64,000 nt of DNA, taken from contig CANMSA010000001.1 in NCBI GenBank assembly GCA_947500385.1, forward strand, positions 248,001-312,000, written 5' to 3'. This document shows, piece by piece, positions 1 to 64,000 of the stretch; position 1 is the stretch's first letter, and every line of letters starts with the position of its first letter. The notes under the pieces were generated by a model. It made no database searches and was not told the DNA's origin. It worked only from the letters and a program-made list of their open reading frames with translations. Source of the stretch: an uncultured Flavobacteriaceae bacterium (GTDB taxonomy: Bacteria > Bacteroidota > Bacteroidia > Flavobacteriales > Flavobacteriaceae). The translations under genes and the position numbers were made by a program.

Positions 1-408
1 CGGATGCACCCTGGTAACCAGTACATTCTCGTAGTGAGTACGATTAAAAACACCAAATTTTCCTTTCGCCGGCAAGGCAATATAGTGCCGCCAAAGATAA
101 TCGTGTTGCCGTTCAAGCTCGGTGGGTACCTTGAAACTATGCACAACCACTCCCCTTGCATTGAAATCTTTGAAAACCTCCCGAATTAAGCTGTCCTTCC
201 CAGCTGTATCCATCCCTTGAATACAAATCAATACCGCATACTTTCCGTGCGCGTATAGGGTATCTTGGAAATCCCCCAAGGCTTTCCTTACTTTTTCCAG
301 ATTCTTTTTGAGGTCTTTGTCCGTAGCTCCAAAATCTTCATAGGTAGCCCGTTGTGACAATTTCAAGGGTTTATCGACCTTATAGTCGGCAATCGAAACG
401 TTTTTCAT
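1..408 (-). CDS. PPK2-family polyphosphate kinase (partial, N-terminal 136 residues)
   Basis: N-terminal part of a polyphosphate kinase 2 family protein, which transfers phosphate between polyphosphate and nucleotides in the cytoplasm. The reading frame starts at the ATG at 408 (minus strand) and runs off the left edge of the window. A Walker A-type motif GMDTAGKDS sits at about residues 65-73. The family hallmark FNRTHYENVLVTRVHP is at about residues 121-136, right at the edge. The C-terminal half with the remaining catalytic residues is outside the window, so the nucleotide specificity class cannot be judged. The 196 bases between it and the next gene (409-604) are AT-rich and show no further gene. 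Confidence 0.9.
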   Translation of the reverse strand, partial: MKNVSIADYKVDKPLKLSQRATYEDFGATDKDLKKNLEKVRKALGDFQDTLYAHGKYAVLICIQGMDTAGKDSLIREVFKDFNARGVVVHSFKVPTELERQHDYLWRHYIALPAKGKFGVFNRTHYENVLVTRVHP

Positions 409-604
409 ACAGGAAATATAGAATTTTTTATCGGTGAACGGTAAAATTTGTTAAAAAAAATGACCATTCATCAAGTGAATTTCCCGGTTCGTCCAAAATA
501 GTGCGCTTCCCACGCCGTGTATCGAAAAAACTAGGTAAAACAAGGCCTCTATGGCTAACTTTGTAATGTAAAATGCCCAAATTTTACTACAAACCAAACC
601 CAAT

Positions 605-1291
605 ATGAAGGCGTTCCACTTTTTTAGCTACGCGCTCATTCTTTTACTCCTTACCGCACTCAAGCCGACCGAGGCCTGTGAGTATGCCGGTTCGAATATC
701 ACGTTTGTAAAGACCCAGACCGAAAAGGCCCTTTCAAAAGACGATTTGAACCTAACACGTTACCATGCCTACAAGGCCCTCAACGCTATCGAAAAGTCAA
801 AACAGCAAATGGAAGACTGTGGTTGCGACTATGCCAGTATTGGTATTGAAGAAAGTGAATATCTATTAAAACGTGCTACCAAAGTAAGTGCCATTCAAGA
901 TGCTAAAGCCCTTTTAAAAAGAGTATTAACACATATTGACGAGAGCATTTCCGCCCTAGAAAACCACCACGAGCACGTCAGCACAGCGGCTAAGGACGAT
1001 CTTGCTATGAATATTGCCGATAGCAACGGTCAAAAGGGGCTGGCGTCAAAACCGAAGCATACCTTTCTAAAAAATAAGATTGACACCGCCTTGGAAAAAT
1101 ATCGGGTATCCATGGCCAAGGTGGTAGAAACAATCGATTGTAAAGAAGCAAAGGCATTTGCAGAAAGAATATACCAAGAGTGCGAAAAAGAGCTGCTGAC
1201 CCCTAATTTGTCGGAGGGACGAAAATACTACAACCTACAAACGCAAAAAATAACGGCCGAGGCGCTCCAAAACATAGGCGATTGCAAATAG
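605..1291 (+). CDS. Secreted protein of unknown function
   Basis: A 228-residue protein not recognised as a named family. Residues 1 to about 24 form a clear signal peptide with a hydrophobic core (ALILLLLTALKP) ending before a cysteine (EACEY). The cysteine is not in a good lipobox, so a soluble periplasmic protein is more likely than a lipoprotein. The mature part is predicted largely helical, charged, and carries several cysteines (DCGCD near residue 72, DCKEA near 177, ECEKE near 191, and one near the C-terminus) that could form disulfides. It stands alone, convergent with the minus-strand response regulator gene that ends at 1323. Confidence 0.7.
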   Translation: MKAFHFFSYALILLLLTALKPTEACEYAGSNITFVKTQTEKALSKDDLNLTRYHAYKALNAIEKSKQQMEDCGCDYASIGIEESEYLLKRATKVSAIQDAKALLKRVLTHIDESISALENHHEHVSTAAKDDLAMNIADSNGQKGLASKPKHTFLKNKIDTALEKYRVSMAKVVETIDCKEAKAFAERIYQECEKELLTPNLSEGRKYYNLQTQKITAEALQNIGDCK

Positions 1292-1322
1292 CGTACGCTG
1301 CCCAAAATAGCTAGGATACTTC

Positions 1323-2486
1323 CTATTTACTCGCAAATAGCTTTACATCGCCATCGGTAACCTCTTTACCCCCCAAAATAATAAGTCTTTCAACAACATT
1401 CCGCAGTTCCCGTATGTTCCCGGTCCAATCATATCCCTGCAAAAGTTTGACCGCCTCGTCTGAGAACATCTTAGGCGCAATACCTTGTTCGGAGGTAATC
1501 TTTTTTGAAAAGTGTGCAATGAGTGCAGGAATATCGTTTCTTCGGTCATTCAGCGCCGGTACTTTAATCAAGATGACCGCCAGCCGATGGTACAGGTCTT
1601 CTCGAAACTTGCCATCGGCGATTTCTTTTTTTAAATCTTTATTGGTCGCGGCAATGACCCGAACGTTGACTTTGATATCTTTATCGGAACCGACCCTGGA
1701 AATTTTACTCTCCTGCAATGCGCGTAGCACCTTGGCCTGTGCCGACAGGCTCATATCGCCAATTTCATCAAGAAAAATAGTGCCCTTATTTGCCGCTTCG
1801 AACTTCCCCGCCCGGTCTTTGACCGCCGAGGTAAAAGCCCCTTTTACATGACCGAACAACTCACTCTCTATCAGCTCCGAGGGAATTGCGGCACAATTCA
1901 CTTCTATAAAGGGTGCACTGCTACGTGGACTTTTCTGATGCAGCCAATGAGCGACCAGTTCCTTCCCTGTGCCGTTTGAACCTGTAATAAGCACTCTGGC
2001 ATCTGTAGGGGCCACTTTTTCGATCATATCCTTGATTGCGGAAATCTCCTTGCTATCCCCGATCATCTCATAGTTCTTGCTAACCTTCTTTTTAAGAATT
2101 TTATTCTCTACTACCAGCTCTTTACGATCTAATGCATTTCGCACTGTGGTCAACAGACGGTTCAAATCGGGCGGCTTTGATATATAGTCAAAGGCACCTG
2201 CGCGCATAGTACCAACCGCCGTATCCAAATCGCCGTGTCCGGAAATCATGATAAAGGGAATTTCCGGTTTTATCTTCTTTGCGGCCTCAAGCACTTCCAC
2301 CCCATCCATTTTTGGCATTTTTATATCGCATAGCACCAAGTCGTAATCGTTGTTCTTAACGGTTTCCAACCCTTTTAAACCATCTTCGGCCTCCTCCACG
2401 GTATAGGAATCGTTCTCCTCGGAAAGTATCTTCACAAGTACCCGGCGAATGGCGGCTTCATCTTCTATCACTAAAATTCTTGACAT
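1323..2486 (-). CDS. Sigma-54-dependent response regulator lacking a DNA-binding domain
   Basis: NtrC-like activator of 387 residues counted from the start MSRILVIEDE at 2486. An upstream in-frame ATG at 2549 lies inside the preceding gene and is rejected. A receiver domain occupies residues 1-125 with phospho-acceptor Asp54 (LCDIKMPKMDG). An AAA+ domain (about 145-380) shows a Walker A (GSNGTGKE), a Walker B (IFLDEIGDM) and the sigma-54 contact loop written GAFTSA instead of the usual GAFTGA. The protein ends just after the AAA+ domain (VKLFASK), with no Fis-type helix-turn-helix, so it probably acts without its own specific DNA site. It lies 10 bases behind the DUF6268 gene in a tight five-gene minus-strand chain. 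No histidine kinase is adjacent. Confidence 0.9.
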   Translation of the reverse strand: MSRILVIEDEAAIRRVLVKILSEENDSYTVEEAEDGLKGLETVKNNDYDLVLCDIKMPKMDGVEVLEAAKKIKPEIPFIMISGHGDLDTAVGTMRAGAFDYISKPPDLNRLLTTVRNALDRKELVVENKILKKKVSKNYEMIGDSKEISAIKDMIEKVAPTDARVLITGSNGTGKELVAHWLHQKSPRSSAPFIEVNCAAIPSELIESELFGHVKGAFTSAVKDRAGKFEAANKGTIFLDEIGDMSLSAQAKVLRALQESKISRVGSDKDIKVNVRVIAATNKDLKKEIADGKFREDLYHRLAVILIKVPALNDRRNDIPALIAHFSKKITSEQGIAPKMFSDEAVKLLQGYDWTGNIRELRNVVERLIILGGKEVTDGDVKLFASK

Positions 2487-2496
2487 GCTGCTATTT

Positions 2497-3387
2497 TTAA
2501 AAAATTGATATTTTAAATCCCGTTCTAAGATAGAAATTTCCTTCGTCATTTAAAGTGAACGCCCGGTCTCGATTTCCATCTCTGATAAGCCCTTCCTGTT
2601 TCAACGAATATCCCGCAATGGTATAGAATGAAATCTGTTTTGCGATTTTATACTGGTACCCTACGGCCCCAACCAAGGCCGAGAGTGATATAGAGGTTCC
2701 AAAGTTATTATTTGGTAGCACAATATCGTCTTGCAGATTTACGAAATAGCCATCTAAAAACAGTACCGTTTGAAATACGTGTTTATCCTTTAAATAAAAT
2801 TTAAAATCTGTCCTCGGAATCCCAAGGGTATAGGACCAGTTTGGGTGAAATCGTTTGTAATAATTTATAAGGGGCAATGGGTACGGGAGCCCCGTCGCAC
2901 TATTATAACTTAACCCCAATATGAGGCGATAGGGTTTGTCTTCATCCTTTTTTTCCTTCCAAAACAGGACAGATCCATTGAGTCGAAAGTCATTGTTTTC
3001 GATACCCGCTTCAAAATTCGAAGCTAATCGCGGGGTTATGATACCCACAACCCGCCAGTCGGGATTCAATTTAAAAATATACCCAAGGTTTAAGTCAAGT
3101 ATATGAAGCCTCTCCAAGGTACTCACCTCAAAGGGCTGTTCAACATCGAACTCAAATTCATAACGATTGTACTCAAGACCCGCCACAAAATATTGATCCT
3201 CGACCAGTTTAATGGGCATATTAAACAATGCTCGGTACCTATTGGTACGTATACCGAACTTGTTCTCAGGTATCACGGTATATTCCAACCGGAGTAAGTC
3301 TGTTGTTTGGGAAAACATCAATTGACCTGCACAGAGAAAGATAAAAACGCCCAGCAGCCTAGACCAGCCATATTTTTGTTCACCCAT
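2497..3387 (-). CDS. DUF6268-type outer-membrane beta-barrel protein
   Basis: A 296-residue protein starting at MGEQKYGWSR (3387). A longer in-frame start at 3465 would overlap the MscS gene much more. A hydrophobic signal sequence (LLGVFIFLCAGQLMFSQ) is followed by alternating aromatic/polar strands typical of a beta-barrel, such as FNMPIKLVEDQYFVAGLEY and the C-terminal FYLRTGFKISIF ending in phenylalanine. It resembles the DUF6268 family of Bacteroidetes barrel proteins of unknown function. Its start overlaps the end of the MscS channel gene by 8 bases and it precedes the sigma-54 regulator by 10 bases, so co-transcription is likely. Confidence 0.75.
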   Translation of the reverse strand: MGEQKYGWSRLLGVFIFLCAGQLMFSQTTDLLRLEYTVIPENKFGIRTNRYRALFNMPIKLVEDQYFVAGLEYNRYEFEFDVEQPFEVSTLERLHILDLNLGYIFKLNPDWRVVGIITPRLASNFEAGIENNDFRLNGSVLFWKEKKDEDKPYRLILGLSYNSATGLPYPLPLINYYKRFHPNWSYTLGIPRTDFKFYLKDKHVFQTVLFLDGYFVNLQDDIVLPNNNFGTSISLSALVGAVGYQYKIAKQISFYTIAGYSLKQEGLIRDGNRDRAFTLNDEGNFYLRTGFKISIF

Positions 3388-4300
3388 TATCCTTTCTATT
3401 CTCGAATATATGCACGTCTCGTTGGGGAAACGGAATACTAATACCATGCTCCCTAAATTTGGCATCTATAGCATAACGCACTGCGCTTTTTATTTTCGGA
3501 TCGGAGAAACTGTCATTTATATAAAACTGTACAGAAAACAAGAGCGCAGAATCTCCAAAATCATCGAACAGCACAAATGGCTTCGGGTTTGACAATATTC
3601 CTTTTTGCTCCATGACCGCTTCTTCTAAAACTGTTGTGACCAATTGTACATCACTGCCATAGGCTACACCCACCTTCACAGATTCCCTTGTGGTTCTATG
3701 ATTTTGGGTATAATTATAAATGGTATCACTTATAAATTTGTGATTGGGAATTATAATTACCTTATCATCACGGGTAATGGCCCTGGTTGTGCGCAGTTTA
3801 ATTTCAAAAACCCTGCCAACCTTCTGATCTACCTCTACAATGTCCCCGACACTGAGCGATTTGTCCAAAATAATAAAGACCCCGCCAATGATATCTTGAA
3901 ACAGTTCTTGCAATGCTAGCCCAAGACCCACGAACAATGCGGCCGAGGCAGTAATAAGAATCGTAATATTGATTCCTGCCGCACTTATCGTCACAAGAAC
4001 CACCACAATATAAACGAAGTAATTAATGAACTTAAAAATGCTGATAAACTTCTGTTTATCTTCGGCAGGCATTTTCCGGGTCAATAATCGCCGTAGCCAC
4101 TTGAGTACAAAATAGGTAACTATGAAAGATAGGCTGAGCATTAAAAGCAGCCCGATCGTAATGTGAATCGAGTGCTCGCCTTCCCCGACATGGATTCCCA
4201 GGTTCAAAAACTCCTCGACGGTTGCCCAGACATCCTCCCTTAAAATTTCCTCTGTTTTTTTATTCAACCCTCCTTGCACAATTGTTAATATTTCAACCAT
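3380..4300 (-). CDS. MscS-family mechanosensitive ion channel
   Basis: A 306-residue small-conductance mechanosensitive channel protein that releases solutes under membrane tension. Hydrophobic segments lie at about residues 46-70, 90-110 and 113-135. The last is the pore-lining helix with the Gly/Ala-rich pattern ITASAALFVGLGLALQELFQ, followed by the MscS beta domain (VGDIVEVDQKVGRVFEIKLR and VIIIPNHKF). Its start overlaps the end of the ABC permease gene by 16 bases and its end overlaps the DUF6268 gene, which indicates translational coupling. It is one of two MscS proteins in the window; the other is at 22316-23140. Confidence 0.92.
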   Translation of the reverse strand: MVEILTIVQGGLNKKTEEILREDVWATVEEFLNLGIHVGEGEHSIHITIGLLLMLSLSFIVTYFVLKWLRRLLTRKMPAEDKQKFISIFKFINYFVYIVVVLVTISAAGINITILITASAALFVGLGLALQELFQDIIGGVFIILDKSLSVGDIVEVDQKVGRVFEIKLRTTRAITRDDKVIIIPNHKFISDTIYNYTQNHRTTRESVKVGVAYGSDVQLVTTVLEEAVMEQKGILSNPKPFVLFDDFGDSALLFSVQFYINDSFSDPKIKSAVRYAIDAKFREHGISIPFPQRDVHIFENRKDNG

Positions 4301-5625
4301 TTATAGAGTTCCCTATAAGTAGGTTTCTTGCCGTACATTAAGATTCCTACCCTGTAGATCTTGGCAGCCACCCAAACAATACCGATAAAGGTACCCAATA
4401 ATAGTAAAATGGAGGTTACGAATTGCCAAATCGGAACACCGCCTTCGCCGATACCCCAAGGCAGTCGCATCAACATTACAATGGGCGACGTAAGGGGAAA
4501 GAGCGAAAAGCCCACAGCGATAGGCCCATGTGGGTTATTGAAGACGGAGAAAAATCCAACATAAATGGCCAACATTAAAGGCAATATTATAGGAAATATA
4601 AATTGCTGGGTATCGGTTTCATTGTCCACTGCCGCTCCGATCGCCGCATAGATAGCGCTATAGATCAAGTACCCTAAAACGAAATACACCAAAAAAGAGG
4701 AAACCAACATGAACCAGGGAAGTTCAAATACCTCCTGGGTATATAGATTGGCCGTTTCGCTCAAGGAAGGAATGGGCATACTGGCATCACCGGTCGTTTT
4801 TTTAATAAAATCAGGGCCGGCATTTAGGGTGTTTAAATCAACATCGATGAAGATTCCGGCGACCAGCAGTAAAAGACCTGCCGAAAAAATCCAAATTGTG
4901 AATTGTGTCACCCCGGCCAGGGAAGTTCCTAAAATCTTTCCCATCAACAGCTGAAAGGGACGCACAGAGGAGATAATTACTTCAATGATTCTAGATGTTT
5001 TCTCTTCGATCACACTGCGCATCACAAACCCTCCGTATATGATTATGAACATCATGATCAAATACCCGAAAGCCAAACCGATTCCCGCCTTGATCTCATT
5101 AATGTGTTTCAAATTTTGCTCTCCTGAAAAAGTACTGGTATTTATCTCAAATTCCCGGTCCACTTTCGCAAAATCCTTCGACGACACCCCTATTCCCTGC
5201 AGCCGGCTTTCCCGCAATCGGTCTTCAAAGACCCATTCAATTTTTTTAAGGAACAATGAGTTCGGAGAATCTTTGGTGAAGAATACGGTCTCCTTCGTCA
5301 CCATTTCCAAATTTTCGGCAGCCGGAATGTAAAGAAGACCGGTATAACCGATCTTCAATGTCGAATCTTTGGCGGTTTCCAAATCCATATCAAAAAAACG
5401 AATATAGGATACGCTCTCGGTCGTTTGAAAATCAGTGGAGAAATAATCACTTTGGTTCAAAACGGCCACGATACGTTTTTCGGCATCATTCACCTTTGCC
5501 AAGTAGGCGATCAGTACCACCATTGCCACCATAAGCAATGGGCTAAGAAAGGTCATTATTACGAATGACTTGTTCCGTACCTTCGCCAAATACTCCCGTT
5601 TGATAATCAATGCCAACTTACTCAT
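4285..5625 (-). CDS. ABC-2 type transporter permease (NatB-like)
   Basis: A 446-residue membrane component of an ABC exporter. One transmembrane helix lies near residues 22-44 (FVIMTFLSPLLMVAMVVLIAY). A large extracytoplasmic domain follows (about 45-180). A cluster of about five helices occupies the C-terminal half, beginning with AFGYLIMMFIIIYGG and the cytoplasmic RSVIEEKTSRIIEVIISSV stretch that is characteristic of NatB-like permeases. It overlaps its ATPase partner by 8 bases (5618-5625) and the downstream MscS gene by 16 bases. NatAB homologues export sodium or other small compounds; the substrate here is unknown. Confidence 0.88.
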   Translation of the reverse strand: MSKLALIIKREYLAKVRNKSFVIMTFLSPLLMVAMVVLIAYLAKVNDAEKRIVAVLNQSDYFSTDFQTTESVSYIRFFDMDLETAKDSTLKIGYTGLLYIPAAENLEMVTKETVFFTKDSPNSLFLKKIEWVFEDRLRESRLQGIGVSSKDFAKVDREFEINTSTFSGEQNLKHINEIKAGIGLAFGYLIMMFIIIYGGFVMRSVIEEKTSRIIEVIISSVRPFQLLMGKILGTSLAGVTQFTIWIFSAGLLLLVAGIFIDVDLNTLNAGPDFIKKTTGDASMPIPSLSETANLYTQEVFELPWFMLVSSFLVYFVLGYLIYSAIYAAIGAAVDNETDTQQFIFPIILPLMLAIYVGFFSVFNNPHGPIAVGFSLFPLTSPIVMLMRLPWGIGEGGVPIWQFVTSILLLLGTFIGIVWVAAKIYRVGILMYGKKPTYRELYKWLKY

Positions 5626-6553
5626 GGGTACTTTTACTTTGCACTGTTTGTATAAATATTTCGTTGGCAGAAGGTATTTTTTCCTGGAAATTATGGATGT
5701 TCCCCTTCTCTGACAGATAATTCAATAAAGCACCGGAATCATTGGTAGGCAACTGAACGGTAAAACTCAGGTGATTTTCTGAAGGATCCTGAACAATTGA
5801 TGAAAGTTCAAATTTAGCCTTGATACCCTCCAGGTCAATATGCCCGTTCGAGGAATGCATCCCCACTTGAAACTTATTATTTTTATACGCTTTTTTAATG
5901 TCTGAAAGTTTTCCATCTAGAATCTTCTCCGAACGATGCAACAAAGCGATGTGCTCACATAGTTCTTCGACCGACTCCATCCGATGCGTCGAAAAAATAA
6001 TCGAGGTACCTTTTTCCTTCAGCTTTAGAATTTCGTCCTTGATCAAATTCGCATTGATAGGGTCAAAACCACTAAAGGGTTCATCAAAAATTAAAAGTTT
6101 GGGGGCATGCAGTACCGTCACAATAAATTGGATTTTCTGTGCCATCCCTTTAGATAGTTCCTGGATTTTTTTGCCCCACCAATCCCCAATATCCAAACGA
6201 TCAAACCAGTACTTTAGTCTTTTTTTTGCTTCGGCCTTCTGCAATCCTTTTAACTGGGCCAGATAAAGGGCTTGTTCCCCCACCTTCATACTTTTATAAA
6301 GCCCTCGTTCTTCGGGCAAATATCCGATCATGGTAACATGCTCTGGCCGCAATGGTTCGCTATCGAACAAAACCAGCCCCTGATCCGGGTGCGTGATTTG
6401 GTTGATGATTCGAATCAATGTCGTCTTACCTGCCCCGTTCGGTCCGAGTAAGCCGTAAATACTATTTTTGGGGATTTCTAAGGAGACCTTGTTCAGTGCA
6501 GTATAACTTCCAAAGCGTTTGGTGACCTCTTTAGTGACCAAAATATTGTTCAT
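5618..6553 (-). CDS. ABC transporter ATP-binding protein (NatA-like)
   Basis: A 311-residue cytoplasmic ATPase that powers the adjacent permease. It shows a Walker A (GPNGAGKTT near residues 37-45), a Q-loop region, the ABC signature in the variant form LSKGMAQK, and a Walker B (LLIFDEPFSG) followed by the switch histidine (FSTHRM). A C-terminal extension of about 90 residues (DUF4162-like region) follows. It is the first gene of the five-gene minus-strand chain running to the sigma-54 regulator. Upstream, an imperfect inverted repeat overlaps the end of the amidohydrolase gene and may end the upstream transcript. Confidence 0.92.
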   Translation of the reverse strand: MNNILVTKEVTKRFGSYTALNKVSLEIPKNSIYGLLGPNGAGKTTLIRIINQITHPDQGLVLFDSEPLRPEHVTMIGYLPEERGLYKSMKVGEQALYLAQLKGLQKAEAKKRLKYWFDRLDIGDWWGKKIQELSKGMAQKIQFIVTVLHAPKLLIFDEPFSGFDPINANLIKDEILKLKEKGTSIIFSTHRMESVEELCEHIALLHRSEKILDGKLSDIKKAYKNNKFQVGMHSSNGHIDLEGIKAKFELSSIVQDPSENHLSFTVQLPTNDSGALLNYLSEKGNIHNFQEKIPSANEIFIQTVQSKSTHE

Positions 6554-6681
6554 GCAAGCAATTTTGCCAAAGATAGCTAAATGCTTTCAACCTACTTTGG
6601 CAATTTTACAACTTTCACATTCTTAACGAATCGGAAAAATACAGGTAGGGGTCAATCGTAAAAGTTTGATCAAAAAGATCC

Positions 6682-7839
6682 CTACTCACCTGTTTTCATG
6701 ATGAGTTCGTGTCCCAACTTCCAAATGCGCGCTATCTGATGAAGGTCTTGCATATTTTCAAGTGGGTTTCCGTCTATCAGTACCAAGTCTGCTTGGTACC
6801 CCGCCTGCACCGATCCTTTATCCTTAATACCAAAAATACCCATTGGCATGGCCGTAGCGGCTTTCAGTACTTCAATGCTTGGAATCCCTGCTTCAACCAA
6901 GAGTTGCATTTCCTTGTACAGATCGGTCCCGTAATTTATTTGAGAATTGGGAGGGTCCGTACCGGTTAAAATAGGCACACCTGCGTCATAATACCTTTTA
7001 ATTTCATTTTGAAGTTCCTTGAGGCTTTTACGATTTTTTAGTACGGTCCCTTCCTTTTTCGCTTTTTCTTCTTTAACGGCAGTCAGTACCAAGGTCGGAA
7101 TAATGAAAAAACTATGCTCCTTTACGAGTTGTTGCAGGGACGCCTCGTCTATCAACGCATCGGTATATAGATGTACTAGGCCATCCGCCCCCTTTTGTAT
7201 GGCCATTTTAGCATCTTCAAGCTTCGATACATGCACAACGGCTAGTTTGTTCCTTGCATGCGCGGCATCGATCAACGCTTTGACCGTATCCGGTGTTAGT
7301 GTATTTTTCCAAGGTTCTACGATAATTTTTATGTAGTCTGCTCCTGCCTCGACCCTATCATCAACAAATTTCCGAGCCTCTTCAGGCCGACTTAATGTGG
7401 GCGTAGGGTAACCAAATTGGGTTCCATGTCCGCCTGGAGCCGTTGCGGGCGCCCCAGCTGCATAGTAGCTTGCATAGGGTATGGAATCGTGTAGCGTTTT
7501 CAACTGTGCTGCAATAGGTTCGTACCCTGCCATATCCAACAGATTCAAAACCCCCGCCTGCGCCGCTTCCATTAACAACTGTTTGCTCCATGCATGCACA
7601 TGGCAATTGGTCAAAGCAGGCATCAGGAACTTACCCTGCCCATCTACATTAATGTTGGCCTTCATCGGTTCATTTTTGGTGACCCGGACCACAATTCCAT
7701 CTTCAACCCATACCGACATCCCTGTTAACAATCGTTCCCCATTAAACAGTTGAACATTATTGATACGTAAAGTTTCTTGGGAGAAAAGCAAAAAAGCTGT
7801 ACAACCAAAAAAAACAGATAGCAGGTATTTCTTCCCCAT
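6682..7839 (-). CDS. Secreted amidohydrolase (imidazolonepropionase/prolidase-like)
   Basis: A 385-residue metal-dependent hydrolase of the amidohydrolase superfamily with a signal peptide (SVFFGCTAFLLFSQ), so it is periplasmic. All canonical metal and catalytic positions are present: His80-x-His82 (NCHVHAW), Lys171 (YIKIIVEP), His203 (VVHVSK), His223 (LVHLYTD) and Asp295 (LTGTDPP). The C-terminal part re-forms the composite beta domain (GYQADLVLIDGNPLEN). Members of this branch hydrolyse dipeptides or cyclic amides; the substrate cannot be read from the sequence. It is a single gene; the region downstream contains an imperfect inverted repeat that overlaps the stop codon. Confidence 0.88.
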   Translation of the reverse strand: MGKKYLLSVFFGCTAFLLFSQETLRINNVQLFNGERLLTGMSVWVEDGIVVRVTKNEPMKANINVDGQGKFLMPALTNCHVHAWSKQLLMEAAQAGVLNLLDMAGYEPIAAQLKTLHDSIPYASYYAAGAPATAPGGHGTQFGYPTPTLSRPEEARKFVDDRVEAGADYIKIIVEPWKNTLTPDTVKALIDAAHARNKLAVVHVSKLEDAKMAIQKGADGLVHLYTDALIDEASLQQLVKEHSFFIIPTLVLTAVKEEKAKKEGTVLKNRKSLKELQNEIKRYYDAGVPILTGTDPPNSQINYGTDLYKEMQLLVEAGIPSIEVLKAATAMPMGIFGIKDKGSVQAGYQADLVLIDGNPLENMQDLHQIARIWKLGHELIMKTGE

Positions 7840-8151
7840 AGATATTACATTTAAGAATGAGTTATTTTGATGAAAAGCAAAGTACTTTAATTATATCAAA
7901 AGCTGTCTCTTTGTGTACGATGGTAACGTAATCGACAAAAAAATCGCGCCGGAAGCGTGTATGATTATGTCAAGAGCAGCCACCTTGATGGTAGCTTGTT
8001 ACCCAATGTTCCAAAAGGGGGTACAAAAACAAAACCCACCCTTATATAAATAAGGATGGGAAAAAAATTGCTATGAAAAAGAAAATTGGTATTGGTTTCC
8101 CAACACCAAGTCAAATATACGTTTTTATTTTAAAAATGGAATTAAAATATG
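7840..8151. other. Intergenic region without a gene
   Basis: The 312 bases between the amidohydrolase start and the dnaJ stop contain no credible open reading frame. The only clear structure is the hairpin terminator behind dnaJ (8028-8067). The part nearest the amidohydrolase start is AT-rich and presumably holds its promoter, but no convincing promoter match was found. Confidence 0.6.
8028..8067 (-). terminator. Terminator behind dnaJ
   Basis: Inverted repeat with arms CCCACCCTTA (8035-8044) and TAAGGATGGG (8051-8060), one wobble pair and a 6-base loop. Read on the minus strand it is followed by a T-rich stretch (TTTTGTTTT), which fits a rho-independent terminator of the grpE-dnaJ transcript. 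An A-run on the other side (8061-8067) would make it usable in both directions. Confidence 0.7.
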
Positions 8152-9264
8152 TTAAGAGAACATATCTTTAACCTTTTCAAAGAAAGATTTATCCGATTTC
8201 TCCGGCTTTGGCTCAAAGTTTTCGGTATTCCGCATGCGATCAAAAAACTCCTTTTGTTCTTTGTTCAATTCTTTTGGGGTCCATACGTTTACGTGCACCA
8301 ATAAATCCCCGCTTCCATACCCATTAAGGCTCGAAATTCCTTTTCCGCGCAAGCGCAGTATTTTACCGGATTGAATCCCTGGTTCCAGCTTAATACGTAC
8401 CTGACCTCCAACAGAATCGATCTCTTTTGAGGTTCCTAAAACCGCTTCCGAAATACTGATATACAAATCATAATGAAGATTATCGCCTTCTCGCTTCAGG
8501 GTTTTATGATCTTCCGTTTCTATGGCTACAAGCAAATCGCCTGGAACTCCGTTTCCCGGGGCATCGTTTCCTTTGCCTCCTACTTTCAATTGCATTCCTT
8601 CTTCTACCCCCGCCGGAATTTTGATCGAAACCGTTTCTTCGGCCACTTTCATTCCTTGGGAGTCGGCATCCGCGGGCTTTCGGTCCAAGATTTGCCCACT
8701 ACCGCCGCAGGTGCTGCAAGTCGCTGCGGTCTGCATACGTCCCAAAATCGTATTGGTCACTTTGGTCACCTGTCCACGGCCACCACAGGTACCACATGTT
8801 TTATAGGTAACTCCGTCGGCTTGGACTTTTCTACGGACCTTCACTTTTTTCTCCACGCCGTTGGCCACCTCTTCGAGGTTGAGTTTCACACGAATTCTGA
8901 GGTTGCTTCCTTTCACTCTACGTTGGCCGCCACCGCCACCAAAGCCTCCGAAACCACCAAAACCACCACCAAAAATATCGCCGAATTGGCTGAAAATGTC
9001 ATCCATATTCATACCGCCACCGCCGAAACCGCCACCGCCGCCTTCGAAGGCCGCATGACCAAACTGATCATAACGTGCTTTCTTATCGGGGTCGCTCAAA
9101 ACCTCGTAGGCCTCGGCAGCCTTTTTAAACATTTCCTCTGCCTTGGGGTCTCCCTGATTCTTATCAGGATGATATTCGATGGCCTTCTTCCGATAGGCCT
9201 TTTTTATTTCAGCCGCCGAAGCACCCTTGCTAACTCCCAGTATGGAATAAAAATCTTCCTTCAT
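8152..9264 (-). CDS. dnaJ: Chaperone DnaJ (Hsp40)
   Basis: A 370-residue co-chaperone that stimulates DnaK ATPase and delivers unfolded clients. A J domain (1-70) has the HPD motif (YHPDKNQG). A Gly/Phe-rich linker at about 73-115 contains long runs of glycine. The cysteine-rich region has only two CxxCxGxG-type repeats (CGTCGGRG and CSTCGGSG) instead of the four of E. coli DnaJ, so it can form one zinc site rather than two. The C-terminal substrate-binding domains follow ([33 protein letters not shown]). This reduced finger fits my memory of flavobacterial DnaJ proteins. It lies 7 bases downstream of grpE in an operon. Confidence 0.97.
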
Positions 9265-9271
9265 AATGCTA

Positions 9272-9829
9272 TTAGTTTCCTACCACCACTTTGGGGTGAC
9301 GAATAATTTTATCCCCTAAGGAAAAGCCTTTTTCAACCACATCAATAATTTTTCCCTTCATTTTTTTGGTGGGTGCGGGTATTTGGGTAATGGCATCGTG
9401 CACTTCTGCATCAAAGGCATCGCCCGCTTTTATGGTAATTTCTTGAAGCCCTTTGGACTTCAAGGTCTCCTTAAATTTATTCTGAATCAATTCAACTCCC
9501 TTGAACATCTCCTTGTCCTCTGATTTAGCGAGTTCCTTCATGGCCCTTTCAAAATCATCGAGCACCGGCAACAAGGCCACCATAACTTCCTGTCCGGCGG
9601 TCTTGAATAAATCCATCCGCTCTTTGGAGGTACGCTTTTTATAATTTTCAAATTCAGCAAAAAGACGTAGAAACTTTTCCTTCTCTTTGGCCAAATCCTC
9701 TCTTAATTGATCTTCAATAGCTATTTCCTCCTCCTCTGGTGATTCGATTTCATTTTCCGTTACTTGTTCTTCTTGTACATCCTCAGAAAGAAGCTCCTCT
9801 AGATTTTCGGGATTCTCTTTTTCGCTCAT
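9272..9829 (-). CDS. grpE: Nucleotide exchange factor GrpE
   Basis: A 185-residue protein that releases ADP from DnaK. The acidic, disordered N-terminus (about 1-40, rich in Glu) is followed by a long coiled-coil helix ([32 protein letters not shown]). The C-terminal beta domain carries the family signature ([31 protein letters not shown]). It is the first gene of the grpE-dnaJ operon; dnaK is not in the window. Confidence 0.97.
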
Positions 9830-9910
9830 ATTGGTATTCCTAAATTTTTAATACTTCTATTAGCTGGCAAAAGTACTGCCAATTCTTTAAAAATGTCAAA
9901 ATGTCACTAA

Positions 9911-9936
9911 ATAAAAAATCCGCCTTCAGCGGATTC
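9911..9936 (-). terminator. Terminator behind the TIGR01777 oxidoreductase gene
   Basis: Perfect 7-bp stem AATCCGC (9917-9923) / GCGGATT (9929-9935) with a 5-base loop. On the minus strand the stem is followed by a run of T (complement of the A-run at 9913-9918). It separates the oxidoreductase from grpE. Confidence 0.75.
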
Positions 9937-9968
9937 TTCGTTTCATGGAGAACGGATACGAAATCGTA

Positions 9969-10928
9969 TTATACATATTCTTTATGAAAGACCGTATCTG
10001 ATGAAGTGCTCGTTGGTTCTTTTAGGTACAGGTTTTCTAGCGTTTTGCAGATATTACTATGGTAAAACACAAATCCTTCTTCCTCGATTTTTTTTGAACT
10101 GACGCGTTGACTGGCAAACAGAATATAAGACATATCACCCAGCAAGGTCTGCATTACAAATCTTGGGATATTTGGAAGAAAAACGGGTCTCTTGAGAACC
10201 TTGGCGATTTCTTTGACCAACTTCTTGTTCGTCACCGGATTTGGCCCGACACCATTATAGACACCTTCCAATTTATTTTCTACCACAAACAAAAACATCC
10301 TGGCAAGATCCTGAATATGGATCCACGACTGCCATTGCAATCCAGAACCAAAAGCGGCCCCGGCAAAATACTTTACGGGTCGTGCCATTTCAGGAAGCGC
10401 CCCCCCTTTGTCTGACATTACCAAACCAATACGGACTTTGGCGATTGAAAATCCAAAAGTACGGAAAGCATCTACCTCCTTTTCCCACTTAGCAACAACT
10501 TCCCCTAAAAAACTTTCATCTACCCGAGGTTCCGCCTCGTCATAATACTCCGTTAGGGAATCTGGGTAGACCCCTATAGCAGATGCAGAAACAAAAGACA
10601 GCAGTTGATTATTTTTTAGCTTGGATATACCTTGGTGAAGCGTTTTCAAGCTATCGATACGGCTTTTCAACACCTCTTGCTTATAAGCGACCGACCACCG
10701 CTTGGAGATACTTGCACCAGCAAGGTTGATCAGGGCTGTAACCCCCTCAAAGCAATCCATATCGATTTCGCCATTGGCCGGATTCCAATAAAAACCCCGA
10801 TACCCCTTTGCGGAGGTTATCTTGCTCTTATTGGTAGTTAGGTAATGAACAGCGATATTATTTTTTCGGCATAGCGCCGTAATTTCGCTGCCAACCAATC
10901 CTGTGGCTCCGGTAATCAGTACTTTCAT
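9969..10928 (-). CDS. TIGR01777-family SDR epimerase/oxidoreductase (YfcH-like)
   Basis: A 319-residue cytoplasmic protein of the extended short-chain dehydrogenase superfamily. The N-terminal nucleotide-binding motif is GATGLVGSE (residues 7-15). Family signatures include the region around YWNPANGEIDMDCFEG, the LINLAGASISKRWS block and SASAIGVYP (active-site-like region), plus a C-terminal DUF1731 domain (VGPNPVTNKKLVKEIAKVLK). The catalytic substrate is unknown for the whole family. The gene is monocistronic, with its own terminator at 9911-9936. Confidence 0.9.
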   Translation of the reverse strand: MKVLITGATGLVGSEITALCRKNNIAVHYLTTNKSKITSAKGYRGFYWNPANGEIDMDCFEGVTALINLAGASISKRWSVAYKQEVLKSRIDSLKTLHQGISKLKNNQLLSFVSASAIGVYPDSLTEYYDEAEPRVDESFLGEVVAKWEKEVDAFRTFGFSIAKVRIGLVMSDKGGALPEMARPVKYFAGAAFGSGLQWQSWIHIQDLARMFLFVVENKLEGVYNGVGPNPVTNKKLVKEIAKVLKRPVFLPNIPRFVMQTLLGDMSYILFASQRVSSKKIEEEGFVFYHSNICKTLENLYLKEPTSTSSDTVFHKEYV

Positions 10929-11043
10929 AAGACAAAAGTATGATTTTTAAAAGGTCACCACCGCAAGTTTAATTCGGATTTAACAGACTTGTTTAGCGTT
11001 AATTTAAAGTTAAGTAGATAAAAAACAACTAGTTAAGATAAAA

Positions 11044-11718
11044 TCAAAGGTCGCGAAGCACTTTTCTAGCACGCAGCATTTCACGTTTTCCCGGCGGTCC
11101 GGGCAAACGCTCCGTTTCGAAGCCGACCGACTGCATCGCACGGCGCACGCTTCCTTTGGCCGCATAGGTGACCAACACTCCCCCGGGCTTCAAGGCTTTG
11201 TACATTTTGAGAAAAATCGTCTCGGTCCATAATGCCGGTTGCACTCTGGCCCCAAAAGCGTCAAAATATATAAGGTTAAACAAACTTTCTGCCTGTATGG
11301 TCTTAAACTCTTTTTGCTGTTTCGTGAGGGTGAAATTTTCAGAGAGCCGGGTAGCGGTCCCCCAGTCAGACATATGCATTTTTTCAAAAACAGCTGATAA
11401 ACGGTCTCCCTCCAACGCCGACACATAGTCCAACTGCCTCCATTCTTCAGGAATTACGGGATATGCCTCGACCCCGACATATTCCACTTCAATGTTTCTC
11501 TTGGGCGCTTCCAAATACGTGATCAGGGCATTTAAACCAGTTCCAAAGCCGATTTCTAAAATCCTAAGGTCGGTGTTATCGAACAAGGCCAGCCCATTTT
11601 GTATGAACACGTGATAGGCTTCCTGAATGGCCCCATGCTTGGAGTGGTATTGCTCATTCCACTCCTCAATTTGAATGGTTTTGGAACCATCCCCGGTCGT
11701 AATAATGGTCCGTTTCAA
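11044..11718 (-). CDS. mnmD: tRNA (mnm5s2U34) methyltransferase MnmD
   Basis: A 224-residue methyltransferase matching the MnmD domain (the methyltransferase half of E. coli MnmC), which methylates the wobble uridine of tRNA. The SAM-binding motif ILEIGFGTGLNAL lies near residues 50-62. The family motif IYFDAFGARVQPALWT and the C-terminal SVRRAMQSVGFETERLPGPPGKREML are diagnostic. The oxidoreductase half of MnmC is absent, as in other Bacteroidetes stand-alone forms. It starts one base after the stop of the DUF4920 gene, so the two are co-transcribed. Confidence 0.92.
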   Translation of the reverse strand: MKRTIITTGDGSKTIQIEEWNEQYHSKHGAIQEAYHVFIQNGLALFDNTDLRILEIGFGTGLNALITYLEAPKRNIEVEYVGVEAYPVIPEEWRQLDYVSALEGDRLSAVFEKMHMSDWGTATRLSENFTLTKQQKEFKTIQAESLFNLIYFDAFGARVQPALWTETIFLKMYKALKPGGVLVTYAAKGSVRRAMQSVGFETERLPGPPGKREMLRARKVLRDL

Positions 11719-11719
11719 G

Positions 11720-12223
11720 CTATTGCTTTAGGACCACCCCATCCGCTTCAAAACCAAACGTTTTCTTGGGAACGGTAATCGCGGCGATTTCCTCTTCGGA
11801 TTTACCGGCATCTTTTGCATAATGTCGCTGGTCTTCGACACTCATCTCGGAAACGAAGGCCAACCCATTCACTACGACCGTTCGGCCTGCAATGTCCTTG
11901 GGCATAAAAAAGCCATAATCCTTAAAGCGTACCATGGCCTCCTGCCCATCTTCCAGCGCTAATTTCATCCAACATCCTTTCGCTTGACAGACCTCCAGCA
12001 CTTCTCCGGTAAATTTCGACGGTACCGTATCATTCACCGTCAAGTTTTGGTATTTCTCAAACATCTGAAGGGACGTAAGGCCTCCTTTTTTATCCATATC
12101 GGCCCCCAAACGAACCTCAATGGGTACGGCCGTTTTTGCAGTTTCTTCTTTTGTCTCATGATTTTGCGCCCAGGCAGCACTGACCACCGATAAAAACGCA
12201 ACTAAAGTGTTAAATCCTTTCAT
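11720..12223 (-). CDS. DUF4920 domain-containing secreted protein
   Basis: A 167-residue protein; the start at 12223 (MKGFNTLVAF) is preferred over 12232 because it gives a standard signal peptide (LVAFLSVVSAAWAQ). The mature part contains an oligonucleotide-binding-like domain with the recognisable CQAKGCWMKLAL motif, two cysteines of which could bind metal, then RTVVVNGLAF. Function unknown. It is immediately upstream of mnmD, although the two products work in different compartments. The start faces the divergent aminotransferase gene. Confidence 0.82.
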   Translation of the reverse strand: MKGFNTLVAFLSVVSAAWAQNHETKEETAKTAVPIEVRLGADMDKKGGLTSLQMFEKYQNLTVNDTVPSKFTGEVLEVCQAKGCWMKLALEDGQEAMVRFKDYGFFMPKDIAGRTVVVNGLAFVSEMSVEDQRHYAKDAGKSEEEIAAITVPKKTFGFEADGVVLKQ

Positions 12224-12330
12224 ATCTATCAAAAATTAAAACGATACGACAAAATTGGTCATTTTTGAACGAAAAACGAAGTCCTTATCGCTATATTTAG
12301 TTAATTTTATTCTTGTTAAATCGCTCTAAA

Positions 12331-13395
12331 ATGGAAACCACTACGAAACCATTCAGTATTGAAAAAGTAAAAACCTCTAAAATTGACCAAGTAGATTTTG
12401 ACAATCTAAACTTTGGATCGGTCTTTACAGATCATATGCTGGTCTGTGATTTTAAAAATGGTGTATGGGAAACTCCAAAGATCATGCCGTATCAACCCTT
12501 AAGCTTGGAGCCTTCTGCCAAGATTTTTCATTATGGCCAATCGATTTTCGAAGGGATGAAGGCCTATAAGGATGGAAATGGAGATGTATGGATGTTTCGG
12601 CCGATGGATAATTTTAAGCGCTTCAACATTTCGGCGAATCGGATGGCGATTCCTGAACTCCCCGAAAATTTCTTTATAGAAGGGTTGCGAACGCTGATCA
12701 AGCTAGATCAAAAATGGATACCACAAAAAGAAGGGAGCTCCTTATATATACGCCCCTTTATGTTCGCCTCAGGGAAAGGTTTTCACGCCTCACCGGCCGA
12801 TGAGTACAAATTTATCATCTGTCTGGCTCCTTCTGGCGCCTATTTTTCAGGAAAAGTAAAAGTCCTGATCGAAGAAACCTATTCAAGGGCGGCCAACGGA
12901 GGCGTAGGGTATGCAAAAGCGGGCGGTAATTATGCAGGGCAGTTTTATCCGACCCAATTGGCGGTAAAAAAAGGATATAATCAGGTTATATGGACCGATG
13001 ACAATACGCACGAATATATTGAGGAAGCAGGTGCCATGAATATTTTTGTTCGAATTGACGACACCTTGATCACAGGCCCTACCAGTGATCGCATTCTTGA
13101 CGGTATTACCCGTAAGAGCATTCTGAAGATCGCCGAAGATGAAGGGATTCGGACAGAAGTACGAAAGATAAGTGTTACCGAAGTAGTGGCAGCCGCGAAA
13201 AATGGATCCTTAAAGGAAATGTTTGGCGCAGGCACGGCCGCAGTCGTTTCCCCTATTGCCGCTTTTGGATTTAAGGATACGGATTATGATCTTCCCGAAC
13301 TATCGGATAGTTATGCAAAAAGACTAAAGAAGCGCATTACGGACATACAGTTTAATCGTGCCGAAGACCCGTTCGGGTGGCGGTTCAAGGTGTAA
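12331..13395 (+). CDS. ilvE: Branched-chain amino acid aminotransferase
   Basis: A 354-residue PLP-dependent transaminase interconverting Leu/Ile/Val and their 2-oxo acids. The start METTTKPFSI (12331) is used; the in-frame TTG at 12313 is unlikely. The PLP lysine is Lys196 in GYAKAGGNYAG. Further class IV aminotransferase motifs are YGQSIFEGMKAY, SLYIRPFMFA, EYIEEAGAMNIF and the late AGTAAVVSPI. Length and motifs match the eukaryote/BCAT2-like type found in Bacteroidetes. It is a single gene, divergent from DUF4920. Confidence 0.95.
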   Translation: METTTKPFSIEKVKTSKIDQVDFDNLNFGSVFTDHMLVCDFKNGVWETPKIMPYQPLSLEPSAKIFHYGQSIFEGMKAYKDGNGDVWMFRPMDNFKRFNISANRMAIPELPENFFIEGLRTLIKLDQKWIPQKEGSSLYIRPFMFASGKGFHASPADEYKFIICLAPSGAYFSGKVKVLIEETYSRAANGGVGYAKAGGNYAGQFYPTQLAVKKGYNQVIWTDDNTHEYIEEAGAMNIFVRIDDTLITGPTSDRILDGITRKSILKIAEDEGIRTEVRKISVTEVVAAAKNGSLKEMFGAGTAAVVSPIAAFGFKDTDYDLPELSDSYAKRLKKRITDIQFNRAEDPFGWRFKV

Positions 13396-13747
13396 AGAAA
13401 ACCGCTTACCCGATTTATGATATTGGCCGTCTGAAACTTTTTTACTATTGCTATCATTGAGCTAATTATCACGAATGCTACAACCGTATATTCCAAATGG
13501 TCGAACCCCGGCATATTTTCGCAATAGCATAAAACTTGCTGATTACGAAATAATTGCCGTCCATCCTTTCACGAATTTTATGATGTTAAACTGTTGATTA
13601 GCTAGCTGGTAATCAAAATACCAACACTATTTCCCCTATCAAAAAAGTTAAAATCACTTCATTTTGAGATTTAAAAAATACACCTATCGGTGTACTTTTT
13701 GGGACTCCAGTTCCCATATTTTTACCAAAACCTAAAAAATTTACATT
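13396..13747. other. Intergenic region before the lectin gene, with two small inverted repeats
   Basis: This 352-base AT-rich stretch contains no convincing gene. Near its right end lie TACACC-TATC-GGTGTA (13679-13694) followed by a T-run (13696-13700), and right after it GGGA...TCCC (13701-13715). The first looks like a weak rho-independent terminator. It is 280 bases beyond the aminotransferase stop and only 50 bases before the lectin start, so it could equally be part of the lectin gene's leader. Confidence 0.5.
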
Positions 13748-14506
13748 ATGAAAAAGTTTATGACTACCAACAAACTCCTATTTGGTTTGCTAGCAATGGC
13801 ACTGTTTGCATCCTGTGCAAAGGAGGAACTAGAAACAGAAGCCGTTGAACCGGCCGCTCAAGAAGAGTTAAAATCCGTAAAAAGCTGGACCTTAGGAGGC
13901 GATTACACATACGGGGACACCATTTTCTTATGGGCAGATTCTGGCGTACCTAATGATTGGGTAATCTTTGATAGGTACCGCAGAAATGATAATGGTTTTC
14001 CACGTTGGCGACATAGATTAGTATATCTTAAAGGCGCTCCCAATGGTTTTCGCTATAAAGTTCTAGCGAATCAATCATTGCCCGATGGCTGGTCTTATGA
14101 AGACCCCAATGATACGAGCGGTACAGCCTGGATTATATATATAGACCCTGCAGCAGTAACCCCCCCCTCCTTACTAAGTGGACAAACCTTGTGGTCAGGG
14201 CAAACCATTAGCTCTCCTAGTGGACAATACAAATTTGCCATGCAAACCGATGGGAATATAGTTCTTTATGATTCCTGGAATTTAACCAGCCAAGGATGGT
14301 GGACAGCCTTATGGCATAGCCATACCTACAACAACCCGGGAGCTAGGTTGATAATGCAAACAGATGGGAACATGGTGTTATATAGCACGAGCAATCAACC
14401 TCTTTGGTATTCCCACACTTGGGCGCACCCCGGGGCACAGCTTCACGTTCAAGATGATAGCAATTTGGCCATTTATTCCAATGGAGTTATAAGATGGCAG
14501 CGATAG
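13748..14506 (+). CDS. Bulb-type (mannose-binding) lectin lipoprotein
   Basis: A 252-residue surface or periplasmic lipoprotein. The signal peptide ends in a lipobox (ALFASC, Cys23). Residues 45-135 form a domain not recognised, rich in Trp/Tyr. Residues 140-252 form a monocot-type B-lectin domain with all three carbohydrate motifs QxDxNxVxY: QTDGNIVLY (166-174), QTDGNMVLY (204-212) and the diverged QDDSNLAIY (235-243). The first two motifs keep every consensus residue; in the third, Val is replaced by Ala. Such domains occur in lectin-like bacteriocins and secreted adhesins. It is an isolated gene flanked by hairpins, with a strong terminator behind it. Confidence 0.85.
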   Translation: MKKFMTTNKLLFGLLAMALFASCAKEELETEAVEPAAQEELKSVKSWTLGGDYTYGDTIFLWADSGVPNDWVIFDRYRRNDNGFPRWRHRLVYLKGAPNGFRYKVLANQSLPDGWSYEDPNDTSGTAWIIYIDPAAVTPPSLLSGQTLWSGQTISSPSGQYKFAMQTDGNIVLYDSWNLTSQGWWTALWHSHTYNNPGARLIMQTDGNMVLYSTSNQPLWYSHTWAHPGAQLHVQDDSNLAIYSNGVIRWQR

Positions 14507-14527
14507 TATCTGTAAGGTAGTACTTTG

Positions 14528-14565
14528 AAGGTCTTGCTTTTTTTGAAAAAGCAAGACCTTTTTTT
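14528..14565 (+). terminator. Strong terminator behind the lectin gene
   Basis: A 15-bp perfect stem (14528-14542 with 14546-14560) closes a 3-base loop and is followed by a run of T. It is the longest terminator hairpin in the window. It could also serve the convergent minus-strand gene ending at 14606, but lacks the matching T-run on that side. Confidence 0.9.
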
Positions 14566-14605
14566 ATGGGACGCCGCCCCTGCACAGACAAATGAGGTCC
14601 GTGAT

Positions 14606-14992
14606 TCAAACCCCTAATATTTCTTTAATATCAGGTTTGAAATAGTTCGGCCCCTTAAGCACCTTCCCATCTTCCCGATAAATAGGTCGCCCGTCACCTC
14701 CAAGCTTGCTCATATTGCTCCGTTGAATTTCCTCGAACACCTCCTCGATCTTGTACTGCATACCATGTTCTAAAATGGTACCACATAGAATATACAGCAT
14801 ATCGCCCAAGGCATCAGCTACCTCTACCAAATCATTATTTTCGGCAGCTTCTAGGTATTCCTTGTTTTCTTCATCCATTAAATTAAATCTGAGTTTATTT
14901 TTGGCGGAACCCAGATCTGCCAGCATCTCTTCCGATACGCCTAGGCCAAACGCATTATGAAATAGCTCTACCGCCTTGATTTTATCTTTCAT
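14606..14992 (-). CDS. MazG-like nucleoside triphosphate pyrophosphohydrolase
   Basis: A 128-residue all-alpha NTP pyrophosphatase counted from MKDKIKAVELFHNAFG (14992). The longer start at 15040 would add an unconserved leader. The metal-binding signature of the MazG/phosphoribosyl-ATP pyrophosphohydrolase-like superfamily is visible as DEENKEYLEA followed by EVADALGDMLYILCG. Such enzymes hydrolyse non-canonical or excess NTPs to NMP plus pyrophosphate. The C-terminal NMSKLGGDGRPIYREDGKVLKG is typical of this Bacteroidetes form. Single gene. Confidence 0.87.
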   Translation of the reverse strand: MKDKIKAVELFHNAFGLGVSEEMLADLGSAKNKLRFNLMDEENKEYLEAAENNDLVEVADALGDMLYILCGTILEHGMQYKIEEVFEEIQRSNMSKLGGDGRPIYREDGKVLKGPNYFKPDIKEILGV

Positions 14993-15083
14993 TCGAATCA
15001 AATATTGTCCAGTGCACCAAACTTTTTGAACGGATTCCAAAAGTTTGATCTACTTGAGTTAGTTTTGCATAAAAATATGAAAT

Positions 15084-15272
15084 ATGTTTAGCACCGGACA
15101 ATGGATTTTTGCAATAAGCTTTCTCATCGCTTTTACGCTAATCATCGTATTTACCTATTCAAAAGACAAAAAGTTGCACGCAAAAAACTACCAAGGTGTT
15201 AAGTGGGTAGGTATTTTCTTTATACTATTTATAATTATCCTCTTTTGCATTAAATTTTTCTTTAAAATTTAA
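15084..15272 (+). CDS. Small membrane protein, unknown function
   Basis: A 62-residue protein with two predicted membrane helices: residues 5-24 (QWIFAISFLIAFTLIIVFTY) and 42-60 (KWVGIFFILFIIILFCIKFF). They are separated by a lysine-rich loop (SKDKKLHAKNYQGVK), which places the loop on the cytoplasmic side. The ATG lies 44 bases after the divergent pyrophosphohydrolase region. It resembles small membrane proteins seen near cytochrome or crcB genes in flavobacteria, but I cannot name a family. Confidence 0.6.
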   Translation: MFSTGQWIFAISFLIAFTLIIVFTYSKDKKLHAKNYQGVKWVGIFFILFIIILFCIKFFFKI

Positions 15273-15386
15273 CGGTAATTTTACGTTCACAACAAAAATT
15301 AACCGTTTCACAACAATTTTCCAATTTACCGCGTATATCATACCAAAACAGTTAATTTTGCGTTATTCATCTATAAGGGGCAACAA

Positions 15387-15566
15387 ATGATGACTTTTTT
15401 CGGAATACTTTTTATTTTAATCGCGGCAAACGCGGTCTTCATGTTTTTTAGCTTGAATAGAGCGTCAGAAAAAACCGTCAATCGTTCGCAGGACACTTCT
15501 CAGTCCAAAGAATCTGACATCTATCCAATAGATTTACTACCCTCTAAATACAAAAAAGCGGTTTAG
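15387..15566 (+). CDS. Small single-span membrane protein, unknown function
   Basis: A 59-residue reading frame starting ATGATG at 15387 and ending with TAG at 15566. Residues 3-22 are strongly hydrophobic (TFFGILFILIAANAVFMFFS). The rest is polar, with a short ordered-looking end (DIYPIDLLPSKYKKAV). The N-terminal helix plus conserved-looking tail suggests a real short protein, but codon evidence over so few bases is limited. It sits between another small membrane protein and crcB, all on the plus strand. Confidence 0.5.
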   Translation: MMTFFGILFILIAANAVFMFFSLNRASEKTVNRSQDTSQSKESDIYPIDLLPSKYKKAV

Positions 15567-15696
15567 TTTTATATCTTTAACCGGTATCGGTAGGGGCCAG
15601 CAAATTTGATGTGTTCCCTACCTACCATTCTTTAGAGATATACGTTACATGAATATTGATGGTGATGAATTAACCGTTTTGTTTTAAGTACGCCTT

Positions 15697-16068
15697 ATGA
15701 AATCCCTTTTATTAGTCTTTCTTGGTGGCGGCATCGGCAGTATGTTGCGATACGTACTATCTAAAACACTCAACGACTATTTTCAGCACTTCTTCCTAGG
15801 CACCTTTTTAGTAAATAGTATTGGTTGTTTGCTAATAGGGTTTTTAATGGGCCTCTCGTTAAAAGAAAATCTTATCTCGCAAAACCATACCCTATTATTG
15901 GTAACCGGTTTTTGTGGGGGTTTTACAACCTTCTCCACTTTTGCTTTTGAAAAACATGGCCTTCTAAGAGATGGCGCCTTGTGGCATTTCTCGTTCTACA
16001 CCCTTTGTAGCCTTGCGGTCGGAGTCATTGCGGTTACCGTGGGCCTATGGCTTGCCCGTGTACTCTAA
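15697..16068 (+). CDS. crcB: Fluoride efflux channel CrcB/Fluc
   Basis: A 123-residue four-helix membrane protein that forms the dimeric fluoride channel, exporting F- from the cytoplasm. Typical motifs are present: GGGIGSMLRYVLSK at the N-terminus, NSIGCLLIGFLMG in helix 2, and the signature TGFCGGFTTFSTFAFE in helix 3 with the phenylalanines and threonines of the ion pathway. The 130 bases upstream hold an imperfect GGTAGGG...CCCTACC stem (15589-15622) but not the conserved core of the crcB fluoride riboswitch. Confidence 0.95.
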   Translation: MKSLLLVFLGGGIGSMLRYVLSKTLNDYFQHFFLGTFLVNSIGCLLIGFLMGLSLKENLISQNHTLLLVTGFCGGFTTFSTFAFEKHGLLRDGALWHFSFYTLCSLAVGVIAVTVGLWLARVL

Positions 16069-16238
16069 TCATGGGGGAATCTTCAATTTTGTCTTTTTTT
16101 AAAATTTGGCGGTTGTTTTGTTAAATATTTACGGATTGTGCAATCTGATTGATCAAAGACTTACAATTTTTCATCTATCCCCCTCTTAACTTCTTAACAT
16201 TTAGTTAATATTTCAAAATATCCGGTGTAAAAATATCG

Positions 16239-16260
16239 TACCCCTAAAATTATAGGGGTA
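16239..16260. promoter_or_regulatory. 22-bp palindromic operator, strong copy, upstream of glnK-amtB
   Basis: Perfect inverted repeat TACCCC-N10-GGGGTA. The identical arms with the identical 10-base spacer occur again at 49081-49102 between the two glutamine synthetase genes. Its centre lies about 91 bases upstream of the inferred start point of the glnK transcript. Inferred to be the binding site of a dimeric nitrogen-responsive regulator, which is not identified in the window. Confidence 0.75.
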
Positions 16261-16291
16261 TAATTAAGATAAATATAAAAATCATCCATAT

Positions 16292-16313
16292 TACCCTAAA
16301 AAAGACAGGGTTA
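16292..16313. promoter_or_regulatory. Weak copy of the nitrogen operator, near -38 of glnK
   Basis: TACCCT-N10-GGGTTA has the same 22-base frame as the strong copy, with one mismatch in each arm, and starts 53 bases after it. The glutamine synthetase promoter shows the same pairing of a strong and a weak site 51 bases apart. Confidence 0.55.
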
Positions 16314-16326
16314 TGCAATTTTAAAA

Positions 16327-16334
16327 TATATTTA
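16327..16334 (+). promoter_or_regulatory. Predicted -7 box of the glnK-amtB promoter
   Basis: TATATTTA matches the Bacteroidetes -7 consensus TAnnTTTG at all but the last base and lies 35 bases after the start of the weak operator copy, with a leader of about 20 bases to the glnK ATG. No good -33 TTG is present, which fits activator dependence. Confidence 0.5.
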
Positions 16335-16359
16335 CGCCGTAAAAACAAAAATCAATCTC

Positions 16360-16698
16360 ATGAAAAAAATCGAGGCAATTATTAGAAAATCGAAGTTTGA
16401 TGATGTCAAAAAAGCGCTGCATCAAATTGAGGTGAACTTCTTCAGCTACTGGGATGTTACAGGAGTGGGAAACGAAAAACAAGGCCATGTGTATCGTGGT
16501 ATTTCGTATAGTACCACCGACATTCAGCGTAGGTATCTCTCCATTGTAGTTTCGGACGAGTTTTTAGAAAGAACTGTCAATGCTATTTTGGAAGCCGCTT
16601 ATACCGGAAACGTAGGGGATGGAAAAGTATTCGTTTCCGATATGATAGAAGCGTATCGAATACGTACAAAAGAAAACGGACAAGCGGGAATCAACTAA
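16360..16698 (+). CDS. glnK: P-II family nitrogen regulatory protein
   Basis: A 112-residue trimeric signal protein that senses 2-oxoglutarate and ATP/ADP and gates the ammonium channel. The start MKKIEAIIRKSKFDDVKKAL is typical. The T-loop keeps the tyrosine that corresponds to the uridylylation site (YRGISYST, Tyr50). The B-loop is altered but recognisable (AAYTGNVGDGKVFV), and the C-terminal RIRTKENGQAGIN is typical. The loop sequence diverges from E. coli GlnB/GlnK, as usual for Bacteroidetes. It is 27 bases ahead of amtB, forming the classic glnK-amtB operon, and is preceded by the palindromic operators at 16239 and 16292. Confidence 0.95.
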   Translation: MKKIEAIIRKSKFDDVKKALHQIEVNFFSYWDVTGVGNEKQGHVYRGISYSTTDIQRRYLSIVVSDEFLERTVNAILEAAYTGNVGDGKVFVSDMIEAYRIRTKENGQAGIN

Positions 16699-16725
16699 GT
16701 TTTAAACCAACAAACGAGAATTATT

Positions 16726-17958
16726 ATGGACGCAGGATTATTTACAGCTAACAATGTATGGATGATGGTATGTACCGCATTGGTATTCTTCATGCATACC
16801 GGTTTTGCATTTTTAGAAATCGGCTTGACCAGACAAAAAAATACAATTAACATCTTATTCAAGAACATCTTTATTATTACAGGAGGGCTCTTACTTTATT
16901 ATGCTTTCGGGTTCAATCTCATGTATCCTGGCTTTGAGGACGGTGATGCCGGTTTATTAAAGTTTGCTGGATTTGGCATCGGTGCCCCGGAAGGCGGTAT
17001 GACACCAGGATATGCCGACGGTGGTTACACTTGGTGGACCGACTTCCTTTTCCAAGGAATGTTCGCGGCCACTGCGGCAACCATTGTTTCGGGAGCGGTA
17101 GCGGAACGAATCAAGATCGGGGCCTTTATGATTTTCACCATTATTTATGTGGGGCTTGTCTATCCTATCGTAGGTGCTTGGAAATGGGGAGGTGGATTCC
17201 TTGATTCCTGGGGATTCTATGACTTTGCAGGGTCTACCTTAGTTCACTCCGTAGGCGGATGGGCAGCACTTGTGGCCATTGCATTGTTAGGCGCAAGAAT
17301 CGGGAAATTTGGAGAAGATGGCAAACCTAAAGCGATTCCCGGACACAGCATTCCCATGGCTACTGCAGGGGTATTGATTCTATGGTTAGGCTGGTTTGGT
17401 TTTAACGGCGGTTCGGTGCTCTCTGCCGACCCTGAGCTTACTTCTTTAGTACTTGTTACCACAAGTTTGGCAGCAGCAGCAGGTGGATTTGGTGCCTTTA
17501 TTCTATCTACCTTACTGTATAAAAACTTGGATTTAACCATGTTCTTAAATGGTATTCTAGGAGGTCTTGTAGGTATTACAGCAGGAGCGGACTTAATGTC
17601 GCCAAATGAAGCTGTAGTAATTGGCTTCATTGCTGGATTAATTATTGTTGGAGGTGTGGCCTTGATCGACAAGTTAAAATTGGACGATCCTGTAGGGGCC
17701 GTTACGGTTCACCTGATCTGTGGGATCTGGGGTACGCTTGCCGTTGGTATTTTTGGCAGTAAGGCCGGAATGGACCAGCTCCTCGTTCAACTTTATGGTG
17801 TGCTGATTATCGGCGCCTTTTGTATCATCAGTTCTGGGATTATCCTATTCGCCCTCAAAACAACAATGGGTCTGCGGGTTTCCAAAGAAGAAGAAATCGA
17901 AGGCTTGGATCTTCACGAACATGGTATGGACGCCTATCCAGACTTTATGAACGAATAA
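16726..17958 (+). CDS. amtB: Ammonium transporter AmtB
   Basis: A 410-residue inner-membrane ammonium channel with about 11 helices. Conserved features: the first helices (FFMHTGFAFLEIGLTRQKNT), the first pore histidine in GSTLVHSVGGWAAL, the family pattern GWFGFNGGS, and the second pore histidine in AVTVHLICGIWGTLAVG. The C-terminal tail (EEEIEGLDLHEHGMDAYPDF) carries the conserved Glu/His/Tyr pattern of the cytoplasmic region that contacts GlnK. It has no signal peptide. It is co-transcribed with glnK, and a terminator follows. Confidence 0.96.
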   Translation: MDAGLFTANNVWMMVCTALVFFMHTGFAFLEIGLTRQKNTINILFKNIFIITGGLLLYYAFGFNLMYPGFEDGDAGLLKFAGFGIGAPEGGMTPGYADGGYTWWTDFLFQGMFAATAATIVSGAVAERIKIGAFMIFTIIYVGLVYPIVGAWKWGGGFLDSWGFYDFAGSTLVHSVGGWAALVAIALLGARIGKFGEDGKPKAIPGHSIPMATAGVLILWLGWFGFNGGSVLSADPELTSLVLVTTSLAAAAGGFGAFILSTLLYKNLDLTMFLNGILGGLVGITAGADLMSPNEAVVIGFIAGLIIVGGVALIDKLKLDDPVGAVTVHLICGIWGTLAVGIFGSKAGMDQLLVQLYGVLIIGAFCIISSGIILFALKTTMGLRVSKEEEIEGLDLHEHGMDAYPDFMNE

Positions 17959-17976
17959 ACCCTTGTTTAAAAAAGC

Positions 17977-18007
17977 AAACGGAGCGTTTTGCAGAACGCT
18001 CCGTTTT
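17977..18007 (+). terminator. Terminator behind amtB
   Basis: A 12-bp stem AAACGGAGCGTT (17977-17988) / AACGCTCCGTTT (17995-18006) with a 6-base loop and a short T-run. It separates glnK-amtB from the porin gene, although partial read-through is possible. Confidence 0.85.
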
Positions 18008-18082
18008 ATAACCTTTTACACTCACAATAGCATAAACTAACGTCCAGAACTCGAAAAAAGGACAACTTAAACGTATTGAGAA

Positions 18083-19225
18083 ATGAAAACGATTACAAAT
18101 ACAAAATTCGTAAAAAATATTTTTACGCTAGCCTTACTGTTTTTAGCTACAGCATTCACATTTGCCCAAGAAGAAGAAATGGAAGAGGAAGCAAAATCAA
18201 AATTCTCTTTTAGCGGCTCGGTAGATGCCTATTACAGAACCAATTTAGGCGGTTTGAACAAATTTATCCCGGATGCCAATGGTGATATTGCATTTTCCCC
18301 AGCGGTTCCCGGTACCTCTTTCGCCAATAGGCCAGGATTTGCCTTGGGAATGGTAAACCTAGTAGCGGGTTATGAAGGCGAAAAAGTAGGTTTTGTCGCC
18401 GATTTGGTTTTCGGCCCTAGAGGAGAGGAAGCGGTCTTTGGTTCGCCCTTCGGTTCTTCCAATATCGTAAATCAGTTATACGTGTATTGGAACGTAAGCG
18501 ACAAAGTAAAACTAACCCTGGGTAACTTCAATACCTTTTTAGGATACGAAGTGATTTCTCCTAGCGCCAACTTCAACTACAGCACCTCTTATCTGTTTTC
18601 CTATGGTCCCTTTTCGCACGCCGGTCTGAAGGCCGATTTTGACCTGGGAAGCGATTGGTCGGCCATGTTGGCCGTTATGAATGCTACCGATTTTACCGAT
18701 GTAAACATTTTTGGCAACTACAGTTTGGGGGCACAATTGGGATATTCGGGCCAATATTTAAATGTAGTATACGGTCCTCAAAGTTTTGGAGAAGCCTTGG
18801 ATGCCGACGGGAACCTTGTTGACACCGATGTAAAATCGTTATTTCAAATTGATTACACCGGCGGTTTTGATGTAACCGATTCATTCTTCTTAGGATTGAA
18901 TGCTTCTTATCAAGATACCGACGGTACCGGATTTACCGGAGTTGCCCTATATCCTCAACTCACAACTTCCGATCACTTTGCAATCGGATTACGTGGGGAG
19001 TATTTTGCCGAGACCGGTAGTTTTGGCGCCATCGGAGGTACCGATGCAGACGGGGATGCAAGTGTTATCGCGGTAACACTAACAGGAAGCGCCACTATCG
19101 GAGATCTAATGATCAAACCCGAACTAAGATTGGACAGCGCTTCTGAAGATGTTTTCCTAAACGGAGATCTAGAGGCGGAAGGCAGTCTGGCATCTTTTAT
19201 CCTAGCCGCTGTTTATTCCTTCTAA
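18083..19225 (+). CDS. Outer-membrane beta-barrel porin (OmpL/BBP2-like)
   Basis: A 380-residue outer-membrane protein. The signal peptide (TLALLFLATAFTFAQ) is followed by an acidic stretch (EEEMEEEAKSK), then a barrel of about 16 strands beginning FSFSGSVDAYYRTNLG. It ends with the canonical terminal phenylalanine (FILAAVYSF). The pattern resembles the 'putative beta-barrel porin-2' family. Its place directly behind glnK-amtB suggests it lets nitrogen compounds cross the outer membrane, but this is inference from position only. Confidence 0.8.
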   Translation: MKTITNTKFVKNIFTLALLFLATAFTFAQEEEMEEEAKSKFSFSGSVDAYYRTNLGGLNKFIPDANGDIAFSPAVPGTSFANRPGFALGMVNLVAGYEGEKVGFVADLVFGPRGEEAVFGSPFGSSNIVNQLYVYWNVSDKVKLTLGNFNTFLGYEVISPSANFNYSTSYLFSYGPFSHAGLKADFDLGSDWSAMLAVMNATDFTDVNIFGNYSLGAQLGYSGQYLNVVYGPQSFGEALDADGNLVDTDVKSLFQIDYTGGFDVTDSFFLGLNASYQDTDGTGFTGVALYPQLTTSDHFAIGLRGEYFAETGSFGAIGGTDADGDASVIAVTLTGSATIGDLMIKPELRLDSASEDVFLNGDLEAEGSLASFILAAVYSF

Positions 19226-19266
19226 ACCGAAAGTTAATTGGTTGATTATTGTACTTTTTTTACACT

Positions 19267-19299
19267 AAATCCCGGTCGTCAGCTGACCGGGATTTTATT
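19267..19299. terminator. Bidirectional terminator between porin and DUF1684 genes
   Basis: Stem AAATCCCGGTC (19267-19277) / GACCGGGATTT (19285-19295) with a 7-base loop and T-runs on the plus strand. It lies between two convergent genes and overlaps the last bases of the minus-strand gene. Confidence 0.85.
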
Positions 19300-19945
19300 T
19301 TTCCAACGGTTTGAAATCCTTCACCCCTGCTCTGACCGCCACGTTTAAGGCATTTACTGCCGGGACTATCGGACATGAGTATTTCTTATTATACACACAA
19401 TAGGGATTGTAGGCCCTATTAAAATCCAGGAGCAACGAATCACCTGTAGGAATTTCTAGGTCGATATAGCGTCCACCTCCATAGGTTTCCGTTCCGTTTG
19501 TGTCATCGGTAAAGGGTAGAAACAGATAGTCTTCATATCCTTCTTGCTGCATAAGTTCCTCGTTTTGATAGACTTCCAATTGGTGTTCGCCTCCTTTTAG
19601 GTAAAAATGCAAAACACCATATACCCGTTCCTTGGATTTTCGATTGGTCGTGGTGGGCATTTCGAACGGAATGGTATTCGGCGTGCGCACTAACGTTGCC
19701 TGCACCGTGTAACTCGTATCCGCTTCAAAAAAATGCAAGGTCTCAAAGTTCTTTCGATAGCGATCCGGCAAGGGCGACGTTTCCGGATTTTTAAACTCTG
19801 CATTTAGCTTTTTTTGAAACGTGGCTATAGCCTGTAAAGACGTATCGGAACCTTGGAAGGCGCCAGGTTCCTGAACTTGGTGGTACTTCTTATCGGCCTT
19901 ACAGCTCAGCATCAAAAACGACATCGTCAGGAAAAAATATTTCAT
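19295..19945 (-). CDS. DUF1684 domain-containing lipoprotein
   Basis: A 216-residue protein with a lipoprotein signal peptide (MSFLMLSC, Cys15). The DUF1684 hallmark is clear in the C-terminal half: ETYGGGRYIDLEIP followed by LLDFNRAYNPYCVYN and YSCPIVPAVNALNVAVRAG. The Tyr/Cys/Pro-rich motif of this family suggests a structural or metal site, but no biochemical role is known to me. The gene is divergent from the DJ-1-like lipoprotein gene, with about 90 bases between starts. Confidence 0.87.
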   Translation of the reverse strand: MKYFFLTMSFLMLSCKADKKYHQVQEPGAFQGSDTSLQAIATFQKKLNAEFKNPETSPLPDRYRKNFETLHFFEADTSYTVQATLVRTPNTIPFEMPTTTNRKSKERVYGVLHFYLKGGEHQLEVYQNEELMQQEGYEDYLFLPFTDDTNGTETYGGGRYIDLEIPTGDSLLLDFNRAYNPYCVYNKKYSCPIVPAVNALNVAVRAGVKDFKPLEK

Positions 19946-20034
19946 AAGAAAACAATTCTTCTTTCAAAAATACAATTTTTGTGGTTCGACACTTTTTTAA
20001 ATTGGCGTACCTTTCCCCTTTAAATTTTACAAAA

Positions 20035-20772
20035 ATGAAGAATTCCTTCGTACTGTTCATAAGCATACTATGCATTTACAGTTGTCAACAACCCTCTAAA
20101 AACGCTCGAACATCAAAACAACCCGAACGGGTATTGCCGGTATTGGAAGATGGCCGTTACAACGTAGCTTTTTTAATTATGGACGGCACGTACAATACCG
20201 AGTTCACCGCACCCTTCGATATTTTTCAGCATACACAGTATCGAAAGGGCATTAAGGCCATGAATACCTTTACAGTGGCCAATACTTTGAACCCCATCAC
20301 TACTTTTGAAGGGGTACGGCTGTTACCCGATTTTGACTACACCAACGATTCGCTCCCTTCCATTGATATCTTGGTGGTGCCCAGTGCGGAACACCACTTG
20401 GACACTGACCTAAACGACGCGATGCTCTTGGATTTTGTAAAAAAGGTAGATGAAAATGCGCTGTTCATGACCAGCCATTGCGACGGTGCCTTTGTGCTGG
20501 CCAAAACAGGTATACTGGATCATGTCGCATCGACTACCTTTCCCAGTGATATTGAAAAATACAAAGCCATGTTTCCGCACCTATCCGTAAAGGACAGCGT
20601 GCTATTTGTACATGATGGAAAATATATAACCTCTGCCGGCGGGGCCAAAAGCTTCGAGGCGGCCTTGTATGTATGTGAACAGCTCTACGGCAAGGAAATA
20701 GCAAGATCTTTGGCAAAGGGCTTGGTAATCGATTGGAAGCTGGAAGAGGTACCCCATTTTATTCCTCAATAA
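20035..20772 (+). CDS. DJ-1/PfpI-family lipoprotein
   Basis: A 245-residue class I glutamine amidotransferase-like protein. The start at 20035 (MKNSFVLFIS) gives a lipoprotein signal (CIYSC, Cys17); the longer frame from 19981 is rejected. The nucleophile elbow is SHCDGAFVLA with Cys149, and the preceding strand VAFLIMDGTYNTEF matches the ThiJ/DJ-1 fold. Most relatives are cytoplasmic or fused to AraC domains, so a periplasmic anchored form is somewhat unusual. Its end overlaps the convergent hydrolase gene by 14 bases. Confidence 0.8.
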   Translation: MKNSFVLFISILCIYSCQQPSKNARTSKQPERVLPVLEDGRYNVAFLIMDGTYNTEFTAPFDIFQHTQYRKGIKAMNTFTVANTLNPITTFEGVRLLPDFDYTNDSLPSIDILVVPSAEHHLDTDLNDAMLLDFVKKVDENALFMTSHCDGAFVLAKTGILDHVASTTFPSDIEKYKAMFPHLSVKDSVLFVHDGKYITSAGGAKSFEAALYVCEQLYGKEIARSLAKGLVIDWKLEEVPHFIPQ

Positions 20773-22171
20773 TTTCGTAGCGAGCTCCCTTCAAGTATTT
20801 TTCCACGATTGCATTGAATTCGGGTGTAATCCGTAACAAAGCGGTATTTTCAAGGGTATATAATTTGGCTTTGTCGGTATATCCGTTCTTTAGAAGTTCT
20901 TCCAGATAAAACAAAGCCGTCCCGTAATCGTCTATCAAGGCACTGTTTGTGATTACTTTTAGATAATTTTCATAGGCTTTTGGGTCCGTAATGGTCTTGA
21001 GCATCCACAAAAGGTTGAGGGCCTCCAAATCTACTTGTTCGGCAAGCTGAACCACATCGATCGTATCCGCTATCAAGGCGTTTACATACCCTCTTAGTCG
21101 TGCGCCCATTTGTTGTATCGCTGCACTCGGATGGCTTTCATACTTGCTTATTTCTTCCATTTGGTAGGTCCACCATCCTAAATTATTATAATTATAGGTT
21201 CTAACATCCTCTTCCAAATAGTAGGCATAATCTTCCTTTAGAAAAGATTCTTTAAAAAAAGCATTGTTCTGACTTCGATTTTGGTTTTTATACGCTCTGC
21301 TTCTTTTTAAGGTTTTCGCACGCTCCCTCAACGAATCGATGTTTTTATGAGGTTGGTAAACATCAAGGGTCTCGTTCAGCAGCTTATAAGCCATTAGAGG
21401 CTGTTGGGTACGAACCAGGGTATCGACCATTGAAAGGTTCTCCGCAAAGGTTCGATCAACATAGGAACTGTCACGTGCAATGTTATTTTTGGCCATTGCC
21501 GAAAGCGTGAAAATTTCCATTGCCTTCGCCAAATATTCGGTTTTAGGCCATTCTTGCCCCCCATCGAAAATCAATAATTGGTTTGGAAAACGCAGTTTGT
21601 TCAAGAACTTTTCAACCGATAAGGTAGCTGGATAGTTAAAATCGCGGTTCCCAACGATCCCGACCACATGAAAGGGATTCTTTGTGGTCAATACTTCTGT
21701 ATTCGGAATGGTCGCCCCGCACAATAGCACCCCCTCTACCGATCTGATAAACGAGGGTATCACGGCGGCCAATCGTGCCCCCCCCGCAAATCCTCCGGTG
21801 TACACCCTATTCGGATCAATAGGCAACAACGTGCCAATACTCGAAAATAGTCTGCTTGAAATACGGATGTTCTTGGCAATAGGCAGACTATCATGAACAC
21901 TATTGGACGAAACCAAGATGTATCCTTCCTTTTCCGCCGCCCCGCGAAACATATTTACGGTTTGGCGTCCTCGCCCCTGCATATCATACACAAAAAGTAC
22001 CGGCCATCTCTTGATCGGGTCAAATGTCTTAGGGAGATACAGCGCAAAACTTTCGGGAATAGAATCGTTTATTCGAAGGGAATCAACAACAGAACCTTTT
22101 TTGAGAGAAATTTTTTGTGCAGTCGTTGAAAAGGCAACTCCCAAAACCAAAACCAGTAAAATTTTTTTCAT
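20759..22171 (-). CDS. Secreted alpha/beta-hydrolase-fold protein with the nucleophile serine missing
   Basis: A 470-residue protein with a signal peptide (LLVLVLGVAFSTTAQ). Residues 35-230 have the fold of esterase/PHB-depolymerase-like hydrolases (FALYLPKTF, WPVLFVYDMQGRG, RVYTGGFAGGARLA). At the nucleophile elbow, relatives read G-F-S-G-G; here it is G-F-A-G-G (Ala129, codon GCG). The C-terminal half (about 240-470) is helical and repeat-like. It is probably catalytically inactive or uses other residues. Codon phase is intact through the elbow, which contains a run of eight G bases. Convergent with the DJ-1 gene. Confidence 0.75.
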   Translation of the reverse strand: MKKILLVLVLGVAFSTTAQKISLKKGSVVDSLRINDSIPESFALYLPKTFDPIKRWPVLFVYDMQGRGRQTVNMFRGAAEKEGYILVSSNSVHDSLPIAKNIRISSRLFSSIGTLLPIDPNRVYTGGFAGGARLAAVIPSFIRSVEGVLLCGATIPNTEVLTTKNPFHVVGIVGNRDFNYPATLSVEKFLNKLRFPNQLLIFDGGQEWPKTEYLAKAMEIFTLSAMAKNNIARDSSYVDRTFAENLSMVDTLVRTQQPLMAYKLLNETLDVYQPHKNIDSLRERAKTLKRSRAYKNQNRSQNNAFFKESFLKEDYAYYLEEDVRTYNYNNLGWWTYQMEEISKYESHPSAAIQQMGARLRGYVNALIADTIDVVQLAEQVDLEALNLLWMLKTITDPKAYENYLKVITNSALIDDYGTALFYLEELLKNGYTDKAKLYTLENTALLRITPEFNAIVEKYLKGARYEIIEE

Positions 22172-22315
22172 ACGCTTTTGTCCTAAGTACCGGTTGTTAC
22201 CTCATGCAACCCCAGACGCTTGATTTTAGAAGAACAGGTATCAAAAATAAGGCCAAAATGAATTCAATCCCAATTCAATTGAATTTTGGGCACAAACATG
22301 GGAAATAGATCGCCG

Positions 22316-23140
22316 CTATTCTCCAATCAGTCCCATCTCCACTCCTTCGGAGTATGCTACCTTGACTTGGTTATTGCTAAACGCGTTTTTAATGGCCTTG
22401 TTAGCACCAAAAGTGACTTCCCAAAAATCATCTGGCAACACATACGGGCGAACAATCAACATTATACTGTGGGAATCAAAGTTGTTTATGCCTATTTCCG
22501 GTGTAGGACTCTGCAAAATCTTGGGAACTTCTTTCAAAGCATTTTGTATAATGTTTTGTACTCGGGGAAAGCTCTCTTCATAGGGCATGGTTACTTCCAA
22601 TTCCAATCGAATCATCCCTTTTTCAGAATAGTTCGTCACCACCGAATCGGTAATCATCGAATTGGGGATGATCAATATTTTATTTCCCGGAGTGAGGACA
22701 TCGGTACTAAATATTCCGATTTCTTCCACCCTACCGAATTTATCATCTACTTGAATCCAATCATTTACCTTATACGGTTTTAATGTCAAAATCAAGATTC
22801 CGGAGGCAAAATTCCCGAGACTTCCCTGCAACGCCATCCCCACCGCAAAACCTGCGGCGGCCAAGATGGCCACCAAACCCGTAAGATCCGCCCCCAAAAC
22901 AGAAGCAATTACAAACAATACCGTACCTTTTAACAGTATTCCTACAGTTGATGACAAAAACGGACGTAGGGTTTCAGAAAAACCTGTTTTTTTAAGAAGG
23001 TTCCCAAACAGCTGAACCAACTTACGAACCACCTTAAAACCTACCCACAAAATGATACCGGCAAGTACAATTTTAGGGAGGTAAAAAACTGCCTTATCTA
23101 TCGCTATCTGCCAGTATTTCTCAATATCGTTCCATTCCAT
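22316..23140 (-). CDS. MscS-family mechanosensitive ion channel (short form)
   Basis: A 274-residue channel close in size and layout to E. coli MscS. Three N-terminal helices end with the pore helix AAAGFAVGMALQGSLGNFASG, in which the alternating Gly/Ala packing pattern and the GNFASG turn are well conserved. The beta domain follows (VNDWIQVDDKFGRVEEIGIF, ILIIPNSMITDSVVTNYS). It protects cells against hypo-osmotic shock. Single gene; its stop is convergent with the hydrolase gene start region. Confidence 0.95.
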   Translation of the reverse strand: MEWNDIEKYWQIAIDKAVFYLPKIVLAGIILWVGFKVVRKLVQLFGNLLKKTGFSETLRPFLSSTVGILLKGTVLFVIASVLGADLTGLVAILAAAGFAVGMALQGSLGNFASGILILTLKPYKVNDWIQVDDKFGRVEEIGIFSTDVLTPGNKILIIPNSMITDSVVTNYSEKGMIRLELEVTMPYEESFPRVQNIIQNALKEVPKILQSPTPEIGINNFDSHSIMLIVRPYVLPDDFWEVTFGANKAIKNAFSNNQVKVAYSEGVEMGLIGE

Positions 23141-23249
23141 ACTTTAAAATAAACGATAAAATCGGTTTCCTACAAATATTTAATTTCTTTTTGAGCCTAG
23201 AACATTCTCAATGTCCTTATAGCGGGAGTTTGAAAAGTAAAAAAATGGG

Positions 23250-24812
23250 CTACCCATGGCTATTTTCAATGGCACCCAGGTATTTTGCCAATTCTTCTTT
23301 TACCTTGGGGAGTAATATGACAAGACCGATCATATTGGGTACCAACATGGCAAAAATCATCGAATCGGAGAAATAGGTCACCGATCCTAAGCTAGCTGCC
23401 GCACCGATAACCACAAAGATGCAGAAAAGGGTTTTGTATGTATATTCCATTCGTTTTCCCCTTCCAAAGAGAAAAGACCAAGCTTGATACCCATAATACG
23501 ACCATGATATCATTGATGAAAAAGCAAAAAGAATAACCGCAAAAGACAAAAGGTAAGGAAACCAGGAAATGCCGCTTGCCAATGCATTCGACGTAAGCAC
23601 CACTCCCTGCGCATCATCAATTGCCACCCCTACCGCCACTTGCCCTGTAACGATCAGTACAAGGGCCGTCATCGTACACACCACTACGGTATCGATGAAC
23701 GGCTCCAACAAGGCAACCATTCCTTCGCTCGCGGGGTATTGGGTCTTGACCGCCGAATGCGCAATAGCGGAAGAACCTATCCCTGCTTCATTGGAAAAAG
23801 CAGCGCGTTTAAAACCTTGGACAAGCACTCCTATAAACCCTCCTGCAATGCCTTCCGGAGAAAAGGCGCCCTTAAAAATTGCCGTGAACGCATCGGGAAT
23901 CGCCTGATAGTTAATCCCTAAAATCACCAGTACGGCGAACACATACATCACTACCATTGCGGGAACGACCTTGTCGGTAACCTTGGCTATTTTTTTAATT
24001 CCCCCTATGATGACCACCCCTACAAAAGTTGCCATTATAAGGCCGAACAACCATCCCTTGCCGGCAATAAAACTATCCTCTGCCCCGGTAACATATTCGA
24101 ACAGTCTAAAGGCCTGGTTTACTTGAAACATATTACCGCCACCAAAGGATCCCCCGATACACATAATGGCAAAAACAATGGCAAGAAACTTCCCAAGTTT
24201 TTGCAAGCCCTTCTCCTGCAGCCCTTTGGTCAAATAATACATAGGTCCCCCGTATACGGTACCATCGGCCGAAATTTCACGGTACTTTACCCCCAAGGTA
24301 CACTCCACAAATTTTGAGGCCATTCCCAAAAAGCCCACAAGGATCATCCAAAAGGTCGCTCCGGGCCCACCGATCGACAGGGCGATCGCCACTCCTGCAA
24401 TATTGCCCAAACCAACAGTGGCCGAGAGGGCTGCGGTCAATGCTTGAAAATGGGTAACTTCCCCATGGTGCCCTTCAATTTTAATGGTATCGGACAAATC
24501 TTCCCGAGCATCTTCCACAACAGGGGAAGCCGACACGCCCGCTGTATTTTCCAAAGCGTCATATTTTCCCTGTACAATTCGGACCGCCGTAAAAAAACCG
24601 CGAATATTAATACCCTTAAAATAGATGGTAAAATATCCGGCGCCCAATAAAAGCACCACTAACACCCAGGGGATGCCAACGTTTTCAGTAATGGGGATCT
24701 CGGAAAAAATAGCATCGGCAAACCAACCTGTCGCATTTTCAAATGCATGATCGATCCGCTCGTCCAACGAAGGAGTTTCAGTTACTAGAAGCTTTTTAAA
24801 AATAGGGTACAT
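23250..24812 (-). CDS. Alanine/glycine:cation symporter (AGCS family)
   Basis: A 520-residue inner-membrane protein, start MYPIFKKLLV at 24812 (the frame extends to 24842 without a better start). It has about 10-11 helices. AGCS landmarks are FQALTAALSATVGLGNIAGVAIA, GPGATFWMILVGFLGMASKFVE, the TVYGGPMYYL loop and GFKRAAFSNEAGIGSSAIAH. It takes up D/L-alanine or glycine with Na+. An N-terminal insertion of about 45 residues precedes the first helix. It lies next to a membrane LuxR-type regulator and an Lrp regulator, all on the minus strand. Confidence 0.93.
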   Translation of the reverse strand: MYPIFKKLLVTETPSLDERIDHAFENATGWFADAIFSEIPITENVGIPWVLVVLLLGAGYFTIYFKGINIRGFFTAVRIVQGKYDALENTAGVSASPVVEDAREDLSDTIKIEGHHGEVTHFQALTAALSATVGLGNIAGVAIALSIGGPGATFWMILVGFLGMASKFVECTLGVKYREISADGTVYGGPMYYLTKGLQEKGLQKLGKFLAIVFAIMCIGGSFGGGNMFQVNQAFRLFEYVTGAEDSFIAGKGWLFGLIMATFVGVVIIGGIKKIAKVTDKVVPAMVVMYVFAVLVILGINYQAIPDAFTAIFKGAFSPEGIAGGFIGVLVQGFKRAAFSNEAGIGSSAIAHSAVKTQYPASEGMVALLEPFIDTVVVCTMTALVLIVTGQVAVGVAIDDAQGVVLTSNALASGISWFPYLLSFAVILFAFSSMISWSYYGYQAWSFLFGRGKRMEYTYKTLFCIFVVIGAAASLGSVTYFSDSMIFAMLVPNMIGLVILLPKVKEELAKYLGAIENSHG

Positions 24813-24920
24813 AACGCTCGGCAGTTTTAAATGTGAGCGCAAAAACGGGCGATTTACGAAATAAAAAAAGGGTACGTACTATTGAAAATTTAAAGGCCTG
24901 TACTTAAGTAGTCCACATTT

Positions 24921-26039
24921 TTAAAAGTCTTTCTTCAAACTCGCATAAGACAATAGGTCATTGTCAAGGGCGTATTGAATTAACTGATGCTTCCCTGCCG
25001 AACCGCTGATTTTCAGTACTTTCTTTATCTGATGTATATGTGCTTGAAAACCATCTACGCTTATGTGCATTGCCTCTGCCATTTCGGTATACGATTTTCG
25101 ATGACCGAAGGCGCCTAAATTTCCTAGCACCTCTTTTTGTCGGTCGGATAATTCAATCTTGGAGGCTTCGGTAACCAGCCGTAATTCTTCCTTTAGGCGG
25201 GTAATGGTATCCAAATGACTTTCATTGGCCACCTGCAACTGGGTGGTCGCCTTTTGCAATTGTATTTTTTCCTTGAGGGTAGCCTCCAATAACGATTGTT
25301 TTTCCTCTTTCTCCGACAGAAACTTCCAGCTATAAAGCAATATGGAAAACAGCAAAATAAAGAGGAACTTAAATGAAATAGCGCTGACGGTACCGACCAA
25401 GGACCAAGTTTTGTTCCCGATAAAACCGGGCGTTGCCTCGAGCGGCACAATGCGATGGGTAACCGCAATCAGGATAAGTAAAAAAAGCACAAAACTTGGT
25501 AAGTACATAAAGTGCATTTTTCGATTTATGAATGCTCTGGTCAAGGCATGCAAAAGGGCAAAGGCTACGACCAATGAAATAGGAATATCGATCAACCAAA
25601 TTAACGAGTTGCTTATGGCGGGATTGGTATAAGAGGCCGCAAAAAAAACGAAGATGAACATGCCCATGAGCCCTAGATATAGCCAAATGAATTCCCTTTC
25701 TGAAAAACGAGCCACGAGGCGCACCACAATATTGGGCTTCCCCCTGTACTCGATAGAAGGGAGTGAGAGTAAGATAAACAGGGAGTTCAGCAACGAAATA
25801 CATACTCCAAGGTAGATGAACATCTTGTTGGATGGAAGTAGCGAAAGCCCTGCTACGGCTATACAGTTAAAAAGCGCACCGATGCCCCATATGAAAATAG
25901 CCCACCCGAACCACAAAATACCTTTGACCCCGTCATTTGTATCACTCCTTGAACGTTCTCTTTTATAGATACGCTGAACAACAACGGCGGTCACTAGGCA
26001 AACAATCGCGGTAATCGCATACTCCAAAATCATAGACAT
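24921..26039 (-). CDS. Seven-transmembrane protein with C-terminal LuxR-type DNA-binding domain
   Basis: A 372-residue protein combining about seven membrane helices (approximate residues 4-22, 41-68, 72-93, 117-136, 143-166, 174-194, 212-238), a coiled coil (about 240-290: EEKQSLLEATLKEKIQ through TRLKEELRLV) and a LuxR-like helix-turn-helix (about 297-365: LSDRQKEVLGNLGAF, YTEMAEAMHISVDGFQAHIH). This would be a membrane-tethered transcription factor that senses a signal in the membrane or periplasm. No receiver or kinase domain is seen. Possible target: the adjacent alanine symporter, by position only. Confidence 0.8.
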   Translation of the reverse strand: MSMILEYAITAIVCLVTAVVVQRIYKRERSRSDTNDGVKGILWFGWAIFIWGIGALFNCIAVAGLSLLPSNKMFIYLGVCISLLNSLFILLSLPSIEYRGKPNIVVRLVARFSEREFIWLYLGLMGMFIFVFFAASYTNPAISNSLIWLIDIPISLVVAFALLHALTRAFINRKMHFMYLPSFVLFLLILIAVTHRIVPLEATPGFIGNKTWSLVGTVSAISFKFLFILLFSILLYSWKFLSEKEEKQSLLEATLKEKIQLQKATTQLQVANESHLDTITRLKEELRLVTEASKIELSDRQKEVLGNLGAFGHRKSYTEMAEAMHISVDGFQAHIHQIKKVLKISGSAGKHQLIQYALDNDLLSYASLKKDF

Positions 26040-26140
26040 AGGGGGTATTTTCTTCCCTAAAGTTACATAAAATGACTTTGGTAAAAGTACTTAACCATTG
26101 TGTAAGCACATCGTTCAGGAGTATCCGGCCACAACAATTT

Positions 26141-26608
26141 CTATAGGGATGAGTCAGGCACTTTTTGGATGTGCCCATGTCGAATTACGTTCGATAGAAT
26201 AATATTCGTGCGGGTTTCGCCGTACTGAATAAGTTGGTCAATGAACTGCTCAAGATGAAATTGATCTTTCAATACTACCTCCATAACAATGTTTTCATTT
26301 CCGGTAATGCGGTAGCAATTGATAACCTCATCAAAAGTCTTTACCAATGATAGAAAAGGCTTGAGTTTCCCCATAAATGCCCGTAAGGTAATGATGGCCT
26401 TAAGCTGGTATCCTGTTAACGCGTGGGATACCATGGCTTTGTAACCTTCCAATATCCCCAAGTCCTCCATCTTCTTTACGCGCTCGGCAACTGCCGGAGG
26501 CGTAAGCCCTACTTGACGGCCAATATCGGCAAAAGAAATCCTTGCGTTTTTCTGCAGGCAATTTAGTATTCCCCAATTCAAATCATCAATCTTGCTATTC
26601 AAAGGCAT
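26141..26608 (-). CDS. Lrp/AsnC-family transcriptional regulator
   Basis: A 155-residue feast/famine regulator. The N-terminal winged helix-turn-helix (LNWGILNCLQKNARISFADI, LTPPAVAERVKKMEDLGILEGY) is followed by the RAM ligand-binding domain (QLKAIITLRAF, VINCYRITGNENIVMEVVL). It probably binds an amino acid and controls amino-acid metabolism. It is divergent from the four-helix-like gene at 26723, with an AT-rich 114-base spacer that likely holds both promoters, and close to the alanine symporter. Confidence 0.93.
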   Translation of the reverse strand: MPLNSKIDDLNWGILNCLQKNARISFADIGRQVGLTPPAVAERVKKMEDLGILEGYKAMVSHALTGYQLKAIITLRAFMGKLKPFLSLVKTFDEVINCYRITGNENIVMEVVLKDQFHLEQFIDQLIQYGETRTNIILSNVIRHGHIQKVPDSSL

Positions 26609-26722
26609 ATTGTCTTATTTCTTTAGATTAAAAAGTAAAAACTAATTTTAACTATTTAATCCAAAGATAAAAATTTTAAATCGGACGTAACTTTATAGTA
26701 CAAATTGCTTAGTACGAAAAAG

Positions 26723-27124
26723 ATGTCCCGAAAAAATCTTAGCACGGTCCCAGTATATGGGAAAGCCATGCAACTCTGCCACTTAAGCAGGGAAATAGCC
26801 TCTTACATTTCTTTTAACAAGGATTTATTGCATTTATATAAGTCTAAAAGTTTCCGGGATGTATTGGCCAATGCCATTCTCACCGATGCCATTTTGATAC
26901 CACAACAAATTGCTTCTGCCGAACGATCCACTTCGCGAAGCGAACGTATCAAAAGGGCCTCCTTTATTGGAGTGATGATCAATAACATTAACTCCTACTG
27001 CACTGGCCTTGAAAAAGATGGTATCAAAGAAAAAGAATACTTGGACCTGCTTCGTAAAGAAACCAAATTATTCCGGTCTTCTTTTCGGAAGTGGCGAAAA
27101 TCATTGGCAAGCGACTCGTTCTAA
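26723..27124 (+). CDS. Helical protein, possibly four-helix-bundle family
   Basis: A 133-residue basic, all-helical protein (start MSRKNLSTVPVYGKAMQLCH at 26723). The N-terminal pattern of an aromatic residue then KAMQLCHLSREIASYI, the central DAILIPQQIASAERS and the C-terminal LRKETKLFRSSFRKWRKSL recall four-helix-bundle proteins of the 23S intervening-sequence/avd type. The similarity is only in outline, so I give it no function. It is divergent from the Lrp gene and about 100 bases ahead of purU. Confidence 0.6.
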   Translation: MSRKNLSTVPVYGKAMQLCHLSREIASYISFNKDLLHLYKSKSFRDVLANAILTDAILIPQQIASAERSTSRSERIKRASFIGVMINNINSYCTGLEKDGIKEKEYLDLLRKETKLFRSSFRKWRKSLASDSF

Positions 27125-27220
27125 GAGGTTGTAGGAATTTCTTTTTTTCGCAAAAAAACCTCTGTATTTTCTGTCAAAGCTATTTTTATGCGCTAATTTT
27201 GAGTTATAAATCTTTAGCGC

Positions 27221-28072
27221 TTGAAAACGACCATTCTTATTCACTGTCCCGATCAACCTGGAATTGTTCATGCTGTAACCGGTTTTATTCGGACCAACGG
27301 TGGCAATGTGGTTTACTTGGACCAGCATGTTGACCAAGAAGCGGACATTTTTTTCATGCGTCTTGAAAGTAATTTTGATGAAACGGCGTACACCCTGGAA
27401 GAATTTCGAGAAAGTTTTGAAAAAAAAGTCGCCGTACCCTATTTTATGAAATGGCAAGTATACCAAGAGGAAGATCGACCTCGAATGGCCATTTTTGTAT
27501 CAAAATACAATCATTGCCTGTATGATCTCTTAAGCAGATACCATGCAGGGGAACTCAAGGTCACTATCCCTTTTATTCTAAGCAACCATACATCCTTAGC
27601 CCCCATTGCCGACCAATTCAATATACCCTTTCACCATGTCCCGGTAAGCAAGGACACCAAAGTGGCCGCAGAGAAAAAACAGCTTCAGCTACTACAGGAG
27701 AAAAAGGTAGATTTTATAGTCCTTGCCCGTTACATGCAAATTGTAAGCGGCATGCTTATTGGTAATTTTGTAAATAAAATAATCAACATTCATCATTCAT
27801 TTTTACCGGCGTTTGCAGGTGCTAAGCCCTACCACGCCGCCTTTGAAAGAGGAGTGAAAATCATTGGTGCCACCAGTCATTATGTGACCGAAGAGCTCGA
27901 TGCGGGCCCGATCATAGAACAAGATGTTACCACCGTTTCGCATTCGCATAGTATTTCGGATTTCATCGCAAAAGGAAGGGATCTCGAAAAAATCGTGCTG
28001 TCCCGGGCAGTACGCCTTCATGTGGAGCGCAAAACAATGGTTTATAACAACAAAACTGTAATTTTTTCATAA
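27221..28072 (+). CDS. purU: Formyltetrahydrofolate deformylase
   Basis: A 283-residue enzyme hydrolysing 10-formyl-THF to formate and THF. The N-terminal ACT domain (about 1-80, ILIHCPDQPGIVHAVTGFI) is followed by a formyltransferase domain with the active-site Asn-His-Asp set (INIHHSFLPAF, HYVTEELDAGPIIEQD). The start is TTG at 27221: no ATG lies between the upstream stop and the conserved N-terminus, and the ACT domain begins at once. The TTG start suggests modest expression. It is followed 16 bases later by the DUF4197 gene. Confidence 0.93.
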   Translation: MKTTILIHCPDQPGIVHAVTGFIRTNGGNVVYLDQHVDQEADIFFMRLESNFDETAYTLEEFRESFEKKVAVPYFMKWQVYQEEDRPRMAIFVSKYNHCLYDLLSRYHAGELKVTIPFILSNHTSLAPIADQFNIPFHHVPVSKDTKVAAEKKQLQLLQEKKVDFIVLARYMQIVSGMLIGNFVNKIINIHHSFLPAFAGAKPYHAAFERGVKIIGATSHYVTEELDAGPIIEQDVTTVSHSHSISDFIAKGRDLEKIVLSRAVRLHVERKTMVYNNKTVIFS

Positions 28073-28088
28073 CCTTAAATCAAAACCT

Positions 28089-28796
28089 ATGTATAAAAAG
28101 ATAAGTGTGCTAGTGCTCGTTTTTCAATTGGCAGCGTGCGGAGAACTACAACAAGTGGTGAATCAACTTCCACAAGGTACCCAGAGCATCGGGAATGCCG
28201 AAATTGCCGGCGGTTTAAGAGAAGCGTTGAACAAAGGAATCGACAAACAGGTAAGTAAACTTACCCAGGCCGATGGGTTCTTTAAAAATGAATTGGTCAA
28301 AATATTATTGCCGGAAGAGCTTCAAAAGGTTGATAAGACCTTGCGGGACATTGGTCTTTCAAAATTGGCCGATGAAGGTCTGAAAGTATTGAACAGGGCC
28401 GCTGAAGATGCTGTCGGGGAAGCGACCCCTATTTTTGTGGATGCAGTAAAGGGAATCACCTTTGCCGATGCAAAAAACATTTTGCTGGGTGCCGATAATG
28501 CCGCCACGCAATACCTGGACAATGCCACTAACAAAGCACTCTATAACAAGTTCAAGCCCGTTATACAAAGCTCTTTTGACAAAGTGGGGGCAGATAAGAT
28601 CTGGAGCAACCTTATCAATCGATACAATAGTATTCCCTTGACCAAAAATGTGAATCCAGATTTGACGGAGTATGTTACCCAAGAAGCCCTGGAAGGGGTG
28701 TATACCATGATCGCCGTTGAGGAAAAAGAAATTAGAACCAAGGTTTCTTCACGAACTACAGACTTGTTGCGCAAGGTTTTTGTTCTACAGGATTAG
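28089..28796 (+). CDS. DUF4197 domain-containing lipoprotein
   Basis: A 235-residue protein with a lipoprotein signal (VLVFQLAAC, Cys17). The DUF4197 pattern is present: GLREALNKGIDKQVSKLTQADGFF, LPEELQKVDKTLRDIGLSKL, AVKGITFADAKNILLGADNAATQYL and LTEYVTQEALEGVYTMIAVEEKEIR. The protein is helical and probably periplasmic; function unknown. It follows purU by 16 bases. Confidence 0.9.
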   Translation: MYKKISVLVLVFQLAACGELQQVVNQLPQGTQSIGNAEIAGGLREALNKGIDKQVSKLTQADGFFKNELVKILLPEELQKVDKTLRDIGLSKLADEGLKVLNRAAEDAVGEATPIFVDAVKGITFADAKNILLGADNAATQYLDNATNKALYNKFKPVIQSSFDKVGADKIWSNLINRYNSIPLTKNVNPDLTEYVTQEALEGVYTMIAVEEKEIRTKVSSRTTDLLRKVFVLQD

Positions 28797-28962
28797 TGTT
28801 AAAAAAGATCGGTTCGACCACAATAAATGAAAAAAAATCTCGTTAACGGTTAAAAGACGTACCCGATTTTATTTTTTAAGATGGGCGTCGGTTTTCTCAT
28901 CAACTTTTGATGAAAATCCTTGGAAAAATATTTGAGTTAGTAATTTTTTGAGTTAGTTAGTT

Positions 28963-28989
28963 AAAACCGGTGGGAGCACCGGTTTTTTT
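28963..28989 (+). terminator. Terminator between DUF4197 and AraC-type genes
   Basis: A 10-bp perfect stem AAAACCGGTG (28963-28972) / CACCGGTTTT (28977-28986), loop GGAG, followed by T. It is 167 bases behind the DUF4197 stop, so it may end an extended 3' region. Confidence 0.85.
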
Positions 28990-29126
28990 ATGCTTTTTTG
29001 GCATCTATTTGATAATCAGCAGGCTTCTTTACCGTAAAACCAAGGTAACTTCTTATCGGGACTTACCATTTTAAGAGTTTTTTAAGCGTTTGTTCTGAAA
29101 TTTTAACTAATTTCAAGTGTGCTAAT

Positions 29127-29160
29127 TCATCATCATCATCAATCAATCATCAATCATCAT
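29127..29160 (+). repeat. Simple-sequence TCA/TCAA tract directly upstream of the AraC-type start
   Basis: Irregular tandem array of TCA and TCAA units spanning 34 bases, ending 4 bases before the ATG at 29165. It occupies the translation-initiation region. Length change by slipped-strand mispairing would alter leader length but not frame. Confidence 0.7.
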
Positions 29161-29164
29161 ATCC

Positions 29165-30694
29165 ATGAGACAGATAGGGTTACAACTCTTATTGATTCTG
29201 TTCTCTTCAATTTATCTATACTCGATCCCCCCGATAGACATTGCAGAGAATTATTATTTCGTTCATCCGACATTTGAAAATGAACCGGATTTACTGAAGC
29301 GCGCGAACGGGTTTTACACACAAGGTAAATACGACCTGGCCATTGTCGCTTACACTAATTTGGTAAAACAAAACGAAACACCCTCGGCACAAGTGCTGAA
29401 AAAGTTGGCATTGAGCCACGCGGCACAGGCAGAACCTGAGGAATCGGTACGTTATTTAGAGGAGTCACTTTTAACCACCTTTAATTCAAACATCCTAATG
29501 GATAGTGGTTTTGACGCTATTCGAAACAGCAAATCCTTTGTAGCGCTCGAAAAAAAATACACCCCCAATATTACTATTTGGTCTTTCATGTACTTATATG
29601 TAGCATTGATAGGGTTCTATATTGCCATGATATTACATTTTAAAAAGAAGATAGACCCGGTTGCAAAAATCTTGATCAGCGGTTTCATTTTTATTCATTC
29701 CTTTTTTATTTTCCATATATCCTTAAACATTACCAATTATCAATATGAGCTACCACACTCCTATTTGATGTCGACCGCGTTTTCCTTTATGTACGGTCCA
29801 TTATTGTATTTCTACTTTAAGCGTATTACCCAAAAATATTCCTTTAAAAAGAGCGATTTATTACACCTGCTTCCCACGGTATTGCTTCTGGCATACCTCA
29901 CCCCTATTTACGTTTTATCCGCCGATGGAAAGCTCGGACTAATGCTGAATCGGGTAAACGGAGGCCTAAATCCCGGTGATGCCGCCTATATGTCTATTAT
30001 TGTTGTATTGAAGTTCGCCTCACTGGTCATCTACGGATATTTGATCCATAAACTGTACCAAAATGCCAAACAACACAAAGACCTGAGTAAAATCAATAAA
30101 AAGTGGCAGCGAAATATTTTCTTTATCCATGTGGCCTATATTGCGACCTACGGGCTCTATGGGGTGTTGATAAGCAACCATATTGCCTCTGGTTTTTTCT
30201 ACCATCTGCCCATAGCGACCATGTCGTTGATGGTTTTGTTCCTAGGTTTTTCGGCCAGTGTGCAGCCCAGCGTCTTTAGCGGCCTGTACTCCTTTGAAAA
30301 TCATTTGTTTTTTAAGTACGAAAAATCGGGCCTAACCAAGAGTCTTTCACAAGAGCTCCGTGAAAACCTAAAGCGCTTGTTCGATACTGAAAAAATATAT
30401 AAGCAGAACGATATTAGTTTGGAGTTTTTGGCAGAAAAGCTCAATACCACTAGACATAATGCGTCGCAGGTCATCAATGAACAATTCGGAATGAATTTTC
30501 ATGAACTGGTCAACCGCTATCGCATTGAGGAAGCAAAGTACATTTTGGAAAAAGACAGCAAAAGAAGCCTAAATATAATTGACGTTGCCTACGAGGTTGG
30601 TTTTAATAATAAAGTAACATTCAATAAGGCATTTAAAAAAGACACACAACTCACCCCAAGCCAATTTCAACGCTCCTGTTTGGAACTGGTGTAA
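29165..30694 (+). CDS. Membrane-bound AraC-family transcriptional regulator
   Basis: A 509-residue regulator of the Bacteroidetes type. It has an N-terminal hydrophobic segment (signal/anchor, residues 4-20), a periplasmic TPR-like region (about 40-115: RANGFYTQGKYDLAIVAYTN), then about six or seven membrane helices (about 135-360). A cytoplasmic AraC helix-turn-helix pair follows (about 405-505: ISLEFLAEKLNTTRHNASQV and LNIIDVAYEVGFNNKVTFNK). It lies directly upstream of a SusC/SusD operon and probably controls it. The stop codon is inside the first copy of the duplicated promoter-like repeat. Confidence 0.88.
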   Translation: MRQIGLQLLLILFSSIYLYSIPPIDIAENYYFVHPTFENEPDLLKRANGFYTQGKYDLAIVAYTNLVKQNETPSAQVLKKLALSHAAQAEPEESVRYLEESLLTTFNSNILMDSGFDAIRNSKSFVALEKKYTPNITIWSFMYLYVALIGFYIAMILHFKKKIDPVAKILISGFIFIHSFFIFHISLNITNYQYELPHSYLMSTAFSFMYGPLLYFYFKRITQKYSFKKSDLLHLLPTVLLLAYLTPIYVLSADGKLGLMLNRVNGGLNPGDAAYMSIIVVLKFASLVIYGYLIHKLYQNAKQHKDLSKINKKWQRNIFFIHVAYIATYGLYGVLISNHIASGFFYHLPIATMSLMVLFLGFSASVQPSVFSGLYSFENHLFFKYEKSGLTKSLSQELRENLKRLFDTEKIYKQNDISLEFLAEKLNTTRHNASQVINEQFGMNFHELVNRYRIEEAKYILEKDSKRSLNIIDVAYEVGFNNKVTFNKAFKKDTQLTPSQFQRSCLELV

Positions 30695-30776
30695 AATACA
30701 CGTAAATGTTCATCGGAAAAGGTAAATGTTTATAGGCTTTGCCCATAAAACTCGGTTTATCCATTTACTTTGAATC
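30689..30776 (+). promoter_or_regulatory. Promoter-like repeat, copy 1 (P1), in front of the hairpin element
   Basis: An ~88-base segment similar to 31191-31277. Shared features in order are GTGTAAAATA, GTAAA, TCATCGGAA, GTAAAYGTTTATA, CC-ATAAAA and the -7-like TACTTTG (30766-30772). In this copy GTAAATGTT occurs twice exactly 20 bases apart (30702 and 30722), a spacing of two helical turns as seen at AraC-type sites. The inferred start point is near 30779, just before the hairpin element at 30790. Confidence 0.6.
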
Positions 30777-30789
30777 AGTAACAACCTAT

Positions 30790-30897
30790 GTAAAGGCAGC
30801 AGCCCTGAGGTCTTACTTCTGAAAAATATTCTTCTGTCTCATTTTTTAGAGTAATTATTTGAATTAGCTATCAATACGACTCAGGGTTGCATTTTAC
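30790..30897 (+). ncRNA. Candidate structured RNA element, copy 1 (E1)
   Basis: A 108-base segment with homology to 37361-37462. Outer stem GTAAA (30790-30794) / TTTAC (30893-30897), a small internal loop, then an 11-bp inner stem GCAGCCCTGAG (30799-30809) / CTCAGGGTTGC (30880-30890) closing a loop of about 70 bases. The loop shares blocks with the other copy (ACTTCT; TCATTTTT; TTATTTGAATTAG). It starts about 11 bases after the inferred P1 start point. Family unknown. Confidence 0.55.
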
Positions 30898-31190
30898 ATT
30901 TCTTTCTTCCTTTTCCATTACCATTCCTTTTATCACTTATTACGACAGGTGCATCCTTATCTAGCACCATACCCCTAAAGGACAGCTATCCTCTCGCTGT
31001 ATGAGAGTATTCTCTGCACATAGGAACTCAGGTACCTACATAGCACCATCAACTTCCAAACCATTGGCAACAGCCTCGTAAGCGTCAAAAAAGCGTCTAA
31101 AATCGCTATGGAAAGCAGCTAGATCAACCGCCAAAACAAAGGGGCGTAACACGGATCGTTTTACATCCATCTTCCCCCTTTAACACAAAA

Positions 31191-31277
31191 GTGTAAAATA
31201 ATAGTAAAGAATCATCGGAAGGGTAAACGTTTATAAGGATTTCCCTATAAAATGTTAAGAGACTGTTACTTTGACGT
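31191..31277 (+). promoter_or_regulatory. Promoter-like repeat, copy 2 (P2), of the SusC operon
   Basis: Second copy of the repeat at 30689-30776, with the -7-like TACTTTG at 31267-31273 and an inferred start near 31280. No good -33 TTG is present, which suggests an activator; the adjacent AraC-type protein is the obvious candidate. Confidence 0.6.
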
Positions 31278-31457
31278 GAATGACTAGTTAAAATGTTAAG
31301 ATAGCTCTAAAGAATAACTTACTCTAAAAGGTTACACAATCATCTTCAATTTGGTTTTCGAGTATGTCGTTGAACAAATCTCCGTATTTGTTTTTAGGAC
31401 GCTGCTTCACACAAAGACAATTGTTCATTCAAAACTAACTTATTAAAATTTTAACGT

Positions 31458-34400
31458 ATGAAAAAAAAATGCAATTGGTTGTGTATGTTGCTGCTCTTAG
31501 GAGTTTCAATGGCATTTGCACAAGAAAAAACAGTATCCGGAACGGTCACTGACCAGGACGGTATACCATTGCCGGGGGTAAACATCTTAGTGAAGAACAC
31601 TACGAACGGTATTCAAACGGACTTTGATGGCAACTATTCCATTCAAGTTTCCGAAGGCCAAGTGTTGGTCTTCTCCTATTTGGGACAAAAAACTACAGAA
31701 GTCACTGTAGGTACCAGCAACCAGATGAATGTTCAGTTAGAAGAAGATTCACAAGCCTTAGAGGAAGTAGTGGTAACGGCGGTTGGTATAGTACGCGAAA
31801 AGCGATCACTGGGATATGCGGTCACCACCGTTGAATCGGACTTGGTGGAAGCAAGGCCGGAAGCCGATATCGCCAGGGTACTTAGCGGCAAGGTCGCCGG
31901 GGTAAACATAACGGCCAACAACGGCCTATCGGGTTCGGGAACCAACATTATCATACGTGGATTTTCTTCGGCCACACAGTCGAACCAGCCCTTGTTTATC
32001 GTTGATGGGATTCCTTTTGATAGTGGTACCAATACCCAATCAAACTTTTTAGATGGTAACACCGAATCGAGCCGTTTCTTAGATCTTGATCCCAATGCAA
32101 TTCAAAGCGTTAGTGTTCTAAAAGGATTAAGCGCGACGGTATTGTACGGTAACAGAGGTAGAAACGGGGTAATCTTGATCACGACCAAGGGATCTAGCAC
32201 TGGTGAAGCGCCAAGTAAAACGGAAGTAAGCGTTACCCAATCTGTTTTTCAATCGAATCCTATTCTTCCCAATTATCAAAATAACTATGGCGGTGGTTTC
32301 CACCAAGGATTTGGGTACTTTTTCAGTAACTGGGGCCCTCGATTTGATAGAACGGACAATGACGGTATCGCCAACGCGGGTCAGTTTCAAGGAAATGGAG
32401 CCGGTGGTGTGGCCATTTTAAGACATCCACATAATTTTATAGGAGACCAAACCCTTGTAGCCGGTTTTGAAGACCTTTTAGATGACCCTTATCCTTATAA
32501 ACCTTATAATGGTGTAGAAGAATTTTTTAGAACAGGATATGTTTATAGTACTTCGGTAAACCTAAGGGGTGGCTCTGAAAAAGTAAGCTTTAATGCCAAC
32601 TATGGGCGTACAGAAGATATTGGGTTTACACCGGGGAACGACCTTGTGCGTAACAACTTTAGTTTGGGTGGAAATGCAAGATTATCGAACAAGTTGACCG
32701 TTGGAGGTGTTTTTAACTTCTCAAGAACCGGTTTTAGATCACCACCGAACGCGGTAAGTACCGGCAGTGGGGCGGCCTTTAGTGGAGGTGCTATTTTCGG
32801 GGATATCTTGTATACCCCGCGAAGTGTTGACCTTACCAACCTACCTTTCCAAGCTGCAGACGGACGAAGTGTTTACTACAGGGCAGGAAATGATATCCAA
32901 AACCCTTATTGGACAGTCGCCAATTCAAAAACAAGCCAGAACACCGATCGTTTTGTTGGAAACATGTCTTTAAGCTACGAACTCAATGATTGGATGAACC
33001 TTTCCTATAAATATGGTCTTGACACGTATACGGAGCTCAACTCCTATGGTCAGAATAGAGGCGGTGTAGATGGTCCGGTTTTGGGCATCTTACGAACTAC
33101 CGTTGCTCGCAATAGTATTTCTAACCATGATTTGATTCTAAGCGCAGACAGGGATCTTACCACAAATTTGAACCTGAAAGCTACTTTAGGTTTGAACAGC
33201 AGACGGGATACCTTCTCTAGAGACGGGTTAGAAAGTCAGGGGCAATTGGTTTTTGGTGTCTTGGAGCACTTCAATTTTACTACTCCCTCTGCCATTAACT
33301 CCTTTTCAGGTGTGAAGATCAACCAAGATTTTGAAGAGAACTTAGTCGGGGTTTACTTAGATGCCACATTGGGGTATAAAGACTATCTCTATTTGAATGC
33401 TGTGGCTAGAAATGACTGGTCGTCTACCTTGGAAAGGGAGAACAATTCGATTCTCTATCCCGGGGCCAGCCTTTCATTTATTGCAACAGAAGCTTTTGGC
33501 GGACTCAAAGGAAAAGCATTGGACTACTTAAAGCTGCGTTTTGGGTACGGGTCTTCTGCAGGATTCCCTACCCCATTCAACACCAGGGATGTACTCACCT
33601 TAGGGGCTAGAAACCTGGTAGACCTGAACGGAAATGTGATTTCTGGAAACACGGTTTCAAATGTTTTAGGAAACCGGGATTTGAAGCCAGAACGTATTGG
33701 AGAGCTTGAAGTGGGTGTAGATATGCGCCTTTTCAACCGCTTAAACCTCAACGTAAGTCTCTACGAGAAAACTACGAAGGATTTGATCACACAACAAACC
33801 TTGGATGGTTCCACTGGTTTCACCAGTACATTTGTGAATATTGGGGAAATACAATCGCAGGGAGTCGAGGTAGATTATGATTTGGACATTTTCAAATCGA
33901 ATGATAATGGGTTCAAATTTAATATCGCAGGTAACTTTACGACCAACGAGACCATTGTTACCGATTTGGCCGATGGTACGAACAACATACTATTAACCTT
34001 TGCCGTTGCCGGTGAAGCGGCGAACTATGCTGTTGAAGGAAGACCGTTCGGAGTATTCTTAGGTTCCACTTTCTTAAAAGATGACAATGGCAATCGCATT
34101 GTTGGAGGAAATGGCCGGTATTTGGCAGATAACACCTTGTCTGAAATAGGAGATCCCAATCCAGATTGGACCACCGCGATAATTCCTTCTATCTCCTATA
34201 AGAACTTTACATTATCGGCCAATATCAACTATCGCCATGGAGGGGATATCTACTCTCTTACCGCCGCTTCCTTGATCGGTCGTGGTACGGTAGATGCCGA
34301 CAACCCGATCAATCGAGAATCGAACTACATCCTACCAGGTGTTTTTGCCGATGGTACTCCGAACAATGTTGCCATCAGTTCTACCGAGCTAGGATTCAAT

Positions 34401-34697
34401 ACTTTTTTCGGCGGCAACATCAACGAACTTAGTGTTTTTGATGGGTCTACGATTCGGCTTCAAGAAGCTTCATTAGGATACTCGGTTCCAAGTAAGATGT
34501 TAAAGAAAACACCTTTTGGAAGCCTATCCTTTACGCTCTCGGGACAGAACTTATGGTTTAAGGCCATTAACTTCCCTGACAATATCAACTACGATACCAA
34601 CTCCTCTAGTTCTGGTGTCGGTAACGGACAAGGAATCGACTACATCGTAGGTCCTTCGGCAAGAAGATATGGATTTACCTTGCGAGCCAGCTTCTAA
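31458..34697 (+). CDS. SusC/RagA-family TonB-linked outer-membrane transporter
   Basis: A 1079-residue outer-membrane importer. Signal peptide (CMLLLLGVSMAFAQ), a carboxypeptidase-like regulatory domain (about 25-100: VSGTVTDQDGIPLPGVNI, DGNYSIQV), a TonB box region (ALEEVVVTAVG), then a plug domain (about 115-240: VLSGKVAGVNITANNG, LFIVDGIPFD, SVSVLKGLSATVLYGNRG) and a barrel ending in phenylalanine (FTLRASF). It works with the SusD-like lipoprotein encoded 26 bases downstream. No carbohydrate enzymes are adjacent, so the substrate (glycan or peptide) cannot be told. Confidence 0.96.
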   Translation: MKKKCNWLCMLLLLGVSMAFAQEKTVSGTVTDQDGIPLPGVNILVKNTTNGIQTDFDGNYSIQVSEGQVLVFSYLGQKTTEVTVGTSNQMNVQLEEDSQALEEVVVTAVGIVREKRSLGYAVTTVESDLVEARPEADIARVLSGKVAGVNITANNGLSGSGTNIIIRGFSSATQSNQPLFIVDGIPFDSGTNTQSNFLDGNTESSRFLDLDPNAIQSVSVLKGLSATVLYGNRGRNGVILITTKGSSTGEAPSKTEVSVTQSVFQSNPILPNYQNNYGGGFHQGFGYFFSNWGPRFDRTDNDGIANAGQFQGNGAGGVAILRHPHNFIGDQTLVAGFEDLLDDPYPYKPYNGVEEFFRTGYVYSTSVNLRGGSEKVSFNANYGRTEDIGFTPGNDLVRNNFSLGGNARLSNKLTVGGVFNFSRTGFRSPPNAVSTGSGAAFSGGAIFGDILYTPRSVDLTNLPFQAADGRSVYYRAGNDIQNPYWTVANSKTSQNTDRFVGNMSLSYELNDWMNLSYKYGLDTYTELNSYGQNRGGVDGPVLGILRTTVARNSISNHDLILSADRDLTTNLNLKATLGLNSRRDTFSRDGLESQGQLVFGVLEHFNFTTPSAINSFSGVKINQDFEENLVGVYLDATLGYKDYLYLNAVARNDWSSTLERENNSILYPGASLSFIATEAFGGLKGKALDYLKLRFGYGSSAGFPTPFNTRDVLTLGARNLVDLNGNVISGNTVSNVLGNRDLKPERIGELEVGVDMRLFNRLNLNVSLYEKTTKDLITQQTLDGSTGFTSTFVNIGEIQSQGVEVDYDLDIFKSNDNGFKFNIAGNFTTNETIVTDLADGTNNILLTFAVAGEAANYAVEGRPFGVFLGSTFLKDDNGNRIVGGNGRYLADNTLSEIGDPNPDWTTAIIPSISYKNFTLSANINYRHGGDIYSLTAASLIGRGTVDADNPINRESNYILPGVFADGTPNNVAISSTELGFNTFFGGNINELSVFDGSTIRLQEASLGYSVPSKMLKKTPFGSLSFTLSGQNLWFKAINFPDNINYDTNSSSSGVGNGQGIDYIVGPSARRYGFTLRASF

Positions 34698-34723
34698 TCA
34701 CTAAGAAATAAAATAAAACAATT

Positions 34724-36430
34724 ATGAGAAAAACATTTAAAATAACAGGTCTTGGTTCGGTCCTATTTGCATTGCTGCTGTTGGCAGGCTGCGAGACTAC
34801 CGAACTTAGGGTGGTCGACAGTCCGAACGACTTAAGTCCAAATCAGGCGAGTGTCGACTTTTTCCTGAATCAGATTCAAATAATGACCGCTCAAATCCAC
34901 TCGGGAGAGGAAGGTCGCGCCGAGAACGGCCTAAGTCAGTTCGGTATGGAACCTGTGCGCATACAACACGGGTTTGGACCAACCTATCGGGACATGTATG
35001 ATCCCACAGATTTTGACCGTTTGTGGAACAATGTATATGCGCGAGCACTTATAGATATCCGTACCATGCTTCCATTGGCAGAAGAAAAAGAACAGTTTAC
35101 ACACGTAGCGATCGGCCAAATCTTAGAGGCCTATATCATGATGTCGATGGTTGATTTCTTCGGGGATGTACCGTATAGCGAGGCTCTCAGGGGAAGTGAG
35201 GGGCTTTTAAACCCAGGTGTTGACTCCGGAGCTTCTATTTATGCAGCGGCAGATCAGCTATTACTCGATGCGCTTGCAAATTTGAACAAGGACGAACTGG
35301 TACTGCCCACCAACGATTTATTCTACGGGGGCGATGAAAGTAAGTGGATCAAATGTGCCAATACCATGCGGCTAAAGTTGTATTTACAAACACGTTTGGT
35401 AAACGAGGCCGAATCGGTCTCAGTGATTAACGGACTGATTGCCGGGAATCAATTGATCATGAACGCGAGTGATGATTTCAAATTTCAATGGGGTACCTCT
35501 AACGCCGCTCCAGATAGTAGACACCCTTATTTTGACGCCAACTATGACGGACAAGGGCCTAGTTCCGATTTCTATACTTGTAATTATTACATGAACTTGA
35601 TGGCAAACCAATATGGTGATCCAGACCCTAGAATCCGGTATTATTTTTACCGACAAGTAGCAGATTTTTCCGGAGCGGATGTGGTTACCAAGGAATGTGT
35701 GACACAAATCTCTACCCCTTCTTGGTGGGATGCGAACGAACCTTTCTGTACCGTTCCGAACATTAACGGGCTCGATGGATACTGGGGTAGAAACCACCTT
35801 GATGATGATGGTATTCCACCAGATGATCAATTCCGGACCTTGCACGGTGTGTATCCCGTGGGCGGACCATTTGATGACGATTCCTTTAGAAACGTATCGG
35901 GATCGGCTGCGATATCAGAAGGACTTGCCGGTGCCGGTATATCCCCTTTCATGATGTCTTCTTATACCTATTTCATGTTGGCCGAAGCGGCGCTTACGAT
36001 CAATACTACCGGAGATGCGAGAGCTTATTTGGAAAGTGGTATACGAGGGTCTATCAATACCGTTACGGCTTTCGGGGCCAATTTGGCCGCTGGTAGCGCC
36101 CTCATTCCCAGCGCGACTGCCATTGACAACCATGTTAACGAAATCTTGGCAGCATACGATGGCGGTTCCGAAACCGACAAACTCCGTATCATCGTAGAGC
36201 AATATTTTATAGCTTTATGGGGCAATGGTATTGAAGCATATAATACCTATCGAAGAACAGGACAACCGGACAACATCACCCCAGGTTTTGTTTTGGAAGA
36301 TTCAGGAACCTTCCTGCGTTCCATGTGGTATTCACAGACCGCTACCGATAGTAATAGTAATTTTAATCAGAAAGGCGCTCCCGATACTCCTGTATTTTGG
36401 GATACGAACCCAGAGGGTTTTGTTGAATAG
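34724..36430 (+). CDS. SusD/RagB-family nutrient-binding lipoprotein
   Basis: A 568-residue surface lipoprotein that forms the lid of the SusC transporter. Lipobox LLLAGC (Cys23). The pattern is that of the SusD-like group 2 (PF12771 type): LSPNQASVDFFLNQIQIMTA near the N-terminus, the TPR-like helical region (FTHVAIGQILEAYIMMSMVD), the conserved FFGDVPYSEAL motif and KWIKCANTMRLKLYLQTRL, and a C-terminal half with EQYFIALWGNGIEAYNTYRR. Co-transcribed with the SusC gene (26 bases) and the lipoprotein behind it (22 bases). Confidence 0.93.
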   Translation: MRKTFKITGLGSVLFALLLLAGCETTELRVVDSPNDLSPNQASVDFFLNQIQIMTAQIHSGEEGRAENGLSQFGMEPVRIQHGFGPTYRDMYDPTDFDRLWNNVYARALIDIRTMLPLAEEKEQFTHVAIGQILEAYIMMSMVDFFGDVPYSEALRGSEGLLNPGVDSGASIYAAADQLLLDALANLNKDELVLPTNDLFYGGDESKWIKCANTMRLKLYLQTRLVNEAESVSVINGLIAGNQLIMNASDDFKFQWGTSNAAPDSRHPYFDANYDGQGPSSDFYTCNYYMNLMANQYGDPDPRIRYYFYRQVADFSGADVVTKECVTQISTPSWWDANEPFCTVPNINGLDGYWGRNHLDDDGIPPDDQFRTLHGVYPVGGPFDDDSFRNVSGSAAISEGLAGAGISPFMMSSYTYFMLAEAALTINTTGDARAYLESGIRGSINTVTAFGANLAAGSALIPSATAIDNHVNEILAAYDGGSETDKLRIIVEQYFIALWGNGIEAYNTYRRTGQPDNITPGFVLEDSGTFLRSMWYSQTATDSNSNFNQKGAPDTPVFWDTNPEGFVE

Positions 36431-36452
36431 TGATATCTACTAAATTTTAAAA

Positions 36453-37262
36453 ATGAAAAAAATGAAAATAACTATAAAAACGATCATAGCGCTATTCGCA
36501 TGCTCCTTGGCCTTTTTCAGTTGTGAGGATGAAGACAAAAAACCGATCAACCTGCTTCAATTAGAGGATTCTAAATCTCCTTTTGTTCGAATCGTTGTTG
36601 AAGAGCCTATTGTGGCAGCCGGTGATATCGCCACAAGTGCTTTAAATGGCACCGTAGATGCGTTGGATAAGAATGTTGCCTCATGGGAACTTTCGGTAAG
36701 CCGCGAGTCCGGAGGTACGGTAAGTGATACGGTTTCGTTAACGACCGTCACGAACTTTCCCAGTGACATCTCGATTCCATATACCGATATTGCAAGTGCA
36801 TTGGGAATTACCCCCGATGAAATCTTGGGAGGTGATTTCATTCGCTTCTTGGGTACGGCTACGGGTACCGATGGTTCGGTCGTTACTTTTGATAACTTTA
36901 GCCCCAACGTAACGGGGCAGCCAGAGCAGCGACAGGCATTTAACTTTATCATATTGATAAAGTGCTCCCCCATCAGCGATGCGACCGTTGCCGGTACCTG
37001 GAACATCGAAATGGAGGACTTGTTCGGTGACGGTTGGGACGGTGCCTTTGTGACCTTTGAAATAGACGGGGTCGCAACCAACTACACCTTTACATCCGGG
37101 TCGAACGCATCTTTCGCGGTAGAAGTACCGGAGGGAACCGCTTCTTTAGTCATTTCTTATACGAGTGGGGCTTTTGAAGAAGAGCATATATATACCATAC
37201 AAACACCCGATGGTGATGTGAGAGGGCCTTTCGGGCCGAATCCGGCACCTTGTATCAACTAG
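36453..37262 (+). CDS. Lipoprotein, third gene of the SusCD operon
   Basis: A 269-residue protein with a lipoprotein signal (LAFFSC, Cys24). Residues 35-165 form a beta-rich region (ISIPYTDIASALGITPDEIL, FLGTATGTDGSVVTF). The C-terminal part, about 180-269, shows a calcium-binding-like MEDLFGDGWDGAFVTFEIDG motif and ends in a cysteine-containing tail. Its position suggests a SusE-like accessory surface binding protein, but there is no clear sequence match to SusE/SusF that I can recognise. The operon terminates 40 bases later. Confidence 0.7.
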   Translation: MKKMKITIKTIIALFACSLAFFSCEDEDKKPINLLQLEDSKSPFVRIVVEEPIVAAGDIATSALNGTVDALDKNVASWELSVSRESGGTVSDTVSLTTVTNFPSDISIPYTDIASALGITPDEILGGDFIRFLGTATGTDGSVVTFDNFSPNVTGQPEQRQAFNFIILIKCSPISDATVAGTWNIEMEDLFGDGWDGAFVTFEIDGVATNYTFTSGSNASFAVEVPEGTASLVISYTSGAFEEEHIYTIQTPDGDVRGPFGPNPAPCIN

Positions 37263-37301
37263 CACCGAGCGTTCAAAAGACCTAAACACAAAGTTGAGGA
37301 T

Positions 37302-37345
37302 AGCTATGGGACAATGGCTCTAAAAAATGTCCCATAGCTTTTATG
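37302..37345 (+). terminator. Terminator of the SusCD operon
   Basis: A perfect 12-bp stem AGCTATGGGACA (37302-37313) / TGTCCCATAGCT (37328-37339) with a 14-base A-rich loop, followed by TTTTATGTT. It lies 40 bases behind the last operon gene and 16 bases before the second hairpin element. Confidence 0.88.
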
Positions 37346-37360
37346 TTCTTGACCCATTTA

Positions 37361-37462
37361 GTAAAGAAAGCAGCTCTGATATACTTCTACATACAAACAG
37401 GAGCTCTGTTTCATTTTTGAGTATTATTTGAATTAGTCATCAAATTTCAGGGCTGCGTTTAC
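37361..37462 (+). ncRNA. Candidate structured RNA element, copy 2 (E2)
   Basis: Same architecture as 30790-30897: outer stem GTAAA (37361-37365) / TTTAC (37458-37462) and a 10-bp inner stem GCAGCTCTGA (37370-37379) / TCAGGGCTGC (37447-37456). Substitutions relative to copy 1 keep pairing (a G-U in one copy is G-C in the other, and the reverse at another pair). It lies between the operon terminator and a second terminator at 37490. Confidence 0.55.
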
Positions 37463-37489
37463 TAAAAAAGAAAAATGTTTGGATTTAAG

Positions 37490-37521
37490 AAAGTCTGACC
37501 TTCATGGGTCAGACTTTTTAA
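37490..37521 (+). terminator. Terminator behind hairpin element E2
   Basis: Stem AGTCTGACC (37492-37500) / GGTCAGACT (37507-37515), 6-base loop, followed by TTTTT. Having its own terminator behind E2 supports the idea that E2 is transcribed, or it ends read-through from the SusCD operon. Confidence 0.85.
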
Positions 37522-37544
37522 TTTTCATAACAAAACTTGAAGGG

Positions 37545-38324
37545 TTAGAGCCCGTTCAGATAATCGATGACCAATGTGTTGAATTTTTGGGGGCGCTCTA
37601 CATTTACCACATGACCGCAGTTTTCGATGGTAACCAAACTACTCATTTGATGCTTTAGCACCACCTTCTCGATAGTTGGTAGAAACAAATAATCTTCCTG
37701 TCCCATTACGTACAGTGTTGGAATACGGATGTCCGCGGCCCTAAAAAACCGAAGAAGCGGATTAATTTCCGAAGTAAGCTTAAACCAGCGAATAAATTCC
37801 TTTTGATATAATTTCTTTGCCTCACGAACGAACAACGATCTTGACTCCCGGTGATTTTTATTGGGCATGATTACGAAAGCGAAAAACTTATAAAGCCATA
37901 TATAGGGCACTATCGATTTAAAAAAGATGCCTAATCGCATCAATACCTGAGAACGCAGGTCGAGTTTCATGATAGCTCCCCCCATGATCATACTATCTAC
38001 TTTTTCAGGATATTTTTCCGCCAAATTCCGAATCAATATGGTACCCAGCGATATGCCCACAAAATGGGACTTTTCAATCTTTTCATAGTCAATCACCTCT
38101 ACAATATCGGCCGTTATTGAATCGAAGGTATACTTATCGTTAAAGGCGTCTTTTAGGTTGGGCTTTGAATTGCCATGCCCTCTCAGGTCTAACAACAAAA
38201 TATTGAAATGCTTTTTAAATTCGCGCAGCTGTTTATACCAAATGGAAGAACTTCCGCCCGCCCCATGAACAAAGGTTACCCATGAATTTGAATCTGGATG
38301 TAAATGGGTGGTATAGTGAAGCAT
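37545..38324 (-). CDS. Alpha/beta hydrolase
   Basis: A 259-residue cytoplasmic hydrolase. Oxyanion-region motif VHGAGGSSSIWYKQL (residues 19-33), LDLRGHGNS (46-53), nucleophile elbow VGISLGT with Ser92, likely acid Asp in GQEDYLF (about 210) and catalytic His in NCGHVVNVERP (about 238). There is no signal peptide. Substrate unknown; the pattern is like 3-oxoadipate enol-lactonase/lipase-type general hydrolases. Monocistronic; its stop is convergent with the SusCD operon. Confidence 0.88.
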   Translation of the reverse strand: MLHYTTHLHPDSNSWVTFVHGAGGSSSIWYKQLREFKKHFNILLLDLRGHGNSKPNLKDAFNDKYTFDSITADIVEVIDYEKIEKSHFVGISLGTILIRNLAEKYPEKVDSMIMGGAIMKLDLRSQVLMRLGIFFKSIVPYIWLYKFFAFVIMPNKNHRESRSLFVREAKKLYQKEFIRWFKLTSEINPLLRFFRAADIRIPTLYVMGQEDYLFLPTIEKVVLKHQMSSLVTIENCGHVVNVERPQKFNTLVIDYLNGL

Positions 38325-38553
38325 ATAACTCTTTGGAATTCCCTTTCGTGAGAACTACCGCAATGTATTAAACTTTTGGCCGGAAAAAGGATTTTATCGT
38401 TTTTTTTAACAGATTAACCTCACCATTCACAAGCCTGATATTAGATCCTTGTTAATTAATCATCAAAAGAACTGATTTTTAGACAAATATAACGATCAAT
38501 CGAGTCCAAACAACCCTTTCGAACGTATCTTTGGTAAGACTATTTATTAAACT

Positions 38554-38748
38554 ATGGAAAATCAGTATTGTAGGGTAGGTACGACTACCCCCATGACTTC
38601 AGGAAGAAAGGCGATTGCCTTGTTAGAGTATCAGTATCAAAATTTTGTAGAGAAAGCCTCAAACATTGAGTACAATGATACCCAACTCGGCGAGTTTTTT
38701 GAGCAAAAAGCACAGAAAATCAAGAAAGTACTAGAAAGTTTGGTATAG
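38554..38748 (+). CDS. Small conserved-looking protein, unknown function
   Basis: A 64-residue soluble protein (ATG at 38554). The C-terminal two thirds are helical and charged (RKAIALLEYQYQNFVEKASN, FFEQKAQKIKKVLESL), with a short N-terminal Thr-rich segment (VGTTTPMTS). I recall similar short proteins in flavobacterial genomes but can give no function. It is convergent with pyrF, 11 bases apart. Confidence 0.55.
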   Translation: MENQYCRVGTTTPMTSGRKAIALLEYQYQNFVEKASNIEYNDTQLGEFFEQKAQKIKKVLESLV

Positions 38749-38759
38749 TAGCCAAAGTA

Positions 38760-39581
38760 CTATTGTAAGCTTTCCAATTCTTTTTGCATTTTGACTTGCA
38801 TTTCTTTGGCTTTTTCGGCCGCAGCCTTTGCAAAATTTTCGCCGTTGGAGGCATAAATAATGCCGCGCGAAGAATTTACCAGCAGGCCAATATTCTCATT
38901 CAAACCGTATTTACAAACTTCTTCAAGACTCCCCCCTTGTGCCCCTACACCCGGTACCAACAAAAAACTGTTGGGAACAATTTCTCGAATATCGCCTAAA
39001 AAGTGTGCCTTCGTAGCTCCGACCACATACATTAAGTTATTGGCATTCTCATAGGTAGCCGATGTACGAATCACTTTTTTATACAATTCTTCAGCGCCTA
39101 TTTTTTGTGTTTGAAAATCGAACGCTCCCTCATTCGAGGTAAGTGCGAGTAGAATCGTGTGTTTATCGGTAAATGCCAAAAACGGCTCTACAGAATCCTT
39201 TCCCATATAAGGGGCGATCGTTATAGAATCAAAATTCAAATCCTCGAAAAAGGCCTTCGCATACCTGCTAGAGGTATTTCCAATATCTCCCCGTTTGGCA
39301 TCGGCGATCGTAAAAATTTGAGGGTACTTCGTATTCAAATAGGCAATGGTCTTTTCTAAGGCGATCCAACCCTTTATACCATAGGCCTCGTAAAAGGCGA
39401 TATTGGGCTTATACGCCACGCACAAATGGTGGGTGGCATCAATAATGGCTTTATTAAAGGCGAAAATGGGATCTTCCTCCTGTAACAGAAATGGTGGAAT
39501 CTTCTCTAAATCGGTATCTAGGCCTATGCAGAGAAATGATTTTTTTAAACGTATTTGATCTATTAATTCTTGGGTAGTCAT
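38760..39581 (-). CDS. pyrF: Orotidine 5'-phosphate decarboxylase (type 2)
   Basis: A 273-residue enzyme of the last step of UMP synthesis. The catalytic [11 protein letters not shown] motif (Lys and Asp, near residues 92-102) is present. Length and motifs such as [34 protein letters not shown] and [11 protein letters not shown] match the longer type 2 subfamily used by Bacteroidetes, not the about 230-residue E. coli form. It starts one base after the stop of prfA, so both are probably one transcript. Confidence 0.96.
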
Positions 39582-39582
39582 C

Positions 39583-40659
39583 TTAAAACAATTCCGAAGC
39601 TTCTTTCAACTTCTCTGTATTCTCAACCAAACTAAGCTCATCAATAATCCGCTGCACATCCCCATCGATAATATTCTGCAAATCGTACAGGGTAAGTCCT
39701 ATGCGATGATCGGTTACCCTTCCCTGAGGGTAGTTGTAGGTTCGTATCTTCGCGGAACGATCTCCACTGCTTACCTGTGAGTTTCTTTTGGCCGCATCTT
39801 CTTCCTGTTTTTTGGCCAACTCCAGATCATACAAGCGCGAACGTAACACCTTAAAAGCCTTTTCTTTGTTCTTATGCTGTGATTTTTGGTCTTGGCATTG
39901 AGCTACCAAGCCAGATGGGATATGGGTTAAGCGCACCGCAGAATAGGTTGTATTGACCGATTGCCCTCCAGGACCGGAAGAACAGAAAAAGTCGATACGA
40001 ACGTCTTTTGGGTCTATCTGCACGTCAAAATCCTCTGCCTCGGGCAACACCATCACGGTCGCGGCACTGGTATGTACCCTGCCCTGTGTTTCGGTCTGCG
40101 GCACTCTTTGCACACGATGTACCCCTGCTTCAAATTTTAGAGTGCCGTATACGTCGGCACCCGTTACTTCGAATTGAATTTCCTTATAGCCACCACTGGT
40201 ACCCTCGCTCAAATCGATTACATTCGTTTTCCAACCTTTCGATTCACAATATTTGGTGTACATACGAAAGAGGTCTCCCGCAAAAATACTGGCTTCGTCC
40301 CCACCGGTTCCTGCACGAATTTCAACTACCACATCCTTGGCATCTTCCGGGTCTTTGGGAATCAACATCAATTTTATTTCCTCCTCTAACTGCGGTAGGC
40401 CAGCCTTGGCCTCTTCCAACTGCATTTTGGCCATCTCGAGCATCTCGGCATCACTACCATCTGCGATAATTTCTTCCGCTTCGGCAATATTATCGGTCAA
40501 TTCTAGGTAGTGATCTCTTTTCTCGACCAATTCCTTCAAATCCTTATACTCCTTGGTGAGCAGTACATAGCGTTTCTGGTCTGCAATAATATCAGGTTGA
40601 ATAATCAAATCCGATACCTCATCGAAACGTTGTTTTACTATATTAAGTTTATCGATCAT
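39583..40659 (-). CDS. prfA: Peptide chain release factor 1
   Basis: A 358-residue release factor recognising UAA/UAG. The peptidyl-tRNA hydrolysis motif GGQ is in [20 protein letters not shown]. The N-terminal helical domain, the PCRF domain ([22 protein letters not shown]) and the C-terminal [20 protein letters not shown] block are all typical. It is co-transcribed with pyrF downstream. Confidence 0.97.
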
Positions 40660-40783
40660 AACAATTGGTTAAGCATACAAATCATCCCTTTTACCCAAGG
40701 GCATTTTGCGTTACTCAGTTTGCGAATTTACAATTTTTTTGAGGGATACGGGTGTATTTTTTCGATGGTACACAACCCAAAGA

Positions 40784-42070
40784 TCAGTTTCCGACAAAGG
40801 TAGTTCCAAGACTTATGATAAACGAATCCAACCCATCACTGCGGTCGTACTTTTGAAGTCGCAAGTCCACCGATTTAAAACCAAAACCAAACAGTTGGGC
40901 CCGAGTAAAAATATCTTTGTACCGTAATCCCATCCCATATTGATGGGCATCAAATTCGGACAGGTCGTAATCAGAGGTGTAAAAATCAAAAGTAGAAAGC
41001 GCAGTTTCCTTGGCATAAAAATAATCTGCCCCCTGCTGGGTATAATAGCGATAAGAAGGATACAAACTAAAGGAGTCACTCAGCTTTATCGGCACCTCTA
41101 AGTTGAGGGTATGGGCGGTAATACCCCAGTCATCGTAGTAAAACCGATAGTAGGTTCGCACAACAAAACGATCCCCCAAATAGTAGTTCAAACGCGCACC
41201 TATGGGTATTTTAAGCCTGGTATCCGGTAGCCGTTCCACATCATCGGCCAATTGAAAATCTTCAATAAAAAATGATTCCGTATCCCCAAAATACACCCGC
41301 TGAAAAGGGGTGCTCAACAACCCTTGTTGCAAAACAACATCTGCAAATACAGAACCCTGCAAGCGTTTTCCCAATACCTGTGAAAGCCCTAGGGACAAGG
41401 AGTACGAATTGCGATTCTCATCTGCAAATACTTCAAAATCTGGACTATAGGTTCCCGTACCGGTAATGCGTGAATCAAAAAAGCCGTTACGAAGTTCAAT
41501 CGGATACTGGGGATTCCATTTATCAAAAAACACATTACCGCTTACAGACAGTTCCGTATTCTTTTCATTAAAAAGACGGGTATACCCCCCTCCTATTCCC
41601 AATGAAAAGTAATCGTATTCGGAAGCCACATATGCGTTTCCCGACCAAACGGAATTACGATCCTCCGAACTATGCCGATACGATGGGTTGAAATGTGCCA
41701 ACACATCGCTTCGCGAGGCACCCGAAGAAGCACTAAAAGGACTGGCCGGATTTGCGATACCCCCATCAAACGGGTTCACGTTGCTCGAAGATGCCGAGGA
41801 ATAGGCCGATATGCCCGCATCAACGGTCAGCACATCGTTCGCATTCATAGGAATGCTCACTACGATACTCGAGGTGGCATCAGTAAGCTCCTCTGTTCCC
41901 TGCCCACCCGTAACTGCCGCATTGGTGCCATCTTGCCCATAATAGCTAAACAACAAGTCGATTTCAGTAGTCTCCAACACCCTTTTTACATAAGCGGTAG
42001 AATCGGATTGTGCGAATCCGAAAACACCTAGCAAGAGTAAGAAAGTACTAAGGGATTGTGTTAAATTCAC
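40784..42070 (-). CDS. DUF3570 outer-membrane beta-barrel protein
   Basis: A 428-residue outer-membrane protein with a signal peptide (STFLLLLGVFGFAQS). The N-terminal part (about 30-125) includes the DUF3570 landmarks LETTEIDLLFSYYGQDG and a Ser/Ala-rich stretch with SGASRS (116-121). A barrel follows, ending IISLGTTFVGN. The SGAS stretch resembles the ApbE flavinylation motif, and apbE is in the same operon, but flavinylation is only a hypothesis. It is the last gene of a six-gene redox operon, 53 bases behind DUF4266, its usual partner. Confidence 0.87.
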   Translation of the reverse strand: MNLTQSLSTFLLLLGVFGFAQSDSTAYVKRVLETTEIDLLFSYYGQDGTNAAVTGGQGTEELTDATSSIVVSIPMNANDVLTVDAGISAYSSASSSNVNPFDGGIANPASPFSASSGASRSDVLAHFNPSYRHSSEDRNSVWSGNAYVASEYDYFSLGIGGGYTRLFNEKNTELSVSGNVFFDKWNPQYPIELRNGFFDSRITGTGTYSPDFEVFADENRNSYSLSLGLSQVLGKRLQGSVFADVVLQQGLLSTPFQRVYFGDTESFFIEDFQLADDVERLPDTRLKIPIGARLNYYLGDRFVVRTYYRFYYDDWGITAHTLNLEVPIKLSDSFSLYPSYRYYTQQGADYFYAKETALSTFDFYTSDYDLSEFDAHQYGMGLRYKDIFTRAQLFGFGFKSVDLRLQKYDRSDGLDSFIISLGTTFVGN

Positions 42071-42123
42071 AATGGTATTTTGGTTTTAATTGGTGCTATC
42101 TAAATGATTCAACGGAAGCGCTT

Positions 42124-42333
42124 TTAATTACAGCCACAACCACCGCCCGTTTGACCACCATTGGCACCGGCGGCCGCTTCCCTGTATACCTGAAAATTGG
42201 TCTCGAAACGTTCGCTGTTCCTCGCACTCAATTTCATTTCCTCGTCATTTAGATACACTTTCTCATATTCCTTTACCGTAACACAAGAGGTTGCGAAAAC
42301 AATCATACAAACAGCTAACAATACCTTTTTCAT
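42124..42333 (-). CDS. DUF4266 small lipoprotein
   Basis: A 69-residue lipoprotein (signal VFATSC, Cys17) with the DUF4266 core VKEYEKVYLNDEEMKL, a conserved-looking FETNFQVYREAAAGA, and a Gly/Cys C-terminal tail GGGCGCN. The two tail cysteines could bind a metal or cofactor or form a disulfide. The protein is nearly always found beside DUF3570, in my recollection. It lies between the TolB-like lipoprotein and DUF3570 genes. Confidence 0.87.
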   Translation of the reverse strand: MKKVLLAVCMIVFATSCVTVKEYEKVYLNDEEMKLSARNSERFETNFQVYREAAAGANGGQTGGGCGCN

Positions 42334-42387
42334 ATGCTAAAGTTAATCATATTTTTCACCTTACCGGCCATTCGCAACACCCTACAA

Positions 42388-43404
42388 TCAATACGCTTCG
42401 GGATGAAAAAATCCATAGGCGTTTCCGGTATCTTCCAAAAGTGTCGTGACCCTTCCTGTTTCGACATTAACGCACTTTATCCGAAATGGAGATTTTAAAA
42501 TTTCCAAACTGTGAAAAAAGATGTTCCTTCCATCGGCAGACCAACACATACTACCGCCATTCGCCGCGGTGTCGTTTAGCAAAATGCGTTCCTCATTTGT
42601 TTTCAAGTCGTACAAAACCAAATCGACATCGCTATACGAAGCATTACCAGCCGAAAACACAAGTTGTTCATTATTCGGCGAAAAGTCGGGGTCATGATCA
42701 CGGGTAGTATTCGCCGTAAGCGATACCACATTCGTTACGGTATCGGTCAATGCATCATAATCTCCTTGTTGCAACTCTAACTTTGTAAAATCGAATGATA
42801 GGGCGTTGTCTTTATATCCCATAAAAACAATACGTTCATTATCGACCGAAAAGTTACAGTCAATGGCCCAACGATCCGAAAGCACCTTGGGGTTTTTACC
42901 CAAAGCATCGGTGGTAACCAAACGCCATTGCAAGCCCTGAGGCGTCTGTATTTCGGCGCACATGAGTATTTTGGTCCCATCATTGTTCCAACGACATACT
43001 CCTTGTGCATTCCAACCAAAACTGTTTTTGGCAATAATTACCTCGGCATTCGAACCGTCAATATCTGCCAGTACCAATTCTGCGTTTTGATAATCATCAT
43101 GATTTTTTTCCGGATTTACCAAAGATCGGTAGACTAATAATTTTTGTTTGTCCGGACGCACCTTGGCCCACCAATAGTCGTAGTTGGAATCACCTAGTAC
43201 GAGGGACTCCTGCCCATTTTCCAATTTATACAATTCGTTGTACCCGTTGGGGTTCTTTGAATAGAGCAGCACATCGGTAGGGGCATGATCGCTTTGGGGT
43301 TCTTCTATGGGATTATTTTGAATGTCTCCCTCCCTATCTTCACTGCAGGAAACGAGAAATACGGGCACTACCAGCAAAAGGAAAAAAAACCTACAATGTT
43401 TCAT
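42388..43404 (-). CDS. TolB/PD40-like beta-propeller lipoprotein
   Basis: A 338-residue lipoprotein (start MKHCRFFFLL at 43404; signal VFLVSC, Cys20). The mature part carries repeated WD40-like PD40 motifs, for example HDPDFSPNNEQLVFSAG, FSVDNERIVFMGY and MCWSADGRNIFFHS, consistent with a beta-propeller. Such proteins scaffold periplasmic complexes or bind ligands. In this operon it lies between ApbE and DUF4266. No enzyme motif was found. Confidence 0.82.
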   Translation of the reverse strand: MKHCRFFFLLLVVPVFLVSCSEDREGDIQNNPIEEPQSDHAPTDVLLYSKNPNGYNELYKLENGQESLVLGDSNYDYWWAKVRPDKQKLLVYRSLVNPEKNHDDYQNAELVLADIDGSNAEVIIAKNSFGWNAQGVCRWNNDGTKILMCAEIQTPQGLQWRLVTTDALGKNPKVLSDRWAIDCNFSVDNERIVFMGYKDNALSFDFTKLELQQGDYDALTDTVTNVVSLTANTTRDHDPDFSPNNEQLVFSAGNASYSDVDLVLYDLKTNEERILLNDTAANGGSMCWSADGRNIFFHSLEILKSPFRIKCVNVETGRVTTLLEDTGNAYGFFHPEAY

Positions 43405-43438
43405 GTGCACTAATGGGTTAAGTCAAATAAGAAGGGGG

Positions 43439-44434
43439 TTAATTCGTATTCTCGAACAATATGCCCCCGCTGCTGTGTACTTTATTTGTATCATCGATCA
43501 GGATCACCTCGGTGCCTCCCAGCTGTTCTATCAACGATATTCCCGCATCTTTCCCCATGATAAAGACCGCTGTGGCCAAGGCATCACATAATTCGGCACT
43601 CTTGGCAAATATGGAAACACTGCTTACACCTGACGCCGGCATTCCCGTTCTTGGATCAATAATATGTGCGTATTTTTTTCCTTTGAATACCACATACTTT
43701 TCATAATTACCCGAGGTGGCCACCGAAGACTCCACTACCGGAAGCCAAGAAAAAATCTTATCCTTGCTCAAGGGGTTTGCGATACCGATCAACCATTTAT
43801 CACCGCCGGCTTTTGTACCCCAGGTAGTTAAATCGCCCGCAGCATTGATAATTCCAGCCACCACCTGCTTAGAAACCAATAATTCTTTCGCTTTATCGGC
43901 CGCATACCCTTTGCCAATGGCCCCAAATGAAATTTTCATTCCGGCCTGTTTTAAAAAAACAGTACTTTTCTCCTCGTTTAGAACAATTTTTTGGTGGCCC
44001 ACCTTTGCGATGGATTTCTTTAATTCAGTTGCCGTGGGCATTCGTTCCATAGAACCATCGAACTTCCAAATTTTGTCCATAGAAGCGTAGGATATATCAA
44101 ACGCGCCATCGGTGATTTCAGAAATTTGTTTTGCCCGTTCAATTAGTTTGAATAGTTCCTGGCTTACTTTTACCGGTTTTATACCTGCATTTTTATTGAC
44201 CAAAGCCGTTTCGGAATTCTCATCCCATGCAGAAATCATCTTCTCGATACGGGTGATTTCGGCCGCCGCCTCGTCTATATTTATATAACCAAGTTCTTCG
44301 TTTGCCGCCACAACCGTAATATCAAAGCGGCTTCCCATCAATTTCATAGTACGGTTTACAGTAACGTACTTCGTTTTTTGCCCCATTGAAAAGAGCATAA
44401 AAAAGCAAAAAAAGAAAGGCAAGAGCCTTTTCAT
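43439..44434 (-). CDS. apbE: FAD:protein FMN transferase (ApbE)
   Basis: A 331-residue periplasmic enzyme that attaches FMN from FAD to Ser/Thr of target proteins. Signal peptide (FFFCFFMLFSMGQ). Family motifs: FDISYASMDKIWKF, SFGAIGKGYAADKAKELL, AGDLTTWGTKAGG and the C-terminal HIIDPRTGMPASGVSSVSI followed by CDALATAVFIMG. It overlaps the thioredoxin-like gene by 4 bases, so the two are translationally coupled. The substrate protein is unknown; DUF3570 in the same operon has a similar-looking SGAS motif. Confidence 0.95.
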   Translation of the reverse strand: MKRLLPFFFCFFMLFSMGQKTKYVTVNRTMKLMGSRFDITVVAANEELGYINIDEAAAEITRIEKMISAWDENSETALVNKNAGIKPVKVSQELFKLIERAKQISEITDGAFDISYASMDKIWKFDGSMERMPTATELKKSIAKVGHQKIVLNEEKSTVFLKQAGMKISFGAIGKGYAADKAKELLVSKQVVAGIINAAGDLTTWGTKAGGDKWLIGIANPLSKDKIFSWLPVVESSVATSGNYEKYVVFKGKKYAHIIDPRTGMPASGVSSVSIFAKSAELCDALATAVFIMGKDAGISLIEQLGGTEVILIDDTNKVHSSGGILFENTN

Positions 44435-44868
44435 TTTAGATATGAATTTATACGGGTTACATATTGCTCGGGAGAAATTTTTTCATATCCCATGGTACCG
44501 ATTACCTGCTGTTCAGGATCAACGATCACGACGAACGGAAAATACCCTTTTGGGTTGAACATTTCGGCCAAGCGAGCATTACTAGCCACTTTTTCCTTTG
44601 ACAATCGATTGGCTTTCTTCCTGGGGAAATCTGCCTTGTACAGTACATAATGCTCCGTGGAATGCGTCTTGAACTCGTTTGATTGCCAGATCTCGCGATC
44701 GAGTTTTATACAAGGAACACACCAATCAGATCCGGCAAAAACCAAGATAATCGGTTTTTGGGTTTCCTTGGAAAGTGCTACCGCGTTTTTATAGTCGGCT
44801 GTCCATTCTTGTGAATGAGTAACCAAAGGGATAAAGAACAACAAAATGTAAGCTAGATACTTAGTCAT
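44431..44868 (-). CDS. Periplasmic thioredoxin-like protein
   Basis: A 145-residue protein with a signal peptide (YILLFFIPLVTHSQ) and a thioredoxin-7-type fold. Redox motif WCVPC (Cys50, Cys53) in LVFAGSDWCVPCIKLDREIW, then FPRKKANRLSKE and the cis-Pro region GYFPFVVIVDP. It probably reduces or exchanges disulfides of a periplasmic partner, perhaps the cysteine pairs of DUF4266. Overlaps apbE by 4 bases. Confidence 0.9.
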   Translation of the reverse strand: MTKYLAYILLFFIPLVTHSQEWTADYKNAVALSKETQKPIILVFAGSDWCVPCIKLDREIWQSNEFKTHSTEHYVLYKADFPRKKANRLSKEKVASNARLAEMFNPKGYFPFVVIVDPEQQVIGTMGYEKISPEQYVTRINSYLK

Positions 44869-44899
44869 GTATAGGGTAAAACAAAATCAGTGCCAATCT

Positions 44900-45346
44900 T
44901 TATTCGAACACCCGTAAACTATCTCCTGAAAGTTCCACTTGATATATCTTAAGGGCTTTGGCAGGATTATCGTCTACCTGATTCAAAGGGGTACCATTTT
45001 GCTCAAACCGTGATCCATGAACATCGCAATAAAAAATACCGCCTTCCTGGTTCACAAACCGTACTTGGTCATATCCTTGGTGACTGCATATCTGGCTGGC
45101 AGCGATAAATTCGCCCTGCAAATTCTTAACGACAACCACATCATTTTTTAAAATAAAGCCACCATCATTCGCCAAAGGGCTGGCCTCCGAAGAGGTCAAA
45201 TCAACCGTAAAATCGACCCCCGTGGGAATATCCTTAATGTCTCCTACGGGTTCTCCATCGTCTGAAGAGCAACCTTGAGCACATGGGAATATCAAAGCAA
45301 AAGCGGCTCCCGCGCCCAAGCTTCTCAGAAATTCCTTTCTTTCCAT
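44900..45346 (-). CDS. Rieske [2Fe-2S] lipoprotein
   Basis: A 148-residue protein, first gene of the redox operon. The N-terminus has a weak Tat-like pattern (MERKEFLRSL) and a lipobox-like AQGC (Cys26). The Rieske cluster ligands are complete: C-x-H (Cys87, His89 in CSHQG) and C-x2-H (Cys107, His110 in YCDVHGSRF). It is small, with no transmembrane subunit nearby, so it is not part of a bc complex. It likely carries electrons at the outer face of the inner membrane or at the outer membrane. Confidence 0.9.
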   Translation of the reverse strand: MERKEFLRSLGAGAAFALIFPCAQGCSSDDGEPVGDIKDIPTGVDFTVDLTSSEASPLANDGGFILKNDVVVVKNLQGEFIAASQICSHQGYDQVRFVNQEGGIFYCDVHGSRFEQNGTPLNQVDDNPAKALKIYQVELSGDSLRVFE

Positions 45347-45484
45347 AACAACAATTTTATATAAAAAGAACGTGTTAAAGTTCAGAATCGTATAGGAGCC
45401 AATGAGAATTCGATATATGGTACTTTTTAGGTAAATACCGTATCAAAATTCCTAAATCTGATATCGATTAAGCAGAAAGGTTTT

Positions 45485-46669
45485 TTAAGAATCATATACG
45501 AATGTGCCGAATTCGCTCGAAATAGTCAGTTTTTTTGTCTTGCTCTCTTCCACGCTTCCGATAATTTGCCCAACAACACCAAAACTGGCAGCAATCTCAA
45601 TCAAATCTTCGGCTATGGCCGGGTTTACGTAAAGCTCCATTCGATGGCCGCAATTGAACACTTTATACATCTCACGCCAATCAGTGCCAGATTGTTCTTG
45701 AATGAGTTTAAACAATGGAGGAACTGGCAATAGAGTATCTTTTATGATATGGAGCGACTCGATAAAGTGTAAAATCTTTGTTTGTGCACCACCACTACAG
45801 TGCACCATGCCATGAATATCCTTGGCATCATACTTTCCAAGGATCGCTTTTACAATAGGTGCATAGGTCCTCGTAGGGGACAGCACCAATTTACCGGCAT
45901 CGATTGGGGAATTGGGCACTGTGTCGGTCAACTTTGTATTGCCCGAATAGACCAAATTATCGGGTACGGCAGCATCGAAGCTCTCCGGATATTTCTCTGC
46001 CAAATATTTTGCAAACACATCATGTCTTGCAGAGGTAAGGCCATTGCTACCCATTCCCCCATTGTATTCGCCCTCGTAATTCGCCTGCCCGTAAGAGGCC
46101 AAGCCAACAATCACATCGCCCGGACGAATATTGGCATTATCAATTACCTGGCTACGCTTTAAACGTGCCGTAACGGTCGAATCTACTATAATGGTCCGTA
46201 CCAAATCGCCGACGTCGGCCGTTTCTCCCCCTGTGGAATGGATCACCATTCCATGAGCCTTTAAATCCGCAATAAGTTCTTCGGTGCCATTGATAATCGC
46301 CGAAATTACTGATCCAGGAATCAAATTCTTATTGCGTCCAATGGTCGATGATAGCATAATATTATCGGTCGCCCCAACACATATCAAATCATCGATGTTC
46401 ATAATCAATGCGTCTTGGGCGATTCCCTTCCAAACAGAAAGGTCTCCGGTTTCTTTCCAATACATATAAGCGAGCGACGATTTGGTGCCGGCCCCGTCTG
46501 CATGCATCACCAAGCAATACGCATCATCGCCGGTCAAATAATCAGGAACTATTTTACAAAAAGCCTTGGGAAACAAGCCTTTATCGATGTTCTTGATGGC
46601 ATTATGTACATCTTCTTTGGAGGCCGAAACGCCTCTTTGGTGGTATCTATCGCTTGTTGAGGAAGCCAT
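45485..46669 (-). CDS. purM: Phosphoribosylformylglycinamidine cyclo-ligase (AIR synthetase)
   Basis: A 394-residue purine-biosynthesis enzyme that closes the imidazole ring of AIR. AIR-synthase motifs: YRYHQRGV-type start (SDRYHQRGVSASKEDV), MHADGAGTKSSLAYMYW, GIAQDALIMNIDDLICVGA, HSTGGETADVGDLVRTI and FNCGHRMELYV. It is longer than the E. coli enzyme (about 345 residues), as in other Bacteroidetes, with an extra N-terminal region. It is a single gene, with about 140 bases before the Rieske operon start. Confidence 0.93.
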   Translation of the reverse strand: MASSTSDRYHQRGVSASKEDVHNAIKNIDKGLFPKAFCKIVPDYLTGDDAYCLVMHADGAGTKSSLAYMYWKETGDLSVWKGIAQDALIMNIDDLICVGATDNIMLSSTIGRNKNLIPGSVISAIINGTEELIADLKAHGMVIHSTGGETADVGDLVRTIIVDSTVTARLKRSQVIDNANIRPGDVIVGLASYGQANYEGEYNGGMGSNGLTSARHDVFAKYLAEKYPESFDAAVPDNLVYSGNTKLTDTVPNSPIDAGKLVLSPTRTYAPIVKAILGKYDAKDIHGMVHCSGGAQTKILHFIESLHIIKDTLLPVPPLFKLIQEQSGTDWREMYKVFNCGHRMELYVNPAIAEDLIEIAASFGVVGQIIGSVEESKTKKLTISSEFGTFVYDS

Positions 46670-46816
46670 TCAAACTGTTTTGGCAAAAATAGGGGAATCA
46701 CTTTAAAAACAAACCATTCCAATTATAATAAAATAAGAGGAGCGACCATAGCTGGTGTCTTCAGGGCCTTACCAGTAAAATCGAGGAGCCAAAAACCGGT
46801 CATCAAAGCAAATAGG

Positions 46817-49003
46817 TTATTTGATAAATAGCAACTCCCGATACTTTGTCAATGGCCATAGGCGGTTGTCAACAAGATGCTCCAGGCTGTCACAATGTGT
46901 GCGGATCTTGTCGAAATAGGGTCTTACATTTTCACAATAGGCAATTGCTTTTTTATGGGTATCGGACAACGCATTGGCTTTCCTTCTGGTTTCGGTCATG
47001 GCATCGGTCATTTTCTTTACTGCCGCTATATGTTCCGCGACCTGTTCGATAATGGATAACTGCCCGTCTGAAAACTTGGAATGCGCCGCGCCATAAATAT
47101 CTTTCATGCCCATTACATTCCGTATCAAGGTATTTTGGTATTCGATCGTGGAGGGAATCACTTGATTGTAAACCAATTCGCCATATACTCTACTTTCTAT
47201 CTGAATATGCAGAATGTACGCTTCCAACTCAACTTCTTGCCGCGCCCGCACCTCCGTTTCGCTCATTACTTTCATAGACTTGAAAAGGTCAAGACTCTTC
47301 TTTCTAGTAAGTACTTCGAGCGCCTTCGGGGTCGTTTTGTTATTGCTCAGTTTCCTTCGTTTCGCCTCCTTTTCCCAAGCTTCGCTGTACCCATCGCCAT
47401 CAAAACGAATACGCTTCGAATTTTTTATATATTCTCGAAGAACGTTGAAGACCGCTTCATCTTTTTTCAAGCTCTTTTTATCGATCAGGTCGTCTACCTC
47501 TTTCTTGAACTCTTGCAATTGCTTCGCAACTATAGTATTCAAGACCGTCATGGGTTTTGCACAGTTCGTCTTGGAACCTACCCCCCTCATTTCGAACTTG
47601 TTTCCGGTAAAGGCAAAGGGAGAGGTTCGGTTGCGATCGGTATTATCGAGTAGAATCTCAGGGATTTTTCCCACTACATTCAGCTTGAGCTCAGTTTTTT
47701 CCTCTGGAGACAGCTTTCCTTGCGATACCCCTTCCAATTCATCGAGTACTTCGCTCAATTGCTTGCCAATAAAAATGGAAAGAATGGCAGGGGGAGCTTC
47801 ATTGGCCCCCAAACGATGGTCGTTGCTCGCAGATGCAATCGAAGACCGTAATAGTTCTTCATACGTATCCACTGCCTTGATGGTGTTTATAAAAAATGTG
47901 AGGAACTGCAGGTTCTTCATAGGGGTGGTACCGGGACTCAATAGATTTACACCCGTATCGGTAGATAGCGACCAATTATTGTGTTTGCCAGATCCATTGA
48001 TCCCTGCAAACGGCTTTTCATGAAAAAGCACCTTGAATTTATGGCGATCTGCAATTTTTTCCATCACATCCATCAGCAACAGATTGTGATCAACGGCCAG
48101 ATTTGCTTCTTCGAAAACAGGCGCCAATTCAAATTGGTTGGGGGCCACCTCATTATGTCTTGTTTTAACCGGAATCCCTAATTTGGTGCACTCCTTTTCC
48201 AAGTCTTTCATAAAACTAATGGCCCGTTGGGGAATCACTCCAAAATAATGATCGTCTAACTGTTGGCCTTTGGCCGCGGCACGGCCGATCAGGGTACGAC
48301 CGCACATCAAAATATCGGGACGTGAGTCGGCCAATGATTTATCGATCAAAAAGTATTCTTGTTCCCAACCCAAGGTCGCATTCACTTTGGAAACGTTTTT
48401 ATCGAAATATTTGGCAACGGCGGTGGCCGCATCATCGATCGAGTTCAAGGCGCGCAACAACGGCGCCTTGTTATCTAAGGCCTCCCCGGTATACGAAACA
48501 AAAATGGTGGGGATGCAAAGGGTGGTATCATATACAAAGGCCGGGGAAGTAGGGTCCCACGCCGTATAGCCCCTTGCTTCAAAAGTATTGCGGATCCCCC
48601 CACTGGGAAAACTGGAAGCGTCCGGTTCTTGTTGTACCAACTGCCCCCCGCCAAACTTCTCCAAGGCCTTCCCATCTGACAGCAGATCAAAAAAAGCATC
48701 GTGCTTTTCAGCAGTGGCGCCGGTTAAAGGTTGAAACCAATGGGTGTAATGGGTAGCCCCCATAGAAATGGCCCATGCTTTCATCGCTTCGGCCACTTGA
48801 TCGGCTATTTTCCGGTCTATTTTTGAACCGGAAAAAATCGCCCCTTTTATGCTTTCGAGCGCATCTTTGGTCAAGTGCTGAATCATTTTTTCCTCATTGA
48901 AAACCTTGGTTGCGAATAATTCTGAACGCCTCCTATCTTCCTTAATATCAATTTGTACCCGTTCCTGACTGTTAATAATGGCTGTAAAACGTTGTTTGGA
49001 CAT
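46817..49003 (-). CDS. glnN: Glutamine synthetase type III
   Basis: A 728-residue ATP-dependent ammonium-assimilating enzyme of the GSIII class (large subunit, dodecamer). Motifs include THWFQPLTGATAEKHDAFFD near the N-terminus, ATLGWEQEYFLID (metal/glutamate site), FHEKPFAGINGSGKHNNWSL (nucleotide/active site), RLGANEAPPAI and GNKFEMRGVGSKTNCAKPMT. It is expressed divergently from GSII. A predicted promoter lies at 49046-49079 on the minus strand, directly next to the TACCCC-N10-GGGGTA operator, whose centre sits near -52. Confidence 0.96.
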   Translation of the reverse strand: MSKQRFTAIINSQERVQIDIKEDRRRSELFATKVFNEEKMIQHLTKDALESIKGAIFSGSKIDRKIADQVAEAMKAWAISMGATHYTHWFQPLTGATAEKHDAFFDLLSDGKALEKFGGGQLVQQEPDASSFPSGGIRNTFEARGYTAWDPTSPAFVYDTTLCIPTIFVSYTGEALDNKAPLLRALNSIDDAATAVAKYFDKNVSKVNATLGWEQEYFLIDKSLADSRPDILMCGRTLIGRAAAKGQQLDDHYFGVIPQRAISFMKDLEKECTKLGIPVKTRHNEVAPNQFELAPVFEEANLAVDHNLLLMDVMEKIADRHKFKVLFHEKPFAGINGSGKHNNWSLSTDTGVNLLSPGTTPMKNLQFLTFFINTIKAVDTYEELLRSSIASASNDHRLGANEAPPAILSIFIGKQLSEVLDELEGVSQGKLSPEEKTELKLNVVGKIPEILLDNTDRNRTSPFAFTGNKFEMRGVGSKTNCAKPMTVLNTIVAKQLQEFKKEVDDLIDKKSLKKDEAVFNVLREYIKNSKRIRFDGDGYSEAWEKEAKRRKLSNNKTTPKALEVLTRKKSLDLFKSMKVMSETEVRARQEVELEAYILHIQIESRVYGELVYNQVIPSTIEYQNTLIRNVMGMKDIYGAAHSKFSDGQLSIIEQVAEHIAAVKKMTDAMTETRRKANALSDTHKKAIAYCENVRPYFDKIRTHCDSLEHLVDNRLWPLTKYRELLFIK

Positions 49004-49045
49004 ATGCTCGAATTAATAACTATTGCACTTCTGTTAATAACTTGA

Positions 49046-49079
49046 CAAAATTAGCATCAAAAAATAGATATTTCACAAA
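49046..49079 (-). promoter_or_regulatory. Predicted promoter of glutamine synthetase III
   Basis: On the minus strand, -33 TTTG (49079-49076) and -7 TAATTTTG (49053-49046), separated by 22 bases, match the Bacteroidetes consensus TTTG / TAnnTTTG. Inferred start near 49039, leader about 36 bases. The 22-bp operator starts one base upstream of this promoter. Confidence 0.7.
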
Positions 49080-49080
49080 A

Positions 49081-49102
49081 TACCCCCAAAAAAATAGGGG
49101 TA
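49081..49102. promoter_or_regulatory. 22-bp palindromic operator between the two glutamine synthetase genes
   Basis: Perfect inverted repeat TACCCC-N10-GGGGTA, with the same arms and spacer length as the copy at 16239-16260 upstream of glnK-amtB. It can serve both divergent promoters: centred near -52 for GSIII and near -91 for GSII. Confidence 0.75.
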
Positions 49103-49131
49103 TATGGAAAAAGTGCACAATGTTAACTATT

Positions 49132-49153
49132 TACCCCCTAAATTTTGGGCATG
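49132..49153. promoter_or_regulatory. Degenerate copy of the nitrogen operator near -40 of GSII
   Basis: TACCCC-N10-GGCATG: the left half-site is perfect and the right half keeps only two of six bases. It starts 51 bases after the strong copy, matching the 53-base pairing at glnK-amtB, and lies over the -33 region of the GSII promoter. Confidence 0.5.
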
Positions 49154-49176
49154 ATTCATCAAAAAAATTATTTTTG
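49145..49176 (+). promoter_or_regulatory. Predicted promoter of glutamine synthetase II
   Basis: -33 TTG (49145-49147) and -7 TATTTTTG (49169-49176), an exact match to TAnnTTTG, separated by 21 bases. Inferred start near 49183, about 34 bases before the ATG. The -7 box is 37 bases after the start of the weak operator copy (35 at glnK). Confidence 0.7.
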
Positions 49177-49216
49177 CTTGTCTTTTTAATTACAAAAAAA
49201 TTAACGACCACATATT

Positions 49217-50227
49217 ATGAGTAAATCAAAATTAGAGTACATCTGGTTGGACGGTTATAAACCTACTGCCAACCTACGAAGCAAAACCAAGGTTGAAGAA
49301 GATTTTAGCGGTAAATTGGAAGACTGCCCCATGTGGTCTTTTGATGGAAGTTCTACCAAACAAGCCGAAGGCGGTTCTTCCGATTGTTTGTTAAAACCTG
49401 TTGCCATTTATCCGGATCCTGCCAGGACCAATGGGTTTTTGGTAATGACAGAAGTTCTCAATGCCGATGGCACCCCACACGAATCAAATTCTAGAGCAAC
49501 CATTGATGATGCCGATGATGATTTCTGGTTTGGTTTCGAGCAGGAGTACTTTATCATGGACACTGCTACACAATTACCACTTGGTTTCCCAGTAGGTGGT
49601 TACCCAGGCCCACAGGGAATGTACTATTGCTCTGTCGGTGGAAAAAATACGCACGGTAGAGAATTTGTAGAAGAACATGCAGATCTTTGTATCGCTGCCG
49701 GCCTGAACTTCGAAGGTATCAACCAAGAAGTGGCAAGTGGCCAATGGGAGTTTCAATTATTCGCCAAAGGTGCCAAAAAAGCGGGTGATGAAATTTGGGT
49801 GGCCCGCTATCTTTTAGATCGTTTAACTGAAAGTTATGGTTGGTATATCGAATACCACCCAAAACCGGTAAAAGGAGACTGGAACGGTTCTGGAATGCAC
49901 GCAAACTTCTCCAACACCACCCTTAGAACCTGTGGTTCTAAAGAAGTATACGAAAAAATATGCGAGGCATTCCGCCCAGTGACTGCAGAACACATCGCTG
50001 TTTATGGTGAATTTAACGACCAACGTTTGACCGGTTTGCATGAAACCGCTTCCATACATGACTTCAGTTATGGTGTGTCTGACAGAGGTGCTTCTATACG
50101 TATTCCTATCATCACCGTTGAAAAAGGTTGGAAAGGATGGTTGGAAGACCGCAGACCAGCTTCGAATGGTGATCCATATAAAATTGCGGCGCGCATTGTG
50201 AAAACAGTGAAGACAGCTGACGTTTAA
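49217..50227 (+). CDS. Glutamine synthetase type II (eukaryote-like)
   Basis: A 336-residue enzyme that makes glutamine from glutamate, ammonia and ATP. GSII landmarks: LEYIWLDGYKPTANLRSKTK, CPMWSFDGSSTKQAEGGSSD (beta-grasp region), FGFEQEYFIMD (metal site), GGKNTHGREFVEEHADLCI, GDWNGSGMHANFSNTT (catalytic loop) and LTGLHETASIHDFSYGVSDRGASIRIP. The length is that of eukaryotic GSII, far shorter than the divergent GSIII. Having two unrelated GS types back to back suggests use under different ammonium levels. A terminator follows. Confidence 0.96.
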   Translation: MSKSKLEYIWLDGYKPTANLRSKTKVEEDFSGKLEDCPMWSFDGSSTKQAEGGSSDCLLKPVAIYPDPARTNGFLVMTEVLNADGTPHESNSRATIDDADDDFWFGFEQEYFIMDTATQLPLGFPVGGYPGPQGMYYCSVGGKNTHGREFVEEHADLCIAAGLNFEGINQEVASGQWEFQLFAKGAKKAGDEIWVARYLLDRLTESYGWYIEYHPKPVKGDWNGSGMHANFSNTTLRTCGSKEVYEKICEAFRPVTAEHIAVYGEFNDQRLTGLHETASIHDFSYGVSDRGASIRIPIITVEKGWKGWLEDRRPASNGDPYKIAARIVKTVKTADV

Positions 50228-50248
50228 TTACAGTATTGTTGTTAAAGT

Positions 50249-50285
50249 AAAAACGGCCCTGATGAAAATATCAGGGCCGTTTTTT
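50249..50285. terminator. Bidirectional terminator behind glutamine synthetase II
   Basis: A 13-bp perfect stem (50250-50262 with 50271-50283), an 8-base loop, T-run on the plus strand and A-run at the other side. It overlaps the last bases of the convergent gene and would end both transcripts. Confidence 0.9.
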
Positions 50286-51858
50286 ATTCCTCCATCTTTT
50301 GAAGCGGCGTGTTCATCCAATAATCTTCAAAATTGGCTGGCGGTGCCATTGGTTGATTTTCAAAGATTGGACGTTCCTTATCCATAAAATTTGTGGTGTT
50401 CACCGGAAGACTACCGGGGCGTATTTGCTGTACAAAAAACTCTCGAAACTGATTATAGGATTCCAATTTTCTTTCGTTCAACATATCTCCTTTTATGGAT
50501 TGCAAGTTGCGTACATTGAATTTCAAATATTTTTCTATTTTACCTTGCCTTTTCGAAAACATATAGATTTCTTCGAACGTTTTTAAATCTTGTTCACTCG
50601 CCATTTTTGGATAGGCCCACACCTCCTTGCCGTACAATACGATACGGTCAATTTCCACGGGTTTGCCTTTGTAGGTGAATTCATAATTTTCTTTGTTAAA
50701 AACGCCCATTTCGGCAACCTCTTCGCTAAATCGAAGTACGAAGGTTTTCTGCAAGGGATTTACTCCTATTTCCTTCATATATAGCGCAGGCGGTCTACGT
50801 ATCTCGAAACGATTGTTAAACGATATATAATTAAGGTACATTTTGGAGTTTTTGCGCTGGTACTCGGTCACTATCCGAAATATCAATGCCCCTCGCTTCC
50901 CCTCATCCCTACTTCGATCACCGAGATTATCATACACACTATACTCCATTTTATGAATGGCAAAATTATTTTTCGCAATGTAGAAGGTTCCCTTAACATC
51001 ATGATTACGGGTGTGCTTTTTAAAGTGAATCGTATAAAAGGTTTGATCGTTCAAATAAGTTACCGCCCCTTTTCTATACCCATGATGATTCAAAAGAAAA
51101 TCATACCGCATTCTATCGACAAATGAAAACGAGCTCGTTCTGTAATTGCGAATCGCATCATGTATCCTTAATATGACAAATTCGTTCCCTCCGTAATCAC
51201 CAAGAAACACATCTTTATCAATGATCTTTCTCCCAGTTCTATAGTTATACGCTTGCGAACCAAGCGTATCGACGGTAAAATCCAAATTTTGCTGATAGTC
51301 ATACATTAAGACCTTGTTATTTATATCGGAAAAATCAAAACCCCGATCGAACACTTCTAAAATGGCTTCGTTCAAATTGATGTATTGGGAATCTTTTAAT
51401 TGATAATCCCGATAGTAGCCTACAGTAGAAAAAGAGGTGACAGGAAAGTTCTTGGGAATGGCCCGCAGCGCACGCCTAATAATACCTCTTGCAGAAAGTG
51501 TTCTTTTTTTCTCGGCCGTTACAATGGCTTCTTTCAACTCAAAAATTCGAGGTACAAGGCTAATAGTATTAAGGCCCTTTCGATACAGACCGGAAATCAG
51601 CACTCCTTTTTTCCGATACCCCATACAGGAAATTTCTATAAGGTCCCCGTAGTTTTGAAACTTTTGAGGCACCTTAAAGCTCCCGTCCATGTTGGAAACA
51701 ACGCCCAAGGCATACCCTTTGATCCGAATGGTGGCAAACGGCCCAGGCTCCCCGGTTTTAGAATCCAGCAGTTGACCTTTTATGAATTCCTCTTGGGCAT
51801 TTAAAGCAATAAAACAGAATAGGGCACACAATAGCGCCTTTACATCCTTGTTGGGCAT
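50284..51858 (-). CDS. Carboxypeptidase-like regulatory domain protein
   Basis: A 524-residue secreted or outer-membrane-associated protein. Signal peptide (LLCALFCFIALNAQ), then a carboxypeptidase-D regulatory-like beta-sandwich (about 22-95: IKGQLLDSKTGEPGPFATIR, GVVSNMDGSFKVP). A long beta-rich region follows with no barrel plug, resembling the DUF5686-type companion proteins of Bacteroidetes. There is no TonB plug. Function unknown. The stop lies inside the bidirectional terminator, convergent with glutamine synthetase II. Confidence 0.78.
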   Translation of the reverse strand: MPNKDVKALLCALFCFIALNAQEEFIKGQLLDSKTGEPGPFATIRIKGYALGVVSNMDGSFKVPQKFQNYGDLIEISCMGYRKKGVLISGLYRKGLNTISLVPRIFELKEAIVTAEKKRTLSARGIIRRALRAIPKNFPVTSFSTVGYYRDYQLKDSQYINLNEAILEVFDRGFDFSDINNKVLMYDYQQNLDFTVDTLGSQAYNYRTGRKIIDKDVFLGDYGGNEFVILRIHDAIRNYRTSSFSFVDRMRYDFLLNHHGYRKGAVTYLNDQTFYTIHFKKHTRNHDVKGTFYIAKNNFAIHKMEYSVYDNLGDRSRDEGKRGALIFRIVTEYQRKNSKMYLNYISFNNRFEIRRPPALYMKEIGVNPLQKTFVLRFSEEVAEMGVFNKENYEFTYKGKPVEIDRIVLYGKEVWAYPKMASEQDLKTFEEIYMFSKRQGKIEKYLKFNVRNLQSIKGDMLNERKLESYNQFREFFVQQIRPGSLPVNTTNFMDKERPIFENQPMAPPANFEDYWMNTPLQKMEE

Positions 51859-51878
51859 AGTTGATTATGGCGTTGTTT

Positions 51879-52817
51879 TTAAGGAATCGTAAGATATACG
51901 AAAACCAAATAACAACCCACAAGAATTATACCATCTCGCCACCCCAGGCGCAATCCTTTTGGAACAAATACCAATGGTAGCAGTAACAGGGAGATTCCCA
52001 GCATCCAGAATATATCGTTCTCGAGCAGGCCATGATCCATCACCCTAATGGGGGTTATGATAGAAGTGATTCCCAAAACTGCCAGGATATTAAATATGTT
52101 GGACCCTATAAGATTTCCTAAAGAAATTGCTTTTTCCTTTTTAATGACCGCAATGATAGAAGCCGCCAATTCGGGAACACTGGTCCCTATGGAGACGACT
52201 GTGACCGCAATGACCCGTTCGCTAACCCCGTAATCCGTTGCCAAACCCACTGCACCACTGATCAACAATTCAGAACCGCCCCATAGTGCAGTTCCGCCCA
52301 ATCCCAAAAACAAGACAGTCCTGTATAAAGGCAGGGGTTTATCATCTTCGGGCAATTCGTCGACCACCGCCGTTTTTTGAAAACGCAGTAGGAATACCAG
52401 AAAAAAGAAGAGCGCAGTGACCATAATAACGCCTTCATACTGCTGTAACTCCCCATCAAAATAAATAAAACCAAAAAAAAGCAGGGAAGCCAGCATCATT
52501 ACGGGCCAATCGGTCTTATAAAAGCTTTTATTTACATCAATGCCGCCCAGAAGTACAGTGATACCTAATACAAGTCCTAAATTGGCAATATTCGACCCCA
52601 CTACATTGCCCAAAGCCAAATCCGGAAAACCGTCCAAGGCCGATTTGATACTTACAATAAGTTCCGGAGCCGAAGTCGCAAAAGAGACCACGGTCATTCC
52701 AATCACAATTTTGGGAATGTTTAGTCTAAGGGAAAGCGCTACTGCCGACTTTAACAACCAATTGCCCCCAGCTATTAATAGGGCAAGACCTAAAAGGATA
52801 AAAAGAGTGTTTTGCAT
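51879..52817 (-). CDS. Calcium/sodium antiporter (YrbG-like)
   Basis: A 312-residue inner-membrane exchanger of the CaCA superfamily with about 10 helices in two inverted halves. The two alpha repeats are diagnostic: VSFATSAPELIVS with GNVVGSNIANLGLVLG in the first half, and VSIGTSVPELAASI with GNLIGSNIFNILAVLG in the second. A cytoplasmic loop (about residues 145-160: ELPEDDKPLP) links the halves. It is 20 bases upstream of the carboxypeptidase-domain gene. Confidence 0.93.
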   Translation of the reverse strand: MQNTLFILLGLALLIAGGNWLLKSAVALSLRLNIPKIVIGMTVVSFATSAPELIVSIKSALDGFPDLALGNVVGSNIANLGLVLGITVLLGGIDVNKSFYKTDWPVMMLASLLFFGFIYFDGELQQYEGVIMVTALFFFLVFLLRFQKTAVVDELPEDDKPLPLYRTVLFLGLGGTALWGGSELLISGAVGLATDYGVSERVIAVTVVSIGTSVPELAASIIAVIKKEKAISLGNLIGSNIFNILAVLGITSIITPIRVMDHGLLENDIFWMLGISLLLLPLVFVPKGLRLGWRDGIILVGCYLVFVYLTIP

Positions 52818-53295
52818 TGGTTAGCGTAAAGGAACTTTCGACAAATATAGAATAAGAAATCCATTTAAAAGCGGGAAGGTCGAGGGAAGAATCTGACGTG
52901 AAAATTGCAAGTCTGAAAGATCATATTGATCAAAAACACCCTTTTTAAGAACATTTTTCCCCTTGGTAATCAGAAAAAGACACCAAAGCCCCCTTCAATT
53001 GTTATAGAGTGCAACTATAAGTGATACTTATTATTATATTTTCGAATACAACCCAAGAGCAAGATCAAAAAAATGTAATTCTATTCATATTTTTAATTAC
53101 AATTTTGCATTCAAATTCATTATTTAGCTAAAATATGTTAGGAAATATGTGACTTTTTGATATATCTTATTTGGATAATCGATTATATCTCACTTTTTGT
53201 TCAACCCAAAACAACTATAAAATGATCACTATCATAAAGTTTCTCATATATATTGTCTTAACATTCCTATTGTCTAACCTTTAAAACCCGACCAT
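52818..53295. other. AT-rich intergenic region upstream of the SPFH gene
   Basis: 478 bases with no recognisable gene family. Close to the SPFH start, a 20-codon frame (53222-53284, MITIIKFLIYIVLTFLLSNL) encodes a very hydrophobic peptide that would end 11 bases before the SPFH ATG. It could be a leader peptide or chance. The rest is low-complexity A/T, presumably the promoters of the two divergent genes. Confidence 0.5.
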
Positions 53296-54630
53296 ATGCT
53301 AACATTTATTGGAGTATTTATCATTTTTATCGGCCTGGCGACCTTAGTAGCAAAGCCCTTTTTAAAAAACATCAAATTGTTTGATTGGTTTACCGCCGGT
53401 AAAAGCGTTCGAATTATTGGGGCTGGCCTTTTATTAAGCATCGTTTCCGGTGCATTTTTCTATGCCGAACCAGGTACTGCCTATGCGGTTCAATACCCTT
53501 GGGGCGGTCAGAAGGCTATTTTTCGCCAAGGCATTCACACTAAAATGTGGGGACGTTTGATCCCTATACAATTTGAACTGCCTATTAAGTATGTGATTCC
53601 CAACACGGACGGAAAGCTGGGGGAGCAGAGCACCTATGCCAATGTGGATGCCGCAAAGTATTGGGCTTTCAGCGATGCGGTAAAAGCACGCATCGCGACC
53701 TCCGTCGTTATTAGCATTAACACGGAGGACCAAGGTCAATTCTTATCGGTTGCCGATCGTAACAAAACCGAGCGCAATATGATCCGTTCCCGAATCATCC
53801 CAAACATTGATCAGTCTATTAAAAACACCTGTAAATTGATGGATGCCCAGGATTATATCTCTGGACAGGCATCCGACTTTGACCGGTACTTTAAGGATCA
53901 ATTGGAAAACGGAATGTACGTACTTGAAGAGTATGTGCGCAACGAGAAAAAAGAAGTTATCGGTGACAGCTCGGTAGTGCGAACCGTCGTAAATCGGGAA
54001 AGCAAGCAAAAGCGTTTTCGAATCCAAATGATCGACGGGGTACCGGTGCGCGAACAAGGAAACTCCCTTAAGGCCTACGGCCTAACCGTCGTGCAAGCCG
54101 TTGTTACCGAAATTGATTGGGAAGAGACCTTTGATAACCGACTGCAACTGCAAAAGGAAGAGGTGGCACAGACCCAATTGGAAAAACAACAGGCCGAACG
54201 GGAGTTCTATCGGGCCCAAAAGGAGAAGGCGAAGGGAGAGGCCGAAAAAGCGACCGAAAGAGCCCGCTTGGAAAAAGAACAGATACAGCAAACCATTGCG
54301 GCTGAGACCGAGGCCAAAGTTGCCGAATACAACCTGGTAAAGGAGAAAAAACAATTCGAGGTAGAGAAGTTCAAAGCATTGAGCAAAAAAGTATCTGCCG
54401 ATGCCGAGGCATATCAGAACGCGAAGCTGGTGAGTGCGGGTCTTACCCCACAAGAACGTGCAGAATGGGAGTTTAAGACCTCGGTAGGAGTCGCCAGAGA
54501 ACTGAAAGAACTGCGCCTGCCCGAAATTTTCATCGAAGGTGGTGGCCATAAACAAACAGACGCCAACCTTTTACAATCGCTTATCGGTGCAGACCTTGCC
54601 AAAAAAATGATGGAAAAGAAGGGTGAATAA
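53296..54630 (+). CDS. SPFH/band 7 domain protein
   Basis: A 444-residue membrane-anchored scaffold protein of the stomatin/prohibitin/flotillin superfamily. N-terminal hydrophobic segments (about 3-20 and 38-57), then a band 7 domain (about 60-270: KYVIPNTDGKLGEQ, YWAFSDAVKARIATSVVISI). A long charged coiled coil follows (about 280-370: QKEEVAQTQLEKQQAEREFY, TERARLEKEQIQQ) and a short C-terminal tail (NLLQSLIGADLAKKMMEKKG). It likely forms oligomeric rings on the inner membrane. It stands alone, with a terminator behind it. Confidence 0.88.
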   Translation: MLTFIGVFIIFIGLATLVAKPFLKNIKLFDWFTAGKSVRIIGAGLLLSIVSGAFFYAEPGTAYAVQYPWGGQKAIFRQGIHTKMWGRLIPIQFELPIKYVIPNTDGKLGEQSTYANVDAAKYWAFSDAVKARIATSVVISINTEDQGQFLSVADRNKTERNMIRSRIIPNIDQSIKNTCKLMDAQDYISGQASDFDRYFKDQLENGMYVLEEYVRNEKKEVIGDSSVVRTVVNRESKQKRFRIQMIDGVPVREQGNSLKAYGLTVVQAVVTEIDWEETFDNRLQLQKEEVAQTQLEKQQAEREFYRAQKEKAKGEAEKATERARLEKEQIQQTIAAETEAKVAEYNLVKEKKQFEVEKFKALSKKVSADAEAYQNAKLVSAGLTPQERAEWEFKTSVGVARELKELRLPEIFIEGGGHKQTDANLLQSLIGADLAKKMMEKKGE

Positions 54631-54642
54631 CGTCTGTTACAG

Positions 54643-54680
54643 AAAACCCGGTTTCTTTGGAACCGGGTTTTTATATTTTT
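54643..54680 (+). terminator. Terminator behind the SPFH gene
   Basis: Stem AAAACCCGGTT (54643-54653) / AACCGGGTTTT (54661-54671), 7-base loop, then TATATTTTT. Confidence 0.88.
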
Positions 54681-54695
54681 CACTACATTGCTTCT

Positions 54696-54848
54696 GTGAA
54701 AAAAGCAGTATTTAAATTTTTGGCCAAGGTAAATAAGGCACTTCTCCCCTCTTACACAAAAAAACGTTTGGATTTGGCGAAGGCATCAAAGGTGCAATTG
54801 GCCCTCATTGGATGGCGGTATTTCGTAACTACCCGGGCGCTGGACTAA
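54696..54848 (+). CDS. Small conserved flavobacterial protein (about 50 residues)
   Basis: A 50-residue basic protein with a GTG start at 54696 (a TTG-start version from 54657 would run through the terminator and is rejected). The sequence VKKAVFKFLAKVNKALLPSY, RLDLAKASKVQLALIGWRYF and final VTTRALD matches my memory of a short protein found in many flavobacteria, sometimes labelled 'SsrA-binding protein' although it lacks the SmpB fold. Function unknown. It is convergent with apt and overlaps its stop by 4 bases. Confidence 0.7.
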   Translation: MKKAVFKFLAKVNKALLPSYTKKRLDLAKASKVQLALIGWRYFVTTRALD

Positions 54849-55357
54849 TAATGCAGTAGCGACTGAATAGGATAGCGGTTCAGTTTTTTGTTTCCCTCTA
54901 GAAAATCGAGTTCGATCAAAAAATTACATTGCACAATCTCCCCTCCCAAACGCTCTATTAGCTGGCATACCGCCTTTGCCGTGCCCCCGGTGGCGAGCAC
55001 ATCATCGTGTATCAATACCCGGTCCCCAGGTACGATACTGTCTTTATGTATTTCCAAGGTATCGGTACCATATTCAAGCGCATAGGTCTCGGAAATCTTT
55101 TCAGCCGGTAGTTTACCCAATTTGCGTACCGGTACAAACCCGGCATTTAATTTGGTAGCCAATTGGGTACCGAAAAAGAACCCACGTGCCTCCATCCCGA
55201 CCACTTTATCTACCGCTTGCCCCCCTACCAACGCTACTAGGGCCTTGCCGGTTTCCTGGAGTGCGGTAGCATCTTGTAAAAGGGGCGTAATATCTTTGAA
55301 CAACACTCCTGGCGAAGGAAAATCGGCAATATCGCGTATGTAGGTTTTAAAATCCAT
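54845..55357 (-). CDS. apt: Adenine phosphoribosyltransferase
   Basis: A 170-residue purine-salvage enzyme making AMP from adenine and PRPP. The PRPP-binding motif is VLIHDDVLATGGTAKAVCQL (about 120-140). Other family features are IRDIADFPSPGVLFKDITPL at the N-terminus, VGMEARGFFFGTQLA, and FVPVRKLGKLP. The length matches bacterial Apt. Single gene. Confidence 0.97.
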   Translation of the reverse strand: MDFKTYIRDIADFPSPGVLFKDITPLLQDATALQETGKALVALVGGQAVDKVVGMEARGFFFGTQLATKLNAGFVPVRKLGKLPAEKISETYALEYGTDTLEIHKDSIVPGDRVLIHDDVLATGGTAKAVCQLIERLGGEIVQCNFLIELDFLEGNKKLNRYPIQSLLHY

Positions 55358-55517
55358 TTCTTTTGTTCTAGTAATTTTGTCCTAAAAGTAAAAAGAAATA
55401 TATTTGCAGCCCGTTAAACGGAAACAAAAGCATTCACGGCACTCTTTTGAGTTCACGAAAAGAATGTATCCGATTCGGCTCTGGAGGTGCATACTAGTGA
55501 ATCACCTTCTTTTTTTT

Positions 55518-55577
55518 GGCCTTGTGGCGCCCCCGAAGTGTCGGGAGAATAGCGCATCTGACGGCGAATCGGAAGGC
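55518..55577 (+). pseudogene. Damaged partial copy of tRNA-Arg with an inserted hairpin
   Basis: GGCCTTGTGGCGC (55518-55530) and AATAGCGCATCTGACGGCGA (55548-55567) match the 5' half of the intact tRNA-Arg that starts 18 bases downstream, but the D-loop is interrupted by CCCCGAAGTGTCGGGAG (55531-55547). In that insert CCCGA pairs with TCGGG. The anticodon loop has G at position 33 and reads GCG, and the T arm and 3' acceptor strand are missing. It cannot form a functional tRNA. Confidence 0.75.
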
Positions 55578-55594
55578 AAAAATATCGCAATAAC

Positions 55595-55668
55595 GGCCCT
55601 GTGGCGCAACTGGATAGCGCATCTGACTACGAATCAGAAGGTTACAAGTTCGAATCTTGTCAGGGTCA
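55595..55668 (+). tRNA. tRNA-Arg (anticodon ACG)
   Basis: Cloverleaf of 74 nt without encoded CCA. Acceptor GGCCCTG pairs with CAGGGTC (one G-U pair). D arm GCGC...GCGC. Anticodon stem TCTGA/TCAGA encloses the loop CTACGAA, giving anticodon ACG (reads CGN after inosine modification). T loop TTCGAAT is in GTTCGAATC. Discriminator base A. Confidence 0.95.
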
Positions 55669-55688
55669 CGAATAAATCGTTCAATAAG

Positions 55689-55722
55689 AAAAAACGCCAA
55701 GTGTACTTGAGCGTTTTTTTGT
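55689..55722 (+). terminator. Terminator behind tRNA-Arg
   Basis: Stem AAAAACGC...GCGTTTTT with an inner CAAGT/ACTTG helix and one bulged base, ending in a run of T about 20 bases behind the tRNA. Confidence 0.8.
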
Positions 55723-55912
55723 TTGTACTATTATCATAGCCGAGCGATCATGGAACGGCCAAGCCAAGCCTGTCTTGGTCATATTTTAAGCCCTAATGTT
55801 TTGATACGCTATACCCGTTCCTCGCATACCACGTGTTGCAAAAAATTAATCCGTTTGATGTAATATTCCCCATCCAAATGCGACCTATCTGTGTATATCC
55901 TAAAAACATTCA

Positions 55913-56596
55913 ATGCGCGCCAAAAATATTGCACTGCTCGTTTTTGCCCTTTCCCCTGAGGAGGAAGTAAAAAACAAGCCTTTTTCGGCAAAAGCGGATT
56001 TGGCGAAATCCCTAAACCGTCATACACATAATATTGCCATAAACAGTGGGCTTCCCATTCGAACCTTCGATGAAAGCAGGCAAGTGGGCACTGATTTTGG
56101 GACCCGATTTTCGAACGCAATTAAACAGGTTTATGATGAGGGGTATGATGCGGTCATTACCATAGGAAACGACTGCCCGCAACTACAAGTAAATCATATT
56201 CTTGCAGCGCAACAGGCATTGGCAAATAAACAAACGGTTGTTGGGCCAACGCATGATGGTGGGTTTTACCTGCTCGGCATCTCCAAAGACGATTTTGACT
56301 ATGATACCTTTTTGAATTTCTCCTGGAAAACTGAAAAAGTATTTGAGGAAGTAATAGCGGGTATCACCGCCGATACCGAGGCAATTTTCAGGCTTGAAAA
56401 GCTTCGGGACATCAATTATTTCTCAGATTTACAAAAATTATCGTTACAACGTATCCAAAATGCGCAATTGAAAGGGATTGTTCGAAGTCTTGCCGCGGGG
56501 TATGCACTATACTTTTTCCGAGATACGCATCACAAACTGGAGCTTTTAAGATCTACTGCCTATAACAAAGGATCTCCCTGTCCCAACTTCGCTTAG
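55913..56596 (+). CDS. TIGR04282-family (DUF2064) nucleotidyl/glycosyltransferase-like protein
   Basis: A 227-residue protein with the GT-A-like fold of the TIGR04282/DUF2064 family. Landmarks: FGTRFSNAIKQVYDEGYDAV, VITIGNDCPQL (metal-binding Asp region) and VVGPTHDGGFYLLGIS. The typical N-terminal KPG pattern is replaced by AKNIALLVFALSPEEEVKNK, so it is a divergent branch. Substrate unknown. Located between tRNA-Arg and an Oar-like receptor gene. Confidence 0.85.
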   Translation: MRAKNIALLVFALSPEEEVKNKPFSAKADLAKSLNRHTHNIAINSGLPIRTFDESRQVGTDFGTRFSNAIKQVYDEGYDAVITIGNDCPQLQVNHILAAQQALANKQTVVGPTHDGGFYLLGISKDDFDYDTFLNFSWKTEKVFEEVIAGITADTEAIFRLEKLRDINYFSDLQKLSLQRIQNAQLKGIVRSLAAGYALYFFRDTHHKLELLRSTAYNKGSPCPNFA

Positions 56597-56649
56597 GAAG
56601 ATGAAGTTCGCCAACTCCGAACTGCCTCCCTTCTCCATTGTTTTGACTC

Positions 56650-56676
56650 TAAAACAATAGTAGACACTCATCGGAA
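56650..56676 (+). promoter_or_regulatory. Third copy of part of the SusC promoter repeat, upstream of the Oar-like receptor
   Basis: A 27-base segment agrees with the P2 repeat (31195-31220 region) at 23 of 27 positions, including AATAGTA and TCATCGGAA in register. The rest of the repeat, including its -7 box, is not conserved here. It starts 77 bases before the receptor ATG. Likely a shared regulator binding site. Confidence 0.5.
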
Positions 56677-56726
56677 ATACTCCCTAACCTAGGGTCGATT
56701 ATCTGTCATGTAATTTATTGAATAGT

Positions 56727-59700
56727 ATGAAGAAAATATCCATTATTATTTTTTTAATGGTGTTAAGTGCCGTTTCATTTGCTCAAGAGACGACCGGAAG
56801 CCTGCAAGGAACCTTAAAAGATGCCCTGAACAACCCCGTGTCTTTTGCAAACATTGTGGTGGTCGACACGGAAACTAATTTCTCTTATGGGGCCATATCC
56901 CAGGAAAATGGGTTTTATAGGATTCATAACCTACCTCCGGGTACGCGTTATAACATTACCGTCTCATTTTTAGGGTACAAACCAATTGAAGAAAGCTACC
57001 TCAGCATCCGTCTTGGCAGTACGACGATAAAAGATTTCGTCCTGCTTGAAGAAAGCACTGAGCTGCTCGAGGTAGTCGTAACGGCCGAATCTACCCCAAA
57101 AAAGAGTGGAAACGAAACGGTACTTGACCGAAAGACAATTCAATCGACGCCTACCATTAATAGGAGCATCCAAGATTTGACCAAAAACATCCCGGAAAAC
57201 AATTTGAATTCCTTTGGAGGTGCCAGCAACCGGTTCAACAACCTCAACATTGATGGTATCGCCAATAATGACATTATCGGTTTTCAGGAACCGGCCAGTG
57301 GGGCGTCGGGTTCTTCTGCCAATGGCACACCTGGAAGTTTATCGAGGAGTCAACCCATTGGTCTTGGCGCCATAAAACAGCTAAGCGTTAAACTTTCTCC
57401 ATTTGATGCCAGTATCGGTAACTTCAATGGTGCCAGTATTAATTTAGTGACTAAAAATGGAACTAACAGCACACAAGGGGAACTGTACGGGTACGGAAAC
57501 AATCAATACCTAATCGGTCGGTTTGCCAGCGGTTCCGAACAAGAAGTACAATCGTTCTATGATACACAATTGGGCGGTAGTCTCGGCGGTGCCATCATAA
57601 AAAACCGGTTGTTCTATTATGTGAATTTTGAACAGGCATTATCCAATACACCTGTTTTAAACGCTCCTGGAAGCGAATCGACCAGCATTTCTTTAGAGGA
57701 TGTTACCGCTATTCGCAACCGCCTATTAGCGGTATACGATTACGACCCGGGGGCCTTTCAAAGTGCTACATTAAAGACCGCTAGCACGAAGTTGTTTACG
57801 CGATTGGATTATAACGTTTCCCAAGTTCACAAGCTTACCTTGCGCAACAATTACGTAAACAGTTTTGCCGATAACTTAGAGTGGAACAGTACTTTTTTTA
57901 ATTTTGGAAATCAAGGATATCGGCACAACAGTGTTGCCAATAGTCTTGCTTTAGAGCTAAAATCGAACTTTAAAAGCGGTACCACCAACAAGCTTTCAAT
58001 AGGCTATAACACGGTCAAGGAACATCGTAATTTCGAAGGTCGCGTGTTTCCACACATCCAAATAGCCGCCTCCTCGGCCAGTCGTATATTCGCCGGCACC
58101 TACCGGGAAGCATCGGTGTACAACACCGATTTTTCTACGTTGCAAATGGCGGACACCTACACTTTTGATATGGGTAAACATCATTTTACCACGGGTGTAT
58201 TTGGCCAATTGCACGATGTAAATTATGGATTTCTTTCGGCTTGGAACGGACGATGGGAATATCGTTCCGTTGCTGATTTCTTGAATGACAACCCGGCGAG
58301 AATAAGGGGAGTTTACCATGTCGATAACAACGATTTTGCTTTTGTTAGCCGTCGTCCCTCTGCGACCGTCGGTGTTTTGGAGGGAGCTGTCTTTTTCCAG
58401 GATAATCTTCAAATAGGTGAAAAATTGGAGCTGACTGCAGGCATTAGATTGGATGGCCAATATCTTACCCAGCGCCTTCCCATAAGTGAAGCGGTACGCA
58501 ACACTCCCGAATTTTCCAGATTTGATAACACCATTTCAAAAAAACCTCCGCTAAATCCTCGATTTGGCTTCGGGTACAAAATTGATGCAGAGGGCAGGTA
58601 TACCATAAGGGGAGGAACCGGCCTGTTCTCAGGTAGAATTCCGTATCTATGGTTTGCGTACGCAGAATATATCTCGGGAACCGATTACTTCAACATTGAT
58701 TTAAGACCCACAAATACCATTGGTTTAACTGAAAATTTGCAGGACTTACGCAGTGTGCAACCGAATTTGACCGAAATAAATTTATTGGATCCCGAGTTTA
58801 GTCTCCCAAGAGATTGGAAAACTAACCTCGCTTTTAAGGCCCGACTACCCCATAAATGGACCTTGGACTTAGAAGGGACCTATACGAAAGTGGTGAACGG
58901 TTTACTTTTTCAATCTATCAATCGCAGAAACGATATCGGTACTTTTAGCGGCGCGGACAATCGGCCCTATTTCTTGGAAACCGGTGATCAAATAAAAATC
59001 AACCCTGACTTTACCAATGTTTTTTTGCTGACCAATACCGATCAGGGATTTCGGTACAACCTCACTCTTGGTCTCAGTAAAAAGACCCATAATTACACTG
59101 GATATCTCGGATACACCTATGGAAAGAGTAAAGATATATCAAGCACCGTTCGCAGTTCCCCGGCGGCCAATTTCGAATGGAACCAGGCACTTATCGCCAA
59201 TAGCCCTTCTCTTTCGTTTTCAAATTTTGATCTGCGCCACAAGTTAATAAGCAATCATTCGTATCGTTTTAATATTCGTAAGAACGCTAACGGTTTTATT
59301 TCCTTTTTATATAATGGTCGGTCGGGCAGCCCTTTTTCATATGTATATCAAGGGGATTTAAACCGTGATGGGTCTTCTAGAAATGATGTTATCTACATAC
59401 CCAGGACCGCCGATGAAATCAACTTGGTCGATATTACTGATGCATCGGGAAATACGACCCTTGCCGCTTCTGAGCAATGGGCCCGTTTAAATGCCTTTAT
59501 TGAACGTGATCCATATTTACGAAAAAGACGTGGAAAAATTGCCGAACGCAATGGCGCGCGTACCCCTTGGAATCATGAATTGGATATGAAATTGGAATAT
59601 GCCCTAAAACTCAAAAATGGTGATGGTCTTGCCCTGTCTTTCGATATGCTCAACGTGTTTAATTTTATAAACAGGGAGTGGGGCCGATTGGTATTTGTGC

Positions 59701-59861
59701 CCAACGTGGTCAACTCTAGCTTTAGTCTATTGAACTTTCGCGGTATCGAAAACAATGAACCCCAATTTCAATTTAATATTCCGGAAGGAACCGCCCCCTA
59801 TGTAACCGATTTATTCAATTCCCGATGGCGGGCGCAGTTGGGCGTAAAATATACCTTTTAA
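56727..59861 (+). CDS. Oar-like TonB-dependent receptor
   Basis: A 1044-residue outer-membrane receptor (start MKKISIIIFL at 56727; a TTG nine bases earlier is unlikely). Signal peptide (FLMVLSAVSFAQ), carboxypeptidase regulatory domain (about 20-105: GSLQGTLKDALNNPVSFANI, ENGFYRIHNLPPGT), a TonB-box-like LLEVVVTAES, then the plug (RSIQDLTKNIPENNLNSFGG, NNLNIDGIANNDIIGF). The barrel ends in aromatic FNSRWRAQLGVKYTF. The Oar group (SusC-like but without SusD) is linked to protein/peptide uptake or surface adhesion. No SusD partner is adjacent. A partial SusC-type regulatory repeat lies upstream. Confidence 0.94.
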   Translation: MKKISIIIFLMVLSAVSFAQETTGSLQGTLKDALNNPVSFANIVVVDTETNFSYGAISQENGFYRIHNLPPGTRYNITVSFLGYKPIEESYLSIRLGSTTIKDFVLLEESTELLEVVVTAESTPKKSGNETVLDRKTIQSTPTINRSIQDLTKNIPENNLNSFGGASNRFNNLNIDGIANNDIIGFQEPASGASGSSANGTPGSLSRSQPIGLGAIKQLSVKLSPFDASIGNFNGASINLVTKNGTNSTQGELYGYGNNQYLIGRFASGSEQEVQSFYDTQLGGSLGGAIIKNRLFYYVNFEQALSNTPVLNAPGSESTSISLEDVTAIRNRLLAVYDYDPGAFQSATLKTASTKLFTRLDYNVSQVHKLTLRNNYVNSFADNLEWNSTFFNFGNQGYRHNSVANSLALELKSNFKSGTTNKLSIGYNTVKEHRNFEGRVFPHIQIAASSASRIFAGTYREASVYNTDFSTLQMADTYTFDMGKHHFTTGVFGQLHDVNYGFLSAWNGRWEYRSVADFLNDNPARIRGVYHVDNNDFAFVSRRPSATVGVLEGAVFFQDNLQIGEKLELTAGIRLDGQYLTQRLPISEAVRNTPEFSRFDNTISKKPPLNPRFGFGYKIDAEGRYTIRGGTGLFSGRIPYLWFAYAEYISGTDYFNIDLRPTNTIGLTENLQDLRSVQPNLTEINLLDPEFSLPRDWKTNLAFKARLPHKWTLDLEGTYTKVVNGLLFQSINRRNDIGTFSGADNRPYFLETGDQIKINPDFTNVFLLTNTDQGFRYNLTLGLSKKTHNYTGYLGYTYGKSKDISSTVRSSPAANFEWNQALIANSPSLSFSNFDLRHKLISNHSYRFNIRKNANGFISFLYNGRSGSPFSYVYQGDLNRDGSSRNDVIYIPRTADEINLVDITDASGNTTLAASEQWARLNAFIERDPYLRKRRGKIAERNGARTPWNHELDMKLEYALKLKNGDGLALSFDMLNVFNFINREWGRLVFVPNVVNSSFSLLNFRGIENNEPQFQFNIPEGTAPYVTDLFNSRWRAQLGVKYTF

Positions 59862-60010
59862 GTTTAATTGAAAATTTTAATATTAATCGTACAGAAAAGT
59901 GATCGGAACCTACTTAGTCTTAAGGTACGATTGGTGAGTATTGGGACAAGTAATTTTATCCAATTTTTGGTCTATCTAAAAACAATAAAAAGAAGACCCG
60001 ACTGGTGAAT

Positions 60011-60763
60011 TTAGGTTCTTATTAGAAATTGTAATACTTCCTCTAGTTGTCCGTTCCAATTTTCAAAATCATGCCCCCCGTCCGTGGAAATACTTCTAAC
60101 AGTATGGTTTTTAGAGATATAGAGCTTTTTAAGGGGAGCAACGTAACTTTCAGCATCATTTTTCCCGGTAGAGATAAAAATAGTCAGATCCTTATTTTCC
60201 ATAAAGGCAATCGCACTCAATACCTTCTCGCAGGGGTAGGTAATCGGGGATAACAGGGCATAGTTTTGAAACAAGGACGTCTTAGCTGAAAAATAAGCTG
60301 CATTAAGGCCCCCAAAGGAAATACCGATCAAACTGCGATCTATTGTAGTTCGTTTCTTGGACAGCGAGCCCTCTACCCGAGGTACCAACTCTTCTTCAAA
60401 AAAGCGAAGGTAGTCGTCGTTACAGAAAAAATAGCTAGTGCGCTTATCCACATTTGTCTCTGCATCGATTGTACCGACAAACACATAGCGGGCATTGGGT
60501 ATTTTTCCTTGAGCGGTGAGCTTTTTTATGTTTTTCAAAGCACCATTTTCAATCATTTTTTGTCCGTCGGTAATATATACGATCGCCTTATTTTCTCCCT
60601 GCTTAGTAACACCATAGGTCGTTACCGAAATCTTTTCAGAAAGGATCTTGCTATCCACAATGAACGATTCTTCCATAGGGTCAGCTTGCCTGTACTGACT
60701 TAATAATGAAGAGGTAACCACTATCGACACTACTCTTAAAAAACCCAACCAGCTTATTATCAT
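60011..60763 (-). CDS. Membrane-anchored esterase-like alpha/beta hydrolase
   Basis: A 250-residue protein with start MIISWLGFLR at 60763 (an ATG at 60832 adds an unlikely leader). One N-terminal hydrophobic helix (FLRVVSIVVTSSLLSQ) serves as a signal or anchor. The rest has the enterochelin-esterase-like fold: AIVYITDGQKM, nucleophile elbow LIGISFGGLNAAYF (Ser in GISFGG), TGKNDAES (acid) and DGGHDFENW (histidine). Substrate unknown. It lies 109 bases behind the sigma-factor gene on the same strand. Confidence 0.83.
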   Translation of the reverse strand: MIISWLGFLRVVSIVVTSSLLSQYRQADPMEESFIVDSKILSEKISVTTYGVTKQGENKAIVYITDGQKMIENGALKNIKKLTAQGKIPNARYVFVGTIDAETNVDKRTSYFFCNDDYLRFFEEELVPRVEGSLSKKRTTIDRSLIGISFGGLNAAYFSAKTSLFQNYALLSPITYPCEKVLSAIAFMENKDLTIFISTGKNDAESYVAPLKKLYISKNHTVRSISTDGGHDFENWNGQLEEVLQFLIRT

Positions 60764-60872
60764 ACCACAGGAATGTTTGCTAATTGGATTCGGAAATAGG
60801 GGAAGTGTGACGAATAACGAGGAAAAATTCAACCAAAATGCCGTTTGACGCTCTTTTCAAACAAATGAGATA

Positions 60873-61751
60873 TCAGTTCAGCCGCATTGCCTGGTTGATC
60901 TTTTCGTTGTTGATAATATCCTGCAAGAAGGTCTTCTTGTCGAAATCTTTTTTAAAGGGCATCTGTCTGTAGAGTTCGTCAAATTTGTCCTCGACGGTTT
61001 CCATCATAAAATCGGCATCTGGTTTAATGGCTTCTTTAAAACTTGCATGCTCAGCTCTATTAAAGAGCAGGTTTTTTGCATCAATGATCTTATTATCCAG
61101 GGCAAACTGCACCTTTTTATGACAGCGACATGGGTTGTCTTTATTGACCAGGCCGCATTTATCGTTCATATAGTTAAACATGTCTTTTCGTGCCCTTGAC
61201 AATTGCTTCCGGTAATTGTCCTTTGATATGTTCAATAGCTCAGAGCCTATGGTCTGGTCTGCATCGAACATTTCCCCTATAATATACACCAAACGCTGTT
61301 TTCTATTTAAACACAGCAACATACCGCTCATGCAGGAGTAGTTCATTTCCTTGATCAGCTTTTCATTCGCTTTCTTTTCGGCATCGCTCATGGCCGTATC
61401 AGGTGTATTTTCCAAACCCGCCGCATGGGCCTCAAAACTTGTGAAAATGGCTTCACTGGCCTTTCGTTTCGACATTAAAAAATGGTTCACGACAATGCGA
61501 TAGCACCAAGTTGAAAATTTACTTTTCCCTTTGAACTTGCCCAGATTGGTCACGATCTTAATAAGGGCTTCTTGGGTAAGGTCTTTGGCATCGGCAGGAT
61601 GCCGCACCATCTTCCAGGCAACATTGTAAATAAACGGTTGGTGCTTCAATAAAAGTTCTTCCAGTGCCTGCTTGCTTCCGTGCTGCGCTTCTTTTACGAG
61701 AGCCGTATCCGTTTTCTCGCCTGTATATGTTTTTAAAAAAGGATTGTCCAT
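60873..61751 (-). CDS. ECF-type sigma factor with C-terminal cysteine-rich extension
   Basis: A 292-residue sigma-70-family factor (start MDNPFLKTYT at 61751; ATG at 61754 is also possible). Region 2 (about 25-95: LLLKHQPFIYNVAWKMV, DAKDLTQEALIKIVTNL, FSTWCYRIVVNHFL) and region 4 (about 140-195: CLNRKQRLVYIIGEM, LNISKDNYRKQLSRARK) are clear. A C-terminal extension of about 95 residues starts with a metal-like cysteine cluster, Cys199, Cys208-x-Cys210-His211 (KCGLVNKDNPCRCHKK). There is no anti-sigma gene nearby. Its own promoter matches that of the divergent SRPBCC gene, so it likely activates itself and that cluster. Confidence 0.9.
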   Translation of the reverse strand: MDNPFLKTYTGEKTDTALVKEAQHGSKQALEELLLKHQPFIYNVAWKMVRHPADAKDLTQEALIKIVTNLGKFKGKSKFSTWCYRIVVNHFLMSKRKASEAIFTSFEAHAAGLENTPDTAMSDAEKKANEKLIKEMNYSCMSGMLLCLNRKQRLVYIIGEMFDADQTIGSELLNISKDNYRKQLSRARKDMFNYMNDKCGLVNKDNPCRCHKKVQFALDNKIIDAKNLLFNRAEHASFKEAIKPDADFMMETVEDKFDELYRQMPFKKDFDKKTFLQDIINNEKINQAMRLN

Positions 61752-61771
61752 CATGGGTAGTTTATGTATTA

Positions 61772-61801
61772 GATGCGGCCTTTTATGAAGTGTGACAACT
61801 T
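61772..61801 (-). promoter_or_regulatory. ECF-type promoter of the sigma-factor gene
   Basis: On the minus strand, AAGTTGTCACAC (61801-61790), 13-base spacer, GCATC (61776-61772), about 20 bases before the start codon. The same arrangement, with the same spacer length, is at 61912-61941 in front of the SRPBCC gene. Confidence 0.7.
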
Positions 61802-61911
61802 CGCCCTAAAAAGACGGCTCCCTAGGTCAAGGTACCGTATTCTCCTCAATACCGCCTTTGAATTTCAATAAAACTCCGTATAAATCTACAGTCCAAAAAA
61901 ATAAAACCTGC

Positions 61912-61941
61912 AAGTGGTCACACCTCTCATTTTACTGCATC
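61912..61941 (+). promoter_or_regulatory. ECF-type promoter of the SRPBCC gene cluster
   Basis: AAGTGGTCACAC (61912-61923), 13-base spacer, GCATC (61937-61941). Differs from the sigma gene's promoter at one base in the -35 block. Inferred start near 61948, leader about 25 bases to the ATG at 61973. Confidence 0.7.
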
Positions 61942-61972
61942 AAAAGGGCATAACTTTTAAAATATAGTAAAC

Positions 61973-62479
61973 ATGAACACCGTAAAATTAGTAAGCCTAG
62001 TGGCGTTTTTCGCACTGGGACTAACCGCCAACAAAGCATTCGCTCAGAACCCAAATGCAAAACTAACCTACACAAAGGTGGTCGATAAAAGTGCAGATAA
62101 GGTTTGGAAAGTAGTGCGTAATCTTGATTTTGCCAAATACACCAAGACCATTTCAAACGTCAAAGTTACGGGAGAAGCAGCTGCGGGTGCGTCTCGGGTA
62201 TGTACCGCTCCCGATGGGCAAGGGCAGTTCAAAGAAAGTATTCTTGCCTATGATGATTTAAACCGTACCTACACCTATGCCGTTGTGGAGGGCGTTCCGG
62301 TAAACAGGCTTGTAAACAACTTTAAAGTAGTAGACTTAGGATACAATAAATCGATGATCGTATGGTGGTCTAACTACGAGGCGTTTATGAAAAATCCCCA
62401 AATGACCGAAGCCCAATTTACCGCATTCATGCAGGCATCTATCGATGAAATTGTGACCAATATGGCCAAAGACGCATAA
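61973..62479 (+). CDS. Secreted SRPBCC (START/Bet v 1-like) protein 1
   Basis: A 168-residue periplasmic protein with signal peptide (FFALGLTANKAFAQ). The SRPBCC fold is recognised from TKVVDKSADKVWKVVRNLDF, then GEAAAGASRVCTAPDGQGQF (turn before the ligand cavity) and YKSMIVWWSNYEAFMK-like late strands and final long helix. The family binds hydrophobic ligands or acts as a polyketide-cyclase-like enzyme. First gene of a cluster controlled by the divergent sigma factor. Confidence 0.82.
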   Translation: MNTVKLVSLVAFFALGLTANKAFAQNPNAKLTYTKVVDKSADKVWKVVRNLDFAKYTKTISNVKVTGEAAAGASRVCTAPDGQGQFKESILAYDDLNRTYTYAVVEGVPVNRLVNNFKVVDLGYNKSMIVWWSNYEAFMKNPQMTEAQFTAFMQASIDEIVTNMAKDA

Positions 62480-62586
62480 GAACCCAAAGGCCTGTGCACG
62501 CAGGCTTTTTCAACAAGGTCTCTTCTATTCTTTTAAAAATGCCTATAGGAAGCACCGGCTTCCAGAAAACATCCTAAAACATTCAA

Positions 62587-63090
62587 ATGAAAATCAATAA
62601 GACTCTTAAAATAAACGCATCTGCCGATACAGTTTGGAAAGTGCTTTATACCAATTATGGCGATGCATGCCATTGGGCAAGCACGGTTAACGAATCACAG
62701 GAAAGGATCGTTGCGGGCAGCGACTATATTGGTAGAACCTGCTCAACGGTCTTCGGCGATGTAAGTGAAATCATAGATCAAGTCGACGAGGAAAATAGGC
62801 AGCTTCAATACCATCTTGATGATATTCCTTTTATAATGAAGGCTGCGAGCGCGCATTGGAAGGTAACCCCTATTGGATCACATACGGCATCGATTACCAT
62901 GGACCTAGATGTTACTTTGGCAACCTTCCCTGCCCTGCTTCTGGGCTGGATGATCAAACCCAAAATGCGAAAAGATGTTTACCAGACCATGGAAGACCTA
63001 AAACATTTTGCAGAGACCGGAGAACAATCAGAGGCCAAGAAAAAGTCAGATAGCGCCTATTTCAAAAAGAAAGGCAAAAAAGCCGCTTAA
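62587..63090 (+). CDS. Cytoplasmic SRPBCC family protein 2
   Basis: A 167-residue protein with no signal peptide. N-terminus KINKTLKINASADTVWKVLY is typical of the SRPBCC fold, followed by VNESQERIVAGSDYIGRTCS, AASAHWKVTPIGSHTASITM and the C-terminal helix (RKDVYQTMEDLKHFAETGEQ). The tail is strongly basic (KKKSDSAYFKKKGKKAA), an oddity that may give nucleic-acid or membrane affinity. It is 107 bases behind protein 1 and 18 bases before protein 3. Confidence 0.82.
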   Translation: MKINKTLKINASADTVWKVLYTNYGDACHWASTVNESQERIVAGSDYIGRTCSTVFGDVSEIIDQVDEENRQLQYHLDDIPFIMKAASAHWKVTPIGSHTASITMDLDVTLATFPALLLGWMIKPKMRKDVYQTMEDLKHFAETGEQSEAKKKSDSAYFKKKGKKAA

Positions 63091-63108
63091 CCCAAAACAA
63101 AGAAAAAA

Positions 63109-63744
63109 ATGAAAAAAGTAACTCATCCAATGAAAAGTAAATCAATAGCACTCGCAATGATTGCTGTCATGGCAAGTATATGCACTTTTGCACAGTCAAT
63201 GGAAAAGAAGTTTAGAACAGTACATGTAGAATTGAAAATCGATGCCCCGGCAGAACGAGTTTGGCAGGCAATGGTACTCGATTATGGCGAAATCTCCAAT
63301 TTCTCTCCCTATATATATACGTCCAATTATACCGGAGGATCTCTTAAAGGAGAGGTGGGAGCACGGCGGAAGTGTGATTTTAATGAGAAAGGCACGCAAT
63401 GGGTCAAAGAGCAGATCGTCGCGATAGACGAAGCCAATATGAAAATGACCAATCGTGTAATCGATGGTAAAAAATTACCATTGAATTTTGACAACTCACA
63501 GGCTTTCTATACCGTTCGCGACAACGGAGATGGCACCGCCACTGCTGGCTATGAATTTCAATTTAGAACGAAGCCGGCCTTTATGGGCGGCATTGCGAAA
63601 GGGTCTTTTAAAAAGCAATTGAAGGGAACCTTGGTCGGATTAAAACATTATGTTGAAACCGGGGAGATCGTTCGTGGGGGCAATGGAAAATATGATGAAG
63701 TCAAGGACAATTATCCAGAACCAATTTTAATCAAAACCAACTAG
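63109..63744 (+). CDS. Secreted SRPBCC family protein 3
   Basis: A 211-residue protein; the start at 63109 gives a long n-region, and the ATG at 63130 (MKSKSIALAM) is an equally good start. Signal peptide ends ASICTFAQS. The SRPBCC core follows: HVELKIDAPAERVWQAMVLD, SPYIYTSNYTGG, GARRKCDFNEKGTQWVKEQI and the C-terminal LKHYVETGEIVRGG. It is 18 bases behind protein 2 and 1 base before the partial NTF2-like gene, so these genes are one transcript. Confidence 0.83.
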   Translation: MKKVTHPMKSKSIALAMIAVMASICTFAQSMEKKFRTVHVELKIDAPAERVWQAMVLDYGEISNFSPYIYTSNYTGGSLKGEVGARRKCDFNEKGTQWVKEQIVAIDEANMKMTNRVIDGKKLPLNFDNSQAFYTVRDNGDGTATAGYEFQFRTKPAFMGGIAKGSFKKQLKGTLVGLKHYVETGEIVRGGNGKYDEVKDNYPEPILIKTN

Positions 63745-63745
63745 C

Positions 63746-64000
63746 GTGACAACGAAAGAAATAGCAGATAGATTGGTAGACCTCCTAAGACAAGGACAAT
63801 TTATGACCGTCTATGATGAATTGTTTCATACGGACGCGCATCATATAGAACCACAATCCGAACATTTTTCAGATGTAAAGGGGGTAGCGGCCATTAAGGC
63901 CAAAGATGCTACAATGGGAGCAAATATTGCAGGAGTTGAAGGGATGGAAGTGGGAGATGCCATCGTTTCCAAGGACTATATCGCTCTCCCCTATAAAATG
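63746..64000 (+). CDS. SnoaL/NTF2-like protein (partial, N-terminal 85 residues)
   Basis: Reading frame open to the right edge, start GTG at 63746, one base after the stop of SRPBCC protein 3. The N-terminal helix (TTKEIADRLVDLLRQGQFMT) and the pattern VYDELFHTDAHHIEPQSEHF suit the NTF2-like SnoaL fold, often a small-molecule isomerase or binding domain. SnoaL and SRPBCC domains are often paired in polyketide-type metabolism. The C-terminal part is outside the window. Confidence 0.7.
   Translation, partial: MTTKEIADRLVDLLRQGQFMTVYDELFHTDAHHIEPQSEHFSDVKGVAAIKAKDATMGANIAGVEGMEVGDAIVSKDYIALPYKM

Follow-up and report, generated by a model that had tools for sequence, protein, structure and literature searches.

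NtrC and sigma-54 control glnK-amtB and glutamine synthetase (GS) genes in proteobacteria, and in Bacillus the MerR-family regulators GlnR and TnrA control GS and glnK-amtB through palindromes with an AT core. In the tandem promoters of NtcA in cyanobacteria and of CRP in E. coli, the proximal site replaces the upstream hexamer and a second site lies about five helical turns further up; NtcA controls GS and ammonium uptake genes. Several MerR-family sites are palindromes of 19-21 bp with ACC...GGT arms, Lrp-type sites show GC-rich arms, an AT core, and regular spacing, and Lrp-type regulators occur near the alanine dehydrogenase gene (ald). For Prevotella ruminicola 23, one study reports that amtB, a gene for a putative transmembrane protein, glnK, gltBD, and glnN co-vary with ammonium by 26 to 69 fold, with text and figure legend disagreeing on the direction of the change (PMC5552732). 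Our full-text literature search, which left supplements, preprints, and subscription papers outside, found no description of a nitrogen regulator in Flavobacteriaceae and no operator of the form described below; a sequence-only reading of this DNA had known of none in Bacteroidetes.

The window, that is, the whole stretch of 64,000 nucleotides analysed here, comes from a source genome of 6.03 Mb in 123 contigs and carries two nitrogen-assimilation loci with the following features (positions are those of the window).

16239..16260, unstranded: predicted distal operator of glnK-amtB, a perfect TACCCC-N10-GGGGTA centred at about -89.5 and kept in relatives
16292..16313, unstranded: predicted proximal operator of glnK-amtB, TACCCTAAAAAAGACAGGGTTA, centred at about -36.5, over the -33 region
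16327..16334, plus strand: predicted sigma-A -7 box of glnK, TATATTTA, fitting the TAnnTTTG consensus with the final G absent
16360..16698, plus strand: glnK, P-II protein (Pfam PF00543)
16726..17958, plus strand: amtB, ammonium transporter (PF00909; TIGR00836 above cut-off)
18083..19225, plus strand: outer-membrane porin, BBP2/OmpL-like (PF07642), downstream of amtB
46817..49003, minus strand: glutamine synthetase type III (GSIII, GlnN; PF12437), divergent from GSII
49081..49102, unstranded: predicted distal operator of GSII, TACCCCCAAAAAAATAGGGGTA, centred at -89.5, the nearer site as seen from GSIII
49132..49153, unstranded: predicted proximal operator of GSII, centred at -38.5, with only the left half good (TACCCC) and the right half degenerate in relatives
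49169..49176, plus strand: predicted sigma-A -7 box of GSII, TATTTTTG, a perfect TAnnTTTG match
49217..50227, plus strand: glutamine synthetase type II (GSII, GlnII; NF041605 at E=1.3e-117, under the curated cut-off; PF00120 and PF03951)

Both perfect 22-bp palindromes, at 16239-16260 and 49081-49102, were present where the sequence-only reading had placed them, and they are the only two perfect copies of TACCCC-N10-GGGGTA in the source genome, in which the pattern written backward has no perfect copy. The weaker downstream copies that it had described were also found, 53 bp on with two mismatches at 16292-16313 and 51 bp on with three mismatches at 49132-49153, and the -7 box begins 35 (glnK) and 37 (GS) bases after the start of the weak copy, as it had counted. 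The centres, earlier put at -91 and -39, were recomputed to -89.5 and -36.5 for glnK and to -89.5 and -38.5 for GS with the -7 box set at -12 to -5. All start sites given here are predictions from the position of this box, following the TAnnTTTG consensus at -12 to -5 that a Flavobacterium psychrophilum study gives (PMC9723704). The copy at 49132-49153 really amounts to one good half-site, and the repeat unit is better described as ACCC-N11/12-GGGT than as the strict 22-mer.

Frequency against chance separated the lone palindrome from the pair. Allowing up to three mismatches, the window held 24 matches to the 22-mer against 19.9 expected, and with up to one mismatch the source genome held 18 places, compared with 15 when the pattern was written backward; 12 of the 13 one-mismatch places that were read lay inside open reading frames. 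The loose 22-mer is thus not enriched, and the 22-mer is special by its place and its partner, not by its number. Across a draw of 199 Flavobacteriaceae genomes (G numbers label genomes and L numbers loci), a hand tally gave 38 places for the strict 22-mer and 21 for its backward form, and at least 20 of the 38 places adjoin nitrogen genes. The pair was searched as ACCC-N11/12-GGGT-N30/36-ACCC-NN-WWWW, with the same pattern backward as control, and was found in 116 of the 199 genomes versus 44 of 199 for the control; counted on both strands, the matches numbered 203 versus 69, the control being tallied by hand. The tandem pair, rather than the lone 22-mer, is the strong signal.

The sequence-only reading had named a lack of conservation before orthologous genes in relatives as the outcome that would speak against it, and the opposite was observed. 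For glnK we took the best 30 loci (L045-L074) from matches in 142 of the 199 genomes, and for GS, matched in 186 of the 199 genomes with 135 strong GSII matches, 28 of the best 30 loci (L075-L104, leaving out L091 and L100). Pairs were scored on 10 letters per site at spacings of 50-55 bp, with score, threshold, and spacing range fixed after the first promoters had been seen, and each promoter was compared at the same settings with 40 dinucleotide-preserving shuffles made by our own routine. The pair outscored all 40 shuffles at 26/30 glnK and 22/28 GS promoters of relatives, and within these promoters the spacing was 52-54 bp in all 26 glnK cases and 50-54 bp in all 22 GS cases. Among the shuffle-beating promoters with a -7 box, the distal centre lay between -89.5 and -91.5 in 22 of 25 for glnK and between -88.5 and -90.5 in 18 of 19 for GS, and the proximal centre between -36.5 and -39.5 in 23 of 25 and 16 of 19, respectively. 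The half-site ACCC was 97-100% conserved at each base in 106 half-sites preselected by at least 7 of 8 matching ACCC/GGGT letters, and the arm spacer was N11 or N12 in 45 of 55 sites.

The TAnnTTTG -7 box was found in 47 of the 58 glnK and GS promoters, and in these the TTG expected at -33 was mostly absent from the 17-27 nt upstream of the box (23/25 glnK and 17/22 GS, together 40/47). At the GS proximal site the left half was kept (mean 4.32/5), and the half beside the -7 box was decayed (2.89/5). The general notion that the proximal site is the weaker one did not hold throughout, as in several glnK promoters this site equals or surpasses the distal one. The spacer between the two sites (16261-16291 at glnK in the window) showed a gene-specific tendency of its own, with TAAAAAT or TAATTTT in 26/28 glnK spacers and 7/28 GS spacers, and TTAATAA or TTGATAA in 15/28 GS spacers versus 1/28 glnK spacers, and these motifs are possibly a third element between both sites.

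We then turned to the genes that carry the pair, reading in both directions 55 loci selected by the forward pattern only, 30 of them in genomes chosen by us and 25 new and tool-drawn. Directly upstream of nitrogen genes were 45 of the 55 (26/30 and 19/25 by source), and the other 10 lay inside open reading frames (9) or at the edge of one (1), which goes against the possibility, raised in the sequence-only reading itself, that the palindrome would be equally frequent before unrelated genes. All of the pair loci read that lie clearly outside open reading frames were at nitrogen-assimilation genes. The 45 comprised glnK (18), gltB/porin (10), porin (1), GSII/GSIII (5), GSIII alone (4), ald (5), and amtB (2), with one glnK promoter, that of G104, counted twice (L211 and L237). 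The claim of a nitrogen-gene regulon was therefore supported and widened, because gltB, the porin, and alanine dehydrogenase also belong to it. This two-sided reading supersedes an earlier one-sided sorting by downstream gene, which left 38 of 102 matches unassigned, many of them since palindromic pairs match both strands. In G043, a relative with a nearly complete genome of 1.69 Mb that was read almost fully, eight pairs scored at least 16. The three at glnK, GSIII/GSII, and amtB are intergenic, and the other five fall within open reading frames. A score of 15 brought in two more intergenic pairs, without a nitrogen gene.

The pair is not universal within the family, being absent before glnK or GS in G150, G183, G187, G020, G064, G065, G055, G136, G149, and G180. 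Several pair-less genomes are reduced and a few are larger, and in several of them GSII lies beside a purM-like gene (named by eye) and has no divergent GSIII gene. Outside this draw, named genomes with higher GlnK identity, mostly titled Flavobacteriaceae, had an intergenic pair within 3 kb upstream of glnK in 24 of 41 cases, among which L431 looks spurious and the upstream DNA measured 608 bp for L434 and less than 3 kb for L425 and L436. The remaining 17 of these 41 Flavobacteria-type glnK loci fell below the threshold, some with one strong site. No convincing pair was seen at any of 39 Bacteroidales glnK loci, as of the five that reached the threshold four lay inside genes and one was GC-rich and unconvincing. 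The GlnK of the source genome has its nearest named relatives among genomes titled Flavobacteriaceae, with Maribacter antarcticus closest at 92%.

Several features of the individual loci extend this picture. The single pair between the divergent GSIII and GSII genes probably also serves GSIII, and the pair was present in four loci at GSIII promoters without GSII. Homologues of the porin in other genomes have their own operator pair, often common to a divergent gltB gene, and this predicted operator was shared by a porin homologue and gltB in 10 of the 55 loci read. This sharing suggests that ammonium or small nitrogen compounds may cross the outer membrane through the porin. Upstream of gltB in the source genome there is just a single palindrome, at a distance of roughly 300 bp, and it may be a terminator. 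Besides the pairs at glnK and GS, that genome has only one more exact pair, at ald on contig C7; with a further site 52 bp upstream of it, the ald promoter (C7:231200-232500; L150) contains three phased sites, at intervals of 52 and 53 bp. An Lrp/AsnC gene (LrpB, C7:235389-235853) lies about 3 kb from ald, and the ald-side pair and LrpB are 2-3.5 kb apart also in G026, G152, G097, G176, and G164.

Other regulatory genes lie near these loci. The window encodes a response regulator (1323-2549, minus strand) with a sigma-54 AAA domain like that of NtrC/NtrX, for which Pfam gave no match to a DNA-binding domain at E<=0.001, and in G043 a homologue 69% identical to it shares a contig with glnK. A second Lrp/AsnC gene (26141-26608, minus strand) stands between glnK and GS in the window and is often on the same contig as both in relatives. 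In G043, an Rrf2-type regulator gene at L318:17388-18224 precedes a co-oriented gene for a distant paralogue of P-II (37% to GlnK), and the two adjoin apparent sulfate-reduction genes (named by eye), making a sulfur-side P-II switch a possible role for them.

At the level of DNA sequence, then, tandem ACCC-N11/12-GGGT sites 50-54 bp apart lie at a near-fixed distance from the predicted -7 box, and this layout stands upstream of glnK-amtB, GSII/GSIII, gltB/porin, amtB, and ald. We consider it quite probable that the palindromes are operators of a nitrogen-assimilation regulon recurring across Flavobacteriaceae, with the dimeric activator reading included. The dimeric regulator proposed in the sequence-only reading gains support from conservation and gene specificity, and we infer the protein binding itself. 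Since the spacing is close to five helical turns, both sites would lie on one face of the helix, and a dimeric DNA-binding protein would occupy them together. Nitrogen shortage would lead to activation through a class II-like contact made at the proximal site, and the distal dimer would add cooperativity. The protein on the proximal site would replace the -33 contact, given that the TTG is mostly absent, that the proximal site lies there, and that the GS half beside the -7 box decays.

Activation at low nitrogen, which we regard as somewhat probable, is favoured over repression, which we rate as possible and short of probable. In the latter case, a repressor on the proximal site would block the polymerase at plentiful nitrogen, helped by the distal dimer through a loop or wrapping. 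The proximal centre, mostly at -36.5 to -39.5, indeed overlaps the polymerase footprint, the five-turn spacing suits looping or wrapping, and the TAAAAAT/TAATTTT motifs so frequent in glnK spacers (26/28, against 7/28 in GS) could ease bending. However, the absence of the -33 TTG in 40 of the 47 promoters with a -7 box makes the basal promoter look weak, and in GS it is the half closest to the -7 box that is less well conserved; both points argue against repression.

As to the protein that would act as activator at these operators, those proteins that could be tested decisively do not fit, which leaves either one of the family's core transcription factors or a protein missed by our domain screen. 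That screen searched G043 with domain consensus lines, which can miss unusual DNA-binding proteins; it yielded about 25 factors, each compared with six or seven further pair-bearing genomes, and about thirteen are still possible. The factors common to the tested pair-bearing genomes mostly also occur in genomes that lack the pair at these promoters, so that their distribution does not point to any single one. Possible candidates are MerR L312, PadR, TetR, AraC, MarR L302, OxyR, Fur, and MerR L250, and further ones are the membrane GerE protein L238 (37% identical in G166), a LytTR protein of unsure orthology, two PhoB-type regulators, and the EBP L280. By eye, MarR L302 has a different palindrome upstream. 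Disfavoured were Rrf2 L318 and MarR L248, neither of them represented among all 7 matches of G046 at E<=1e-8; DtxR L240, not represented among all 11 matches of G166 at E<=1e-12; the response regulator L277 and XRE L295, missing from the best 6 of 9 matches listed for G166; and HxlR L263, missing from the matches listed for G118, G113, G134, and G155. For a factor missing from the listed matches, there was none better than about 4e-14. None of the 22 G043 factor genes examined for autoregulation had a site scoring above 8/10 near its start.

Among particular proteins, a small MerR-type protein without effector domain (G043 L312:6115-6441, 108 aa), which would work like TnrA/GlnR of Bacillus, is an unlikely regulator. 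It occurs in 7/7 pair-bearing genomes compared, G043 included and the source genome outside the set. It has a MerR_1 domain, its PDB matches place the GlnR and TnrA structures after CarH and among the weaker ones (E 5e-4 to 4e-3), and the ACC...GGT arms of a 19-21 bp palindrome resemble several MerR-family sites. The same protein is also present in eight pair-less genomes (G002, G180, G150, G183, G020, G064, G065, and G136), however, no link to nitrogen genes was seen for it, and the TnrA/GlnR box TGTNA-N7-TNACA occurred in only 5 of the 58 promoters.

Distinctly less credible is an Lrp/AsnC protein, either that of the window (26141-26608) or LrpB near ald (C7:235389-235853), whose appeal lies in the resemblance of GC-rich arms around an AT core and regular spacing to Lrp-type sites, in the proximity of LrpB to the ald operator, and in the presence of LrpB in 131 of the 149 genomes that have glnK or GSII versus 22 of the 50 that have neither (Fisher p=2e-9, with kinship ignored and lists typed by hand). 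The window protein, attractive by position, was rejected since its orthologue is absent from operator-bearing genomes, with paralogue-level matches only in the pair-bearing G043, G008, G099, and G025, and no orthologue in G014 despite a perfect palindrome before GS. LrpB, for all its correlation with glnK/GSII, was disfavoured by its absence from seven pair-bearing genomes, having no match at E<=1e-30 in G118, G113, G134, and G155 (99-100% complete) or in G088, G062, and G051 (84-88% complete). One of these, G113 (one contig, 99%), lacks both Lrp orthologues and still has the pair at GS.

An NtcA-like member of the CRP/FNR family is very improbable. Sites near -38 and -90, five turns apart, recall tandem CRP or NtcA promoters, yet no orthologue was common to the tested pair-bearing genomes, and the family was disfavoured: the sole PF13545 matches of the pair-bearing G043 and G166 belong to different groups, the pair-bearing G052 (90% complete) has none, and G139 (86%) has a weak match only. 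CRP boxes were found in 0, FNR boxes in 1, and NtcA boxes in 3 of the 58 promoters, none of which carried sigma-54 -24/-12 elements (TGGC-N7/8-TTGC) or NtrC-like palindromes (GCAC-N5-9-GTGC). That the palindromes are RNA hairpins or terminators and not DNA operators is hardly believable, for although a CCCC/GGGG palindrome can form a stem and, by eye, the strict 22-mer that precedes a MarR gene in G056 resembles a terminator, the pairs lie upstream of the predicted transcription start, the right arm of the proximal GS copy is degenerate in relatives, and single-strand folds were no better than shuffles (z -0.85, 0.02, -0.74, and 0.34; DNA energies).

The operator definition is precise enough to fish the regulator out of a cell extract, and it allows regulon prediction in new genomes. 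It also gives a way to test nitrogen sensing through P-II, itself inside the regulon, and ties the BBP2/OmpL-like beta-barrel porin to nitrogen uptake. We hold in even balance the fuller proposition that the nitrogen regulator of Flavobacteriaceae is none of NtrC, NtcA, GlnR/TnrA, AmtR, and NrpR, acts on a rigid two-site operator at sigma-A promoters, and has under its control ammonium uptake, the two glutamine synthetases, glutamate synthase, alanine dehydrogenase, and a companion porin of the outer membrane.

In its general kind, a tandem palindromic operator and a nitrogen regulon, this system is familiar. What sets it apart is its sequence, its sigma-A layout, and the misfit of the known regulators tested. 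Prevotella ruminicola 23 offers a related gene set responding jointly to ammonium, but the available passages of that study name no regulator or operator (PMC5552732), and the 39 Bacteroidales glnK loci gave no convincing pair. Our loci share GC-rich arms, an AT core, several phased sites, and an Lrp-type gene near ald with Lrp/AsnC systems, whereas the operator is present without either of the orthologues tested. The targets glnK-amtB and GS are those of NtrC/sigma-54, whereas 47 of the 58 promoters here carry a sigma-A -7 box, with no -24/-12 elements and no NtrC-like sites. Palindromic AT-core sites at GS and glnK-amtB are likewise a feature of GlnR/TnrA, from which our loci differ in operator sequence and spacing, with a TnrA-like box in 5/58 promoters. 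NtcA/CRP promoters differ in their half-site, which is ACCC here and not GTA or TGTGA, and no CRP orthologue was common to the pair-bearing genomes tested; nevertheless, they share with our loci a proximal site over the upstream hexamer and a second site about five turns up, and NtcA, too, acts on GS and ammonium-uptake genes.
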